The notes under the pieces were generated by a model. The model saw only the letters and a list, made by a program, of their open reading frames with translations, did no database searches and was not told the origin of the DNA. A DNA stretch of 38,354 nt. Origin: Oscillibacter sp. Its GTDB lineage: Bacteria > Bacillota > Clostridia > Oscillospirales > Oscillospiraceae. This document shows, one piece after another, positions 1 through 38,354 of the stretch. The stretch is taken from NCBI GenBank assembly GCA_022791135.1, contig JAAVYM010000022.1, positions 1 to 38,354 on the forward strand, read 5' to 3'. A program made the position numbers and the translations under genes. Position 1 is the stretch's first letter. Each line of letters starts with the position of its first letter.

Positions 1-1967
<1,967 letters not shown>

Positions 1968-1998
1968 TACGCACTTCAGCCGTTTTCCTGAAAACTTG

Positions 1999-2036
1999 TG
2001 CCCCCGGCCCACATCTGTGGACCGGGGGCATCCTTT
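1999..2036 (+). terminator. Terminator after ppdK
   Basis: A 14-bp stem (1999-2012 with 2017-2030, one mismatch, 4-nt loop) lies 31 bases after the ppdK stop and is followed by a short T-rich run. It sits between convergent ppdK and the ROK kinase, so it may act on both strands. Confidence 0.75.
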
Positions 2037-2076
2037 TGCCGCCTTCTCATAGCATCTTCTTCGCCTAGTTCACAAT

Positions 2077-2985
2077 CTATTGCACGAGCAACGATGCCGC
2101 GCCAATCATGCCCGCCCGGTTTCCCAGGGCAGCAATGCGAATCTCCGGCAAGGGACTCTTCTCCCCGCCGAAGCACTCCTGCCTGGCCATGGCCCGGAGG
2201 GGGGCCAAAAGAACCTCCCCCTGCTGGGACACTCCCCCTCCCAGCAGGAACATTTGGGGTCGGAAAAGGTTAATCAAGTTGACTACGCCGGCGCCCAGCC
2301 GCCGGATATAGGCTTCCGCCACCGGCCGGAGCACCGGGTCTCCCGCCGCCGCTGCGGCAAAGGTCTCCTCCGGCTCCACCAGCCTGCCCGCAGCCCGCTC
2401 CGCCTCTCGCTTCAACGCCGTAGCGGAGGCATAACACTCCAGGCAGCCCCGCCTGCCGCAGGTGCACCGTTCACCGTCCTCCACAATGACCACGTGCCCC
2501 GGTTCACTGCCCCGCAGCAACTCCCCATTCAGGACCACGCCGCCCCCCACGCCGGTGCCCAGGGTCAGCATCACCACATTCCGGCAGCCCGCCCCCGCGC
2601 CTGCCACAGTTTCCCCCAGCACAGCGCAGTCCGCATCGTTGGCAATTTCAATGGGCATCGGCAGATAAGACCGCAGCAGCCCCGCCAGAGGAACATCGTC
2701 CCACCGGAGGTTGTTGGAATAGAGGACCATCCCCGTCTCCCGCTCCACCGTTCCAGGCACGCCCAGGCCCGCGCCCAGGCAGTTCTCCGCCCCCTGCTCC
2801 TCCAGGAGCTTTTGGGCCTGGCAGCCAATTTCCGCCGCAACCACCGCGGCTCCCTCCTTTGCCGGGGTCGGCACGGAGCGGAAGGCCACCAGCTGTCCTT
2901 GCGCATCCACCAGCCCAAGCTTTACGTTGGTCCCGCCAATGTCGATGCCCAAGCGAACGGGTTCCTTCCTTTTCCAACTGTCCAC
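2077..2985 (-). CDS. glcK: ROK-family glucokinase
   Basis: Probably phosphorylates glucose with ATP in the cytoplasm, or another hexose or N-acetylhexosamine; ROK substrates cannot be read reliably from sequence alone. It is 302 aa, the normal ROK length. The N-terminal phosphate-binding loop DIGGTNVKLG lies near residues 15-24. The mid-protein sugar/ATP region includes GTGVGGGVV. The ROK zinc site CTCGRRGCLE is intact, with the conserved GHVVI His just before it. The start is GTG at 2985, preceded by AAGGGGG at suitable spacing. It stands alone on the minus strand under its own promoter (3018-3046) and converges with ppdK. The promoter spacer carries a perfect inverted repeat that could be an operator. 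Confidence 0.9.
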   Translation of the reverse strand: MDSWKRKEPVRLGIDIGGTNVKLGLVDAQGQLVAFRSVPTPAKEGAAVVAAEIGCQAQKLLEEQGAENCLGAGLGVPGTVERETGMVLYSNNLRWDDVPLAGLLRSYLPMPIEIANDADCAVLGETVAGAGAGCRNVVMLTLGTGVGGGVVLNGELLRGSEPGHVVIVEDGERCTCGRRGCLECYASATALKREAERAAGRLVEPEETFAAAAAGDPVLRPVAEAYIRRLGAGVVNLINLFRPQMFLLGGGVSQQGEVLLAPLRAMARQECFGGEKSPLPEIRIAALGNRAGMIGAASLLVQ

Positions 2986-3017
2986 CGCTGTATCCCCCTT
3001 TTTTAATGATTGTTCCC

Positions 3018-3046
3018 ATTATAAACGTCCCGCTTCCGGGACGCAA
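3018..3046 (-). promoter_or_regulatory. Promoter of glcK with embedded palindrome
   Basis: Reading on the minus strand, -35 TTGCGT (3046-3041), a 17-nt spacer and a perfect -10 TATAAT (3023-3018). The spacer contains CGTCCCG-CTTC-CGGGACG, a 7-bp perfect inverted repeat overlapping the -35, in the right place for a repressor operator. Confidence 0.7.
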
Positions 3047-3160
3047 CCTCTTTTTTTGCAAGGCTGAAACTCAAAACAGCATCCGGACAGCAGATCCGAA
3101 AATATCTCACACCGGCGTCCTGCCTTTTCCCGTAGTGAGTGCCACCCCGCCGCGGCTCAT

Positions 3161-3210
3161 AAAAAACACCGGCAGGGTCCCGGAACAATCCAGGACCCTG
3201 CCGGTGTTTT
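3161..3210 (-). terminator. Terminator of the porGDAB unit
   Basis: An 18-bp perfect stem (3161-3180 region with 3193-3210, 12-nt loop). On the minus strand it ends in a run of T residues, 27 bases after the porB stop. This is a textbook intrinsic terminator. Confidence 0.92.
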
Positions 3211-3237
3211 GGAGAGTGTATAGAAGTAAGCAGAAGC

Positions 3238-4170
3238 TTACAGCTCGCAAAGCTTGAGGAGGTCTTCCCAGTTCTTGTCGACTTCTTTCTGGACCTCTTC
3301 GATCATCCACTCGTTGCCGGGCTTGAACATGTGGGCGAAACGGCCCTGGGCCTTCAGGTACTCCTCAACGGGCAGCTTGTTCTTCGGCTTGTAGCTGAGG
3401 ATGTACTTGCCCTCAATGACCTCATACAGGGGCCACACGCAGGTCTCGACGGCCAGCTTCGTAATTTCCATCATCTTCTCGCTGGGATAACGCCAGCCGC
3501 GGGGGCAGGGAGCCATCACGTTCATGAACGCCGCGCCGGGGGTGTAGATGGCCTTGTGGGCCTTCTCGGAGATGTCCTTGAAGTTCCCGATGAAGGTGGT
3601 CTGGGCCACATAGGGGATGCCGTGAGCCACCATGATCTTCGTCAGGTTCTTCTTCTGCTGGGGCTTGCCGGGGACCACCTTGCCAACCGGAGTGGTGGTG
3701 GTATCAGCGAAGTGGGGCGTGGAGCTGGAACGCTGAATACCGGTGTTCATGTACGCCTCGTTGTCGTAGCACACGTACACCATGTCGTGTCCGCGCTCCA
3801 TGGCGCCGCTGAGGCTCTGGAAGCCGATGTCGTAGGTGCCGCCGTCGCCGCCGAAGGCAATAAACTTCCACGTCTCATCCAGCTTTCCCCGCTTTTTCAT
3901 CGCCTTGTACGCCGTCTCAACACCGGAGATGGTCGCCGCGGCATTCTCAAAGGCATTGTGGATGAAGCTGTCCTTGTAAGACGTATAGGGATACATGAAG
4001 GTGGAAACCTCCAGGCAGCAGGTGGCGGAGCAGACCACCGCGTGGTCCTCCGGCTCCAGCGCCCGCAGCACCGTCCGCACCGCGATGGGGCAGCCGCAGC
4101 CTGCACACATTCTGTGACCGCCGGTAAAGCGGTCTTCCTTCATGACGTTTTCTTTCAGATTGTAGCTCAT
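3238..4170 (-). CDS. porB: 2-oxoacid (pyruvate):ferredoxin oxidoreductase, beta subunit
   Basis: The thiamine-diphosphate and [4Fe-4S] subunit of a four-subunit ferredoxin oxidoreductase that converts a 2-oxoacid plus CoA to acyl-CoA, CO2 and reduced ferredoxin. It is 310 aa. Cluster ligands appear as CAGC at residues 22-25, Cys51/52 and Cys222 (APCPRGW). The TPP site is GGDGGTYDIG (about 107-116) followed by YDNEAYMNTG. The frame stays open upstream to 4242, but those codons overlap porA. The ATG at 4170 has AAGGAGGG in front and begins with the family N-terminus, so I chose it. It is the last gene of porG-porD-porA-porB, 16 nt after porA. The family resembles pyruvate/2-oxoisovalerate enzymes; pyruvate or 2-oxobutyrate is favoured by the neighbouring ilvA. 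Confidence 0.93.
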   Translation of the reverse strand: MSYNLKENVMKEDRFTGGHRMCAGCGCPIAVRTVLRALEPEDHAVVCSATCCLEVSTFMYPYTSYKDSFIHNAFENAAATISGVETAYKAMKKRGKLDETWKFIAFGGDGGTYDIGFQSLSGAMERGHDMVYVCYDNEAYMNTGIQRSSSTPHFADTTTTPVGKVVPGKPQQKKNLTKIMVAHGIPYVAQTTFIGNFKDISEKAHKAIYTPGAAFMNVMAPCPRGWRYPSEKMMEITKLAVETCVWPLYEVIEGKYILSYKPKNKLPVEEYLKAQGRFAHMFKPGNEWMIEEVQKEVDKNWEDLLKLCEL

Positions 4171-4186
4171 GTGACTGTCTCCCTCC

Positions 4187-5365
4187 TTATTCCCGGACGT
4201 CCAGGTAACGGTAGGTCTCGCCCACGTCGCCCGTCTCGGCAATCTTTTCCAGGTCCGCGAACACGTGCTGGATGCTCTCGACCTTCACATCCCGGCCGCC
4301 CAGGCCGTAGATGTAGCTGATGCCCTTGGGGCCGATGATGCCGCTGGCGTACAGACCCGCGCAGGTCTCCGCATAAATGGGGCCGCAGTGGGCGTTGAAG
4401 CTGTCGTCCTTGTCCATGGCGGCAAAGGCCTTCACATTCTTCAGCGCGTCCGCGATCTCCTCGGCAGGGAAAGGACGGAAGGAGCGAATCTTGATCATGC
4501 CCACCTTCTTGCCCTGGGCGCGGAGCTGCTTGATGGCCTCCCGGGCGGTGCCGGCGGAGGAGCCGATGATGATAATAGCCTCCTCAGCGTCGTCCATCTC
4601 GTACTTCTCAATCAGGCCATACTGACGGCCGGTCCACGCGGCGAACTCATCCGCCACCTTCTTGATGACGTCTTTGGCGTCGATCATGGCCTGGGCCTGC
4701 TGGCGCTTGCACTCCATGTAGTGGGTCGGCATGCCGAAGGCACCCACCGCCATGGGTTCGTCCTTGTTCAGGAGGTAATGCTTGGGCTTGTACTCACCCA
4801 CGAACTGACGGACCTTGTCCGTCTCCTCCAGCTCGATATTCTCAATGGCGTGGGAGGTGATGAAGCCATCCTGGCAGATCATAATGGGCAGGCCCACGGC
4901 CTCGCCGATGCGCATGGCCTGGAGGTAGTTGTCATACGCCTCCTGGTTCGTCTCGGCAAACAGCATCAGCCAGCCGGCGTCCCGGACGCTCATCGCGTCA
5001 GAGTGGTCGTTGTTGATGTTGATGGGGCCGGACAGCGCACGGCAGCATACCGCCAGCGTGATGGGCAGCCGGTCCGACGCCGCCACGTACAGCATCTCCG
5101 CCATGTAGATCAGGCCGCAGGAAGACGTCGCGCTGATGGCGCGGCAGCCCGCCGCCTCCGCGCCGATGCAGGTAGACATGGCGCTGTGCTCGCTCTCCAC
5201 GGCGATGAACTCCGTGTCTACCTCGCCGTTATCCACGTAGGAGGAGAAATACTGCGGAATTTCCGTGCTCGGCGTGATGGGATACGCACCCATGACGTCG
5301 GGGTTGATTTGCTTCATTGCGTAGGCAACCGCTTCGTTGCCCGACAGTCTCTCTCGAATGCTCAT
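4187..5365 (-). CDS. porA: 2-oxoacid (pyruvate):ferredoxin oxidoreductase, alpha subunit
   Basis: The alpha subunit supplies the pyrimidine-binding part of the TPP site and the CoA/substrate domain. It is 392 aa. The N-terminus has GNEAVAYAMKQ and GAYPITPSTEI (Pyr-domain substrate loop), then ESEHSAMSTCIGA. The PorA-type signature SGPININNDHSDAMSVRDAGW is clearly visible, which favours pyruvate over 2-oxoglutarate enzymes (inference from memory of the family). An in-frame GTG lies nine bases upstream but inside the spacing window of the AAGGAGGGG ribosome-binding site. The ATG at 5365 is correctly spaced and is preferred. It follows porD by 15 nt and precedes porB by 16 nt. Confidence 0.93.
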   Translation of the reverse strand: MSIRERLSGNEAVAYAMKQINPDVMGAYPITPSTEIPQYFSSYVDNGEVDTEFIAVESEHSAMSTCIGAEAAGCRAISATSSCGLIYMAEMLYVAASDRLPITLAVCCRALSGPININNDHSDAMSVRDAGWLMLFAETNQEAYDNYLQAMRIGEAVGLPIMICQDGFITSHAIENIELEETDKVRQFVGEYKPKHYLLNKDEPMAVGAFGMPTHYMECKRQQAQAMIDAKDVIKKVADEFAAWTGRQYGLIEKYEMDDAEEAIIIIGSSAGTAREAIKQLRAQGKKVGMIKIRSFRPFPAEEIADALKNVKAFAAMDKDDSFNAHCGPIYAETCAGLYASGIIGPKGISYIYGLGGRDVKVESIQHVFADLEKIAETGDVGETYRYLDVRE

Positions 5366-5380
5366 TTTTCTCACCCCTCC

Positions 5381-5689
5381 TTACTTCTCGTCCTTGACCA
5401 TGGTGATGGCCCCGAAGGGGCAGACATTGGCGCAAATGCCGCAGCCCTTGCAGAAGAAATAATTGAAATCTCCCCGCTTGCCGTCCTTCCCCACGGGAAT
5501 GGACATGTCCGGGCACACCGGCGCGCACAGCAGGCACTGCTTGCACTTGTCCACATCCAGCACCGGCTTCATCGTCCGCCAGTCGCCGGTCTCCACTACC
5601 TGGGACGTGCCGCCCTCATAGATGTTGCAGCCGGGGGTGATATCCTTCCATGTGACCTGAGGGGTCATATCCTTCGCTAAATGGCTCAT
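5381..5689 (-). CDS. porD: 2-oxoacid:ferredoxin oxidoreductase, delta (ferredoxin-like) subunit
   Basis: A 102-aa electron-transfer subunit with two [4Fe-4S] clusters, passing electrons from the TPP site to soluble ferredoxin. The two CxxCxxCxxxCP motifs use Cys49/52/55/59 and Cys80/83/86/90. The N-terminal 40 residues (WKDITPGCNIYEGG) are the usual delta-subunit extension. Its ATG overlaps the porG stop codon (ATGA), which indicates translational coupling, and AAGGAAGG precedes it. Confidence 0.94.
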   Translation of the reverse strand: MSHLAKDMTPQVTWKDITPGCNIYEGGTSQVVETGDWRTMKPVLDVDKCKQCLLCAPVCPDMSIPVGKDGKRGDFNYFFCKGCGICANVCPFGAITMVKDEK

Positions 5690-6264
5690 CCTTCCTTGAC
5701 CTCCTCCATAGAGCGTTTCAGGGCGCGCATATTGCCCTCGATGACCTGGGGCTTCGTCGCGAATTTATGCTTGAACGACGCCTCCATATCCTTGACGAAC
5801 TCCTCTGCGTTCACCACGCCGCTGACCTTCACGATCGCCGCCAGCATGGGGGTGTTGGGGAAGTTTTTGCCCAGCTCCTCCTCGCTGATCCTGCCCGCGT
5901 CAATGGTGCAGACGCGGCCCTCGTAGCCCTTGAGCAGGGGGCGAAGCTCGGCAGGAGACTTGCCAGAGTTGATGACGATGGCGCCATCCTTCTTCAATCC
6001 TGCGGTGACGTCCACGGCGGAGAGCAGCGTCTCATCCACCACCACTACGTAGTCCGGCTCATAGATGTTGGAGTGGACGGTGGAGCGCTCCGAGCTGATG
6101 CGGTTGTACGCGGTGATGGGCGCGCCCATCCGCTCCGGGCCGTACTCCGGGAAGCCCTGGACATACTTGCCGGTGTTGAACGCCGCGTCTGCCAGAAGCA
6201 AAGACGCGGTCTTCGCGCCCTGGCCGCCCCGGCCGTGCCACCGGATTTCTACGATGTCTTTCAT
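5686..6264 (-). CDS. porG: 2-oxoacid:ferredoxin oxidoreductase, gamma subunit
   Basis: The gamma subunit (192 aa) carries the CoA-binding fold: RWHGRGGQGAKTA near residues 8-20, then FPEYGPERMGAPITAYNRIS. An upstream in-frame start at 6312 would add 16 residues, but the ATG at 6264 has a clear AAAGGAGA site and starts with the family sequence MKDIVEIRWHG, so it is chosen. First gene of porGDAB. A GC-rich hairpin sits in the 105-nt gap separating it from the symporter gene, so readthrough from ilvA/symporter transcription is possible but may be attenuated. Confidence 0.93.
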   Translation of the reverse strand: MKDIVEIRWHGRGGQGAKTASLLLADAAFNTGKYVQGFPEYGPERMGAPITAYNRISSERSTVHSNIYEPDYVVVVDETLLSAVDVTAGLKKDGAIVINSGKSPAELRPLLKGYEGRVCTIDAGRISEEELGKNFPNTPMLAAIVKVSGVVNAEEFVKDMEASFKHKFATKPQVIEGNMRALKRSMEEVKEG

Positions 6265-6327
6265 GTGCGTTCTCCTTTCGGGTTTTACTAAGATTTTCCC
6301 CTCTTTGGCCAAAGCCGAGAGGGACCG

Positions 6328-6359
6328 GCGGGACCCGCGGGAAACACCGCAGGCCCCGC
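6328..6359 (-). promoter_or_regulatory. GC-rich hairpin between symporter and porG
   Basis: On the minus-strand RNA the arms 6359-6347 and 6340-6328 form a 13-bp stem, completed by two G-U pairs, around a 6-nt loop. It lies 10 nt after the symporter stop. No T run follows, so it looks more like an mRNA processing, stabilising or attenuation element than a full terminator. The wobble pairs would not form in the plus-strand RNA. Confidence 0.5.
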
Positions 6360-6369
6360 ATTTGGGAAA

Positions 6370-7557
6370 TTACTGCTTATTGCCGCCGTCAATGGCGTCC
6401 ATCAGTACGGCGATGGCGCCGTCACCGGTGACGTTGCAGGCGGTGCCGAAGGAATCCTGCGCGATGTACAACGCAATCATCAGCGTCAGCATGGTCTCGT
6501 TGAAGCCCAGCATAGACTCCAGGATGCCCAGGGCCGCCATAACCGCGCCGCCGGGGACGCCGGGAGCCGCGACCATGGTCACGCCCAGCATCATGATGAA
6601 GGGTAACATCTGGGCAATGCTGATATCCCAGCCATTGAGCATCATGACGGCGATGGCGCAGCTGGTCAGGGTGATGGTAGAGCCGGAGAGGTGGATCGTG
6701 GCGCACAGGGGGCACACAAACTCCGCCATCTTCTTGCTGACGCCGTTCTTCTTGGTGCAGTCCACCGTAACGGGGATCGTAGCGGCGGAGGACTGGGTGC
6801 CGATAGCGGTCATGTAAGCGGGAATCATGTTGCGGATCATGTTAAAGGGATTCTTCTTCGAGGCCGTGCCGGCGATGACATACTGGAACACAATGATGAG
6901 GATGTGCATGATGATAATGATGAGGAAGACCTTGGCGAAAACGGTCATGATCTCCACCACGGTGCCGGCATAGGTCATGTTGGCAAAGATACCGTAGATA
7001 TGGAAAGGCAGCAGGGGGATCAGGATGTTGGCCACCAGCTTCTCTACGATCTCCTGGAAGCCGAAGAAGATGTCCTTCAGAGGCTTATTGCGGGTGATGG
7101 CGATGCCCAGGCCGATGATGAAGGAGATCAGCAGAGCGGTCATAACGCCCATCAGCGGGGGCATTTCCACAGTGAACAGGCCGGGAAGCATGGTATCCTC
7201 CGCGTTCTGGGCGTTGTCCATCACGATGGAGCCAACCTTCAGGAAGGCGGGGAACAAAGCCCGGTCCACGCAGAAGGCAAAGGTGCCGGCGATCAGAGTG
7301 GAAATGTAGGCGATGCCGGCGGTGAGACCCAGGGTCTTACCCGCGCCCTCACCCAGGTCGGCGATGCCGGGGGCCACGAAGCCGATGATAATCAGGGGGA
7401 TGCAGAAGTTCAGGAAGTTGCCGAAAATGCTGTTGTATGTAGCACCGATGCGGACGATGACCGGCAGATCCATGCTCTTCGAGATGGCGCCGATCACGAT
7501 ACCGAGAACGATGGCAATCACAATTTTGGGCAGCAGGCCCAACTTCTTTTTAGTCAT
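6370..7557 (-). CDS. Dicarboxylate/amino acid:cation symporter (DAACS family)
   Basis: A 395-aa inner-membrane transporter that couples uptake of an acidic or small neutral amino acid to Na+ or H+. Visible family motifs: the first re-entrant loop serine-rich motif as GTQSSAATIP (about 253-262), CPLCATIHLSGSTIT, GVPGG (about 333-337) and the substrate/cation motif NVTGDG (about 375-380). The Asp of NVTGD is kept. DAACS members include glutamate, dicarboxylate and serine/threonine (SstT-type) carriers. Its position between threonine ammonia-lyase and porGDAB suggests serine/threonine uptake, but this is inference. Start: ATG 7557 with GGAGGA five bases upstream; a GTG at 7569 is less well placed. 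A TATAAT-like box and a 7-bp leader hairpin (7569-7589) lie upstream. Confidence 0.9.
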   Translation of the reverse strand: MTKKKLGLLPKIVIAIVLGIVIGAISKSMDLPVIVRIGATYNSIFGNFLNFCIPLIIIGFVAPGIADLGEGAGKTLGLTAGIAYISTLIAGTFAFCVDRALFPAFLKVGSIVMDNAQNAEDTMLPGLFTVEMPPLMGVMTALLISFIIGLGIAITRNKPLKDIFFGFQEIVEKLVANILIPLLPFHIYGIFANMTYAGTVVEIMTVFAKVFLIIIIMHILIIVFQYVIAGTASKKNPFNMIRNMIPAYMTAIGTQSSAATIPVTVDCTKKNGVSKKMAEFVCPLCATIHLSGSTITLTSCAIAVMMLNGWDISIAQMLPFIMMLGVTMVAAPGVPGGAVMAALGILESMLGFNETMLTLMIALYIAQDSFGTACNVTGDGAIAVLMDAIDGGNKQ

Positions 7558-7568
7558 AATTTCCTCCA

Positions 7569-7589
7569 CTCTCTGTCTGTTTCAGAGAG
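7569..7589 (-). promoter_or_regulatory. Leader hairpin just upstream of the symporter RBS
   Basis: CTCTCTG and CAGAGAG arms with a 7-nt loop in the minus-strand leader. A TATAAT box lies about 20-25 nt further upstream (near 7606-7611), but I see no convincing -35, so the promoter is only possible. Confidence 0.35.
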
Positions 7590-7658
7590 CCTCTCCTTTA
7601 CACAAATTATAGCCAAATTCAACAATCGCAGGGATTCCGGAGCGCTCCGGGCTTCTCT

Positions 7659-8840
7659 TTAGTTCACGAAGGTATAACCCTTATCCCGCAGGGCTTGCTT
7701 GATCTGCTGCACGTGCTCGATATCCCTGGTCTCCAGAACCAAGGAGACAATGCAGGTACCCACGTCGGCCTGCTCATCATCCCGGGAGTGGCTGACACTG
7801 ACGATGTTGGCGCCGGTCTTCGAGACCACCTCCAGCAGCTGAATCAGACTGCCGGGCTTATCCACGACCTTGGCAGAGATGTCCGCCAGGCGGCCGGACT
7901 TGACCAGGCCCTTGTTGATAACGCGGGACAGCGTGGTCACATCCACGTTGCCGCCGGAGACCACACAGGCGGTCTTCTTGGAAGAGGTATCCACCTTGCC
8001 GAACATGCAGGCGGCAACCGTCGTGGCGCCCGCGCCTTCGGCCACGGTCTTTTGTCCCTCCATCAGCGCCAGCATAGCAGCGCAGATCTCGCCCTCGGAG
8101 ACGGTGACAATCTCGTCTACATACTTCTGGCAAAGCTCAAATGTCAGCTCGCCGGGAGTAAGGACGTGAATGCCGTCGGCGATGGTGTCGCCGTCGGCCA
8201 CAGTAGTGACCTGGCCAGCCTTCCGGGACTCGAACATGGAGGCCACAGAGGCGGCCTGGACACCAATGACACGGCACTCGGGCTTCAGGCTTTTAATAGC
8301 AAACGCAATGCCGCTGATCAGACCGCCGCCGCCAATAGGAACCACTACCTGCTCCACATCCGGCTGCTGCTCCAGAATCTCCAAACCAATGGTGCCCTGG
8401 CCGGCGATGACATAGGGGTCATTGAAGGGATGGGCGAAGGTGTAGCCATGCTCCTTGGCAAGCCGGGCAGCCTCCCTGGCGGCGTCGTCGTACACGCCGG
8501 GGACCAGGACCACTTCCGCGCCATAGCCCTTGGTAGCCTCTACCTTGCTGATCGGCGCGCCGGCAGGCATGCAAATGATAGACTTGATACCCAGCTTCGT
8601 GGCAGACAGGGCGATGCCCTGGGCGTGGTTTCCGGCGGAACAGGCAATCACGCCTTTTTCAGCCTCCTCAGGGGAGAGAGACCGGATTTTGTTGTAAGCA
8701 CCCCGAAGCTTGAATGCCCCGGTCAATTGCAGGTTCTCCGCCTTGATGTACAGATTTTTCCCAATCCTCGGCGCAGCCTCCAGCGGGGTCCGCTGAGCGA
8801 TGCCCTTCAAGGCGTCCTGCGCCTCCCGGATCATCTGCAA
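7659..8840 (-). CDS. ilvA: Threonine ammonia-lyase with C-terminal ACT domain
   Basis: PLP enzyme that deaminates threonine (and usually serine) to 2-oxobutyrate (pyruvate). It is 393 aa from the TTG used here. The PLP lysine is in GAFKLRGAYNK (Lys44), the phosphate loop is IGGGGLISG near residue 168, and a single ACT domain starts near residue 318 (DKPGSLIQLLEVVSKTGANI). This is the short form with one regulatory domain, used for either isoleucine synthesis or catabolism. The adjacent symporter and ferredoxin oxidoreductase favour catabolism. The start is uncertain: AAGGAGGG at 8863-8856 is 15 nt from TTG 8840 and 21 nt from ATG 8834. Upstream codons that still match the family are blocked by a TAA at 8864. 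A candidate promoter is at 9036-9064. Confidence 0.92.
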   Translation of the reverse strand: MQMIREAQDALKGIAQRTPLEAAPRIGKNLYIKAENLQLTGAFKLRGAYNKIRSLSPEEAEKGVIACSAGNHAQGIALSATKLGIKSIICMPAGAPISKVEATKGYGAEVVLVPGVYDDAAREAARLAKEHGYTFAHPFNDPYVIAGQGTIGLEILEQQPDVEQVVVPIGGGGLISGIAFAIKSLKPECRVIGVQAASVASMFESRKAGQVTTVADGDTIADGIHVLTPGELTFELCQKYVDEIVTVSEGEICAAMLALMEGQKTVAEGAGATTVAACMFGKVDTSSKKTACVVSGGNVDVTTLSRVINKGLVKSGRLADISAKVVDKPGSLIQLLEVVSKTGANIVSVSHSRDDEQADVGTCIVSLVLETRDIEHVQQIKQALRDKGYTFVN

Positions 8841-9344
8841 AGTAAGCGTAAAAATCCCTCCTTAATTCAATTTTTATAAGCCGTCTGCCTGGAAAAAATA
8901 CGATGGACACGCTTGGAAAAAAGCCGTCACTCTGCAAAAAAAGAGTGCCCTGAAACACCCGCCTTTTGGCATGGATGCTGGCCTTTTTTCATTTTGGAGA
9001 CAGGCGTTGTCTGATGTGTCCTCCTTTCAAATACAACTATAGCTGATAGCGCTGGAAAAAGCAATGCACAAATCCGCCGAATGTCTACACGATAAAAACA
9101 ACATTTTGACGAACTGTCTTTAAATGGAGGACATCTGCGTGTACGAGAAAACCACATCCGCCTTGCGGCTCAACCTTTTGCCGTCTCTCCAGTCCATATC
9201 GCATAGGTCCGATGAGGTCCGCCAGCGGAAAACATTCCCAGACAGGCCAAATTTTTCCCAAATTTTCCCCCCGAAATTTCCAGGCGGTTTGAGGATGAAT
9301 CCAGCCGGCTTCCAGAGCAAGCTGCGCAGCCGATACACAGGAAA
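8835..9344. other. Stretch without a convincing gene: ilvA leader and padR 3' side
   Basis: From 8841 to about 9029 this is the likely ilvA leader on the minus strand. It has an AAAGGAGG just after the expected start of transcription (9027-9020), but no start codon at normal spacing. A 21-codon frame starts at ATG 8992, 28 nt from that site, and ends at 8927. Small inverted repeats are present. I see no T-box signature. From 9065 to 9344 one minus-strand frame is open from TTG 9348, overlapping the padR stop as TTGA, down to 9085 (87 codons). It shows no family resemblance and is listed only as a possibility. Confidence 0.5.
9036..9064 (-). promoter_or_regulatory. Candidate promoter of ilvA
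   Basis: Minus strand: -35 TTGCTT (9064-9059), 17-nt spacer, -10 TATAGT (9041-9036). It gives a leader of roughly 190 nt. Confidence 0.5.
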
Positions 9345-9728
9345 TCAAGGGGCCTCTTTTCTCTCCTGCTGTTCATCTATCTCTCCCAGGATCATTGCCA
9401 CGCCATTTGTGATCCGATGGTAAAGGGACAGCAAATCCGCCAAATAGCGTATCCCACTCACGGTAATTTGATAGTATTGCCTCCGTCTCCCATCCGGCGC
9501 GTTTTTTTTATATGCCTCAAGAATATAGCCATTTTCGATCAGCCGGTAAAATAGCATGTAGGGAGACGCCAGACTCAGCGTATTCCCAGATTCCTGCTCA
9601 ATGCATCGTGTAATCTGCGCGGCATGCATGTCCTCCCTGCTCAGCAGAGTTAAGACCAGCATCTCCGTAACCGCCCGTTTCAGGTTGTCCTCCATACCCT
9701 TCCCTGGGTCATTTTTCAATACAGGCAT
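9345..9728 (-). CDS. PadR-family transcriptional regulator
   Basis: A small winged-helix DNA-binding protein, 127 aa. The core runs from MEDNLKRAVTEMLVLTLLS through the recognition-helix region (LASPYMLFYRLIENGYI). The wing follows (YKKNAPDGRRRQYYQITVSGIRYLADLL), and then a C-terminal helix for dimerisation. This is the compact PadR subfamily 2 layout. PadR proteins usually repress a neighbouring operon and are released by a small ligand. The start is taken at ATG 9728 with GGAAGGGGGG upstream; ATG 9695 is an alternative. Its candidate promoter (9909-9938) faces away from the promoter of the three-gene operon at 10082, with 353 bp between the coding regions, so that operon is its likeliest target. 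Confidence 0.82.
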   Translation of the reverse strand: MPVLKNDPGKGMEDNLKRAVTEMLVLTLLSREDMHAAQITRCIEQESGNTLSLASPYMLFYRLIENGYILEAYKKNAPDGRRRQYYQITVSGIRYLADLLSLYHRITNGVAMILGEIDEQQERKEAP

Positions 9729-9908
9729 AACGCCCCCCTTCCGCCAGCGTAAATACTTCGGCCGTCCATGAGGCCGAAAAGCGAGCTGCATTCCTTTTAA
9801 ATCAAACACGTTCAGCCGTCAATGCGGCCCACGGCACTGCTGCCTATCGCCGGACTGAAAAAGCCGGAGGGTTCTTTTCCTCTCAACCCACCGCAAAGCG
9901 CTATAAAA

Positions 9909-9938
9909 ATGATACAACATCCACTGTCTTCCCGTCAA
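9909..9938 (-). promoter_or_regulatory. Candidate promoter of padR
   Basis: Minus strand: -35 TTGACG (9938-9933), 18-nt spacer, -10 TATCAT (9914-9909). Confidence 0.6.
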
Positions 9939-9988
9939 TATAGCATGAAAAAGTTTATATTCTAATTTTTCTTTCTTAGAGAGAAAGC

Positions 9989-10017
9989 TTGACAACAACG
10001 TTTTTCAATGGTATTCT
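9989..10017 (+). promoter_or_regulatory. Promoter of the unknown three-gene operon
   Basis: -35 TTGACA (9989-9994), 17-nt spacer ending in TGG (extended -10), -10 TATTCT (10012-10017). The coding start is 65 bases further on. A frame beginning at this TTG would start translation inside the promoter and is rejected. Confidence 0.8.
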
Positions 10018-10081
10018 TTCCCTAGAGCGGCTCTGTACTTCGCTTATAAGCAATTTCAACCGACAGGAGGAGAATGCACAC

Positions 10082-10678
10082 ATGGACATTCCAAGTAGTC
10101 TTTTTTCTCACGTTTCCCCGTACTCCGGGACGGGGAGAGCGCGGGCAGCACAGGGATCCGGACAGAAATCGGCTTTCGCAGAGTATCTGGATGTAGACCG
10201 CCAGCGGCAAAAGATGCGGGAGCTGCCGCCGGGCCAAAGCCTGTCCTCCGTGTACATGCAGTTCAAGGACGATTACCGTGCCTGGAAGGCCCGGCAGACG
10301 GAGGAAACTCCTCCAGACTCCCAGGGCTGGACAGAGGAAAATCTGGAGTTCCTGCGGGAGCGCTTTGCCGGAAAAGACCTGTCCGCCTTCGAGATCTACG
10401 ACGCCTTGGAAACGATGCAGGAGCAAGGCATCCTCAGCTGGAAGGCCATGCGCTGCGCTGAAGGAAGCTGCATGATTGCAATCGATCGGGAGGGCGGGAT
10501 TTGCATGACTAACGCAGACCCGGATTCTACCACCGCCTGGCTGCACGGATTTGACAAAGCGCCCATGACCGGTTTTCACACCCTGGATGATATCCTCGCC
10601 TGGGCGAAGGACTTTCGTGAGGAAGAGCATCCGGACTTCATCACCCAGGCGGAGGCAATCGCCCGGGGCTGGATTTAA
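10082..10678 (+). CDS. Protein of unknown function, first gene of PadR-linked operon
   Basis: 198 aa, not recognised. The first 40 residues are rich in Ser, Gly, Ala and Arg (FSHVSPYSGTGRARA), look disordered and end in FAEYLDV. A helical, charged middle follows. Residues about 83-118 (WTEENLEFLRER, then EIYDALETMQEQGILS) line up with the helix pair that is also found in the next gene and in the protein at 15642: a Leu-rich helix, E/W-x-D-L-x-x-x-x, then G-[AI]-[IL]-S. The C-terminal part contains IAIDREGGICMTNADP and a helix ILAWAKDFREEEHPDF. No signal peptide or membrane segment. ATG 10082 follows an AGGAGGA site; the frame is also open upstream but across the promoter. Next gene begins 28 nt downstream. 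Confidence 0.85.
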   Translation: MDIPSSLFSHVSPYSGTGRARAAQGSGQKSAFAEYLDVDRQRQKMRELPPGQSLSSVYMQFKDDYRAWKARQTEETPPDSQGWTEENLEFLRERFAGKDLSAFEIYDALETMQEQGILSWKAMRCAEGSCMIAIDREGGICMTNADPDSTTAWLHGFDKAPMTGFHTLDDILAWAKDFREEEHPDFITQAEAIARGWI

Positions 10679-10706
10679 AATGAACCGCTGAAAGAGAGGA
10701 CATGGC

Positions 10707-11303
10707 ATGGATACGGGAGTAAACTATATTGTCAACAACACAGGCATCCCCACCTCGGAGTGGGGGAAATACAAGCCGGCAGGGGTAAACCCGGACGGGC
10801 CATCGGTGGACTTCTCGGACCTTTTATCCGGCAAAAATCAGGAGATCGCCGATAAGCTCACGGATGGGGCACGGAACACTTTGCAGCGGCTGAAGGCCAA
10901 TCCCAACGCCATTTCCAAGGTGGAGTGGATGGACCTGATGCACGAGCTGAACGCCATGGGAGCCATCAGCGACACAGATTACCAAGGAACCGACATGATG
11001 TTCCATCTGGTGCCCCTGGGGGATATGGACAACCCCTTCCCGACCTCGGCGGACATGCGGGATACGCTGGATCGTATCAACCACTGGCCGGGAAACCCCC
11101 TGGACTATCTGGACCAGTGGGCCTTTTCCCTGAAAAAATGGGGCGCGGAACTGTCCCGGGAGCTGAATCCCGACGGATCGCCCAAATACAAGGACGTCTC
11201 GCCGGTCTATGACCAGGCGGCGGCCTGCGGGCGGGTGTCCGGGCTTATCAAGAGCCTGCTGTCGGCGGACCTGTCTGCCTCCGGGCAAGGAGGGCATTCA
11301 TGA
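10707..11303 (+). CDS. Protein of unknown function, paralogue of the protein at 15642-16319
   Basis: 198 aa, not recognised, no signal peptide or membrane span. Residues about 50-175 form a domain clearly shared with the minus-strand protein at 15642. Shared blocks are EWxxLxxELxxxGAIS (about 73-88), D-h-x-x-x-hPLG (about 97-105), WxGxPLxYLDxWAxxLxxW (about 127-145) and DGSPKxxDxSPxxxQxxACxxVxxL (about 156-180). The conserved Trp, Pro and Gly residues suggest a folded unit that ends in a helix bundle. It lies second in the operon, and its stop overlaps the next start (ATGA), so the two products are probably made in matched amounts. Confidence 0.87.
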   Translation: MDTGVNYIVNNTGIPTSEWGKYKPAGVNPDGPSVDFSDLLSGKNQEIADKLTDGARNTLQRLKANPNAISKVEWMDLMHELNAMGAISDTDYQGTDMMFHLVPLGDMDNPFPTSADMRDTLDRINHWPGNPLDYLDQWAFSLKKWGAELSRELNPDGSPKYKDVSPVYDQAAACGRVSGLIKSLLSADLSASGQGGHS

Positions 11304-11929
11304 ACATGGGGGTGCTGTTCGATTTGACGGCGCCGGACTATACTGCGCGCCTTTGCAGGACGCACAGGGTCTCCGGCCCGTCCGCCTTTGCCGGGAGGCT
11401 GACGGCGGAACGGGAAACGCCTGTCCACCGTTTCATCCAGGGACCCGGATTCTCTTTGCGGATGGGGAAAAATATTCTTTGCAGCGGCGGTGTGGGCGGC
11501 GCGAATGTACAGACCTACGAAGCGGAGTTTATGGAAGACTCCACAGATGAAGACCCCATTGTCCGCATCACAGGCGCCGCAAGCAGCGGAGCGTTTGACT
11601 TCACCTGCCATATTCGGGACATCGACCCCGCCAACGCCTCCTACGCGGAGCTGGCGGCGTTGAACCGCTGGCTCTGCCGTACCGGGACATACCAGACGAA
11701 GTTTCCCAATCAGGCCGGGAATATACTGCCCTGCGGGATGCGCGGCATAGACTGCAGGGATATCTCAGAAAAACGAGACTTTATCCGTGAACTCCAAGGC
11801 TTCCTGGCATCGGCCTCGAATTCCGGTTCCTACCCGAAGTTTGGCCCCGAAACATATGCCTTTGCGCGTGAGCTGCTGGAAACCTATCAGGCATTTTCCC
11901 ATGGACAAACGGCCGCTTCCGGCGCATAA
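11300..11929 (+). CDS. Protein of unknown function, third gene of PadR-linked operon
   Basis: 209 aa, not recognised. The first half looks beta-rich and glycine-containing (FSLRMGKNILCSGGVGGANVQTYEAEFMED, then VRITGAASSGAFDFTCHIRDID). The second half is helical (ASYAELAALNRWLCRT, DFIRELQGFLASAS, YAFARELLETYQAF). No signal peptide, membrane segment or catalytic motif stands out. The start ATG overlaps the stop of the preceding gene, with AAGGAGGG upstream, so it belongs to the same transcription unit. A terminator follows 33 nt after its stop. Confidence 0.85.
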   Translation: MNMGVLFDLTAPDYTARLCRTHRVSGPSAFAGRLTAERETPVHRFIQGPGFSLRMGKNILCSGGVGGANVQTYEAEFMEDSTDEDPIVRITGAASSGAFDFTCHIRDIDPANASYAELAALNRWLCRTGTYQTKFPNQAGNILPCGMRGIDCRDISEKRDFIRELQGFLASASNSGSYPKFGPETYAFARELLETYQAFSHGQTAASGA

Positions 11930-11962
11930 GCCCGCACCGGAAACCTCACCTCACCAAAAGCA

Positions 11963-11998
11963 GGACCTGGAGACAGCTTGCTGTCCCCAGGTCCCGCT
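11963..11998. terminator. Terminator between convergent units
   Basis: 14-bp stem (11963-11976 with 11981-11994, CTTG loop, one mismatch that becomes G-U on the minus RNA). It is placed between the unknown operon (+) and the VOC/exonuclease unit (-). T runs are weak on both sides. Confidence 0.65.
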
Positions 11999-12069
11999 TG
12001 TCTATAAACAGCCGCCGCTCAGCTCCTTAGCAGGCCGCAGCCTGCAAGGCCGGTTTTCCGGCGTGGCCC

Positions 12070-12513
12070 TCAATACCAGCTTTGCAGCTCCACAAGGTTC
12101 CCCTCGCAGTCCGCCGCATAGGCGAAGACCGCCTTACGCCCGTCCTCGTACTCAGTCCGGACCAGCTCCCCCAGCTGGCTGCCGCCGTTTTGGAGGAGCA
12201 GCGCCAGCGTATCCTCCACGTCCTCCACTTCAAAGGCCAGATGGGCCAGTCCCTGACGGTTGATGGCGGGGGCGGAGGGAAGTCCGGCGTCATAAGAGAA
12301 AATCTCCAAGGTGGGATGGTCCCCCTCATACCCAGGCAAGCGAAGATGCTCTCCCACGATGTGGGCATTCTCCAGCCCCGTCAGCCGGTCCAGCCACTCT
12401 CCCCGGAGATCCCGCGTCTCCCCGATGCTCTCGCAGCGGAAAACTGTCTTGTAGAAACGGATGAGCTTTTCAGGGTCTCGCGCAATGATGTTTGTGTGCA
12501 CATAGCGAAACAT
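12070..12513 (-). CDS. VOC (glyoxalase/bleomycin-resistance fold) protein
   Basis: 147 aa. The fold is two beta-alpha-beta-beta-beta units. It begins YVHTNIIARDPEKLIRFYKTVF (typical first strand and helix with a metal-ligand His), and HPTLEIFSY gives a mid-protein Glu. The second half has GLAHLAFEVEDVEDTLALLLQNGG and ends DCEGNLVELQSWY, with the last Glu ligand. This matches lactoylglutathione-lyase-like enzymes, but glutathione is uncommon in Clostridia and the substrate is unknown. Start: ATG 12513 after GAGGAGGGG. It begins 4 nt after the exonuclease III stop, so the two form an operon; the functional link is unclear. Confidence 0.88.
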   Translation of the reverse strand: MFRYVHTNIIARDPEKLIRFYKTVFRCESIGETRDLRGEWLDRLTGLENAHIVGEHLRLPGYEGDHPTLEIFSYDAGLPSAPAINRQGLAHLAFEVEDVEDTLALLLQNGGSQLGELVRTEYEDGRKAVFAYAADCEGNLVELQSWY

Positions 12514-12517
12514 CGCC

Positions 12518-13279
12518 TCACCCCTCCTCAGATAACTCCAGCACCACCGGGCAGTGGTCGCTGCCCCGGATCTCGCTCCAGATGTCGGCGTTTTTGATCC
12601 GGGGCCGGAGGCGCTGGGAGACAATGAAATAGTCGATTCTCCACCCTGTGTTGTTCTCCCTGGCCCGGCCCCGGTAGCTCCACCAAGAGTAGGCCCCGGT
12701 CTTGTCCGGATACAGCGCCCGGAAGGTGTCCACAAAACCCGCATCCAAAAGCTGGGTCATTTTTCCCCGCTCCTCGTCGGTGAAGCCGGGGTTCCGGCGG
12801 TTGGGGCCGGGGTTCTTCAGATCGATCTCCTGGTGGGCCACGTTCAGGTCCCCGCAGTAAACCACCGGCTTAACCGCGTCCAGACCGCAGAGGTACTCCC
12901 GCAGGTCGTCCTCCCAGGCGCAGCGGTAATCCAGGCGCAGAAGCTGGTCCTTGGAATTAGGTGTGTAACAGCAGACCAGGTAGAAGTCCTCAAACTCCGC
13001 CGTAATGATCCGGCCCTCGTGGCGGTGCTCGTCGATGCCGAAGTCGTAGGTGACATTCAGCGGCTCCCGCCGGGTGAAGACGGCGGTGCCGGAGTAACCC
13101 GCCTTGTCCGCGCTGTTCCAAAAGCGCTGGTAGCCCGGGAGGTCGAACTCCGCCTGCTCCGGGCGCATTTTTGTCTCCTGCAAGCAAATGACGTCCGCGT
13201 CCGCGAAGGCACAGAAGTCCAAAAAGCCCTTTTTCAGGCAGGCCCGGAGGCCGTTGACATTCCAGGATACCAATCTCAT
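12518..13279 (-). CDS. xth: Exodeoxyribonuclease III (AP endonuclease)
   Basis: Cuts DNA at abasic sites and removes 3' blocking groups in base-excision repair. It is 253 aa, full length for the ExoA/Xth type. Motifs: MRLVSWNVNGLRA at the start (Asn in the metal site), ICLQETK (metal Glu), YTPNS, VVYCGDLNVAHQEIDL (catalytic Asp and Asn), and the C-terminal GWRIDYFIVS and GSDHCPV (catalytic Asp-His). Start at ATG 13279, where the family N-terminus begins. First gene of the unit with the VOC protein. Confidence 0.96.
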   Translation of the reverse strand: MRLVSWNVNGLRACLKKGFLDFCAFADADVICLQETKMRPEQAEFDLPGYQRFWNSADKAGYSGTAVFTRREPLNVTYDFGIDEHRHEGRIITAEFEDFYLVCCYTPNSKDQLLRLDYRCAWEDDLREYLCGLDAVKPVVYCGDLNVAHQEIDLKNPGPNRRNPGFTDEERGKMTQLLDAGFVDTFRALYPDKTGAYSWWSYRGRARENNTGWRIDYFIVSQRLRPRIKNADIWSEIRGSDHCPVVLELSEEG

Positions 13280-13376
13280 AATAGCACCTCTCTCGAAATA
13301 ACAGATAGAATCCAAGGTCCGGAAAAGCCGGATTCATAACCGTCTCCATTGTAGCGGATTTCCAGAGAAAAAACAA

Positions 13377-13405
13377 TTGCCAGCGGAGGAAAAATGGAGT
13401 AGGAT
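13377..13405 (+). promoter_or_regulatory. Promoter of the SUFU-thrE operon
   Basis: -35 TTGCCA (13377-13382), 17-nt spacer, -10 TAGGAT (13400-13405), with the ATG 37 bases further on. Confidence 0.6.
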
Positions 13406-13442
13406 AGAGGTAAATTTCCGCATACGCCACAAGGAGGTTTCA

Positions 13443-14258
13443 ATGATGGGATTTTTGGACAGATTCAAAAAGAAGGCGGAAGCCCCGCCTCCCGGACGCA
13501 AGACGGGCACGGCCCCCCAGACGGAGGAATACTCCCCCGGCGGGTCCGCCATCTACCGTTACCAGCCCTTGGAGGACCGGGGCTTTCGCCCTCCGGACGA
13601 CACATGCGTCTCCATGGAGGCCATCGAAAAGCATATGGAGGCGATTTTCCCAGGCGGGGAAGGCTTCGTCTACCATGAAATCCTCAGCGACCTGGTCCAT
13701 ATTGACGTGCATGTCCTCCGGGGTCCCCGGGCGGAGGACGGAACCATCCTCTACACCACCGGCATGAGCGATTTGCCCATGAGCCTGCCGGAGGAGATCT
13801 CGGACCGGGAGGACCTTAAATACGCGGAGCTGTATATGATTCTTCCCGGGGACTGGAACCTGGGCGAGGAGGGAACCAGCCCCAAGGATTTGCCCCATGA
13901 ATGCTTCTGGCCCGTCCAGATGCTGAAATTCCTGGCCCGGTTTCCCCATGAGTACAAGACCTGGCTAGGCTGGGGGCACAGCATTCCCAACGGACCGGAG
14001 TACGCCCCCGTCTGCGACGGCGTGAGCTTTGGCGGCGCGGTGCTGGCCCAGCCGACCCTGGTGCCGCCCCTAACCACGGAGAAGGGAAAGGAAATCAGCT
14101 TCTACATGGTCGTTCCCGCCTACAAGGAGGAAATCGAGTACAAGCTGAAATACGGTATGGAGGGCCTGTACCAACGCTTTATCGAGGGGAAGCTCCCCAT
14201 GACGCTGGATATTCACCGGCCCAATTTCTGCGAGGATTTCCAGGAGATACTGGACTGA
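13443..14258 (+). CDS. Suppressor-of-fused (SUFU) domain protein
   Basis: 271 aa. After a Lys/Pro-rich N-terminus the protein has the bacterial SUFU pattern: EAIEKHMEAIFPG, VYHEILSDLVHIDVHVL, ILYTTGMSDLPMSLPEE, YAELYMILPGDWNL, and CFWPVQMLKFLARFPHEYKTWLGWGHSIPNG. In bacteria this fold is known from comparative genomics as a frequent immunity or accessory protein of toxin systems; its biochemical role is mostly unproven. No toxin gene is nearby. Start: first of two adjacent ATGs at 13443 after AAGGAGG. It ends 3 nt before thrE, so it is co-transcribed with the exporter genes. Confidence 0.88.
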   Translation: MMGFLDRFKKKAEAPPPGRKTGTAPQTEEYSPGGSAIYRYQPLEDRGFRPPDDTCVSMEAIEKHMEAIFPGGEGFVYHEILSDLVHIDVHVLRGPRAEDGTILYTTGMSDLPMSLPEEISDREDLKYAELYMILPGDWNLGEEGTSPKDLPHECFWPVQMLKFLARFPHEYKTWLGWGHSIPNGPEYAPVCDGVSFGGAVLAQPTLVPPLTTEKGKEISFYMVVPAYKEEIEYKLKYGMEGLYQRFIEGKLPMTLDIHRPNFCEDFQEILD

Positions 14259-14261
14259 ACC

Positions 14262-15023
14262 ATGGACTATGAAAAGCTCCTAAACATGGCGGCGGAGCTG
14301 GGCTATCAGCTGATGTACAGCGGAGCGGAGATCTACCGGGTGGAGGAGTCCGTCCGGCGTCTGCTCCACGCCTACGGCCTGCCCTCTCCGGAGGTCTTCG
14401 CCATTCCCAACTGCATCATTGTCAGCGTATCCACGCCGGATGGACATCCCATCACCCGGATGCGCCGGGTCCCGGCCCATGGGACGGACATTGAGCTGCT
14501 GGAGCGCTGCAACAGCCTGTGCCGCCGCCTCTGCACGGAGACGCCGCCGCTGGATGAGGCCCAGGCCCTGATCTTCGCCCTGCCGGAGGCTATCCCAAGG
14601 CATTCGCCCCACTGGGTGCTGTTGGGCTACGGCCTGGCCCCGGCCTTTTTTGCGCCGCTGTTCGGCGGCGGGCTGCGGGACACCGCCGCCTCCTTTCTCT
14701 GCGGTCTGGCGGTGGGGTTCTGCCTGATCTATGGCAGGAGGTTCATCGGAGCAAACAGCTTTTTCCGCACGGCGCTGTGCAGCGCCCTGGCTGCTCTGCT
14801 GGCCATGCTGCTGGCAGCGGCGGGCGTGGGGCGGAACGTGGACGTGGTAACCATCTCGGCGCTGATGGTGCTGGTACCCGGCATGGCCCTGACCAACGCT
14901 ATGCGGGAGATCATGGCCGGGGACACCTTCTCCGGCCTGAGCCGCACGGCGGACGCAATCCTGACGGCCTCCGCCATTGCCTTGGGGGCGGCGGCGGGCC
15001 AGGCCGCCGGCAGCTTTTTTTAA
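14262..15023 (+). CDS. Threonine/serine exporter, ThrE N-terminal half
   Basis: 253 aa of the ThrE N-terminal family (formerly DUF1212). A soluble N-terminal region with the family motif GAEIYRVEESVRRLL (about 21-35) precedes five membrane segments (about 120-250), with PGMALTNAMREIMAGDTFSGLSR between the last ones. Single-chain ThrE proteins export threonine and serine by proton antiport. Here, as in many Firmicutes, the protein is split in two, and the second half follows 12 nt downstream. There is a possible physiological link with ilvA and the symporter at 6370-8840, which would consume the same amino acids. Confidence 0.9.
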   Translation: MDYEKLLNMAAELGYQLMYSGAEIYRVEESVRRLLHAYGLPSPEVFAIPNCIIVSVSTPDGHPITRMRRVPAHGTDIELLERCNSLCRRLCTETPPLDEAQALIFALPEAIPRHSPHWVLLGYGLAPAFFAPLFGGGLRDTAASFLCGLAVGFCLIYGRRFIGANSFFRTALCSALAALLAMLLAAAGVGRNVDVVTISALMVLVPGMALTNAMREIMAGDTFSGLSRTADAILTASAIALGAAAGQAAGSFF

Positions 15024-15035
15024 GGGGAGGGCGGC

Positions 15036-15470
15036 ATGGAGAATCTTTTCTTCGGATATGTGGCACCCTGCCTCTGCGCCTTTTTGGCCTGCGTGGGGTT
15101 TACTTTTATGTTCAACATACACGGCGCCGGGAAGCTCATCGCCGGGGCAGGAGGCGCTCTGGGCTGGCTGGTCTACCTGCTGGCAGGGAGCAGCATCTTT
15201 GCCGCCTTTCTGGCCGCTGCCGCCATCGGATTCTTTTCCGAGATCATGAGCCGGGTCCGGCTCTGCCCGGTGACGGGGTACGTACTGGTAGCCCTGCTGC
15301 CCCTGGTCCCCGGCGGGGGAATCTATTACGCAATGCGCCACTGCGTAGCCGGAGAAACAAACCAGTTCCTCAGCTCCCTGCTGCACACCTTCGGCATGGC
15401 TGCGGCCCTAGCAGTGGGGGCTATGCTGGCCTCGTCCGTCTTCCGGGCGGTGTTCCGGCGGAGGAAGTGA
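15036..15470 (+). CDS. Threonine/serine exporter, ThrE C-terminal half
   Basis: 144 aa, ThrE_2 family (formerly DUF3815), with four to five predicted membrane helices and the signature ALLPLVPGGGIYYAM (about 88-102), which mirrors the PGMALTNAM motif of its partner. It should pair with the product of the preceding gene. ATG 15036 follows AAGGGGAGGG. A long hairpin closes the unit 20 nt downstream. Confidence 0.9.
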   Translation: MENLFFGYVAPCLCAFLACVGFTFMFNIHGAGKLIAGAGGALGWLVYLLAGSSIFAAFLAAAAIGFFSEIMSRVRLCPVTGYVLVALLPLVPGGGIYYAMRHCVAGETNQFLSSLLHTFGMAAALAVGAMLASSVFRAVFRRRK

Positions 15471-15490
15471 GGGCATTGGGTCTTTAAGCA

Positions 15491-15538
15491 CATGCGCAAG
15501 GGAGGACGCTGGACGGCGTCCTCCCTTGCGCATGTTAT
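15491..15538. terminator. Long hairpin terminator between convergent genes
   Basis: A perfect 19-bp stem (15491-15509 with 15516-15534, 6-nt loop) following the thrE genes. Poly-T is poor, but the stem is very strong and it sits between converging transcription units. Confidence 0.75.
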
Positions 15539-15641
15539 CGCTCATACAGCCGACCTGTCGTTCCTTTTCAACCGGCAGCCTGCCCTGCGGCCAGAAACGC
15601 TGCCAGGCAAAGCTTTTGCGGAAAAATCCACAAGAAACCTT

Positions 15642-16319
15642 TCAGCCGCGCCGGCCACTAAGCCCACTCAGTCCCTCCACCAGGTCCGCCACCTTCCGGC
15701 AGGCATCGATCTGGCTGGTAATCGGCGAGAAATCGCTGAATTTGGGAGAGCCGTCCGCCGCCCGCTGCCGGGCCAGGTCCTTCTGCCAGTCCTCCAGCTC
15801 AGACGCCCATAAATCCAAATACTCCAGCGGGTCTCCCGTCCAGCCTCCGCTGGCCAGCCAGGCCCCCGTGGAACCCTGAGCCTGTTCCTGCATGTGAAGT
15901 AGCTGATCCTTCAGCATCGGTGGGGTGTCATATTGGATAAAGTTTCCCAGGTCATCGTAATACCCGAGGGGGATCATATGGAGATCCCCCCGGGTGTAGT
16001 CAAACTCGCTTTGGCTGATTGCGCCGGCGTCCTTCAGCTCCCGGCAGAGGGTGAGCCACTCATCCTTGCGGACGCCGCCCTTTCCATCCCGCACCCTCTC
16101 CAGCACGCTCTGCGACGCAGCGGAAAGATAGGCATACAGCGCCCGCAGCTGGGCATCCTCCGCCTCCTGCTCCTTGGTCTTTTTGACCTTTTCCAGGGAG
16201 GAGGTCATGGTGGCGCTGATCACCTCATCCAAAAAGGACCGTCCCCTGTTTTGCCCGGGCATGGGAAACGCCTGCTGGCCAAGCCCGCTATAGATGTGGC
16301 TGTATCCAGATAGCTTCAT
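15642..16319 (-). CDS. Protein of unknown function, paralogue of the protein at 10707-11303
   Basis: 225 aa, not recognised, without signal peptide or membrane span. The N-terminus (YSHIYSGLGQQAFPMPGQNRG) is Gly/Ser/Gln-rich and resembles the N-terminus of the protein at 10082. A charged helix follows (SSLEKVKKTKEQEAEDAQ). From about residue 65 to 218 it matches the protein at 10707: EWLTLCRELKDAGAISQSEF, DLHMIPLG, WTGDPLEYLDLWASELEDW and DGSPKFSDFSPITSQIDACRKVADL. ATG 16319 has a perfect AAGGAGGTACATCT leader, and a strong promoter lies 60 nt upstream. It is transcribed alone and divergently from marR. Confidence 0.87.
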   Translation of the reverse strand: MKLSGYSHIYSGLGQQAFPMPGQNRGRSFLDEVISATMTSSLEKVKKTKEQEAEDAQLRALYAYLSAASQSVLERVRDGKGGVRKDEWLTLCRELKDAGAISQSEFDYTRGDLHMIPLGYYDDLGNFIQYDTPPMLKDQLLHMQEQAQGSTGAWLASGGWTGDPLEYLDLWASELEDWQKDLARQRAADGSPKFSDFSPITSQIDACRKVADLVEGLSGLSGRRG

Positions 16320-16378
16320 AGATGTACCTCCTTATATAAAGCCGCTTCAATGTGAATTTCCATTTAAATTTATGATTG

Positions 16379-16407
16379 AGTATAGCACCAGAGCGTTATT
16401 TTGTCAA
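16379..16407 (-). promoter_or_regulatory. Strong promoter of the unknown gene at 15642-16319
   Basis: Minus strand: -35 TTGACA (16407-16402), 17-nt spacer ending in TGC (extended -10), -10 TATACT (16384-16379). Its -10 region, GTGCTATACTC, is identical to that of the divergent marR promoter. Confidence 0.85.
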
Positions 16408-16474
16408 TCTTCACCCTGCTGCCCACCAAATTTTTTCCTCTTTCCGAGAAAAGCATGCCGCCGGACCGTACCCC

Positions 16475-16503
16475 TTGACAAGAGTGAAAGGCTGTGCTAT
16501 ACT
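16475..16503 (+). promoter_or_regulatory. Promoter of the marR-MATE operon
   Basis: -35 TTGACA (16475-16480), 17-nt spacer ending in TGC, -10 TATACT (16498-16503). Confidence 0.85.
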
Positions 16504-16508
16504 CCAAT

Positions 16509-16524
16509 AGTTTTTAAAAGAACT
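16509..16524 (+). promoter_or_regulatory. Candidate MarR operator
   Basis: AGTTTTTAAAAGAACT, a 16-bp near-palindrome covering the expected transcription start of marR. MarR proteins commonly repress their own operon from such a site; assignment is by position and symmetry only. Confidence 0.45.
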
Positions 16525-16552
16525 GTTTGAAAAGGAACAAAGGAGGCGGGCC

Positions 16553-16981
16553 ATGATTTCCATTGCCCAGCTGACCCGTCTGCCCCGAAAATTTGAGAAA
16601 TATTACGACCGGCAGTTCCTCCCCTTGCTGGAGCGAACCGGGTTGTCCATGCGGGAGATCCACGTCCTCCTCTTCCTGGCAAACCACCCCGGGCAGGACA
16701 CCGCCCGGGAGGTGACGGAGCTGCGGGGCCTAGCGAAGTCTCAGGTCTCCCAAGCAGTGGAGGTACTGACGGGCCTGGGAATCCTCCGCCGCCAGGCCGA
16801 CGGGGTGGACCGGCGAATCATCCACCTTGCCATCACCGAAGAGGGGATCCCCCTGGCCCGGGAGGCTCAGGCTATCCAGGCCGCCTGCGGGCGGCGTATG
16901 CTGGCGGGGCTGTCGGAGCAGGAACGGGCCGTCTTTCTGGGCCTGCTGGAGCGGGTGCTGACGGAGACGGAGGCTTTATGA
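16553..16981 (+). CDS. MarR-family transcriptional regulator
   Basis: 142 aa winged-helix repressor. The recognition region is ELRGLAKSQVSQAVEVLTGLGILRRQADGVDRRIIHLAITEEG, with the typical wing Asp-Arg-Arg. MarR proteins dissociate from DNA when they bind phenolic or drug-like ligands. ATG 16553 follows AAAGGAGGCGGG. It precedes the MATE transporter by 13 nt, the standard arrangement of a repressor controlling an efflux pump. A palindrome over its own start of transcription suggests autoregulation. Confidence 0.92.
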   Translation: MISIAQLTRLPRKFEKYYDRQFLPLLERTGLSMREIHVLLFLANHPGQDTAREVTELRGLAKSQVSQAVEVLTGLGILRRQADGVDRRIIHLAITEEGIPLAREAQAIQAACGRRMLAGLSEQERAVFLGLLERVLTETEAL

Positions 16982-16994
16982 AGGAGCGTGTGCA

Positions 16995-18368
16995 ATGAAT
17001 CGGAAAAGCGTAGATTTGGGCAGCGGCCCGGTGGGAAAACTGCTGGCTTCCCTGGCTCTGCCCACCATCACCTCCCAGGTGGTAAACATGCTCTACAACC
17101 TGGTGGACCGGGTCTACATCGGTCATATGCAGCCTGTGGACACCGTGGGTTCTCTGGCCCTCACCGGCGTCGGGGTATGCCTGCCGGTGATCATGATTAT
17201 CTCGGCCTTTGCAGCGCTGGTGGGCATGGGCGGCGCACCCAGGGCCTCGATTCAGGAGGGCCGCGGGGACCTGGAGGGTTCTCAGCGGGTCATGGGGAAC
17301 AGCTTCACCCTCCTGCTCATCACCTCCGCCGTGCTGACGCTGCTGTTTCAAAGCTTAGCCGAGCCGCTGCTGCTGACCTTCGGCGCCAGTGAAAACACCA
17401 TCGGTTATGCCATGGACTACATGCGCATCTACTCCCTGGGAACGCTGTTCGTCCAAGTCACCCTTGGCATGAATGCCTACATTACCGCCCAGGGCTTTAC
17501 CACCGTCAGCATGAAAACCGTTCTCATCGGCGCAGGGCTGAACACGGCGCTGGACCCAATCTTCATCTTCGGCCTTGGCATGGGAGTCCGGGGCGCGGCG
17601 CTGGCCACCATCCTCTCCCAGGCGGTGTCCGCCGCATGGGTACTTCGCTTCCTCACCGGGCCGCAGACAAAGTGGCGGCTCCGGGCGGCGGACCTGCGGC
17701 TCCGGCCCGAGGTCTTCCTGCCCAGCCTGGCTCTGGGCCTGTCCCCCTTTATCATGCAGTCCACGGAGAGCCTGATTGCCGTGTGCTTCAACTCCTCCCT
17801 GCTAAAATACGGAGGAGACGTAGCCGTGGGAGCCATGACCGTGCTGACCAGCATGATGCAGTTTGCCATGATGCCCCTCCAGGGCCTGAGCCAAGGCGCT
17901 CAACCCATCGTCAGCTATAACTTCGGCGCCCGAAATGCTCAGCGGGTCCGGGACGCCTTTCGCTGCCTGCTGCGGGCCTGCGTGATTTATTCCGCGGTGC
18001 TCTGGGCGCTGGTGCAGCTGTTTCCCCGCATGTTTGTTCTGATTTTCAACAACAACCCGGCGCTGGTGGATTACTCCGCCTGGGCACTGCGCATCTACAT
18101 GGGCACCACCGGCCTTTTCGGCATCCAGATTGCCTGCCAACAGACCTTCGTGGCCCTGGGGAATGCCAAAACATCGCTGTTCCTGGCCGTACTCCGAAAA
18201 ATCATTCTGCTGATTCCTCTGATCTACATTCTGCCGAACTTCTTTGCCGACAAGGCGTTTGCCGTCTTCCTGGCAGAGCCTGTGGCAGATCTCCTGGCAG
18301 TCACCGCCACGGCCTCCATGTTCGCTGTGCAATTTAAGCGGGGCATGGCGGAGCTGGAGGCGGGCTGA
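16995..18368 (+). CDS. MATE-family efflux transporter
   Basis: 457 aa inner-membrane antiporter with 12 expected helices, exporting organic cations or drugs against Na+ or H+. The N-terminus GPVGKLLASLALPTITSQVVNMLYNLVDRVYIGHM is the standard MATE opening, and the second half repeats it (ALGLSPFIMQSTESL, then GLSQGAQPIVSYNFGARN, a strong family motif). Substrate unknown. Operon with marR; a near-perfect terminator follows. Confidence 0.94.
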   Translation: MNRKSVDLGSGPVGKLLASLALPTITSQVVNMLYNLVDRVYIGHMQPVDTVGSLALTGVGVCLPVIMIISAFAALVGMGGAPRASIQEGRGDLEGSQRVMGNSFTLLLITSAVLTLLFQSLAEPLLLTFGASENTIGYAMDYMRIYSLGTLFVQVTLGMNAYITAQGFTTVSMKTVLIGAGLNTALDPIFIFGLGMGVRGAALATILSQAVSAAWVLRFLTGPQTKWRLRAADLRLRPEVFLPSLALGLSPFIMQSTESLIAVCFNSSLLKYGGDVAVGAMTVLTSMMQFAMMPLQGLSQGAQPIVSYNFGARNAQRVRDAFRCLLRACVIYSAVLWALVQLFPRMFVLIFNNNPALVDYSAWALRIYMGTTGLFGIQIACQQTFVALGNAKTSLFLAVLRKIILLIPLIYILPNFFADKAFAVFLAEPVADLLAVTATASMFAVQFKRGMAELEAG

Positions 18369-18392
18369 GCGTCCCCACCGCGCATAAAAGAA

Positions 18393-18432
18393 CCGCCGTA
18401 TCACGGATTTTCGTGATACGGCGGCTTTTTTA
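18393..18432 (+). terminator. Terminator of marR-MATE
   Basis: 13-bp perfect stem (18393-18405 with 18412-18424), 6-nt loop, then CTTTTTTAT. The T run overlaps the 3' end of the converging gatD-like gene, so the element probably also serves that gene. Confidence 0.93.
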
Positions 18433-19176
18433 TACGAATGCATGGCTTCCCTGCGCCCGCAGCCGAAGCTGCTCCTCCGTGACGGTGTAAGCTTTTTCCG
18501 CCCAGGGATCCTCCGGCCGCTCCACCGGGAGGGTCTCGCCGCGGCGGGCGTAGATGGCGGCGGCGACCGTCTCCAGCAGCTTGGGGTTCTTCACCAGCAG
18601 CGGCCCGGTGAGCTGGGAGGCAAACACATTCTTCCAGTGAAACCCCTCCGGTCCCCGCTCCCGCTCATTGCCAAAGCCCAAATCCACCTCGCTCAGCAGC
18701 GGCGTCTCCACGCCCGAAACCACCCCGCACTTGTTGATAAACCCCACCACCGCCTCGGGGTAGAGGCTGGTCCGTCCATAGACGTCCTCCACAATCCGGC
18801 GTTTGCCGTGCTTTGCGGTGAAGGAGGCCAGCCCAACGCCATCATAGGCGCTGCCGTCGGCCTCGGTGACGGTCTTTCCCAAAAGTTCCATCGCCGTCCC
18901 GGCGAAGAGCATTGTGGCTCCATCCTGGGCGGCAGCCTTGAGACCGCTGCCGAAGCGGGCGAAGTCCTCCATCGCCGCCCTGGCCGCCCGCTCCGTCCCC
19001 GCGCCCATGTAGAAGAAATCCCCCCGGCCAAGATCAGCCTCGCCGCCGGGCGCCACCGCCTCCACCGTAACGGCGCAGCCCAGACCCTTCAGGTAGCGTT
19101 CCAGCGCCAGCACGTTGGCCCGGCTTCCGTACAGGTTCATCAGATCCGGATAGAAATGGATGATCCGCATCTCCAT
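18430..19176 (-). CDS. GatD-like class I glutamine amidotransferase lacking catalytic Cys and His
   Basis: In the known MurT-GatD complex, GatD hydrolyses glutamine and passes ammonia to MurT, which amidates the lipid II stem peptide. This 248-aa protein aligns end to end with GatD: IIHFYPDLMNLYGSRANVLAL at the start, FFYMGAGTERAA, then GVGLASF, VVGFINKCG, GFGNE and GPLLVKNP. However, the nucleophile motif (CGGYQ in GatD) reads GTAMELLG, with Gly93 where Cys is expected. The YLHGP motif reads QLTGP, with Thr190 where the catalytic His is expected. Glutaminase activity is therefore unlikely. ATG 19176 follows the AAGGAGG at the end of the MurT gene. It may be a structural or regulatory partner of the ligase, or bind another ligand. 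Confidence 0.85.
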   Translation of the reverse strand: MEMRIIHFYPDLMNLYGSRANVLALERYLKGLGCAVTVEAVAPGGEADLGRGDFFYMGAGTERAARAAMEDFARFGSGLKAAAQDGATMLFAGTAMELLGKTVTEADGSAYDGVGLASFTAKHGKRRIVEDVYGRTSLYPEAVVGFINKCGVVSGVETPLLSEVDLGFGNERERGPEGFHWKNVFASQLTGPLLVKNPKLLETVAAAIYARRGETLPVERPEDPWAEKAYTVTEEQLRLRAQGSHAFV

Positions 19177-19179
19177 GCC

Positions 19180-20502
19180 TTACGCCTCCTTTTCCACGCG
19201 GCTGAGAATCTTGTCCCGGTCGGAGAAGCAGGTGACCACGAACAGCTCCTCATCGCCGTTGGCCTTCAGCTCCGACGCCGCGGCAGCAATATCCGGCTCC
19301 GCGGACCAGTTGTCAAGCTCCGTAAAGGAAAACCGCTCCGCCAAATCATTGCAATACCGGCCCGCCAGCACCACCCGCTTCACATGGGGAACGTTGAGGC
19401 GGTCAAAATCGATATCCCAAAGCCAGCTGGTCTCGCTGGTAAAATACTTCCGGCTCACCGCGTCTACGATAACCAGCACCACGCAGTCCTTCTCCGTCCC
19501 GGCGATATAGCGCAGGTTCGTGTCGTAGGCGATGGAGTTCTCGTGCTTGCTGGTCAGCAGGGTGCCGTGGTGCGCGCCCAGGCGAAAGGTCTGCATCCGC
19601 CCGTTTTTGAGCAGGTAGCCGCTCAGCACGCCGGCGGCGGCCTCGCCGGGCACGCCGCACTCCCGGCAGGCGGCGTAGGCCGCCAGAATGTTATAAATAT
19701 TATAAATGCTGCGGAAGGCCAGCTTCACGGTGACCTCGCCGTCGATGGTCAGTGTGGACGCGTCCAGGTCCACCGCCGTCACGGTGTAGTCCGTCCTGGG
19801 CTTGCGGTGGCCGCATTTTGTACAGCGGTAGGCGCCGATATGGTTGTAATGAACATAGTCATACTCCATAGGCGCCCGGCACACGGGACAGTAAGCCCCG
19901 TCGTGATAGACCCCGTCGGGGCTGTCCATGGAGACGGAGCACCGGTCCAGCCCAAACCACTTCACCTTCTCCCGCCCCCGGGCGAAGCAGCCGGAGAGGG
20001 GATCGTCGGCGTTTAAAATCAGCTTCGTCTCCGGGTGAATGGCTGGGAGGATGGCGTCGTAGACCCACTCCGGGTGCCCATTCCGGGTGAGCTGGTCCCG
20101 GTAGAGGTTCGTAATCACAAACTCCGTGGGGTGGAAAAACTGGAAGGTGCGGGCGGCGTAGCGCTCGTCGGACTCAATCAGCAGCACGTCGGCCCGGACC
20201 TCCCCGCCCAGCGTGGCGTGGGTCAGCACCAGGGTGGCGACACCCTCAATCTGATTGGACCCCTCCTCGTTATAAACCACGCTCATCCCGCCGGCCCGGA
20301 GTATGGCGGCAATCATCTCCACAGTAGAGGTTTTGCCGTTGGATCCGGTGACGGCGATGATATGCTTTGGCAGCTTCACCCGCTGCAAAATATCCGGACA
20401 GATTTTCAAGGCGGCCTGGCCGGGCATGGAGCTGCCCTTGCCGATGAGCTTCCCCACGGCCCGGCCCAGCTTGCACACAAGGATTGCGATAAATTTTCTC
20501 AC
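19180..20502 (-). CDS. MurT-like Mur ligase family protein
   Basis: 440 aa. The Mur-ligase ATP loop TGSNGKTST is at residues 52-60, followed by the central-domain NEEGSNQIEG. The MurT-type inserted zinc ribbon uses Cys205/208 and Cys227/230. The C-terminal domain (formerly DUF1727) is recognisable at TSWLWDIDFDRLN. Known MurT proteins have, as I recall, KNPAGxNQ and NDNxADGxDVSW motifs here. This protein instead has KHENSIAYDTN and VDAVSRKYFTSETSW, so the region facing GatD has diverged together with GatD. GTG start at 20502 overlaps the stop of the cyclase-family gene (GTGA), with GAGGAG upstream. The substrate may not be lipid II. Confidence 0.88.
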   Translation of the reverse strand: MRKFIAILVCKLGRAVGKLIGKGSSMPGQAALKICPDILQRVKLPKHIIAVTGSNGKTSTVEMIAAILRAGGMSVVYNEEGSNQIEGVATLVLTHATLGGEVRADVLLIESDERYAARTFQFFHPTEFVITNLYRDQLTRNGHPEWVYDAILPAIHPETKLILNADDPLSGCFARGREKVKWFGLDRCSVSMDSPDGVYHDGAYCPVCRAPMEYDYVHYNHIGAYRCTKCGHRKPRTDYTVTAVDLDASTLTIDGEVTVKLAFRSIYNIYNILAAYAACRECGVPGEAAAGVLSGYLLKNGRMQTFRLGAHHGTLLTSKHENSIAYDTNLRYIAGTEKDCVVLVIVDAVSRKYFTSETSWLWDIDFDRLNVPHVKRVVLAGRYCNDLAERFSFTELDNWSAEPDIAAAASELKANGDEELFVVTCFSDRDKILSRVEKEA

Positions 20503-21161
20503 CGTCTTCTCCTCTCGGCCTCATAGCTCTCCCGCAGCTCCGCAAAGGCCCGGATCGGCGCGCCGTCGGTATCCTGAAACTTCATCGGCAGGGCGAAGAA
20601 GAGAAAGTCCTTCCTCCCCCGCACCTTTTTCAGGCACAGGTTTTCCAAAATCAGCACGCTGTCCTTCAACAGTATTTTGTGCACAGGAAGCGACCCGCCA
20701 ATGCGGTCGATGCTGATGGCGTCGGTTCCAACGCCCTTCAGCCCCCGGGAGATCAGGTATTTGGCCGCCGCCTCATCCGGAACGGGGAAGGTGTCCTCCA
20801 GAAAGCTCTCGCTCCCCCAGCGCTCCTCCCAGCCGGTGTAGAAGAGAATGAAGTCCGCGCAGTGGATCGCGTCGTAGTTGGACTGCAAAAACGCCTCAGT
20901 GATTACCGAACCTTGTCCGGACACATCCAGCACCGTGGCCCGTCCCGAGAACTGGGACATGGGCATCTGGTCCAGGGTCCGCCCATCCGGAAGCAGGTGG
21001 GCCGGGGCGTCCATGTGCGTTCCCGTGTGGGAGGAAAAGGACAAGGCGGTCTCCCGGAAGCCATTTCTGGTCAGCGTACAGGCGGGGGTGAGCACAGGGG
21101 CGGGCGTATCGGGATAAACGGGGATCTCCGGCGTGATGGTGTGTGTCATGTCGATGAGCAT
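20499..21161 (-). CDS. Cyclase-family (kynurenine-formamidase-like) metal hydrolase
   Basis: 220 aa. The family metal-binding motif HxGTHxDxPxH is present as SHTGTHMDAPAHLLPDG near residue 44. Other family elements are MLIDMTHTITPEIPVYPDTP at the N-terminus and GTDAISID in the middle. Members hydrolyse N-formylkynurenine, isatin or other amides; the substrate here is not evident and no tryptophan-catabolism gene is nearby. The stop overlaps the MurT-like start, so the three genes cyclase-MurT-GatD are translated as a unit. A candidate promoter (TTTGGA, 16 nt, TATACT) lies at 21185-21212. Confidence 0.88.
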   Translation of the reverse strand: MLIDMTHTITPEIPVYPDTPAPVLTPACTLTRNGFRETALSFSSHTGTHMDAPAHLLPDGRTLDQMPMSQFSGRATVLDVSGQGSVITEAFLQSNYDAIHCADFILFYTGWEERWGSESFLEDTFPVPDEAAAKYLISRGLKGVGTDAISIDRIGGSLPVHKILLKDSVLILENLCLKKVRGRKDFLFFALPMKFQDTDGAPIRAFAELRESYEAERRRR

Positions 21162-21184
21162 AGGGCGGCGCTTCCTTTCTTTTT

Positions 21185-21212
21185 AGTATAGACAAAATGA
21201 AAACGGTCCAAA
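21185..21212 (-). promoter_or_regulatory. Candidate promoter of the cyclase-MurT-GatD unit
   Basis: Minus strand: -35 TTTGGA (21212-21207), 16-nt spacer, -10 TATACT (21190-21185), 23 nt upstream of the start codon. The -35 is weak. Confidence 0.45.
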
Positions 21213-21240
21213 CGCGGCTCCCGGCGGGAAACGGGTTCGC

Positions 21241-23130
21241 TTACCGTTCTTTTTCTATAGAGGAACGGGTTTCCAGATAGATCATCAGCGCCGCCACATC
21301 CGCCGGAGACACCCCGGAGATGCGGGATGCCTGTCCCAGGTCCAGAGGCCGCAGGGCGGCCAGCTTTTCCCGGGCCTCCAGCCGCAGTCCCTGGATGCCG
21401 CCGTAGTCGGCATCCGGCGGCAGGCGGCGGGACGCCATTTTGTGAAACTCCTCCACCTGCTTTTCCTGGCGGCGGATATAGCCCTCGTACTTGACGGAGA
21501 TTTCCACCTGCTCCCGCACCTCCACCGGCAGGTCGGGCCGTCCGGGATCGAAAGGGGCCAGCTCGTCATAGTGAATCCGGGGCCTTCGCAGCAGCGCGTC
21601 CAGCGGGCATCCTCCCGGCGCGTCCGCCGTGTCCTTGGAGGCCAAAAACTCCGCCAGGGCCTTCGACGGGGAGGCCCCGGTATGGGCCAGGCGCTTGATC
21701 TCCCGCTCCACGGCGGCGTATTTCTCCTCCACGGCCCGGAGCCGCTCCTCCGGCACCAGGCCGATTTCATAGCCCCGCCGGGTCAGCCGCCGGTCGGCAT
21801 TGTCCTGGCGCAGCAAGAGGCGGTACTCGCTCCGGGAGGTCATGATCCGGTATGGCTCATTGGTGCCCTTGGTTACCAGGTCGTCGATCAGGGTTCCGAT
21901 ATAGCTCTCCGCCCGGGAGAGGATGAAGTCCCCCTCCCCCCGGAGCTTCCGCGCGGCGTTGACCCCGGCGGCGAAGCCCTGGACCGCCGCCTCCTCGTAG
22001 CCGGAGGAGCCGTTGAACTGCCCCGCGCCGTAAAGTCCGGGGACAGCCCGGACCTCCAGCGTGGGCTTGAGGGCCAGGGGGTCGATACAATCATATTCGA
22101 TGGCGTAGGCGGGCCGGGTCATGACGGCCCGGCGCAGGCCCGGCACGCTGTGGAGCATCCGGACCTGCACCTCCTCTGGCATGGAGGAGGAGAAGCCCTG
22201 GATGTAGACCTCTTCCGTATCCAGTCCCATGGGTTCCACGAAGAGCTGGTGGCAGAGCTTATCGGGAAAACGGACAATTTTCGTCTCGAAGGACGGGCAG
22301 TACCGGGGACCCACGCCCTCAATCAGGCCCGAGTACATCGGCGCCCGGTCCAGGTTCTCCTGGACAATGCGCTTCGTCTCCTCAGTGGTCCAGGTGAGCC
22401 AGCAGACGGCCCGGTTCTCGGGAACTGCCTTCGTCGAGTAGGAAAACGGCACCGGCAGCTCGTCCCCAGCCTGGACCTCCATTTCATCGAAGTCCACCGT
22501 CCGGGCGTTGACTCTGGGGGGCGTTCCGGTCTTGAAGCGACGCAGGGGCAGCCCCAGCTTCTGCAAAGACTCCGTAAGCCTCCCGGCGGCGTGCATGCCG
22601 TCAGGGCCGGAGTCCTCCGTCCACTCGCCCACGATGGTCCGCCCGGCGAGGTAGGTCCCCGTGGCCAGGATGACGGCCCGGACGGAGAACACGGCTCCGG
22701 TGGCAAGCACCACGGCGGAGACCGCGCCGTTTTCGGTCCGGAGTTCCACCACCTCGCCCTGGCGGACGGTCAGGTGCTCCTGCCGCTCCAGGGCGGCCTT
22801 CATCCGGCCCTGGTACCTGCGCCGGTCGGCCTGGGCGCGGAGGGACCACACGGCGGGGCCTTTCCCCCGGTTTAGGAGGCGGTACTGGATGCAGCACTCA
22901 TCGGCGGCCCGGGCCATTTCCCCGCCCAGGGCGTCCAGCTCCCGGACCAGGTGGCCCTTACCGGTCCCGCCGATGGCGGGGTTGCAGGGCATGTTGCCCA
23001 CGGCGTCCAGGTTGATGGTGAATACGATGGTTTCCATTCCCAGCCTGGCGGCGGCCAGAGCGGCCTCGATGCCGGCGTGTCCCGCGCCGACAACGGCGAT
23101 ATCAAATTTTCCGGCGGAAAATTCCTGCAT
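21241..23130 (-). CDS. mnmG: tRNA uridine-5-carboxymethylaminomethyl modification enzyme MnmG (GidA)
   Basis: FAD enzyme that, with MnmE, installs the cmnm5 group on the wobble U34 of several tRNAs. It is 629 aa, the family length. FAD loop VVGAGHAGIEAALAAARLG near residue 11; NPAIGGTGKGHLVRELDALGG; the catalytic-Cys region FKTGTPPRV; QFNGSSGYEEAAVQG; and the C-terminal tRNA-binding helical domain ending in IYLETRSSIEKER. An open frame continues upstream to 23199, but the ATG at 23130 is preceded by AGGAG and gives the family N-terminus. mnmE is not in the window. A structured, gene-free segment with a large inverted repeat lies upstream. Confidence 0.96.
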   Translation of the reverse strand: MQEFSAGKFDIAVVGAGHAGIEAALAAARLGMETIVFTINLDAVGNMPCNPAIGGTGKGHLVRELDALGGEMARAADECCIQYRLLNRGKGPAVWSLRAQADRRRYQGRMKAALERQEHLTVRQGEVVELRTENGAVSAVVLATGAVFSVRAVILATGTYLAGRTIVGEWTEDSGPDGMHAAGRLTESLQKLGLPLRRFKTGTPPRVNARTVDFDEMEVQAGDELPVPFSYSTKAVPENRAVCWLTWTTEETKRIVQENLDRAPMYSGLIEGVGPRYCPSFETKIVRFPDKLCHQLFVEPMGLDTEEVYIQGFSSSMPEEVQVRMLHSVPGLRRAVMTRPAYAIEYDCIDPLALKPTLEVRAVPGLYGAGQFNGSSGYEEAAVQGFAAGVNAARKLRGEGDFILSRAESYIGTLIDDLVTKGTNEPYRIMTSRSEYRLLLRQDNADRRLTRRGYEIGLVPEERLRAVEEKYAAVEREIKRLAHTGASPSKALAEFLASKDTADAPGGCPLDALLRRPRIHYDELAPFDPGRPDLPVEVREQVEISVKYEGYIRRQEKQVEEFHKMASRRLPPDADYGGIQGLRLEAREKLAALRPLDLGQASRISGVSPADVAALMIYLETRSSIEKER

Positions 23131-23455
23131 ATTCGGCTCCTGGGGGCGCCCCCGAGAAGGGGCGGAGTCTTGCCCTTGCGGGCGGGGGGATGCAGCCATG
23201 ATAATGGCTGGTCCATTGCACCCCCATTTTCTCTTTTTCTGAACGCAGAAAAAGAGAAAATGGGCCGTGCACGGTCCAAAAGAGTAAAAGACTTAAACGG
23301 GGGTTTACGGGGACGGGGGCCTGGCGCACAACAGGCACGTCCCAGCCCGCGGCGCGGCGGAACGGGGGTTGGCGCTTGCCGGCTTGACGCCCTTCTCTTT
23401 CCGCTGCCGCTGGCCTGGCTCTTGTATCGGCTTAGTAGGCAGATTTCACTCCATC
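23131..23455. other. Gene-free, highly structured segment upstream of mnmG
   Basis: No credible coding frame. It holds a large perfect inverted repeat (23223-23264), a second perfect hairpin CAGCCAT-TATC-ATGGCTG read on the minus strand (about 23198-23215), and GC-rich runs between that and mnmG. From 23281 to 23440 the DNA is G/C-rich with tracts of four to six Gs and no clear function. It could be a decayed or non-autonomous repeat element. Confidence 0.5.
23223..23264. repeat. Large perfect inverted repeat (19-bp arms, 4-nt loop)
   Basis: The left arm 23223-23241 (begins CCCATTTTCTC) and right arm 23246-23264 are exact reverse complements around AACG. Outside them the pairing continues imperfectly (TGCAC with GTGCA, GGTCC with GGACC), giving arms of about 32 bp. 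Neither side shows the T run of an ordinary terminator. No coding gene ends close by, so its placement fits a MITE/REP-like intergenic repeat or a leader structure of mnmG. Confidence 0.75.
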
Positions 23456-23674
23456 CTAAAGCTTATGGGCATTGCGGTTTTCGGTCCGCCCCATCAGCCA
23501 GTCTACAGAAACGTCGTAATAATCCGCAATTCGCAGCAATTTCTCATACCGCGGCAGCGTGCCAAGCTCCATATCCTGGTATCCTCTCATGGATATGCCA
23601 ATTTCCGCCGCAACAGTCGGCTGCGATAACTGCACTTCCTTTCGGAGCATCCTGATTTTTTCGAAAAACTCCAT
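23456..23674 (-). CDS. Small Xre-type helix-turn-helix regulator
   Basis: 72 aa, essentially a single HTH_3 domain: IRMLRKEVQLSQPTVAAEIGISMRGYQDMELGTLPRYEKLLRIADYYDVSVDWLMGRTE. The end DVSVDWLMGRT is characteristic of Firmicutes phage- and plasmid-type repressors. There is no effector domain. ATG 23674 follows AAGGGGGAACC. An in-frame start 16 codons upstream is rejected because it lies in the likely promoter. It is divergent from the 65-aa gene at 23752, with a GTTGT/ACAAC inverted repeat (23701-23720) between them that may be its operator. Confidence 0.88.
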   Translation of the reverse strand: MEFFEKIRMLRKEVQLSQPTVAAEIGISMRGYQDMELGTLPRYEKLLRIADYYDVSVDWLMGRTENRNAHKL

Positions 23675-23751
23675 GGTTCCCCCTTGATATAATACAAGTA
23701 GTTGTGCTGCAATAAACAACACAGAAAGTCGTATGATCGGAGACTGACTAC

Positions 23752-23949
23752 ATGCACGAAATCCCCCAAATTGTTGAAGACCTCTATGATACCATCGTCA
23801 TGATCCCGGATGAAAAGGACTGGCCGCCCTACTTGGCCGGGACTCCGGCGGTTGCCCGAAACCTCTACTCCTTTTATTACGGCCTCCGCGCGGGTTATCA
23901 GCTCCACGACGCCCCGCGGAAAGAACCCTTACCCTTTTTTGAGGACTAG
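23752..23949 (+). CDS. Small protein of unknown function, divergent from Xre regulator
   Basis: 65 aa, not recognised. It has an acidic helical N-terminus (MHEIPQIVEDLYDTIVMIPDE), a Trp-Pro-Pro turn, and FYYGLRAGYQLHDAP, which looks like a short amphipathic helix. The only start is ATG 23752 after CGGAGA, a fair ribosome-binding site. The divergent placement next to a small Xre repressor suggests control by it. Its last 21 bases overlap the 3' end of the converging phosphoesterase gene, which is unusual in this otherwise well-spaced region. Confidence 0.6.
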   Translation: MHEIPQIVEDLYDTIVMIPDEKDWPPYLAGTPAVARNLYSFYYGLRAGYQLHDAPRKEPLPFFED

Positions 23950-24783
23950 CACCGCCACCTCCGGCCGGTTGAACAGCCGGAACGTGGGTCCGGAATTCCC
24001 TAAGCCCCGGGTGACGAACAGCGTCGAGCCATTTTTCTCGTACAGCCCCGCCGTGTAGGAGGGGAACAACGTCCTGTCCGTGGACACCAGCCCGTCGGTA
24101 AAGGGCAGGCGGACCAGCCCGCCATGCCCGTGGCCGGAGATCACCAGGTCCGCCCCCAACAGGCTGTATTGTTCCGGGAAGTGGTCGTTCCGGTGGGCCA
24201 GCAGCATCCAGAAGGAATCTCCATAGGCGGCCCGGATCTCCTCCGCCACTGTTTCCGGCCGCTTTTGATCGGCGTAGCCGTTGGGGTCGTCAATCCCCGC
24301 CAGCACCACGGCGTCCCCGCCCCGCTCCAAAATCACAAACTGATTGGACAGCACCGTGACGCCCTGGTTCTCCAGGTTTTTTTTCAATTCCGGCACATCC
24401 CCCACAGCCCACTCGTGGTTGCCGGTAACATAATAGGTGGGAGCGATTGCGGAAAGACTTGCCGCTGTTTTGGCGGCATAACCCTCCGGAATATCCCGGA
24501 ACGCATCCAACAGGTCCCCCACCAGGAAAATATACTCCGGCCTCTGAATCCGAACGGCGTCCATGAGTTTCTCGTTCTGCTCGCCGAAAAATGTGGAGTG
24601 CAAATCCCCCAGTACTGCGATCCGGCACCCGTCAAAGCCTTGGGGCAGTTCCGGAAGGACCAGGGAGAACTCAGCCGTCTGGAGGGACGTGTTGCTCCAA
24701 TAAAGGAACCCGGCAGCAAGCGCCGCCAGCACCAGCAGCGTCAAAAACCTTCGCCTGCCGCGCCGTTTGGAACGTCTCGCCAT
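23929..24783 (-). CDS. Membrane-anchored metallophosphoesterase
   Basis: 284 aa. An Arg/Lys-rich start followed by one membrane helix (FLTLLVLAALAAGFLYW, about 12-28) puts the enzyme outside the cell membrane. The calcineurin-type metal motifs are all present: GDLHS, GDLLD, GNHEW, LAHRND and GHGHGG. The family includes UDP-2,3-diacylglucosamine hydrolase-like and YkuE-like enzymes; the true substrate is unknown. ATG 24783 follows GGGGAGG. An extended -10 promoter (TGGTATAAT) lies at 24829-24837 on the minus strand. Confidence 0.92.
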   Translation of the reverse strand: MARRSKRRGRRRFLTLLVLAALAAGFLYWSNTSLQTAEFSLVLPELPQGFDGCRIAVLGDLHSTFFGEQNEKLMDAVRIQRPEYIFLVGDLLDAFRDIPEGYAAKTAASLSAIAPTYYVTGNHEWAVGDVPELKKNLENQGVTVLSNQFVILERGGDAVVLAGIDDPNGYADQKRPETVAEEIRAAYGDSFWMLLAHRNDHFPEQYSLLGADLVISGHGHGGLVRLPFTDGLVSTDRTLFPSYTAGLYEKNGSTLFVTRGLGNSGPTFRLFNRPEVAVLVLKKG

Positions 24784-24828
24784 AGATACCTCCCCGCCAA
24801 AAAACGGCGCACCGATTGAATATGAGAA

Positions 24829-24837
24829 ATTATACCA
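24829..24837 (-). promoter_or_regulatory. Extended -10 promoter of the metallophosphoesterase gene
   Basis: Minus strand TGG-TATAAT (24837-24829), a perfect -10 with the TGn extension and no good -35, about 45 nt upstream of the start codon. Confidence 0.55.
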
Positions 24838-24995
24838 TAGAACTTCTTTTCCTGGCGAGAGGAAAAATAGACAAAGAACGGGCAAAGGATACAGAAAACT
24901 TCGTACGTCCCACCTTTAAAAGGCCGACCTTAGACAGAGCTGACGAAACCGGTCGAATAAAATATGAAGAAATTATGAAAAACAGAAAATTCCTC

Positions 24996-25024
24996 TTGCA
25001 ATATCTCTATCAATATGGTATAGT
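24996..25024 (+). promoter_or_regulatory. Promoter of the 27-aa peptide gene
   Basis: -35 TTGCAA (24996-25001), 17-nt spacer ending in TGG (extended -10), -10 TATAGT (25019-25024). The ATG follows 35 nt later. Confidence 0.75.
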
Positions 25025-25059
25025 ATCTAACAGAAATTTCAAGAGAGGAGAGAACAAAC

Positions 25060-25143
25060 ATGAATGGATTTCACAAAACTCTGCCAGACGATTTGGACGA
25101 CATGATTTTTCTGGATGAGCCTTGGACTCACAGCGAGCGCTGA
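25060..25143 (+). CDS. 27-residue acidic peptide, complete small transcription unit
   Basis: A 27-codon frame (ATG 25060, TGA 25141-25143) that lies between a good promoter and a strong terminator and is preceded by AGAGAGGAGAG. The peptide starts MNGFHKTLPDDLDD, continues MIFLDEP and ends in WTHSER. It carries seven acidic residues, one Trp and no Cys. It has no signal peptide or membrane span, and no match to a known leader-peptide repeat (no run of regulatory codons). It could be a regulatory or signalling peptide, a precursor of a modified peptide or a small protein partner; no maturation enzyme is beside it. The evidence is the layout, not homology. Confidence 0.55.
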   Translation: MNGFHKTLPDDLDDMIFLDEPWTHSER

Positions 25144-25152
25144 AACCGGAAG

Positions 25153-25182
25153 CCACGCCGTCGGCGTGGATTTTTCTTTTTC
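25153..25182 (+). terminator. Terminator of the 27-aa peptide gene
   Basis: CCACGCC-GTC-GGCGTGG stem followed by ATTTTTCTTTTTCT, 9 nt after the stop codon. A textbook intrinsic terminator. Confidence 0.88.
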
Positions 25183-25276
25183 TGCGTATCGGGCGAGCTG
25201 CCCGTTGACGATATGACGGTCCTCTCTTCGATGGCCGGAATTCCCATATTGCCTCACTGAGCACCAAAGGCAGCGC

Positions 25277-25308
25277 AGGCCCGTCCCATGGTATGGGGCG
25301 GGCCTTTC
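25277..25308. terminator. Hairpin, possible terminator
   Basis: 13-bp stem (25277-25289 with 25293-25305, one G-U) and a 3-nt loop, followed by TTCC. What it would terminate is unclear; it may end a short RNA from 25183 onward or read-through from the peptide gene. Confidence 0.4.
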
Positions 25309-25494
25309 CAATGCCTACCAGATGTTGTATGACCTCGTCAAAAAAAGCGTCGAAAAACCGTGGATTTTATTCCGAAATTGTCGTAGCATTTTCCACAAAA
25401 CTGTGGTATCTTTAAAATAAAGAAGGCCCCCAAAGCGGACGGCCCGCTGCACGGGGTGTCAAAAGGCCAGGCTGTTTGAAAGGGGGATGCCGTT

Positions 25495-26112
25495 ATGCGT
25501 GCAATTGCTGTTGCGTTGCTGTTTTCGCTGCTGCTAAGTGGATGCGCCTCACCTGCGGAAGAAGAGCCGGCCTCCACCTCCCAGGGACCCCCGCAGGAAG
25601 AAACAATGCAGGCGGCCTTGGTGGAATCTGCGGCCCGTCCCCTGCTGGAAGCGGAAGTTCTCGACGCCTACGAGCGGGCTTTGCGGATTTACGGCTGGTT
25701 TGATCTCTCCCCACTGCCCTCCACAGAAGAGACCGTCTCCCTTGAGGGCCGGGTTTACCGCCGGGTCAACATGGAGGGTATTCAGGATCTGGAGGATCTC
25801 CGGGCTTATCTCCGGAGCGTATTTTCCCAGGAGCTGACGGCCCGTCTGCTGGACGGCGAAAGTACCCGGATCCACTACCGGAACATTGGCGGGGCGCTCT
25901 ATGTCTGTGGGGAGCGCCGGAATCGTGCCGCCGGAAAGGGCATGATTCAGATGGAATCGGAGCAGCTGGACGAAACAACTTATTTCGTGAACCTGCTGGC
26001 GGAGCTTTTGGACGAGGACGGAGAGACCGTAGTGGGGCTGGAGAGCTGGTCTTTTCCCTATGTTTTCGAGGATGACCGCTGGGTTTTCACGGATTTCCGC
26101 CTGATTTATTAA
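25495..26112 (+). CDS. Lipoprotein, IseA-like
   Basis: 205 aa with a classic lipoprotein signal peptide: MRAIAVALLFSLLLSGC, lipobox LSGC, lipidated Cys17, so it is anchored on the outer face of the membrane. A Ser/Glu/Pro-rich linker follows. The mature domain (YRRVNMEGIQDLEDLRAYLRSVFSQELTARLL, then IHYRNIGGALYVCGERRN, WSFPYVFEDDRWVFTDFRL) resembles the IseA inhibitors of peptidoglycan DL-endopeptidases. That assignment is from memory of the pattern and is moderately certain. ATG 25495 follows GAAAGGGGG. Monocistronic; terminator 18 nt after the stop. Confidence 0.8.
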   Translation: MRAIAVALLFSLLLSGCASPAEEEPASTSQGPPQEETMQAALVESAARPLLEAEVLDAYERALRIYGWFDLSPLPSTEETVSLEGRVYRRVNMEGIQDLEDLRAYLRSVFSQELTARLLDGESTRIHYRNIGGALYVCGERRNRAAGKGMIQMESEQLDETTYFVNLLAELLDEDGETVVGLESWSFPYVFEDDRWVFTDFRLIY

Positions 26113-26129
26113 AAACCGAAAAACTTGCC

Positions 26130-26168
26130 TCCCCCTGGATGTGCCGGACCACTCCAGGGGGATTTTTT
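26130..26168 (+). terminator. Terminator of the lipoprotein gene
   Basis: Perfect 10-bp stem (26130-26139 with 26153-26162), 13-nt loop, then TTTTTT. Confidence 0.92.
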
Positions 26169-26454
26169 CGTAAAAAGATGTGTGAGCGATTCATGTACGC
26201 TCGCCCGTAACGCAAATAAACTACGCAAAAAATTAAAAACTTTTGCAATTAATTTGCGTATTCATTAAACTCTGTCACTTATGAAGCTGCAGGATTGGTT
26301 GGATTGTTATAAAAATGTCAATTTTTTTAAGCTCACATAGGCAGTTTTACGAAAATTTTTCCGCACACTAAAGCAATGTGCCTAGTTTTTTACATCATTT
26401 TTTGTTTAAATATAAGAAATACAACGTTTGCGCTTCTAAAATTCAAACAATATC

Positions 26455-26482
26455 TTGAAAAAATGTTACAATATGCTACAAT
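26455..26482 (+). promoter_or_regulatory. Promoter of the pyrophosphatase gene
   Basis: -35 TTGAAA (26455-26460), 16-nt spacer ending in TGC (extended -10), -10 TACAAT (26477-26482), 48 nt before the ATG. Confidence 0.75.
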
Positions 26483-26530
26483 AAGCCTATACAGTCAAAG
26501 GGCACAAACCAAAAGAAGGAGAGATTGGCT

Positions 26531-28651
<2,121 letters not shown>

Positions 28652-28683
28652 CGGTTTCTTTTTCTTCCTTTCCTTTCTATAGG

Positions 28684-28724
28684 CAGAGGCCCTTCGCTTT
28701 CGCGAAGGGCCTCTGTCTGGTTTT
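28684..28724. terminator. Terminator of hppA
   Basis: Perfect 14-bp stem (28684-28697 with 28702-28715, TTTC loop), followed by TCTGGTTTT. It also faces the converging SSB-like gene. Confidence 0.85.
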
Positions 28725-28738
28725 ATATACCTCTCTCG

Positions 28739-29365
28739 CTACAGGGCCGCCTCCTCCGCCTCCAGCAGGTCCTCCGGGTCCAGCAGGCGCATCATGGAGA
28801 CCTCGTAGGCCGTCCGCTCCTCAGTCTCACCGGTGTCCAAAAGCTTATGATATGTACGGCTCTGGACCCGCCCCTCCAGGGCCAGGATATCCCCCACATG
28901 AAGGCGGCTGGCCTTTACAGCCAGCTGGCCCCAGGCAATGACGGGCAGGTAATCCGCCCGTCCATAGCGCCTGGGGGTGGCCAGCATCAAATCGCAGATA
29001 CTCCGGCCCAGGGGAGTCCGGCGGAACACCGGCGGCTTGCATAGCGCGCCGGCGAGGGTAATCTGGTTGCACGGCTCGTCCAGCTCCGGCAGGAACTCCT
29101 GGGCGTAGACGGTCAGCACCAGGCGGCTTCCCACGCCGCTGCGGTTGTTGAACGAGCGGAGCTGGCCCCGGACCCGCAGGGTCCGCCCCGCCGCCGTCTG
29201 GGCGGCCAAAGCTCCGGGCAGCAGCACCGGCAGCCGGTCCACCTGGCCGCTGAGCCGTGGGACCTGGAGGAATACGCGGTAGAATTGCATGCCGTGATTT
29301 TCGTGGGACCACTCCGGCTCTCCCAGTGTCAGCCCCTCCAGCAGCACATCGTTTTTCGTCGTCAT
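28739..29365 (-). CDS. Tandem-OB single-stranded DNA-binding protein
   Basis: 208 aa holding two SSB-like OB folds in one chain. The first (about 5-105) has NDVLLEGLTLGEPEWSHENHGMQFYRVFLQVPRLSG and is the divergent one. The second (about 112-195) is typical SSB: NQITLAGALCKPPVFRRTPLGRSICDLMLATPRRYG, then LPVIAWGQLA and VGDILALEGRVQSRTY. The end is acidic (DPEDLLEAEEAA) like a protein-binding SSB tail, but the usual DDDIPF tip is absent. It is probably an accessory SSB. ATG 29365 follows GAGAGGTGG; a frame upstream to 29428 has no site. Confidence 0.85.
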   Translation of the reverse strand: MTTKNDVLLEGLTLGEPEWSHENHGMQFYRVFLQVPRLSGQVDRLPVLLPGALAAQTAAGRTLRVRGQLRSFNNRSGVGSRLVLTVYAQEFLPELDEPCNQITLAGALCKPPVFRRTPLGRSICDLMLATPRRYGRADYLPVIAWGQLAVKASRLHVGDILALEGRVQSRTYHKLLDTGETEERTAYEVSMMRLLDPEDLLEAEEAAL

Positions 29366-29522
29366 GTTGTCCACCTCTCGGTCGTGATGATGCATCTTAT
29401 GAGGCGGACGAGGAAAATAGAACCCCAAAAACCCGGGGCTTTACCTCCAGCCCTGGCTGCCGGCCTGCCTTTGCGGTCTGTGGCAGAGCAAATCGTACCA
29501 GACTCGCGCCAACAACAGCACA

Positions 29523-29558
29523 GCGCCCGTCAGAAAGCATACGCTTTCTGACGGGCGC
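29523..29558 (-). terminator. Hairpin after the DUF362 gene
   Basis: A perfect 16-bp stem (29523-29538 with 29543-29558, 4-nt loop), 22 nt after the DUF362-gene stop on the minus strand. The following T content is weak. Confidence 0.7.
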
Positions 29559-29580
29559 CGGTTTCTCTGGCGGCAATTGA

Positions 29581-30702
29581 TCAGATCTTGATCAGCTCAT
29601 ACTTCCGGGAACCAATCCCCAGCTTCTCCGCGTGCTCCAGGCAGGACTGCCAATGGGTCTCCGGGTGGGCAGCCTTGAAAACGTCGCCGCAGGAGCAGTC
29701 AACACCCTTGTCAAACAGCACGGAACCGGGCATCGGCGGCTGGGACACCACGGCATCGGCACAGGCCTGGTCCAACGCCACGGGATCGAAGGAAGCAAAC
29801 ATGCCCACGTCTGCGGCGATGGGGACATCGTTCTCCCCATGGCAGTCGCAGTTGGGGGAGACGTCCAACACCAGGGAGACGTGGAAGCAGGGACGCCCGC
29901 TCACCACGGCCTTGGTGTACTCGGCAATTTTCTTGTTCAGGATCTCCGGGGCCTCGTCATAGAGGCTTTGGACGGCGTCCTTGGGGCAGACAGCCAGGCA
30001 CCGCCCGCAGCCCACGCACTTGTCCTGATCGATGCTGGCCTTGCCGTCTGGTCCGAACTGCGGCGCGCCGTGGGCGCAGATCTTGGCACAGGCTTTGCAG
30101 CCGATACAGGAGTCCTGGGCAACGAAGGGCTTTCCGGAGGCGTGCTGCTCCATTTTGCCGGCCCGGCTTCCGCAGCCCATGCCGATATTCTTCAGCGCAC
30201 CGCCCATGCCGGCCTGCTCGTGGCCCTTGAAGTGCGTAAGGGAGATGAAGACATCGGCGTCCATGACGGCCCGGCCGATTTTGGCCTCCTGAACATACTC
30301 GCCGCCCTCCACAGGAACGCTCACCTCATCGCTGCCCTTCAGCCCGTCGGCGATGAGAATGTGGCAGCCGGTGGAGTAGGGCGTGAAACCGTTGATATAG
30401 GCGGACTCCAGGTGATCCAGGGCGTTTTTCCGCCCGCCGATATAGAGGGTGTTGCAATCCGTCAGGAAGGGCTTACCTCCCTGAGACTTCACCAGGTCCG
30501 CCACAGCCTTGGCCCAGTTGGGGCGGAGGTAGGCCAGGTTCCCCGGCTCGCCAAAGTGCATCTTAATGGCAACATATTTGTCCTCCATGTCAATTTCGCC
30601 AAACCCGGCGGTCATCATCAATCGGGCCAGCTTCTGGGTCAGATTCTCCCGCCAGCTGGGGCAGCGGAAGTCTGCGAAATAGACCTTGGATGTTCCAGAC
30701 AT
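29581..30702 (-). CDS. DUF362 protein with two [4Fe-4S] ferredoxin motifs
   Basis: 373 aa. The N-terminal DUF362 part (KVYFADF, IKMHFGEPGNLAYLRP, FLTDCNTLY, THFKGHEQAGMGGALKNIGMG) is followed by two ferredoxin clusters near residues 199-245 (CIGCKACAKIC and CVGCGRCLAVCPKDAV). DUF362 then resumes (DVSPNCDCHGENDVPIAADVGMFASFDPVALDQA). This layout is common in anaerobes; the enzymatic role is unknown, possibly an electron-transfer or ferredoxin-linked function. ATG 30702 after AAAGGAGACT. Its leader upstream is long. Confidence 0.9.
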   Translation of the reverse strand: MSGTSKVYFADFRCPSWRENLTQKLARLMMTAGFGEIDMEDKYVAIKMHFGEPGNLAYLRPNWAKAVADLVKSQGGKPFLTDCNTLYIGGRKNALDHLESAYINGFTPYSTGCHILIADGLKGSDEVSVPVEGGEYVQEAKIGRAVMDADVFISLTHFKGHEQAGMGGALKNIGMGCGSRAGKMEQHASGKPFVAQDSCIGCKACAKICAHGAPQFGPDGKASIDQDKCVGCGRCLAVCPKDAVQSLYDEAPEILNKKIAEYTKAVVSGRPCFHVSLVLDVSPNCDCHGENDVPIAADVGMFASFDPVALDQACADAVVSQPPMPGSVLFDKGVDCSCGDVFKAAHPETHWQSCLEHAEKLGIGSRKYELIKI

Positions 30703-31008
30703 AGCGCAGTCTCCTTTTCTACGTATTGTACGTGATGGATGGTTCCCAATGTACCGTCGTCACAGTTGAAAAAATCTCCTATGGATTGTTTCCAGCGCAG
30801 TGCTTTCTGCCGGCGCCGCCGGCCTTGTGTGCGGCCGTGCCCGGCTTCATGGCAAACACATAGGCTTTTTCTGCTGCGATGACTATATCATATGGAGCGG
30901 GGTCCATGTCAAGCCCTTTTTGAATGTTGAAAGCAAGCCCGCCCGCTGAAAGCAGCGGACGGGCATCCATCATGCCCACGCAAGGGCCTTGCCATTTTTC
31001 GGCCGGAC
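30703..31008. other. 306-bp gap upstream of the DUF362 gene
   Basis: No supported gene; a minus-strand frame of 77 codons (31012-30779) overlaps the aminopeptidase stop, has no ribosome-binding site, and is rejected. A possible minus-strand promoter has TTGACA at 30912-30907 with GATATA or TATAGT 17-19 nt on (30889-30882). It would give a leader of about 180 nt that includes the GC-rich repeat GCCGGC-GCC-GCCGGC (30809-30823). Confidence 0.45.
30937..30964 (-). terminator. Hairpin after the M18 aminopeptidase gene
   Basis: 12-bp stem with one G-U (30937-30948 with 30953-30964, AAAG loop), 44 nt after the stop; followed on the minus strand by TTGCTTTC, a poor T run. Confidence 0.55.
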
Positions 31009-32415
31009 TCAATTTTCCGCCTGGAAAACCGCCTTCATGCCCTTATAGGTTTCGTAGCAGTCCAGCTTGGACACCGTTTCAAAGGGGGCGTGCATGCTCA
31101 GCACGGGAACCCCGGCGTCCAGGGTACTGATGTTCCGGTTGGCCATATACATGGCCACAGTGCCTCCTCCGCCGGCGTCCACTTTGCCCAGTTCCGAAAT
31201 CTGCCAGATGACCCCCGCCTTGTCGAACAGTCCCCGGACATAGGCCACCGTCTCCGCGTCGGCGTCGGAGGCGCCGGACTTGCCCCTGGCCCCCGTGTAC
31301 TTGCATAGGCCCACGCCGTAGTTCAGCTGAGACTCGTTCCGCTTCTCGAACACGTCCGGGAAGTTGGGGTCGTAAGCCGCCGTCACGTCGGCGCTGAGGC
31401 AGAAGGACTTGGCAAAGCAGGCTCGCAAAGTCACGCCCTGAGCAGCGCACAAGTCCTCAATAAAAGCATCAAAGGCAGCGGATTGCATACCCGTAACGCC
31501 GTCGGAGCCAATCTCCTCTTTGTCCGCCAGGATGCAAACTGCGGTCTTTGCCGGGTCCTCCTCCAAATCCAGCAGAGCCTTGAGGGCGGCGTAGGCGCAG
31601 ACCCGGTCGTCGTGGCCGTAGGCCCCGATGAGGGAGCGGTCCAGACCGATCTCGCAGGACTTCACCGCCGGGACGGCCTCCAACTCGGCGGAGGCCAGAT
31701 CGTCCTCCACGATGCCGTACTTCTCGTGGAGCAGCTGCATCACCGCCAGCTTCACCCGGCCGGACTCCTCCTCCCCGCCGATGGGGCGGCTGCCCAGCAG
31801 CAGGTTCAGCGTCTCTCCGGGAACCGCCTCGGATAAAGGCTTCTTATTCTGGGCCGCGCCCAAGTGGGGCAGCAGGTCCGTGATAACCAGGCGGGGGTCT
31901 CCCTCCTCCTCGCCGATGCGGATTGTCACCTTCGTCCCGTCCTTCCGGATCGCCACGCCGTGGAGAGCCAGTGGGATGGTAACCCACTGGTATTTCCGAA
32001 TGCCGCCGTAATAGTGGGTCTTAAAATAGGCCAGCTCGCTGTCCTCGTAAAGGGGATTAGGCTTCAGATCCAGCCGGGGGGAGTCGATGTGGGCCGCCGC
32101 CAGCTGAATGCCCTCGGAGAGGGGCTTGCGGCCGATGCGGGCCAGCATTACCGCCTTGCCCCGGTTGCAGACGTAAAACTTCTCGCCGGTCTTGACCTCC
32201 ATGCCGGGGGTATAGGGCCGGTAGCCCTTGGCCTCCGCCAGGCGGACAGCCTCCGCCGCGCAGAGCCGCTCGGTCTTGCTCGCGTCCAGGAATGCCCTGT
32301 AAGCGGCGCAGTAGTCCTCCATCGCCGCCCGGTCCGCCTCGGGCAGAATGTCATAGCCGTTCTTCTTCGTGGAAAGGAGCCGCTCCTTCAGCTCCTTAAA
32401 CTCGGATTTTTCCAT
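31009..32415 (-). CDS. M18 family zinc aminopeptidase
   Basis: 468 aa, cytoplasmic, removing N-terminal (often acidic) residues from peptides with two metal ions. Motifs: AAHIDSPRLDLK (His ligand and catalytic Asp), GAYGHDDRVCAY (metal-bridging Asp), ADKEEIGSDG (catalytic Glu and metal Glu), and the closing DAGGGGTVAMYMANRNI and SMHAPFETVSKLDCYETYK (last His). All expected ligands are visible. ATG 32415 follows AAAGGAGGCAAC. Single gene, 197 nt downstream of the sua5-coaE fusion on the same strand. Confidence 0.95.
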   Translation of the reverse strand: MEKSEFKELKERLLSTKKNGYDILPEADRAAMEDYCAAYRAFLDASKTERLCAAEAVRLAEAKGYRPYTPGMEVKTGEKFYVCNRGKAVMLARIGRKPLSEGIQLAAAHIDSPRLDLKPNPLYEDSELAYFKTHYYGGIRKYQWVTIPLALHGVAIRKDGTKVTIRIGEEEGDPRLVITDLLPHLGAAQNKKPLSEAVPGETLNLLLGSRPIGGEEESGRVKLAVMQLLHEKYGIVEDDLASAELEAVPAVKSCEIGLDRSLIGAYGHDDRVCAYAALKALLDLEEDPAKTAVCILADKEEIGSDGVTGMQSAAFDAFIEDLCAAQGVTLRACFAKSFCLSADVTAAYDPNFPDVFEKRNESQLNYGVGLCKYTGARGKSGASDADAETVAYVRGLFDKAGVIWQISELGKVDAGGGGTVAMYMANRNISTLDAGVPVLSMHAPFETVSKLDCYETYKGMKAVFQAEN

Positions 32416-32612
32416 GGGATGTTGCCTCCTTTAAATAAAAGCAATTTACAGCAGCTCTCTACTATCTGCGGCAAAAAGAGGGACTGGAAATAGCGGATAA
32501 CCGGCAATACGCCCCTCCCCCTTATTTTGCCGGGGACTAAAAAGCTGCACGGGCTGTGGGAAACGCCAGTACGCCCGCCCGGCCCCTTTAAAATGCAGGC
32601 GTCATAGGCCGG

Positions 32613-34274
32613 TCAGCCGTGGCGCTTCTCCTCCTGCACCGCCTCGATCAACCGCTCAAAAAACAGGCGGGCATCTTTGCGGAATTCCTCCGGAGACTCG
32701 CTGGCGTTGTTCAGCTCGCAGTCGCACTTGCCCCGATAATACTCATCCTGCTTCTGGGCGCTGATGCGAAGGCGGGCATACTGCTCAGAAATGTGATCCC
32801 GGGCCATGACCCGCTTCACCCGCAGCTCCGTTGGCGCCGTAACGGCAACCGTCCGGTCGCAGAGGCGGTCCAAGCCGCTTTCAAAAAGATTGATAGCATC
32901 GATGGCGTACAGCCCCTCAGCCGCCTCCACCCGCCGTTCCAGCTCCGGGACCAGGAAGTGAAACACAATGCTGTTCAGCTGGTCCAGCCGCTCCCGCTTG
33001 GCAAAGACCTCCTGGCCCAGCTTTTTCCGGTTCAGCTGCCCATCCTGACTGAAAACGCCGGGGAACCTCACATTGATGGCATTTTTAAACTCCTCGCTGC
33101 CCTCCAGGATCTCATTGTACACCGCGTCGCAGTCGATTACCTGGCCCCCCAAGTCCCGCAGGGCGTTCAGGGCGCTGGTTTTTCCCGCGCCGGTGCCGCC
33201 GGTGAGACCCAGGATGATCCGCTGGCTGTCCGCGTTGATGATGTGGAAGCCCGCCGCCTTTTTCAGGCGGTTGCCAATTGCCAGTCCCAAACCCCGGTTA
33301 TCCGGGCACTGAGCGAGAATCTCCGTCACGTCGGTGCTGTCAAAGCCGCGCAGCGCCTCGAAGACCCGCTGGGCCTGGATGAGCTTGTCACTGCTGGGAC
33401 CCAGAGGGCGCACCAGCTGCTCCGGGAAGAGATGGGCAAATTCATCAAAACAGATTATGCCCGACGACGGCCCTGCCCGCCGCTCGATCTCTCTGGCGGA
33501 GTTCATCGGCGCACCGGTGATCACCGTTACCGGCGCCCTGGGCGCGTAATGACGGTACTTCATGCCCGGCGCGCCGGGGCGCTCCCCCGCCGCCAGGGAG
33601 GACGTCACCGCCCGGTCCACGTCGATGTGGCCGATGAGCCGTTCAATGTCCTCCACCGGCAGCCCGCCAGGGCGGAGAAGCCGGGGCGGCTCACAAGTCA
33701 GGTCCAGCACGGTAGATTCCACACCCACGGTGCACGGCCCGCCGTCCACAATCATGTCCACCCGGCCCCCCACGTCCTCCAGCACATCCTGGGCCGTAGT
33801 GCAGCTGGGCCGGCCGGAGGTGTTGGCGCTGGGGGCGGCGATGGCCATACCCGCCTCCCGGAGGATAGCCAGGGTAACCGGATGGTTCGGGCAGCGAATG
33901 CCCACAGTATCCAGCCCCGCCGTGGTCACGTCGGGTACGGTGGGCTGGCGTTTGAGGACCATGGTCAGAGGACCCGGCCAAAATTTCCGGGCCAGCGTGT
34001 AAGCCACTGGGGAGATGTCCACACAGTAGCGGGGGAGCCACTGCGGGCCGGTGACATGGAGAATCAGGGGATTGTCCTGGGGGCGGCCCTTTACCTCGAA
34101 GATGCGCCGGACGGCGTCGGGATTGCACCCGTCAGCGCCCAGGCCATACACGGTCTCCGTAGGGATGCCCACCAGTCCCCCCTCCCGGAGAATTTTGGCA
34201 GCGGCAGAGATCTTGTCCTCTATCTCCTTCTGCTGCCCCTTCGTATCCCGCAAATCGTAATAAATCGTCTGCAT
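32613..34274 (-). CDS. Fusion of Sua5/TsaC (threonylcarbamoyl-AMP synthase) and CoaE (dephospho-CoA kinase)
   Basis: 553 aa holding two complete enzymes. Residues 1-345 are a Sua5-type protein that makes L-threonylcarbamoyl-AMP for t6A37 of tRNA. They include the YrdC domain (VGIPTETVYGLG, KGRPQDNPLILHV, APSANTSGRPS) and the linker PGMKYRHYAPRAP. After it comes the C-terminal Sua5 domain (VTVITGAP to RLKKA). Residues 353-553 are dephospho-CoA kinase, the last step of CoA synthesis: P-loop GLTGGTGAGKTS (356-367), VIDCDAVYNEIL, NLFESGLDRLCDRTVAV. No stop or frameshift separates them and the joint is a short linker. ATG 34274 lies 11 nt after the small membrane gene. It is in the prfA operon, where Firmicutes usually have a stand-alone sua5. 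Confidence 0.93.
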   Translation of the reverse strand: MQTIYYDLRDTKGQQKEIEDKISAAAKILREGGLVGIPTETVYGLGADGCNPDAVRRIFEVKGRPQDNPLILHVTGPQWLPRYCVDISPVAYTLARKFWPGPLTMVLKRQPTVPDVTTAGLDTVGIRCPNHPVTLAILREAGMAIAAPSANTSGRPSCTTAQDVLEDVGGRVDMIVDGGPCTVGVESTVLDLTCEPPRLLRPGGLPVEDIERLIGHIDVDRAVTSSLAAGERPGAPGMKYRHYAPRAPVTVITGAPMNSAREIERRAGPSSGIICFDEFAHLFPEQLVRPLGPSSDKLIQAQRVFEALRGFDSTDVTEILAQCPDNRGLGLAIGNRLKKAAGFHIINADSQRIILGLTGGTGAGKTSALNALRDLGGQVIDCDAVYNEILEGSEEFKNAINVRFPGVFSQDGQLNRKKLGQEVFAKRERLDQLNSIVFHFLVPELERRVEAAEGLYAIDAINLFESGLDRLCDRTVAVTAPTELRVKRVMARDHISEQYARLRISAQKQDEYYRGKCDCELNNASESPEEFRKDARLFFERLIEAVQEEKRHG

Positions 34275-34285
34275 ATTGTTCGCCT

Positions 34286-34549
34286 CTATCTCTCCGAACG
34301 GGCCTGCGCCCGCTCTTTACGCCATTCAATCGTCCCATATACTGCCCAAACCAGCGCCGCTGTAAACAGCGGCAGCACCAGCAGGGCCACTATACCCGCA
34401 ATCTCCGCATCCTCAGCAGCATAGGGATTCTCCGCCGCCCCATACTTCAGGACATACGCCGTCCCCCACAGCCAGTTCCAGGCCAGCAGTCCCTCCAGCC
34501 CCGCCAGTGGAACCGCCGCTGCCCAGGCAAGCAACCACGTTTTCTTCAC
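34286..34549 (-). CDS. Small two-helix membrane protein
   Basis: 87 aa with two hydrophobic stretches: about 5-32 ([24 protein letters not shown]) and about 50-70 ([23 protein letters not shown]). A basic C-terminus ([13 protein letters not shown]) should be cytoplasmic. Unknown function. The GTG start overlaps the prfA stop (GTGA), so it is translationally coupled to release factor 1. In many Firmicutes the prmC methyltransferase gene occupies this place. Confidence 0.75.
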
Positions 34550-35607
34550 TCCCCGCCGCCCTTCAGCTTCTCCGCCTGGTCCGCCGCGATCAGAGCGTCA
34601 AGGACCTCGTCCAGGTCTCCGTCCAAAAAGGCGTCCAGCTTGTACAGCGTCAGACCGATGCGGTGGTCCGTCACCCGGCCCTGAGGGAAGTTATAGGTCC
34701 GGACCCGCTCGCTACGGTCGCCGCTGCCCACCTGGCTGCGGCGGCTTGAGGCCTCCGCCTCCGCCCGCTTTGCCTGCTCCCGCTCATAGAGGCGGGAACG
34801 GAGAACCTTCATGGCCTTGTCTTTGTTTTTATACTGGCTCCGCTCATCCTGGCACTCCACCACCAGACCCGTAGGCAGGTGGGTGATGCGGATGGCGGAC
34901 TCCGTTTTGTTCACGTGCTGGCCCCCCGCGCCGGAGGAGCGGTAGGTGTCGATCTGCAAATCCTTGGGATCGATCTCGACGTCCACCTCCTCCGCCTCCG
35001 GCAGGACCGCCACCGTGGCGGCGCTGGTGTGAATACGCCCGCCGGACTCCGTCTCTGGCACCCGCTGGACCCGGTGGACGCCGCTTTCAAACTTCAAGCG
35101 GGAGAAGGCCCCCTCCCCCTCTATCAGCACGCTGCACTCCTTTACGCCGCCCAGCTCCGTTTCGCTGAGGCTCAGCACCTCCATCCGCCAACCCCGGCGC
35201 TGGGCGTACATGCCGTACATCCGCAAAAGAGAACGGGCGAACAGCGCCCCCTCCTCGCCGCCGACGCCGCTGCGCAGCTCTAAAATCACGTTCCGGCTGT
35301 CGTTGGGGTCCCTGGGCAGAAGGAGGATCTTCAGCTCCTCCCGAAGCCGCTCCGCCTCCTCCCGGGCGGCGGACAGCTCCTCCTGGGCCAGCTCCCGCAG
35401 CTCCGGGTCCCGAAGCAAAGCCTCCGCCTCTTCCCGGCGGCGCTCCGTCCCCTCCAGGGCGCGCCAGGCACTCACCACCGGCGACAGCTCCTTCAGCTCC
35501 CGCTGAAGGATTTTCAGCCGGGTGCTGTCGCCGTACACCGCCGGGTCTGCCAGGCGGGCCTCCAGGTCCTCCTGCCGGAGGGCCAGTCCTTTTAGTCTTT
35601 CCTGCAT
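34546..35607 (-). CDS. prfA: Peptide chain release factor 1
   Basis: 353 aa. It ends translation at UAA and UAG. The stop-codon reading motif is PET (residues 184-186, in [11 protein letters not shown]), the PxT form of RF1 rather than the SPF of RF2. The peptidyl-transferase motif is [11 protein letters not shown] with GGQ at 228-230. It has the usual length and N-terminal helices. An open frame upstream to 35775 is not the start: ATG 35607 has AAAGGAGACG and the normal N-terminus. First gene of prfA-membrane protein-sua5/coaE. Confidence 0.97.
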
Positions 35608-35717
35608 ATGGCGTCTCCTTTCTGCTTTTCGCGTAAAAAAGCAGCAAAAAGAACTTTTGCACGGTCGTACCCCGGAAATCATCCGGGCCGCAGCGGCGGC
35701 AGCCCCCAGGGGCCATG

Positions 35718-36215
35718 CTACCGGCCCGCCGTTTGGAGAAAGTCCTGGGTCTGGCGGAGGAATTCCTCCTTCCAAAAAGCGTAGCCCACCGAGCCGCTGC
35801 GCAGAGAGACCGCCGTCCGGTGCCCACAGGGGGTATAGCGGTCCATCTGCTCGAAAATCTCCTCGTTTTTGTCCTCACAGCCCCGGGTCAACACATAGGA
35901 CGCATTCCGCAAATCCTTACCGTTGTGCTTCAAAAAGCTTCGCACCACGGAGCTGCACCGCCCCGCCCAGACCGGGGACCCCACGATCACCAGGCGGTAG
36001 TCCGTCAGGGGGAATTTGGCCCCGCACTTCACCGGCGGCAGCGTGCGGCGCATCGCGTCCACTCCGCAGCGGAGCCAACCGCCCCAGCCGCTGCGGTCCG
36101 TGCTGTCCTGAATCTCCGCCAGCTCCGCCCCCAGGGCCTGGGCAATCTCCTCCATGGCCCGCCGGGTGTTCCCCGTGCGGGAGTAATAGACACACAATAC
36201 GTTGTTCCAAGCCAT
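35718..36215 (-). CDS. Flavodoxin-like protein
   Basis: 165 aa. The FMN phosphate loop [16 protein letters not shown] at the N-terminus and the second loop VGSPVWAGR, with an aromatic, identify a flavodoxin fold. The last third ([14 protein letters not shown]) corresponds to the ribityl-contact region. It may carry electrons for the ferredoxin-based metabolism seen elsewhere, or act as an NAD(P)H-linked flavoprotein; no partner is adjacent. ATG 36215 follows AAAAGGAGAAGCG and begins 16 nt after the YdcF-like gene. Confidence 0.9.
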
Positions 36216-36231
36216 TGCCTCGCTTCTCCTT

Positions 36232-37008
36232 TTATGCCTCGGGCCAGTCGAACAGTACCGTCTTTACCACGGCGAAGGCCTCTCGAATATAGTAGTTCGC
36301 GCTGAGCCACCACCAGGGCAGCTCCGCCGGAATCTCCACCGTGTTCATCCCGTGCCGCTGGGCCAGCAGGTGGGTGCGGTAACAGTGGAAATCACTGGTC
36401 ACAATGGCAATCCGCGCCGTTTCCATATCCACGCCCAGCTCTGCCAGCAACGCCCTGGAAAACTCGAAATTCTGGGCCGTGTTTACGGAGCGGTCCTCCG
36501 GTATCAGACAGGCATCCGTCTCGCCGTCCCCCGTCCACAGCGCCCTGCGCATAGCCTCCGCTTCGCTGATGTTCTCTCCGGAACCCTTGCCGCCGGAGAG
36601 GACCACCGGAATCCCCGGGTGCTTTTTCAGATACGCCCGGGCCGCATCGATGCGGCTTTGCAGCGCCGCCGAGGGCGTCTCGCCGTTGACCCCGGCTCCC
36701 AGGATAATCACCGCGTCCACCGGCTGGTCCGAGCGGTCCGCTTCCCCGCACTTCACCACCTCAATCTCTATGAGCGCGATCACCGCAAACACGAGGGCCA
36801 CGCCGGTGAAAAAGAACTTTTCCAAAACTCCCGCAAAGGCAGAGTGCCGTTTCCAAACGATCAGCAGCTCCTCGATGGCCCACAGCGCCGCAATCCCCAG
36901 GCACAAATAGCCGGTAAAACGCATTCCGTTCGGGATCACAGCCAGCGCCAGGCCAGCCAACCCCACCGCTAAAATCACGGTGCGGCGGATTTTTGTCTTT
37001 CGTGTCAT
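36232..37008 (-). CDS. YdcF/ElyC-like DUF218 membrane protein
   Basis: 258 aa with three hydrophobic segments in the first 100 residues, then the DUF218 domain: DAVIILGAGVNGETPSAALQSRIDAA, VVLSGGKGSGENISEAEAM, EDRSVNTAQNFEFSRALL and IVTSDFHCYRTHLLAQRHG. These are the family's conserved Gly, Ser, Glu and His residues. Homologues act in cell-envelope or undecaprenyl metabolism (ElyC); biochemical function is unproven. ATG 37008 follows GGGAGGGC. Directly follows the ABC-F gene, with a 19-nt gap. Confidence 0.88.
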   Translation of the reverse strand: MTRKTKIRRTVILAVGLAGLALAVIPNGMRFTGYLCLGIAALWAIEELLIVWKRHSAFAGVLEKFFFTGVALVFAVIALIEIEVVKCGEADRSDQPVDAVIILGAGVNGETPSAALQSRIDAARAYLKKHPGIPVVLSGGKGSGENISEAEAMRRALWTGDGETDACLIPEDRSVNTAQNFEFSRALLAELGVDMETARIAIVTSDFHCYRTHLLAQRHGMNTVEIPAELPWWWLSANYYIREAFAVVKTVLFDWPEA

Positions 37009-37027
37009 AACTGCCCTCCCCTGGAAC

Positions 37028-38354
37028 TCAAGTCTCCCCGGCCTCCTCGCTGAGCTGCTCCCAGCGTTCGTAAAGGGCATCCAGCTCCTCTTGGGCGGCC
37101 TGGCGGCGGGCGGTCAGCTCCGTCAGCTTTTCGTAGTCGCAAGCTGCGGCCTCCATCTCCGCCTCCAGGGCGGCGGCGCCCTCCTCTGCCCGGGCGATGT
37201 CCCGCTCGCAGATAGTCAGCTGCCGGCGGGCGTTTTGCTGGGCGCGGTTGCCCCGGGCCGGACGCTCCGCCTTCTCCTTTGCGGGCTTGGGCGGCTCGCT
37301 CTTCGCCGCCTCCTCCTGGGCTTTCGCCTGACGGTACTGGGCAAAGCCCATGGGGTAGTCCGTCACCGTCTCATCGGCCAGCTCCCAGATGCGGGTGGCA
37401 AAGCGGTTGATAAAATACCGGTCGTGGCTGACGAAAAGCAGCGTCCCGTCGTAGGACTCCACCGCCTCCTCGATCCATTCCCGGGAGGCAATGTCCAAAT
37501 GGTTCGTCGGCTCGTCCAAAATCAGGAAGTTGACCTCCCCGTCCATCAGCATGCAAAGCCGCAGGCGGCTCTGCTCCCCTCCGGAGAGGACGGAGACAGG
37601 CTTGAACACATCCTCCCCCCGGAAGTCATAGGCCGCCAGGCGGTTCCGGGCACTCTGGGCAGAGAGGCCCCGCTTCGCCGCCATCATGTTCTCCACCAGG
37701 TTCCAGTCCGGGTGCTCAAAGTGGATGATCTGGGGCAGGTACGCCGTCTTGGCCTGGGGACCCAGCTTGATCCGGCCGTCATCCGGGTACAGCTCCCCCA
37801 TAATCAGCTTGATAAGGGTGGTCTTCCCGGCGCCGTTGTCCCCGATAAGGGCGATCCGCTCACCCCCCTCCACCTTCAGGGTGATGCCGTCGAACAAACG
37901 GCGGTCCCCATAGGATTTCGCCAGGTTCCGGATGCCCAGCACCTCGTCCCCGTGGAACTCCGCGGTGGAGAAGCGGGCGTCCATCTTCCGGGCCTTGGTG
38001 GGCTTGGCAGTGGTGCGCATGCGCTCGATCCGCCGCTCGATGTTGACCGCCCGGCGGTAGGTCTTGTCCATGCCCATGAAGGCCCACACCCGCAGCTGCT
38101 CCGCAGCCTTCTCCAGCTGCTCAATCTTGGCCTGCTCCTTCTGGTACTGCTTCAGCCGCTCCTGATAGCGCCGCTCCTTCTCCTCCACGTAGAAGGAGTA
38201 GTTGCCGGAGTAGAGCTCCGCCTTGCCGTCCTGGATCTCGGCCACCCGGCGCACCACCTTGTCCAGGAACCAGCGGTCGTGGGAGATGGCCAGCACCGTG
38301 CCCTTGAACCGCTCCAGATAGCCCTCCAGCCATTCGGTGGCGTTCAGGTCCAGG
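37028..38354 (-). CDS. ABC-F family ATPase, 5' part outside the window
   Basis: 442 C-terminal residues of a soluble ribosome-associated ABC-F protein without membrane domains. The visible part starts in the end of the first ATPase domain (LDLNATEWLEGYLERFKGTVLAISHDRWFLD). It then runs through the inter-domain linker (YSGNYSFYVEEKERRYQERLKQYQ) and the second ATPase domain: GDNGAGKTTL, LSGGEQSRLRL, FLILDEPTNHLDI and SHDRYF. It ends in a C-terminal coiled coil rich in Glu/Ala/Arg, of the Uup/YdiF kind. That extension makes a housekeeping type more likely than an antibiotic-resistance type. Confidence 0.94.
   Translation of the reverse strand, partial: LDLNATEWLEGYLERFKGTVLAISHDRWFLDKVVRRVAEIQDGKAELYSGNYSFYVEEKERRYQERLKQYQKEQAKIEQLEKAAEQLRVWAFMGMDKTYRRAVNIERRIERMRTTAKPTKARKMDARFSTAEFHGDEVLGIRNLAKSYGDRRLFDGITLKVEGGERIALIGDNGAGKTTLIKLIMGELYPDDGRIKLGPQAKTAYLPQIIHFEHPDWNLVENMMAAKRGLSAQSARNRLAAYDFRGEDVFKPVSVLSGGEQSRLRLCMLMDGEVNFLILDEPTNHLDIASREWIEEAVESYDGTLLFVSHDRYFINRFATRIWELADETVTDYPMGFAQYRQAKAQEEAAKSEPPKPAKEKAERPARGNRAQQNARRQLTICERDIARAEEGAAALEAEMEAAACDYEKLTELTARRQAAQEELDALYERWEQLSEEAGET

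What the first reader, a model, noticed from the sequence alone, without database searches (positions are those of the whole stretch)
9728..11929. PadR-controlled three-gene operon of unknown function
Three compact, tightly coupled genes (10082, 10707, 11300) have a good promoter, an ATGA overlap and a terminator, and are divergent from a PadR regulator. A CTTTCT/AGAAAG inverted repeat sits directly before the -35. None of the three proteins shows a family motif I recognise, and none has a signal peptide or membrane span. PadR regulation points to a ligand-triggered response, so this is the best candidate for a new system here.
Basis: partly seen in the sequence, partly recalled or inferred. 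Interest (0 to 1): 0.75.

Follow-up and report, generated by a model that had tools for sequence, protein, structure and literature searches.

The report
Mobile PadR cassette linked to flagella
A small switchable gene set in some Oscillibacter-type gut bacteria makes three or four proteins of unknown families that appear to work as one complex; related genes are found far more often in bacteria with flagella, and the proteins start like ones that are pushed out through the flagellum, so they may be cargo or brakes for it.

Summary
Three compact genes (10082, 10707, 11300) with a sigma-A-type promoter, a dyad before the -35 and an ATGA overlap lie divergent from a PadR gene. Family libraries and PDB profile searches gave no convincing match. 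padR<>P1-P2-P3 keeps its order in five other genomes, apparently of genus Oscillibacter, away from the window's neighbouring genes; all three genes are under purifying selection; two other genera carry fusions (P3+P2, P3+P1). Some relatives add P5, a paralogue of P2; the window's own P5 lies at 15642-16319. In four of the five relatives a small, apparently one-TM protein follows PadR; its likeness to HAAS sensors is weak, and the window lacks it. New clues point to flagella: flhA occurs in 7 of 8 carriers against 20 of 64 non-carriers in the genus, and in 8 of 10 P3 carriers against 78 of 390 others in the family; and all four window proteins have F-x-x-x-[LV] at residues 29-40 of their leaders, as early flagellar export substrates do. 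Best reading: a transferable cassette making a complex exported by, or docking at, the flagellar export gate. Export is untested, no neutral control gene was run, and one flagella-free genome has distant relatives.

The parts
9345..9728 (-). padR: PadR-type winged-helix regulator (GTG start at 9809 possible)
   Evidence: PF03551 39.8 bits, cut-off 27; 50-57% identical orthologues divergent from the operon in 5 of 10 relative loci examined
9971..9987 (.). dyad CTTTCT-N5-AGAAAG, putative PadR operator
   Evidence: L020 has a different, 11-bp dyad near the same place, AATTTTTAATG-T-CATTAAAAATT
9989..10017 (+). sigma-A-type promoter TTGACA-17-TATTCT, TG before the -10
10082..10678 (+). P1, 198 aa, unknown family; leader with F32-AEY-L36
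   Evidence: 64-70% identical in 6 relative loci; found fused behind a P3 domain in L063
10707..11303 (+). P2, 198 aa, helical in the model, unknown family; leader with F36-SDL-L40
   Evidence: dN/dS 0.07-0.18; a P5/P2-type domain is fused behind P3 in L046
11300..11929 (+). P3, 209 aa, beta strands plus helices (low-confidence model), unknown family; leader with S28, F30, L34 invariant in 8 rows
11958..11999 (+). strong hairpin after the operon, no T run
   Evidence: z -5.8; not a classical terminator
15642..16319 (-). P5, 225 aa, paralogue of P2 (32% identity over 153 columns) at a second place, with its own TTGACA-17-TATACT promoter
   Evidence: nearest fetched relative is the partial L026 copy (56%), which also lies on another contig than the operon of that genome

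Best explanation
A transferable, PadR-switched cassette whose products P1, P2 and P3 (with P5 as a further P2-like subunit) act as one complex. Proposed steps: (1) PadR sits on the dyad before the -35 and represses; in relatives a small membrane protein next to it may sense the envelope and release it. (2) P1, P2 and P3 are made in coupled fashion and assemble through the P3 domain. (3) Their unstructured leaders, with a hydrophobic start and an F-x-x-x-hydrophobic motif about 30-40 residues in, dock at the flagellar export gate (FlhB/FlhA), and the proteins are exported to act on the outside or become part of the flagellum. Shown: operon layout, divergence, synteny, purifying selection, fusions, a statistical link with flagellated genomes, the leader motif. 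Inferred: repression, the complex, docking and export.
For: Synteny padR<>P1-P2-P3 in 5 of 10 relative loci from 8 genomes; none of the 7 other window genes tried lies beside those five. Fusions: L046 joins P3 (37%, 1e-29) and P5/P2 (46%, 8e-49); L063 joins P3 (41%, 2e-30) and P1 (43%, 2e-14; profile 4e-19). Flagella: flhA in 7 of 8 P2-family carriers of the genus against 20 of 64 non-carriers (p 0.0035; 0.011 with the window's own genome counted as negative); in 8 of 10 P3 carriers against 78 of 390 other genomes of the family (p 1e-4). In family genomes at least 90% complete: 7 of 8 against 53 of 237 (p 2.6e-4). The own genome has a rod/hook-type ORF that reads as flgK (PF00460 over cut-off), flagellin-family pieces, a flgN-like ORF (below cut-off), and ORFs that read as cheA and cheW by eye. 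Leaders: F-x-x-x-[LIVMF] with F at 26-42 in 14 of 18 members, 4 of 4 window proteins, against a shuffle mean of 2.4 (0 of 5000 reach 14) and 65 of 285 background ORFs. Proteins of the same genus that read as FliK (F33), FliE (F34), FlgD (F39) and FlgE (F41) fit too. In P3 the only invariant leader positions after M1, N2 are S28, F30, L34; the P2 leader, unstructured in the model, is 96% conserved against 91% for residues 41-190. Motif and spacing resemble those of early flagellar substrates (PMC8983047, passages). Sigma-28-like sites (11 of 12) lie before the L063 fusion and the L067 P3 gene.
Against: No export, binding or expression data. The motif is short: 23% of background ORFs have it (that set still held family members and some chance ORFs), and I set the position range after seeing the sequences. 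Four of 18 members lack it. The window operon has a sigma-A, not a sigma-28, promoter, and the fetched cassettes do not lie in flagellar gene clusters. flhA was not found in the window's genome (84.5% complete), nor in G037 (73%); the flhA of G015 is a fragment. G138, complete and without flhA or rod genes, has a marginal P3 relative (E 1.8e-4) and an array of proteins with similar leaders. No neutral accessory gene was run as control, and genomes are not independent. Only 2 of 9 distinct 11-of-12 sigma-28-like sites in the fetched DNA lie before members, 2 of 20 member upstream regions have one, the own flgK has none, and only 1 of 7 flagellin upstream regions that I could place had one, so that signal is poorly calibrated.
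Confidence: 0.4

Rival explanations
1. A cytosolic complex of an envelope-stress response under PadR (and, in relatives, a small membrane partner) with no link to flagella; flagellated lineages merely keep more accessory genes.
For: Small apparently one-TM protein behind PadR in 4 of 5 syntenic relatives and in L046; HAAS-PadR pairs are proposed as a membrane-signal switch (PMC11237479, passages); no TM segment by hydropathy in P1-P3; G138 has distant relatives without flagella; no neutral control for the association.
Against: Does not explain the leader motif at a near-fixed place in different domains or the enrichment seen within the genus, across the family and in nearly complete genomes. 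HAAS itself is below cut-off (L046) or without a match (L025).
Confidence: 0.3
2. A brake on motility: the proteins dock at the export gate through their leaders but are not exported, so the mobile element or the stressed cell shuts flagella down.
For: Same leader data; shortened FlgD and FlgE variants that stall inhibit export and swimming when expressed in trans (PMC8983047, passages); recombinases beside L046, L025 and L047 members; a phage is reported to remodel host flagella (PMC13418256, abstract start in a search listing only).
Against: F at 29-36 lies in the spacing range that paper links with export rather than stalling; sigma-28-like sites before two relatives hint at co-expression with flagella.
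Confidence: 0.15
3. A defence or toxin-antitoxin type module carried by integrative elements.
For: Patchy distribution, different surroundings, recombinases near L046, L025 and L047 members; a CHAT-NACHT-TPR gene next to the cassette in L021.
Against: No PADLOC model matches P1-P3 (E up to 1); P5 only at 0.037; no catalytic family in P1-P3. Phage and plasmid records gave no match to the P3-P2 fusion, and viral contigs gave no locus (in one search one stretch was said to encode a relative but no locus was returned). P1 was not searched there.
Confidence: 0.1

Closest known systems
HAAS-PadR switch (PMC11237479, passages)
   Same: PadR gene divergent from the target operon; in relatives a small, apparently one-TM protein directly behind PadR
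   Different: The window has no such gene; HAAS is below the Pfam cut-off in L046 (18.4 of 27 bits) and unmatched in L025, the only two scanned; the controlled genes are not the partners described in the passages read
Early flagellar export substrates such as FlgD and FliK (PMC8983047, passages)
   Same: Unstructured N-terminus (P2 and P3 models), hydrophobic residues near the start, F-x-x-x-hydrophobic motif about 30-40 residues in
   Different: No match to any rod, hook or FliK model in Pfam; not in a flagellar operon; export not tested
DUF6033 (PF19498) and its tandem neighbours
   Same: Tandem proteins with M-x-[IV] type starts and F-x-x-x-[FV] with F at 28-32 in 4 of 5 L068 proteins; in this genus DUF6033 only in flhA-positive genomes
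   Different: P1, P2, P3 and P5 do not match PF19498; of the L068 proteins one is over the cut-off and one below, and that genome has no flagella
Phage-borne control of host flagella (PMC13418256, abstract start in a listing only)
   Same: Mobile genes acting on flagella, if the reading here is right
   Different: That is an RNA-guided regulator; here protein cargo or a plug is proposed

Membership tests
PadR regulators | PF03551 winged-helix domain over cut-off | tested here: met
   39.8 bits, cut-off 27
HAAS-PadR dyad | HAAS-domain protein encoded next to PadR | tested here: not met
   Window: no match, best tblastn E 0.42 and not beside padR. Relatives: small protein with one apparent TM (by eye) behind PadR in 4 of 5 syntenic genus loci and in L046; HAAS/DUF6120 below cut-off in L046, none in L025; the other three were not scanned
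Early flagellar T3SS substrates | F-x-x-x-hydrophobic motif about 30-40 residues in, behind a hydrophobic start | tested here: met
   P1 F32, P2 F36, P3 F30, P5 F29; chance rate about 23% per protein; the hydrophobic start was judged by eye
Early flagellar T3SS substrates | host encodes the flagellar export apparatus | tested here: inconclusive
   Own genome: flgK-type ORF and flagellin-family pieces found, flhA not found in an 84.5% complete assembly
Early flagellar T3SS substrates | export through FlhAB-FliPQR | not testable with these tools
   needs a secretion assay with and without flhA
Early flagellar T3SS substrates | flagellar operon or sigma-28 control | tested here: not met
   Window operon has a sigma-A promoter and no good sigma-28 site; 11-of-12 sites only before relatives L063 and L067
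DUF6033 | PF19498 over cut-off | tested here: not met
   no match for P1, P2, P3, P5 at E up to 1
Known anti-phage defence systems | PADLOC model match | tested here: not met
   only P5, E 0.037

The most novel reading that the evidence does not exclude
A mobile, stress-switched cassette that adds a foreign multi-subunit complex to the host's flagellar export route: a horizontally moved 'app' for the flagellum, part of a larger undescribed superfamily in Oscillospiraceae in which many different domains share one flagellar-type export leader.
Probability: 0.3. Interest if true: 0.78.

Novelty: new variant of a known kind. Interest (0 to 1): 0.58.

Why it matters
If the proteins are exported, this would be a transferable set of flagellar cargo under its own switch in gut Clostridia, a group where flagella matter for immune and phage recognition (recalled). 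It would also give a testable handle (leader plus F-x-x-x-hydrophobic motif) on a large group of unannotated small proteins. If not, the cassette is still a conserved, fused and apparently mobile unit of undescribed families under a PadR switch.

Tried and rejected
Family libraries: no match for P1, P2, P3, P5 in Pfam, NCBIfam, PHROGs or PADLOC beyond noise. The SHOCT-like stretch in P5 and two relatives stays below cut-off. The P2/P5 profile had PDB hits down to E 0.0013, to de novo TIM barrels with no stretch passing on its own; dropped as chance. Common ancestry of P1, P2 and P3: I thought I saw a shared motif, but profile comparison gives probabilities below 1%, so I do not claim it. Phage, plasmid and viral collections: phages and plasmids were searched with the P3-P2 fusion alone, no match; viral contigs with P2, the P2/P5 profile and the P3 profile gave no locus, though says one stretch encodes a relative. 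Sigma-28 control of the window operon: no. Flagellin upstream regions as a yardstick worked poorly: the start-finding script placed 2 of 23 loci; 7 of 24 gave a start, 6 of them apparently an internal Met, and 1 of 7 had an 11-of-12 site. One label in the script is wrong ('non-own genera'): the seven flagellated P3 genera include the own genus. Literature: no paper in the library names DUF6033; searches for PadR with flagella or Oscillospiraceae, Oscillibacter with flagellar secretion, and non-flagellar cargo in Firmicutes (10 listed of 15, 187 and 42) showed nothing on this cassette in the titles and abstract starts that I saw.

In one search, 6 further proteins were printed but left out of the count of 18: the 5 L068 proteins (4 with the motif) and the upstream gene in L064 (with the motif). 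The background of 285 ORFs in that call was not cleared of family members. Not done: P1 was not searched in genomes by itself; the L035 locus was not examined for gene order; no TM or signal-peptide predictor was run.
Full report
What is there. The three ORFs, the divergent padR, the promoter, the dyad and the ATGA overlap are all in the sequence as described. The PadR start at 9728 fits the alignment with relatives, in which identity begins near residue 32 of the longer GTG reading. A strong hairpin follows the operon (-29.2 kcal/mol, z -5.8) but without a T run.

A conserved unit. A P2-family match is in 9 of 119 genomes, the window's own included, all in one genus (G037 has only a P5-type match). 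Around the hits I examined 10 loci from 8 other genomes: L020, L021, L022, L025 and L027 hold padR divergent from P1-P2-P3 in order; L024 has P5-P2-P3 without P1 or padR; L028 has P1 and P2, P2 with a stop; L023 has P2 alone beside a transposase (PF00665); L029 has a P5-type gene alone; L026 a partial P5-type gene at a contig end. Of 7 other window genes used as queries none lies near these cassettes; the one hit is a weak 24% match to the transporter in L026. One further P2 locus (L035) was not examined for order. dN/dS is 0.15-0.25 for P1, 0.07-0.18 for P2 and 0.18-0.25 for P3.

A fourth gene. P5 (15642-16319, minus) is a paralogue of P2 (32%). In L020 and L021 a P5-type gene is the first gene of the operon; in L025 and L027 the DNA before P1 still resembles, by eye, the start of that gene, as if it had been deleted. 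The window's P5 is nearest to the L026 copy (56%) and has its own promoter, so it is a second locus rather than simply the operon's displaced first gene.

Fusions. L046 (G463, another genus of the family) has one 416-aa ORF with a P3 domain and a P5/P2 domain, divergent from a PadR gene and a HAAS/DUF6120-like gene, both matches of the latter below cut-off. A Rep, an FtsK-type ATPase and a large serine recombinase stand beside it, as in an integrative element. L063 (G148) has a 364-aa ORF with a P3 domain and a P1 domain. Such fusions are usual evidence that separate proteins work together.

Distribution. The P2/P5 profiles match 3 of 400 family genomes and, in the class, only the window's own among 391. 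The P3 profile matches 10 of 400 family genomes in 8 genera, one of them marginal (G138, E 1.8e-4). P1 was not searched by itself. A large serine recombinase also follows the cassette in L025, and a resolvase lies beside the L047 gene.

Regulation. In L021, L022, L025, L027 and L046 a small protein with one apparent TM segment follows padR (not seen in L020). Only two were scanned: L046 matches DUF6120 and HAAS below cut-off, L025 nothing convincing. HAAS-PadR pairs are proposed as a membrane-signal switch (PMC11237479, passages). The window has no such gene. The alignment of upstream regions shows a shared frame but other letters at the dyad; L020 and L046, the two searched, have other dyads there. 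This would fit a diverged PadR (50-57% identity). Binding is inferred.

Flagella. I tested flhA (PF00771) because the leaders looked like flagellar export leaders. 16 of 19 carriers of any member have it. Of the three without, the window's genome has a flgK-type ORF, flagellin-family pieces, a flgN-like ORF below cut-off, and ORFs that read as cheA and cheW; G037 has four rod/hook-type matches, G138 none. Background: 86 of 400 family genomes over the cut-off, and 27 of the 72 other same-genus genomes (the 72 is my reading of the handle and genus numbering). The family tests assume that searches drew the same 400, which their handles suggest. Fisher tests: genus 7/8 against 20/64, p 0.0035, or p 0.011 with the window's genome as negative; family 8/10 against 78/390, p 1e-4; by genus 7/7 against 29/99 with the marginal genus left among the non-carriers, p 3e-4, or p 0.002 with it as a miss; family genomes at least 90% complete 7/8 against 53/237, p 2.6e-4. 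The counts of 36 genera and 60 nearly complete genomes include two genomes of one genus with flhA matches below the cut-off, which works against the result. These tests ignore kinship, and no neutral control gene was run; that is the main weakness. DUF6033 was in 5 of 119 genomes, all same-genus and all flhA-positive (p 0.006); as a related-looking family it is not a neutral control.

Leaders. A motif F-x-x-x-[LIVMF] with F at residue 26-42 is in 14 of 18 members, including all four of the window; shuffles of residues 2-60 give 2.4 on average and none of 5000 reaches 14; 65 of 285 background ORFs have it, a set that still held family members and chance ORFs. Members are partly homologous, so the count is not 18 independent events; for the four window proteins alone chance is about 0.003. 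I chose the position range after seeing the sequences, though the motif is from the literature (the F-x-x-x form is recalled; the paper's passages give FLTLL). In P3 the leader varies except M1, N2, S28, F30 and L34; the P2 leader is unstructured in the model (pLDDT about 30) yet 96% conserved. In FlgD the gate recognition motif is residues 36-40 and must lie at least about 19 residues behind a hydrophobic start (PMC8983047, passages); P2 has F36-L40. In this genus the proteins that read as FliK, FliE, FlgD and FlgE have F at 33-41, those that read as FlgB, FlgF/G and FlgC at 45, 44 and 59, and the flgK-type ORF has none (names by eye). Two relatives (L063, L067) have 11-of-12 sigma-28-like sites 92-110 nt upstream, where the density in the fetched DNA predicts 0.006 per 300 nt; 7 of the 9 distinct sites of that strength lie elsewhere, one of them before a neighbour gene in L064. 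The flagellin yardstick was poor, so this is a hint only.

Verdict. That this is a conserved, PadR-linked, mobile unit whose proteins act together I hold at about 0.8. That it works through the flagellar export gate I hold at about 0.4.

Noticed in passing
window 13377-14258 (+): SUFU-domain protein (PF05076, E 1e-36) 1.4 kb beyond the operon.
   Followed up: no
L021:1415-5215 (+): CHAT-NACHT-TPR protein of 1266 aa near the cassette in G015, a defence-like architecture.
   Followed up: no
L065:3679-8161, L066:6806-7914, L062:5892-7271, L048:2784-4861: P3- or P2-like genes stand next to small proteins with signal-peptide-like starts (by eye), in L065 interleaved with them; the pairing may be functional.
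   Followed up: partly
L026:521-1165, L063:7005-7739, L065:4907-5575: A further group of proteins of about 200 aa next to P5 or P3 genes; the L026 and L063 members have the same kind of leader, the L065 one does not within residues 26-42.
   Followed up: partly
L068:3433-7301 (+): Tandem array with DUF6033-like and MSVSGIG-type proteins in a complete genome with no flhA or rod genes: an unexplained exception if such leaders serve flagellar export.
   Followed up: partly
L073-L077: DUF6033 (PF19498) over cut-off in 5 of 119 genomes, all five same-genus and flhA-positive (p 0.006).
   Followed up: partly
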